Positions 1-10,379 of a DNA stretch of 10,379 nt are shown in pieces. The stretch comes from Competibacteraceae bacterium UBA2792. Its GTDB lineage: Bacteria > Pseudomonadota > Gammaproteobacteria > Competibacterales > Competibacteraceae. The first letter of the stretch is position 1. Every line of letters starts with the position of its first letter. The position numbers were made by a program, and so were the translations under genes. The DNA lies in assembly GCA_002352125.1 (NCBI GenBank), contig DEHU01000126.1, positions 1 to 10,379 on the forward strand, written 5' to 3'. The notes under the pieces are model-generated. The model was not told the DNA's origin, did no database searches, and was given only the letters and a program-made list of their open reading frames with translations.

Positions 1-812
1 TCGCGCATGGCGGCATAGATGCCCGTCTCCTTGCCGGTGTTGGCGAACTGCACCGTCAAATCGCCGCGTGCAATTTGTGCAGTCAGCGCCGCCATCTCGG
101 CCGGCTCGCCGCCGATGGGGCGACGGATCACCCGCGTCAACAACCAAGTCAACAGCACACTCAAGATGATGCCGCCAGCCATAGCGGCAATGGACAGAAC
201 TTCCAGCCGGGTTGCCGTGACATGGCTCTCCGCAACCATCTCGTTCGTGCGAACGGTATTGTTCTCGGTGATGGCATCGAAAGTTTGCCCCATAGCGTCT
301 GAGATCGGCACTATGCGGCCGACCATTTGGCGGTATTCGACGTACAGCGCATGCTTTTGGTCTGGATCGTTGGTAGCGATGAGGCGTTCGATCAGGCCAT
401 CCAGTTCGGCGTAAATGGTGCGCCAAGCTTTATATTGCTCGTTGAGCTGTTGCTGCAACGCCCGACCCTTCTCGCTGGTTCGCGGAATTTTCAGTAACGC
501 TTCCCACCACCGATCCACCTGCTGCCAGCTCTTCTGGCGTTCTTTCTGAATGCTCTGCAATCCTGCCTTGATGTCCGCTTCCGCCTCATGCATGAAGACG
601 GCTTGCGTTTGCGCGCGGATGGTCATCCGTTGGTAGTTAAGCTGGGCTAGTGCCTGCAATGCGGGAATTCGATTCTCGCCGACATTTTCTATATCGCTTC
701 CCAAAGCGTGAATTCCGAACACTGCCAGAAGACCAAGCAACAGTGCGATCACCGCCATAGCTCCGAAACCGAGAATTAACCGTGTCCCAATTTTCAAGTT
801 GATAATATTCAT
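1..812 (-). CDS. Methyl-accepting chemotaxis protein, N-terminal part (3' end beyond window)
   Basis: I translated this directly from the minus strand: an open frame of 270 residues starts at ATG 812-810 and is still open at the left edge. GGAG lies 7 bases before the ATG. Residues 1-11 are a short cytoplasmic tail and about 12-34 are a first membrane helix. About 35-203 form a mostly helical periplasmic region rich in Gln, Glu and Arg, consistent with a four-helix-bundle sensor. About 204-227 are a second membrane helix. A HAMP linker then begins with RRPIGGEPAEMAAL and continues through IARGDLTVQF. This is the usual front half of a transmembrane chemoreceptor; the methylation helices and the CheA/CheW-binding tip would lie outside the window. 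The ligand cannot be told. A histidine kinase or diguanylate cyclase with the same sensor and HAMP is less likely but not excluded, because the output domain is missing. Confidence 0.87.
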   Translation of the reverse strand, partial: MNIINLKIGTRLILGFGAMAVIALLLGLLAVFGIHALGSDIENVGENRIPALQALAQLNYQRMTIRAQTQAVFMHEAEADIKAGLQSIQKERQKSWQQVDRWWEALLKIPRTSEKGRALQQQLNEQYKAWRTIYAELDGLIERLIATNDPDQKHALYVEYRQMVGRIVPISDAMGQTFDAITENNTVRTNEMVAESHVTATRLEVLSIAAMAGGIILSVLLTWLLTRVIRRPIGGEPAEMAALTAQIARGDLTVQFANTGKETGIYAAMR

Positions 813-886
813 GGGTTTGCTCCAAAACGAATTTCTAGAAGCCGTGCCAGCTACGAAAACCGGCCAGCCGTCGAAGGCCTGTAGTT

Positions 887-893
887 GGGGGGG
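887..893. repeat. Seven-base G homopolymer upstream of the chemoreceptor gene
   Basis: Seven consecutive G residues lie about 75 bases before the chemoreceptor start, reading as seven C residues on its transcript strand. Such tracts can slip during replication. At this length and position it is only a candidate for altered expression. Confidence 0.3.
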
Positions 894-936
894 AAGAACA
901 GCATGCGATGAAACTAGCAACGGCTGTGCCATAAGA

Positions 937-1077
937 TAACAATTTAATAAATAACGTTTTTTAAAACAAAACCCCAAAAAAAATCAGACTACACAATTAA
1001 AATTGTTAACATTCATTTAAAATATGTTTTTAAATCAAATAGTACAATTTATCACGTAATAACAACTTTAATTGTTA
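937..1077. promoter_or_regulatory. AT-rich intergenic stretch with three TAACAATT elements and a dyad
   Basis: This is the AT-rich core of the 478-base gap between the chemoreceptor start and the next possible gene. The octamer TAACAATT occurs at 937-944, and its complement AATTGTTA at 1001-1008 and 1070-1077. The middle copy is part of an inverted repeat, ACAATT(993-998)-AA-AATTGT(1001-1006). The third copy has a looser dyad, AACAA(1061-1065)...TTGTT(1072-1076). The repetition and symmetry suggest sites for a dimeric regulator or a promoter region for the divergent flanking genes. I saw no convincing sigma-28 or sigma-70 promoter here. Simple AT-richness also raises the chance of such repeats. 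Confidence 0.35.
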
Positions 1078-1224
1078 AATTAAACGCACCAAAACTCGAC
1101 TGGGACCAAGAGGAAAATCGCCACGAACGCCGAACTTACGACGATAATTTCGCCAGTCCGATCATGCGCCTTGCTCGAAATGCCGCGATTGTCGATCAAC
1201 GCGGAAATCGAGGCATTAACTCAA

Positions 1225-1243
1225 ATGCGGCAGAGAGCCGCAT
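1225..1243. other. Perfect 7-bp hairpin, loop AGAGA
   Basis: ATGCGGC (1225-1231) and GCCGCAT (1237-1243) form a 7-bp stem around a five-base loop, 48 bases before the ATG at 1291. No T-run follows on the plus strand, so it is not a typical intrinsic terminator in that direction. On the minus strand it is followed by TTTGAGTT, which is only weakly T-rich. Confidence 0.35.
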
Positions 1244-1290
1244 AACTAGCCGGCCGCGGTCGAGCCCCATCCCCCACCAGGACAACATCG

Positions 1291-1581
1291 ATGACGAATA
1301 ACGAACGACACTTTGGCGCGCTAGTCGCCGCTTGCGCTAAAGAGACTAGCGCTCACATTCTCGCTTATGCCCGCGACGCCGGTCTGGATCCGCTGTCGTT
1401 TCTGGTAAACGTCGCGGCGGTGCTAGCCTCTTCCGCCCTGGCGGCCCAACCCGATGACCAACTACCTGCTGCATCCCGCCATATCCAAAATGCTTTGGGC
1501 TTGGTGCATTGTCTGCAAGACGACGAAAGCGAAACTGCATCGCCTCGCGACGGGTTCGCTGCCCCGGAAGCTTTACAGTAA
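1291..1581 (+). CDS. Small hypothetical protein, 96 residues, doubtful
   Basis: This ORF starts at ATG 1291 with AGGA about 9 bases upstream and ends at TAA. I do not recognise the product. The first two thirds look like plausible Ala/Leu-rich helices (for example LVAACAKETSAHILAYARDA and LSFLVNVAAVLASSALAA), followed by a polar, acidic tail. The second helix is hydrophobic but too short and broken to call a membrane segment with confidence. It has no partner gene on the same strand and is followed by a stretch with no clear gene. Its residue make-up looks more protein-like than the overlapping frames on either strand. It could be a real small gene, a remnant, or a chance ORF. Confidence 0.4.
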   Translation: MTNNERHFGALVAACAKETSAHILAYARDAGLDPLSFLVNVAAVLASSALAAQPDDQLPAASRHIQNALGLVHCLQDDESETASPRDGFAAPEALQ

Positions 1582-1989
1582 GGATTTTCTCGATACGCGG
1601 ATGCTACGGCCGCAACTATGCTACCGTCCGGTGTGTTCGGCTTGCCGGACCACGCTCCAGTGGCCGGTGCAACAAACGACGATCTCGACGATGGAGGAGC
1701 CGGATATCGGGCTTTATCCGGATTCGGGCAAGTCTTTCGTGCTATCACCGCTGGTAACGGTCTACTGGTAGAGCCGGCGCCAGCAGGCTTCCGGTCGATT
1801 TCACCGTTCAGCTCTCCAAAACCTGGATCAAACCCGTCTAGCGGATTTCGGTTGTGGCGGCAAATATCGGCCTGTCCGCCACGCTTGATCGCGCCAGCGG
1901 AAAATTCAGTTCGATGGTCGACAGAATATCGCTCGGAGCAAATTTTGGGCTCGCTGACGAGCAGATGGAGAAAACGCCCAGAGGATCGA
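1582..1989. other. About 400 bases without a convincing gene
   Basis: Open frames exist on both strands here, but none has a recognisable domain or a good ribosome binding site, and several overlap each other. A minus-strand frame (1838-2041) overlaps the end of the hydrolase gene and reads on in a different frame with some coding-like segments such as KKIQVVIDPLGVFS. It could be a tail lost by frameshift, but I cannot support it as a gene. I saw no long repeat, tRNA-like fold or insertion-sequence end. Confidence 0.5.
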
Positions 1990-2772
1990 TCACCACCTGA
2001 ATCTTCTTTTCATAATCGGCACGAGCCGTTGTTTGAAGCAACCACCCAACCGTTCAAAGCCGATTCTGGTCGGGTGCAGCTCGTTTGCCCACTCGCTTTC
2101 GGTCGCCAGTGTCCCCGCTGTTTTCACAAACACGACATGATCGGGATCATCTTGCTCGATCCGAGCCAATCGAGCTCCCAAGCCATCGATTAACATTCGG
2201 ATAATTTCGACCCGATATTCTTTTGGAACTCCACAATCATCCATCGGCTTTTTCAACCAATTCCCAAAGCCGAACAGTTTTTTACCGCTTGGGAAAGCAT
2301 GATCGTAATTGTGAATCGCGATGATAGCGTTGTTGATCTTGCCGAGTACCGTCGCAATCAGATCGCGATAACGCACCCCAAAATCGTTCAGGATGTCATC
2401 CGGCTGGCCCGGAACAAAACAGGCGGCAGCCGATTGCTCGTTGGCACAATTTCCCTTGAGAAGCTGCTTGAAATCGTCACCCGCAATATCATTGCCTCCC
2501 CCACTTAACAGCACCAGTTTGATTTTTCTATCATAAGTTTGGAGACTGGCCAAAAAATTGTCGCGATACCGTTTCTTGGTCAGATAATCCCGTAGTTCGG
2601 CACCGTTGTCGCCGATGGCGTAAATGATGCGATTGCCGTTCCAAATATTAAAAATCGGGTTAAGCAGATTATTGAATGGATACCAGAACCAGGAATCGCC
2701 CAGCGCCAGTATATCCGGCGATTCGTTCCGATTCGTCATTTCATTTTCATCCCAATACGGGTGCGAAGCCAT
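1990..2772 (-). CDS. SGNH/GDSL-type hydrolase (esterase/lipase-like), cytosolic
   Basis: The 260-residue product carries the blocks of the SGNH hydrolase superfamily. Block I is LALGDSW with candidate nucleophile Ser27, a Gly in YAIGDNG (54-57) can serve as block II, block III is LSGGGNDI with Asn94, and block V is ELHP with His233. These enzymes hydrolyse ester bonds in lipids, sugars or peptidoglycan substituents, but the substrate cannot be read here. The usual Asp three residues before the catalytic His is Asn230 (sequence WANELHP), so the acid may be Glu231 or the enzyme may work as a Ser-His dyad. No signal peptide is visible. I chose ATG 2772 because GGGGA lies 7 bases upstream; an in-frame ATG at 2823 would add 17 residues. 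The gene stands alone. The C-terminal tail KQRLVPIMKRRFRW is very basic, and the same DNA read in another frame continues open for about 60 codons, so the end may have been altered by a frameshift. Confidence 0.83.
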   Translation of the reverse strand: MASHPYWDENEMTNRNESPDILALGDSWFWYPFNNLLNPIFNIWNGNRIIYAIGDNGAELRDYLTKKRYRDNFLASLQTYDRKIKLVLLSGGGNDIAGDDFKQLLKGNCANEQSAAACFVPGQPDDILNDFGVRYRDLIATVLGKINNAIIAIHNYDHAFPSGKKLFGFGNWLKKPMDDCGVPKEYRVEIIRMLIDGLGARLARIEQDDPDHVVFVKTAGTLATESEWANELHPTRIGFERLGGCFKQRLVPIMKRRFRW

Positions 2773-2808
2773 CTTTCTTTCCCCAAAATGTTTGGTTGAG
2801 AATGCATT

Positions 2809-2825
2809 CAGTGTAGAACACACTG
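2809..2825. promoter_or_regulatory. Inverted repeat CAGTGT-N5-ACACTG upstream of the hydrolase
   Basis: CAGTGT (2809-2814) and ACACTG (2820-2825) form a 6-bp dyad with a five-base spacer, 37 bases before the hydrolase ATG. The position and symmetry fit an operator for a dimeric regulator of that gene. No specific regulator can be named. Confidence 0.35.
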
Positions 2826-2856
2826 CTTGGGCGGTCTTATATGGGAGCGGTTATTT

Positions 2857-2878
2857 CGCCCACCTTAATTGGTGGGCG
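2857..2878. repeat. Perfect 8-bp hairpin, CGCCCACC-TTAATT-GGTGGGCG
   Basis: CGCCCACC (2857-2864) and GGTGGGCG (2871-2878) are exact complements around the six-base loop TTAATT. No T-run follows on either strand, so it is not a classic terminator. Short GGTGGGC/GCCCACC hairpins are typical of dispersed REP-like intergenic elements in many proteobacteria, and this may be a single copy. It lies between the upstream region of the hydrolase and the AT-rich leader of the 3075 operon. Confidence 0.5.
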
Positions 2879-3034
2879 CGGATTGCGATACTAAAACGAT
2901 AGCCAAAAAATCCTCGCATTCAAAATGCTCTGTTCGAGATATTTAAATTACCAGAAAAAATCACCAAGAAATCTAACAGATTTGGCAGAAAAACCACCTC
3001 AACTAATCACAAAGTAGATTTTGGAAAACCGGAA

Positions 3035-3043
3035 TGGTATTTT
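3035..3043 (+). promoter_or_regulatory. Possible extended -10 promoter for the 3075-3815 operon
   Basis: TGG-TATTTT (3035-3043) resembles an extended -10 element (TGn then TATAAT-like), 31 bases before the ATG at 3075, in an AT-rich leader. The -35 region 17 bases upstream (TAGATT) is poor, so the assignment is tentative. Confidence 0.28.
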
Positions 3044-3074
3044 AGAGTTCCACAACTAATATCAGGAATGCTAT

Positions 3075-3554
3075 ATGTTGCCGAAACGTCGTATTGCCAC
3101 CATCCTCTTATCTTTGGGCTTCTCCGCAAGCCTGGCTGGCTGGTCGGGCGCCCAAGCAGCAGAATCTCCACAATCGACTCAGCCTACCGAATCTCAATCG
3201 GCCATAACCACCGCGCCAGCCAAGAAGGAACTACCTTTCCCCGATGGCGAAAAATGGTCCACCGCCACGGAGCGGGAAAAACTGGCCTACCTGCTCGGTA
3301 TCATGAACATGGCAATGGTGGAATATCAGTTGACCGGCCCCACTCCAAAACACCGCACCACCGTTCCTAAGTTGGTGAAATCTCTGGATGGCATGACCTT
3401 GCAGCAAATGATGGGAACCGTAGACACTTATTACAAAGCGAACCCCGACCAACAGAAAAGGCCGATTTTCGAGGTCATCTGGTTCGAGATCGTGGCACCA
3501 AAGGCCAGCGCCAAATCCCAAGAACCCGGCACGCCCGCCGCGAAGAAGGGGTGA
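3075..3554 (+). CDS. Exported periplasmic protein of unknown function
   Basis: The 159-residue product begins with a clear Sec signal peptide: MLPKRR, a hydrophobic core (IATILLSLGFSASLAGW) and a likely cut after AQA or AQAA near residue 29. A Ser/Thr/Gln/Pro-rich linker follows (about 30-53). A compact domain (about 54-147) contains EKLAYLLGIMNMAMVEY, a helix starting VPKLVKSLDGMTLQQMM, and DTYYKANPDQQKRPIFEVIW. A Lys/Ala/Pro-rich tail ends the protein. I do not recognise the domain. The Tyr-Lys-Ala-Asn-Pro segment leading into an FEVIW strand looks like a conserved core. AGGA lies 7 bases before the chosen ATG; an overlapping ATG at 3068 is in another frame. Only three bases separate its stop from the next gene, so the two are very likely co-transcribed and act together in the envelope. 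Confidence 0.8.
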   Translation: MLPKRRIATILLSLGFSASLAGWSGAQAAESPQSTQPTESQSAITTAPAKKELPFPDGEKWSTATEREKLAYLLGIMNMAMVEYQLTGPTPKHRTTVPKLVKSLDGMTLQQMMGTVDTYYKANPDQQKRPIFEVIWFEIVAPKASAKSQEPGTPAAKKG

Positions 3555-3557
3555 GTT

Positions 3558-3815
3558 ATGAAAAAAATTGTTTATCTGATCGCGATTCCCGCCCTCGCTC
3601 TAAGCGTCGGCTGCACCAACATGTCGACCACCGAGCAAAGCACGCTGAGCGGCGCGGCTATCGGCGCGCTGGGCGGCGCGGCCATCGGCGGGCTAACCGG
3701 CGGTGATGCGGGCGTCGGCGCCGTAATCGGCGGTGCGGCGGGCGCCGTAGTGGGCAACATCTACGGCCGAGATCAGGAAGCAAAACAGCGGCAACGGCAA
3801 CGCCGCCGTTATTGA
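3558..3815 (+). CDS. Glycine-zipper lipoprotein
   Basis: The 85-residue product has a lipoprotein signal (MKKIVYLIAIPALALSVGC) with a lipobox ending at Cys19, the expected lipidation site. Asn20 is replaced by Thr, so Asp-based inner-membrane retention is not indicated. Residues about 30-68 are a dense GxxxG glycine zipper (SGAAIGALGGAAIGGLTGG, then GAVIGGAAGAVVGNIYG), capable of forming one or two tightly packed membrane or membrane-associated helices. The end is a very basic tail of Gln/Arg repeats. Glycine-zipper lipoproteins of this kind are common in the proteobacterial cell envelope, and their roles are mostly unknown. AAGGGG lies about 7 bases before the ATG. The gene directly follows the periplasmic protein gene and its stop abuts the terminator of the converging minus-strand cluster. 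Confidence 0.85.
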   Translation: MKKIVYLIAIPALALSVGCTNMSTTEQSTLSGAAIGALGGAAIGGLTGGDAGVGAVIGGAAGAVVGNIYGRDQEAKQRQRQRRRY

Positions 3816-3839
3816 AAAAATACTCGCTCTAGCAAGCGA
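3815..3839 (-). terminator. Intrinsic terminator of the minus-strand SnoaL/W-x-N/SPASM cluster
   Basis: Read on the minus strand, TCGCT (3839-3835) and AGCGA (3828-3824) form a 5-bp stem with a six-base loop. A three-base spacer and six T residues follow (3820-3815). It lies 34 bases past the stop of the SPASM-like gene. The stem is short, so efficiency may be modest. The T-run overlaps the last base of the stop codon of the converging lipoprotein gene. Confidence 0.55.
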
Positions 3840-3872
3840 TCCTGTCCGTCGCGCGCTGCCGGAGGTCGCCTG

Positions 3873-4682
3873 CTAGGCCGGAGCTGCGTCGAGATCGCGG
3901 CGCAGTTCCATTGCCGCGGCGTGCAACCGCCCAAACAGCCGCTTCACTCCACTGCAATCGTAATCCCGGCGCGGCCATTTGAAATAGCCGCCGCAACTCC
4001 GCAAAAACTCGCAGCTCCGGCAATCTTCGGCAGCAGCCAACCCCCTCTCGATCCAGCCCTCTAGCTCCGTATCGGGCTCGACCGCCGCATCGCCGCCGGT
4101 CGCTAACCGGCCATACAGCGACTCTGCGCCATCGTCGGCGACATAGCGCAAATATCGAGGATCCTCGTCCAGCACCGACCACAGCGGCAACGGGTCGTCG
4201 TGATAAAACCCGAGCAGCATGCTATGAAAAAACTCGACAGGTTGAGCGACCGTCGGCTGGTGCAGATAAAATTCCAGCGCCGCTATCAATTCTTCGATCA
4301 AAGGCGGTTCGGGCTGTCCCAGCTCCAGCCGCACGGCGAAATCCAGCGACACCGCTACTTTGATCGCCTTGAGGAAGCCGGATCGCACCGGCACGACCGC
4401 TCGCACCGGATGTTTGTCGAGCAGGTTAGTATGGCGATACAGCAGCGGATACTCGCTGGCAGGATCGGCCATGACCAATTCGATCGGCAATCCCGGCGCC
4501 CAAGCGTTCAACGCCTCGGAATCGGCTGCCAGCGCCAAAAGCTGCACTGCGACGACCCGCTCGGGATCTTCGGCCGCTAGCGTAGCCGGCAGCGAAGCTG
4601 GTTCGTCAGTCCGGACCACCCAGTCCCCGTGCCGATAGGCCGATAACAGGTGCGGCGGAATGCTATAAATCGATTCGTTCAT
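3873..4682 (-). CDS. SPASM-like Fe-S protein lacking the radical-SAM CxxxCxxC motif
   Basis: The 269-residue protein has only four cysteines, all near the C-terminus: C221, C224, C230 and C243, in the pattern C-x2-C-x5-C-x12-C. The context DCRSCEFLRSCGGYFKWP resembles the auxiliary Fe-S cluster region of SPASM proteins, the C-terminal extension of radical-SAM peptide maturases. The middle (about 90-160: HPVRAVVPV, SGFLKAIKVAVSLDF, ELGQPEPPLIEELIAAL, then QPVEFFHS) reads like the second half of a radical-SAM barrel. The N-terminal CxxxCxxC that binds the catalytic cluster and S-adenosylmethionine is absent. It is probably an auxiliary or degenerate relative that binds one cluster and perhaps the peptide. 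The gene begins 25 bases after the stop of the W-x-N repeat gene with no good ribosome binding site, suggesting coupled translation. The frame is intact and of good coding quality, so decay is unlikely. Its exact family is not known to me. Confidence 0.72.
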   Translation of the reverse strand: MNESIYSIPPHLLSAYRHGDWVVRTDEPASLPATLAAEDPERVVAVQLLALAADSEALNAWAPGLPIELVMADPASEYPLLYRHTNLLDKHPVRAVVPVRSGFLKAIKVAVSLDFAVRLELGQPEPPLIEELIAALEFYLHQPTVAQPVEFFHSMLLGFYHDDPLPLWSVLDEDPRYLRYVADDGAESLYGRLATGGDAAVEPDTELEGWIERGLAAAEDCRSCEFLRSCGGYFKWPRRDYDCSGVKRLFGRLHAAAMELRRDLDAAPA

Positions 4683-4707
4683 CGGGGTCGTCGCCGATCG
4701 CGCGCGG

Positions 4708-5091
4708 TCAGCGATTGTGCCAACCGCCGTTTACCCATTTTGGCCGGTTGTACCAGCCCCGCCGGTTGTACCAGCCTGGCCGGTTGTGCCAGTGACGCCG
4801 GCGATTGTGCCAACCCGGTCCGTTATACCAGCCCCGCCCATTATACCAGCCCGGACCATAACCCCAGCCCCAGCCAGGTCCACCACCACCGAGATTGACC
4901 CAGTTACCATGATTGCTCCAGCCCACGGCTTCGGCTTCTTTACCGGGGAGTAGGGCTCCGCCCAAGACGACGCCGCCAATGACGGCTTTCGACCATTTTC
5001 CCAAGCCGATCAGAAAATCCCGCCGATCGCGCAAATCCGGCTCCACGGCTTCGGGTTCTGTTTGCAAAACTTCTCGTTCTTTATCAGCCAT
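4708..5091 (-). CDS. Tat-exported W-x-N repeat protein, candidate modified-peptide precursor
   Basis: The 127-residue protein begins with an acidic 20-residue leader (MADKEREVLQTEPEAVEPDL). A twin-arginine signal follows: RDRRDFLIG (R23, R24, F26, L27), a hydrophobic stretch (about 36-49) and a likely cut after AEA at residue 55. The mature 72 residues are almost all Gly, Trp, Asn, Arg, Tyr, His and Pro, with ten W-x-N motifs at 58, 64, 82, 88, 94, 101, 107, 113, 119 and 124 (W-S-N, W-V-N, W-Y-N, W-H-N). In most of the second half the period is six residues (PGWYNR-type). There is no cysteine. W-x-N is a site type that radical-SAM/SPASM enzymes cross-link into three-residue cyclophanes in the Xye and GRR families. 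Maturation by such an enzyme followed by folded export through Tat is my inference. ATG 5091 is the start because GGAGG lies exactly 5 bases upstream; a GTG just before it is too close. An unmodified Trp/Asn-rich envelope or metal-binding protein is the alternative. Confidence 0.75.
   Translation of the reverse strand: MADKEREVLQTEPEAVEPDLRDRRDFLIGLGKWSKAVIGGVVLGGALLPGKEAEAVGWSNHGNWVNLGGGGPGWGWGYGPGWYNGRGWYNGPGWHNRRRHWHNRPGWYNRRGWYNRPKWVNGGWHNR
4744..4854 (-). repeat. Six imperfect 18-bp tandem repeats encoding the PGWYNR-type units
   Basis: Units begin at 4744, 4762, 4780, 4801, 4819 and 4837 on the plus strand, each close to CCGGTTGTACCAGCCCCG. The only phase change is a 3-base insertion at 4798-4800, which adds one Arg (RRRHWHN). 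Some unit changes hit codon third positions, while the Trp and Asn codons are kept. The array lies inside the Tat-signal gene and shows that its core grew by in-frame duplication. Confidence 0.8.
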
Positions 5092-5096
5092 CACAA

Positions 5097-5101
5097 CCTC
5101 C
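5097..5101 (-). promoter_or_regulatory. Strong ribosome binding site of the W-x-N gene
   Basis: GGAGG on the minus strand lies 5 bases before ATG 5091. It is the strongest Shine-Dalgarno match among the minus-strand cluster genes and decides the start codon. High translation of this gene relative to its neighbours fits a structural or precursor product. Confidence 0.75.
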
Positions 5102-5112
5102 GACTCATCAGT

Positions 5113-5143
5113 GCCGTTATGGCTTCGCGGCGAAACCGACGGC
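5113..5143 (-). other. Stem-loop in the leader of the W-x-N gene
   Basis: In the minus-strand RNA an outer 5-bp stem (GCCGU with ACGGC) encloses an internal loop. Inside it a 7-bp stem, GGUUUCG with CGAAGCC, closes a CCG loop. The single G-U pair would be a C-A mismatch on the plus-strand RNA, so the fold favours the cluster transcript. No T-run follows, so it is not an intrinsic terminator. It lies between the SnoaL-like and W-x-N genes and could act as a processing or stabilising element that raises expression of the latter. Confidence 0.4.
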
Positions 5144-5187
5144 TATATGCGAACATTTGAACAATACCGATTCCAAGCTAATCCCGG

Positions 5188-5691
5188 TCAGCTTTCCTCG
5201 CCCGAATCAATTTCGCTCGTACTATTATCGGAAAAATGCACGATGCGAAAATACCACTTGCCATCTAATTGTTCCAAAATGACGGTCAAGTTGGTTCCAT
5301 ATTCCCGTTTCTCGTTCTTCAAGAAATCCGAGATCCAACACATGCTCGCCATCCAGGCCAGATTGCCCTTGATTTCGGATCGCGTCCAGGTACAGCGCAT
5401 CTCCCGCGTCCCCGGATCGAAGGATTCGGAAAGCGCCGTGTAAGCCGCCCGAATCTCTTCCTTGCCGGGCCAGCGTTCGCCCACGCCGGTTCCGGGCAGG
5501 ATGGTGTCGTTGCCGGGCGCATACGCTACCATCACGCCAGCCAGATCGTGCTCGTTGATCGATCGATCGTATCGGGCGAACACTGCTTTCACCCCGTCAG
5601 GTGCTTTTGCAGAACCTTCCGGCAGACTCCAGCCTGCAACGGCCCAAGCTCCCAACACCAGCGGCAATGCCAACAACAAACGGCGTTCCAC
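5188..5691 (-). CDS. Exported SnoaL/DUF4440-type (NTF2-fold) protein
   Basis: From GTG 5691 the product is 167 residues with a signal peptide (MERR, LLLALPLVLGAWAVAGW, cut near AKA at 28-30). It then has a SnoaL-like NTF2-fold domain: the helix VKAVFARYDRSINEHDLAGVM, the loop YAPGNDTILPGTG, WPGKEEIRAAYTALSESF, and paired strands ending in LTVILEQLDGKWYFRIVHF. Members of this fold are small cone-shaped enzymes or ligand binders; no catalytic function can be assigned. AGGAG lies 7 bases before the GTG. An in-frame ATG at 5736, with GAGAG 4 bases upstream, would add 15 residues including GRRNFVE. That resembles a Tat motif (RRxF) and would make this a second Tat substrate, but two further Arg precede the hydrophobic core. 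It is the first gene of the minus-strand cluster and ends 96 bases before the W-x-N gene, so shared transcription is likely but not certain. Confidence 0.75.
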   Translation of the reverse strand: MERRLLLALPLVLGAWAVAGWSLPEGSAKAPDGVKAVFARYDRSINEHDLAGVMVAYAPGNDTILPGTGVGERWPGKEEIRAAYTALSESFDPGTREMRCTWTRSEIKGNLAWMASMCWISDFLKNEKREYGTNLTVILEQLDGKWYFRIVHFSDNSTSEIDSGEES

Positions 5692-5807
5692 GAAATTTCT
5701 CCTGCCTGTCTTAGCGCCGCTATAAAAATTTGGCATAAACTCTCTGAAATTTCGCTGAATGTCCTGATACCACATATACATAACATAGCTAAAGCGGTTA
5801 CCTCTCC
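5692..5807. promoter_or_regulatory. Divergent promoter region
   Basis: These 116 bases separate the oppositely transcribed SnoaL-like and patatin genes and must hold promoters for at least one direction. The AT-rich parts (CATATACATAACATAG near 5772-5787 and CTATAAAAATTTGGCATAAA near 5720-5739) supply candidate -10 boxes. I found no pair of -35 and -10 boxes good enough to call. Confidence 0.45.
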
Positions 5808-8048
5808 ATGCGTATCCATCGGTCGTTCCGATCTCTGGCTCTGTTCGCGCTCGTTCCGCTGATGGCGTTGGCGGTCTTTCCAAACCCAACTTCCACCGTC
5901 GTCGCGGCAGTCGCCCGGAACCGTCCCCACATCGGTTTGGTGCTGGGTGGCGGTGGCGCTCGCGGCATCGCCCACATCGGCGTGCTCAAGACTTTGGAAG
6001 CGATGCGCGTTCCGGTCGACTGCATCGCCGGTACCAGCATGGGTTCGATCATCGGCGGGCTGTACGCATCCGGCATGTCGCCCGAGCAAATGAGCGAAGC
6101 CGTGCAGCGCATCGATTGGCCGGCAGCGTTCACCGACGGACCGCCGCGCACCGATCTACCGTTTCGAATCAAGGAAGATCAACGGGTTTTGCTGGATGCC
6201 GAAATCGGCCTCAAACAAGGCAAGGCGCAATTGCCCAAGGGTTTGCTCGAAGGCCAAAATCTGTTGCTGCTGCTGGAACAACTGTCGCTGCCAGCCGCCA
6301 GCGTCCACGATTTCGATAAGCTCCGGATTCCCTATCGGGCAGTCGCGACCGATCTGGCCACCGGCGAACCGGTGGTGCTGGGCTCCGGCGAACTGGCCAA
6401 GGCGATGCGAGCCAGCATGTCGATTCCCAGCGCCCTCGTGCCGGTAGAGCTGAACGGCAAGATACTGGTGGACGGTGGGGTCGCAGACAATGTACCCGTG
6501 GACGTAGTACGGGAACTCTGCCACCCGGACGTCATCATCGCCGTGAACGTGGGTGCACCGTTAGCGCCGGCCGATCAACTCACTTCGGTACTGTCGGTGA
6601 CCGAACAGCTCACCAACTTCCTGACCGTGGGCAACACCAACCGACAACTGCGTACCCTGGGGCGCAAAGATGTACTGATCGTGCCGGACCTGAAGGACTT
6701 AGGCAGCATCGACTTCAATCGCGCGGCGGAAGCCATCGCTATCGGCTATGCCGCCGCTCAAGCGAAGCGCGACGAACTGGCTCGATTGACGATCTCGCCA
6801 GACGTTTACGAAGAGTACCTGGCTTCGTTGCCGCAGATACCTCAAACCGAGCGGCCGGTTATCGACTTTATCCGCATCAAGAACGACACGCGATTGTCGG
6901 ATCAGGTCATCGAAGGGCAACTGCACGTCAAGCCGGGCGAGCGGCTCGATTCCGAAAAACTCAATCGCAGCCTCAACGCGATCTACGGTATGGGCGAGTT
7001 TCAGCGGGTCAACTACACCTTGGTCCGCGACCACGGTAAAACCGGGCTAGTCGTCGAAGCGCATCAAAAAGATATCGGTGCCGATACCCTAAAATTCGGT
7101 TTGTTCCTCGGCGCCAACCTCAAAGGCGACTCGGAGTTCGACATCAGCGCCGCTTATACCCTGTCGCAACTCAACTCCTTGGGCGGACAATGGCGCAATT
7201 TCGTCCAACTGGGCGGCAACATCGTTTTGGCGAGCGATTTCTATCAGCCGCTCGACGCCGATCAGCGCTACTACATCGATCCCTACCTGCAGTACGAGCA
7301 ATATAATTTAGAGTTGGTCAACGCTGCCTACGCGGACAGTACCAGCTTTCGAGTTTATCGCTCCGAGATCGGCTTGGAAGTGGGCAGAAATCTGGAAAAC
7401 TGGGGACGATTGTCGCTCGGTTTGCACTATGGTACGGGCCGCAACGATCTTCGTCTCGGGCAACCTTCTCTTTACGAAGGCAATTTTACCGAGAGCGGAT
7501 ATTCGATCCGCTGGCAGACCGACACGCTGGATAATCTCAATTTTCCCACTTCTGGCAATCGCACCAATCTCGTCTTCCGCGACTTCCTGACCGAGCTGGG
7601 ATCGGATCAAGACTTCCAGACTCTCGATTTGAACTTGGCCCATGCTTATACGTGGGGTAAATACTCGATCATTCCGCGCGTTCGGCTGGCCGGCAAGCTC
7701 TCCGGCGAACTGGGCATCCAGGATTTATTCATGCAAGGGGGATTCCTGAATCTGTCGGGCTATCAACCCGGCCAGCTTTCGGGTCAGTACATCGCTCTGG
7801 GCGAAATCATCTATATGTACCGGCTAACCGACGCTTCGGCGGCGTTCACCATTCCCATTTTCGCGGGCGGTTCGCTGGAGATAGGCGGCGCCTGGAATGA
7901 ATACAGCGATATCACCGTCGATTCGCTGATTCCGGCGGGGAGCTTGTTTCTGGGAGTCGATACGCCGCTGGGGCCGTTTTACGCGGCTGGCGGCTACGCC
8001 GAGGGCGGTAATGCTTCGCTCTATCTGCTGCTGGGCAAACTGTTCTGA
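5808..8048 (+). CDS. PlpD-like patatin phospholipase with POTRA and outer-membrane beta-barrel (type Vd)
   Basis: The 746-residue protein has a signal peptide (about 1-33). A patatin lipase domain (about 40-240) follows, with oxyanion loop GGGGARG (47-53), nucleophile elbow GTSMG (Ser77) and the catalytic-dyad Asp in DGG (Asp222). A POTRA-like segment covers about 343-420 (from [20 protein letters not shown]). A beta-barrel of the bacterial surface antigen (Omp85) type fills about 425-746, ending in LYLLLGKLF with the terminal Phe typical of BAM substrates. Length and order match PlpD of Pseudomonas, the type Vd autotransporter family, in which the barrel moves the lipase to the surface. Family members cleave phospholipids (A1/A2 activity). 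The start is supported by the signal peptide, although no strong ribosome binding site precedes it. Its stop overlaps the rluE start by one base. Confidence 0.93.
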
Positions 8049-8659
8049 TGTCGAGATTGGTATTGTTCAACAAGCCTTACGGCGTGCTTAGCCAATTCAC
8101 CGACGCCAGCGAACGGCCGACGCTCGCCGACCACTTGCCCGTTCCCGGCGTGTACGTGGCCGGCCGGCTCGATCGAGACAGCGAGGGACTGCTGGCGTTG
8201 ACCGACGACGGCGCCTTGCAGGCCCGCATCAGCCATCCGCGCCACAAGCAACCCAAAACCTATTGGGCGCAGGTCGAAGGCGTTCCCGACGAAGCCGATC
8301 TGGAATCATTGCGCCAAGGCGTCGAACTGAGCGACGGCCGCACTCTGCCGGCCGACGCTCAGCGCATCGCCGAACCGGCCCAACTGTGGCCGCGCGATCC
8401 GCCGATTCGCTACCGGGCAGCAATCCCGACCGCTTGGCTGGCCATAACGCTGCGCGAGGGCCGCAATCGCCAAATTCGGCGAATGACCGCTGCGGTGGGT
8501 CATCCCACCTTGCGGTTGATTCGTTACCGCATCGGTGCTTGGACGCTGGACGGCCTGGCGCCTGGCCAGTGGCGGGAACTGGAAGTCGATTCGTTTCATC
8601 GCCGCCCCGCCGAAAGGCGATACGACGGCGTTCGGCCATTTCGCCGCCTACCGGTTTGA
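8048..8659 (+). CDS. rluE: 23S rRNA pseudouridine(2457) synthase RluE
   Basis: The 203-residue product belongs to the RsuA/RluB/E/F pseudouridine synthases. It starts with [18 protein letters not shown], close to the E. coli RluE opening. It has the catalytic motif [20 protein letters not shown] (Asp42), then [17 protein letters not shown], the basic [20 protein letters not shown] and LRLIRYRIG. RluE converts U2457 of 23S rRNA to pseudouridine in the cytosol. There is no N-terminal S4 domain, as expected for RluE. The ATG overlaps the patatin stop (TGATG), so translation is probably coupled, although the two functions have no known link. It converges on tatC with a 45-base gap that shows no clear terminator. 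Confidence 0.95.
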
Positions 8660-8704
8660 ATCAGCCCTCTATTGCGGCAGCCCAACCGAGAACGGAGATA
8701 CCCG

Positions 8705-9472
8705 CTATCGTTGGCCAGCCGACCCGGCCGGCCCGGGGACTTGCGCTTCTTGGCGTCTCCGCCGCAGCAGGCGTGAAATGAATATGCCGACCTCGAACAA
8801 AAACCACATCGGCAATGCCAGCAGGGTTTGCGAAATTACGTCTGGCATCAAAAACATGCCGATGACAAACGCGCCGACGATAACGTAGGACCGCTTCGAC
8901 GCCATCGCCTCAGGCGTGAGGATACCGGCCAAGACCAAAATCACCGTGGCAACCGGCACTTCGAACGCCACCCCGAACGCGAAAAACATCATCATCACGA
9001 AATCGAGATAGCGGTTGATATCGGTCATCACCGCCACGCCCTCGGGAGCGGTGCTGGTGATGAAGGCGAAAAAGATGGGCATGATCACAAAGTACGCGAA
9101 GATCATGCCGCAATAAAACAGCGTCGTGCTGGAAAAGATAATCGGCAGCACCATTCGCTTCTCGCGCTGGTACAACCCTGGCGCGACGAAGGCCCAGACT
9201 TGATAAAGCGTCCAGGGCACGGTAACGAACAGCGCCAGCACCAGCGTGAATTTGAGGGGAGTCAGAAACGGCGACAGCACGTCGATAGCGATCATGCTGC
9301 TCTGGGCTGGCATGTGCCGGGTCAAGGGGCCAGCCAGCGCCGTATAGATCGGATTGGAAAATGGCGACAGGCCCACGAACACCACCAAGATGCCGATCAC
9401 GATACGCAACAAACGGCTGCGCAATTCGATCAGATGGCTGACGAGCGGCTGCTCGTGGTCGGCGTCGGTCAC
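8705..9472 (-). CDS. tatC: Sec-independent protein translocase subunit TatC
   Basis: The 255-residue protein with six membrane helices is the receptor of the twin-arginine translocase in the inner membrane. Signature segments are present: SHLIELRSRLLR in the N-terminal cytoplasmic region (Glu16, Arg18), VPWTLYQVWAFVAPGLYQRE in the first periplasmic/cytoplasmic loop area (Glu104), FAFGVAFEVPV (Glu171), and MPDVISQTLLALP (Asp211). These match the conserved residues of E. coli TatC. The tail is basic, then Gln/Pro/Gly-rich. The ATG overlaps the tatB stop by four bases (ATGA), showing coupled translation. It recognises RR-containing signals such as the one on the W-x-N protein in this window. Confidence 0.97.
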   Translation of the reverse strand: MTDADHEQPLVSHLIELRSRLLRIVIGILVVFVGLSPFSNPIYTALAGPLTRHMPAQSSMIAIDVLSPFLTPLKFTLVLALFVTVPWTLYQVWAFVAPGLYQREKRMVLPIIFSSTTLFYCGMIFAYFVIMPIFFAFITSTAPEGVAVMTDINRYLDFVMMMFFAFGVAFEVPVATVILVLAGILTPEAMASKRSYVIVGAFVIGMFLMPDVISQTLLALPMWFLFEVGIFISRLLRRRRQEAQVPGPAGSAGQR

Positions 9473-9921
9473 GGGGTTTGATCGGGCGGTGGAGGCGGCG
9501 GAGAAGGCGACGGCGCGGCGGATGGAGCGGCTGGCCGCGGTTCGGTCTTAGTCAACCGAACCGGCGCGGTTGGCGAGTTTGGATCGGAGTAGGGTGGCGG
9601 CGCACCGGTCGGCATTCCCGGTTGCCAGCCGGGCGGTGGTCCGGGGTCGTCGAACTCCGCGTGGATATCTTCGCGCAGCGACTTCATTCGCTCCGAGACA
9701 TCCTTCAAATCGTCGAGGCCGGCTTGCTGGCGAAACGACCGTTTGAGCTCCTCCAGTTGAAGTTCCCGATCCACTTCGGCCTTAACATCCGCAATCATCC
9801 GTCGGGCTTTGCCCACCCACAAACCGGCGGTACGCGCCAAGCCGGGCAATTTATCGGGGCCGACGACAAGCAGCGCGACCACGCCGACCACGATCAATTC
9901 CCAGAAACCGATTTCGAACAT
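9469..9921 (-). CDS. tatB: Sec-independent protein translocase subunit TatB
   Basis: The 150-residue protein starts MFEIGFWELIVVGVVALLVV, with the conserved Glu8 in the N-terminal membrane helix and GPDKLP at the hinge. An amphipathic helix (ARTAGLWVGKARRMIADVKA) follows, then a charged helical region to about residue 91. The C-terminal 59 residues are Pro/Ala/Ser-rich, ending in six consecutive prolines and DQTP, a tail of low complexity. TatB pairs with TatC to bind Tat signals. I chose ATG 9921 because it begins exactly at the family N-terminus; an upstream in-frame start would add 18 residues with no match. The ribosome site is weak. It sits 19 bases after tatA and overlaps tatC. Confidence 0.95.
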   Translation of the reverse strand: MFEIGFWELIVVGVVALLVVGPDKLPGLARTAGLWVGKARRMIADVKAEVDRELQLEELKRSFRQQAGLDDLKDVSERMKSLREDIHAEFDDPGPPPGWQPGMPTGAPPPYSDPNSPTAPVRLTKTEPRPAAPSAAPSPSPPPPPPDQTP

Positions 9922-9940
9922 GTTGGCGCGATTCCGGAAC

Positions 9941-10201
9941 TTAGATTTTTTCCCGATCCTTGGCCAATGGATCATTCACTCCCGCTGCGGTCTGTTCCCG
10001 GGCGGCGGGTTGTTCGAGTTTTTTGGGGTCTTCCTCGAACGCTGCATCCGGTGCAGCCGGCTTGGCGCCTTCCTTCATGGCATCGCGGAAACCGCGAATC
10101 GCCGAGCCCAGATCGGACCCTAGATTGCGCAGCCGGCTGCCGCCGAACAACACCAGCACGATGACCAGGATAAGCAGTAATTCCCAGATATTGAAATGCA
10201 T
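9941..10201 (-). CDS. tatA: Sec-independent protein translocase subunit TatA
   Basis: The 86-residue pore-forming subunit of the Tat translocase starts MHFNIWELLLILVIVLVLFG, a single short membrane helix. The conserved Phe-Gly hinge (F19, G20) leads into the amphipathic helix GSDLGSAIRGFRDAMKEG. The rest is a charged, flexible tail rich in Ala, Pro, Glu and Lys. GAGG lies 9 bases before the ATG. The gene follows hisE by 40 bases on the same strand. Confidence 0.96.
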   Translation of the reverse strand: MHFNIWELLLILVIVLVLFGGSRLRNLGSDLGSAIRGFRDAMKEGAKPAAPDAAFEEDPKKLEQPAAREQTAAGVNDPLAKDREKI

Positions 10202-10241
10202 GACGATAAGCCTCGCGTGACGGGGAACCGGCGAAAACGAT

Positions 10242-10379
10242 TCAGCCGGCGGTGCGGGTGGCCTTTTCGACTAGGCCGGAGATACCGGAGCGGCGGCGCA
10301 ATTCGTCCAGTACCGCGTCGGGACCTAGCTCCAGATGGGCCAGCATGACCAGGGTATGAAACCACAAATCGGCGGTTTC
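10242..10379 (-). CDS. hisE: Phosphoribosyl-ATP pyrophosphatase HisE, C-terminal end (5' end beyond window)
   Basis: The last 45 residues are visible, from [20 protein letters not shown] to the end KATRTAG and TGA at 10244-10242. [12 protein letters not shown] and the following [12 protein letters not shown] match the C-terminal helices of HisE, which hydrolyses phosphoribosyl-ATP to phosphoribosyl-AMP in the second step of histidine synthesis. I found this by reading the minus strand to the window edge. A fused HisIE protein cannot be excluded because the N-terminus is outside. Placement directly before tatABC is a common proteobacterial order. Confidence 0.9.

Follow-up and report, generated by a model that had tools for sequence, protein, structure and literature searches.

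The window analysed here (the whole stretch of 10,379 nucleotides) carries on its reverse strand the gene of a W-x-N repeat protein with a Tat-type leader, the precursor, followed after 25 bases by the gene of its partner, a predicted pseudo-radical-SAM/SPASM protein. These two genes and that of a radical-SAM/SPASM enzyme, which lies outside the window, almost certainly form one system. This system is probably one of RiPP-like maturation and export: the enzyme and the pseudoenzyme, which has kept Aux II alone, would staple Trp to Asn in the repeat protein, which would then be exported by Tat. The Tat leader, the Aux-II-only pseudoenzyme and a SnoaL-like companion are new to us, and no published description of Tat export together with array-type cyclophane precursors and a pseudo-radical-SAM/SPASM partner was found in titles and abstracts.

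The precursor gene (4708..5091, reverse strand, ATG at 5091) encodes 127 residues: residues 1-55 form the Tat-type leader and residues 56-127 the W-x-N repeat core. The twin arginines R23-R24 (5020..5025, reverse strand; RRDFL...GKWSKAVIGG) are followed by D-F-L, a hydrophobic stretch and A-E-A. The mature core of 72 residues (4711..4926, reverse strand) contains ten W-x-N motifs. When its residues were shuffled, the mean number of motifs was 1.8 and the maximum 7; ten were reached in 0 of 100,000 shuffles. The same pattern was observed in a set of 28 precursors (14 chosen and 14 from loci; the G011 precursor is in both, leaving 27 distinct ones): 223 of the 258 core Trp residues are in W-x-N and eight more in W-x-D, 231 altogether. 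At position x, the residues V, Y, I, A and G predominate, and the motif is in most cases followed by Arg or Gly. The initial annotation had described a twin-arginine-signal protein whose 72 mature residues contain ten W-x-N motifs, encoded 25 bases before a gene with a C-x2-C-x5-C-x12-C cluster and resembling a repeat-type cyclophane substrate. The motif count and the spacing of the genes were confirmed, the features expected of a Tat leader (RR-x-F-L, the hydrophobic stretch and an A-x-A site) are all present, and the resemblance to a cyclophane substrate holds for the larger set of core Trp residues.

The leader is well conserved. In 77 homologous precursor frames, all required by the script to have [LI]-G-x-W-[ST] in the leader and many of them taken from an RR-containing profile, RR was found in 77, F in 76, L in 77 and A-x-A/S in 72. 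This pattern is, at the level of sequence, typical of Tat substrates. In addition, L30, G31, W33 and S34 are invariant in the 14 chosen leaders. A total of 1,763 precursor homologues were found at E ≤ 0.001; in 115 of the 120 listed among them the pattern RR-x-x-L-x2-[LI]-[GA]-x-W was observed, and the remaining five keep W-S by eye. The four invariant residues and the leader Trp kept in 120 of 120 listed proteins suggest a second role of the leader: it would double as the recognition sequence for the enzymes. The leader profile matched 28 of the 59 genomes searched, with up to five copies per genome. These copies are in at least three kinds of loci, beside the partner (locus A), beside the radical-SAM gene (locus B) and beside a SnoaL-like gene (locus C); such scattering of precursors over several loci of one family is new to us. 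It should be mentioned that a further kind of precursor combines the same leader with a core that contains Cys and Asp and no more than five or six W-x-N motifs (approximately L219:500-105 and L221:2709-2300, both on the reverse strand).

The partner gene (3873..4682, reverse strand) encodes 269 residues without a CX3CX2C motif. Its cysteines, C221-x2-C224-x5-C230-x12-C243, belong to a C-x2-C-x5-CGGYFKWP-x5-C site (3954..4022, reverse strand), which corresponds to the four Aux II cysteines of a SPASM domain. Among 137 partner sequences (120 listed of 191 found, the window's own included, and 17 from loci, some of them incomplete), the spacing C-x2-C-x5-C-x12-C was observed in 137 and CX3CX2C in none. 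This cysteine site with the almost invariant GGYFKWP is the most conserved part of the partner, which suggests that an Fe-S cluster is bound there. The seven-cysteine SPASM motif CX9-15GX4C-CX2CX5CX3C-C is not complete in the partner: the Aux I cysteines are absent, and CX2CX5C and the last cysteine, the Aux II ligands, are kept. The best curated match of the window's partner was the SPASM model TIGR04085 at 13.5 bits against a cut-off of 27, the match to HxsC was weaker, and Pfam gave no match at E ≤ 1. In the PDB, a sequence search with the partner family gave chance-level matches only (best E 0.21). The partner protein matched proteins named from Candidatus Competibacter, Contendobacter and Competibacteraceae, and it had no match in the plasmid collection.

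The relation of the partner to SPASM proteins, as proposed initially, is supported by a profile alignment with the enzyme (48 columns, probability 44%) and by structural comparison with VIA-align. The predicted fold consists of a barrel plus SPASM. With the first model of the partner (pLDDT 77), Foldseek found ChlB at an E value of 1e-4; with the second, better model the best rows were transaldolase barrels at 9e-3, and none was at E ≤ 0.001. The radical-SAM reading is therefore based on VIA-align, the profile alignment and the cysteines, and not on Foldseek with the better model. As modelled, the partner is a pseudo-radical-SAM/SPASM protein, having the predicted fold of the enzyme and retaining only the four Aux II cysteines.

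The initial annotation had regarded the locus as a SPASM system without a radical-SAM core, and had proposed that a radical-SAM protein be looked for in conserved versions of it. None of the ten window ORFs scanned matched the Radical_SAM model. Six genomes were scanned with Pfam Radical_SAM, and 38 hit-bearing stretches in G024 and the source genome G000 (3.59 Mb, 316 contigs, 75% complete) were inspected. A search for cysteine patterns found one protein in each of these two with CX3CX2C and the SPASM signature CX2CX5CX3C. In the source genome it is encoded at C259:26615-27805 (reverse strand), where no precursor adjoins it. The lack of a core was thus not borne out: the enzyme is in the source genome, and in 17 of 18 loci examined, described below, it comes directly after the partner. 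Strong orthologues of the enzyme (E ≤ 1e-30) were found in 26 of the 59 genomes, all of the same family; 36 genomes passed E ≤ 0.001, and the ten weak ones, among them a 31-residue fragment in G006, were dropped. In 12 of the 20 enzyme loci fetched, the enzyme gene is closely followed by a W-x-N precursor frame. In 17 of these 20 family loci (L156-L175) the enzyme gene is preceded, on the other strand, by the gene of a protein of about 590 residues, and a small frame resembling a lipoprotein gene separates the two.

Outside the family, the partner and the enzyme are direct neighbours. The partner family was scanned for in genomes of 84,980 species, prefiltered by two peptide patterns so that partners having neither were excluded, and this gave 46 loci. 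Eighteen were examined: 16 out-of-family loci, L260 (G035) and L272 (G011); the other 28 were labelled as members of the family or were close to it by identity. The out-of-family loci are from Pyrinomonadaceae and another acidobacterium (L261, L262, L265, L267), Chromatiaceae (L263, L264, L268-L270), Accumulibacter (L266), Verrucomicrobiota (L273, L275, L277), Armatimonadetes (L276) and Hydrogenedentes (L278 and L279, two contigs of one genome), which we take to represent five phyla. Two of the Chromatiaceae loci belong to cultured carriers, Thiorhodococcus mannitoliphagus DSM 18266 (L264) and Lamprocystis purpurea DSM 4197 (L269). The enzyme gene directly follows the partner gene in 17 of the 18, including all 16 out-of-family loci; L260 is the one that lacks it. 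A W-x-N precursor with an RR leader is upstream of the partner in 15 of 18 loci (13 of 16 out-of-family). No such frame was found upstream of the partner in L276, nor in L278 and L279, in both of which the contig begins inside the partner. The spacing between partner and enzyme is -41 to +18 nucleotides in the 14 loci measured. Partner and enzyme distances correlate strongly over 32 pairs (r 0.94; 0 of 5,000 permutations), and within the family, over 18 pairs, weakly (r 0.29; 98 of 5,000 permutations). The ancestral order would have been precursor, pseudoenzyme and enzyme, with the enzyme moved elsewhere in most Competibacteraceae. The L260 record is titled Synechococcaceae cyanobacterium SM1_2_3 and has a Competibacteraceae-type locus with the partner gene split over two frames; it is probably a mislabelled bin. 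Those listed homologues of the parts of the system that have a name are called hypothetical, uncharacterized, SPASM-domain or plain radical-SAM proteins.

Within the family, the partner was found in 27 of the 37 genomes and in none of the 22 others, that is, in 27 of the 59 searched. A W-x-N frame is upstream of it in 24 of the 27 and is cut by the contig end in two more (G004, G006); in G017 no precursor adjoins the partner. Partner and leader are both present in 26 of the 37 family genomes, with the partner alone in one, the leader alone in two and neither in eight (Fisher p 1e-5); for partner and enzyme the numbers are 23, 4, 3 and 7 (p 0.003), both p values being too good because the genomes are related by descent. 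The expectation that the two genes of the window belong together is supported by these numbers, as all but one of the 27 family genomes with the partner carry the leader as well. Partner, leader and enzyme are all absent from four genera (g3, g4, g8 and g10), and the other nine all have partner and leader, eight of them with a strong enzyme match. The genomes with the partner and no strong radical-SAM match (G001, G006, G016, G027) and those with the enzyme and no partner (G028, G031, G036) may be due to assembly gaps. Such a gap is likely in G016, where a 4.3 kb contig opens with a precursor frame that resembles one downstream of the enzyme in G034 of the same genus. In G011, whose partner is the most divergent of those found in the family (48% identity), the stop codon of the partner gene and the start codon of the enzyme gene overlap (ATGA). 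This genome excepted, none of the neighbour families listed as recurrent at the 27 family partner loci is a radical-SAM family. In an even draw of the class, leader and enzyme (E ≤ 1e-30) were each found in three of 369 genomes, the same three family genomes, and in a draw of the phylum the partner was found in one of 398, the source genome; distant members may be missed in these draws because few candidates were scored per genome.

From these observations the following mechanism can be drawn. In the cytoplasm, the radical-SAM/SPASM enzyme (G000:C259) would bond each Trp to the Asn at position +2, so that the window precursor would carry up to ten three-residue cyclophanes at about -2 Da each. 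The partner, having lost the SAM cluster and Aux I, would work with the enzyme as a non-catalytic subunit, its task being most likely presentation of the leader or substrate, or electron relay. The enzyme begins 14 residues before CX3CX2C, which leaves no room for an N-terminal leader-binding domain and would make the partner the natural candidate for this function. The chances that enzyme and partner form a physical complex seem about even. The rigid Gly/Arg-rich product would be exported by Tat, and the leader would be cut at A-x-A; modification before folded export is proposed, an order that suits a radical enzyme of the cytoplasm acting on a precursor with a Tat leader. A further step, to which we would give somewhat less than an even chance, is a two-subunit maturase whose dead paralogue, keeping only Aux II, is an obligate electron relay or substrate clamp, with proteins stapled at least ten times and exported by Tat in a pre-rigidified state in at least five phyla.

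The partner might instead be a Tat-leader chaperone outside the catalytic complex, which keeps the precursor from being exported before its modification. Proofreading chaperones do the same for Tat redox enzymes. Conservation of the leader beyond RR-x-F-L would suit such a function, as would the persistence of the partner in G017 without an adjacent precursor. However, a mere leader clamp would not explain why the Aux II site with GGYFKWP is the most conserved part of the partner, and outside the family the partner gene overlaps or abuts that of the enzyme. A chaperone of this kind is therefore considered unlikely, and a subunit acting with the enzyme is preferred.

As for the chemistry, the motif makes it rather likely that the product carries Trp-Asn cyclophanes. 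GRR/Osc triceptide systems (GrrA/OscA1, TIGR04260; GrrM/OscB, TIGR04261) likewise combine a Gly-rich repeat precursor, aromatic-x-Asn motifs and a SPASM radical-SAM enzyme, and 231 of 258 core Trp residues place an aromatic-x-Asn/Asp motif in a Gly-rich repeat core here as well. In tripeptides of this kind, according to PMC11002830, OscB links C7 of Trp to the C-beta of Asn or Asp, and the W-x-N/D motifs with variable x follow this pattern. By the curated models, on the other hand, the enzyme scored 94.2 bits with GrrM/OscB against a cut-off of 310. The window precursor had no match to GrrA/OscA1 at E ≤ 1, and the best of four precursor homologues, from Thiorhodococcus, reached 22.9 bits against 31. 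In its proposed mode of action the system resembles the GRR/Osc triceptide systems, although these models do not place it among them. To our knowledge, a Tat leader, a pseudo-radical-SAM partner and a SnoaL-like gene are not known from GRR systems.

The repeats could also be modified in another way, for example by oxidation, epimerisation or a link over another distance. The closest curated models would allow this: the enzyme scored 137.3 bits with DynA and 136.5 with the anaerobic sulfatase maturase (anSME), both ahead of GrrM, with DarW also near. Since most of the core Trp residues follow the OscB pattern and the Thiorhodococcus precursor resembles the GrrA/OscA1 model, we see a fairly small chance for such chemistry and retain Trp-Asn cyclophanes as the preferred product. 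That the repeats stay unmodified, in a structural Gly/Trp/Arg protein exported by Tat and only co-inherited with a maturase unrelated to it, is very improbable in view of the gene order kept across five phyla and the joint absence of the genes from four genera.

The system also differs from other known ones. Dynobactin and darobactin systems and sulfatase maturases have precursors of a type other than the W-x-N precursor. DynA, DarW, DarE and anSME gave the best scores of the curated enzyme models, up to 137 bits, with cut-offs of 349 to 650 bits. Among the 25 families listed of the 47 matched, the enzyme stayed below every cut-off except that of the SPASM domain. By their model names, the multiple-cyclophane RiPPs AmcA/AmcB likewise have a repeat-like precursor and a cyclophane-forming radical-SAM enzyme, but the window precursor scored 13.7 bits against 40 with AmcA (NF041721) and the enzyme 74.8 against 425 with AmcB (NF041718). 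The GeoRSP SPASM protein (TIGR04304) and the halophile pseudo-SAM/SPASM protein (TIGR04347) are, by name, likewise pseudo or SPASM-only, and one of these families shares its system with a radical-SAM enzyme (TIGR04303); for the window's partner no match to either was listed at E ≤ 1. ChlB (PDB 9gm3, 9gmc) and anSMEcpe (4k36-4k39) have 12 to 14% identity to the partner, which differs from them in lacking CX3CX2C and the Aux I cysteines. None of precursor, partner and enzyme reached a curated cut-off as a named family.

If the proposed mechanism is correct, the role of an auxiliary SPASM cluster would become directly testable, because the Aux-II-only copy sits in a separate protein, and a route out of the cell would be given for folded, heavily cross-linked RiPPs. 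The system spans five phyla by the records and is abundant in metagenomes: with a verrucomicrobial enzyme (L277:6744-7982) as the query, at least 1,146 metagenome homologues were found at E ≤ 1e-60 among the candidates scored, and the 1,763 precursor homologues mentioned above likewise speak for abundance.

A SnoaL-like (NTF2-fold) protein is encoded directly upstream of the window precursor on the same strand (5188..5691, reverse strand; GTG at 5691, or ATG at 5736; Pfam SnoaL_3), and its N-terminus looks by eye like a signal peptide. This gene had gone unmentioned in the initial annotation. A SnoaL-like gene precedes a precursor gene of the same orientation in 11 of 16 out-of-family loci, three of 27 loci A (the window, L035 and L054), three of 20 loci B and 13 of 20 further loci with a precursor, seven of the eight queries in this search having been taken from loci that were then searched. 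Pfam SnoaL_3 was matched by seven of eight out-of-family proteins tested, the exception being the L266 frame, and by four of four family ones. Judged from sequence, the SnoaL-like protein is an exported-looking, recurrent fourth gene product of the system. It would probably receive or bind the product after export; that it binds or processes it is a guess.

Other genes of the window were also inspected. At 8705-10201 (reverse strand) are tatC and tatB, and tatA by eye, about 3.6 kb from the Tat-leader precursor. These were considered as part of the system and rejected: tatC is near locus A in one of 27 loci, the window's own, and the proximity was therefore treated as coincidence. A small exported-looking protein with a sub-threshold Rap1a match (3075-3554, forward strand) is convergent with the partner gene, and in 21 of 27 family loci one protein family is represented at this position and in this orientation. 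The forward-strand gene at 5808-8048 encodes a Patatin domain fused to POTRA and an Omp85 barrel, a layout which we take to be that of a type Vd autotransporter phospholipase. Finally, a GDSL-like lipase/acylhydrolase, with a Pfam match below the cut-off, is encoded at 1990-2823 (reverse strand).
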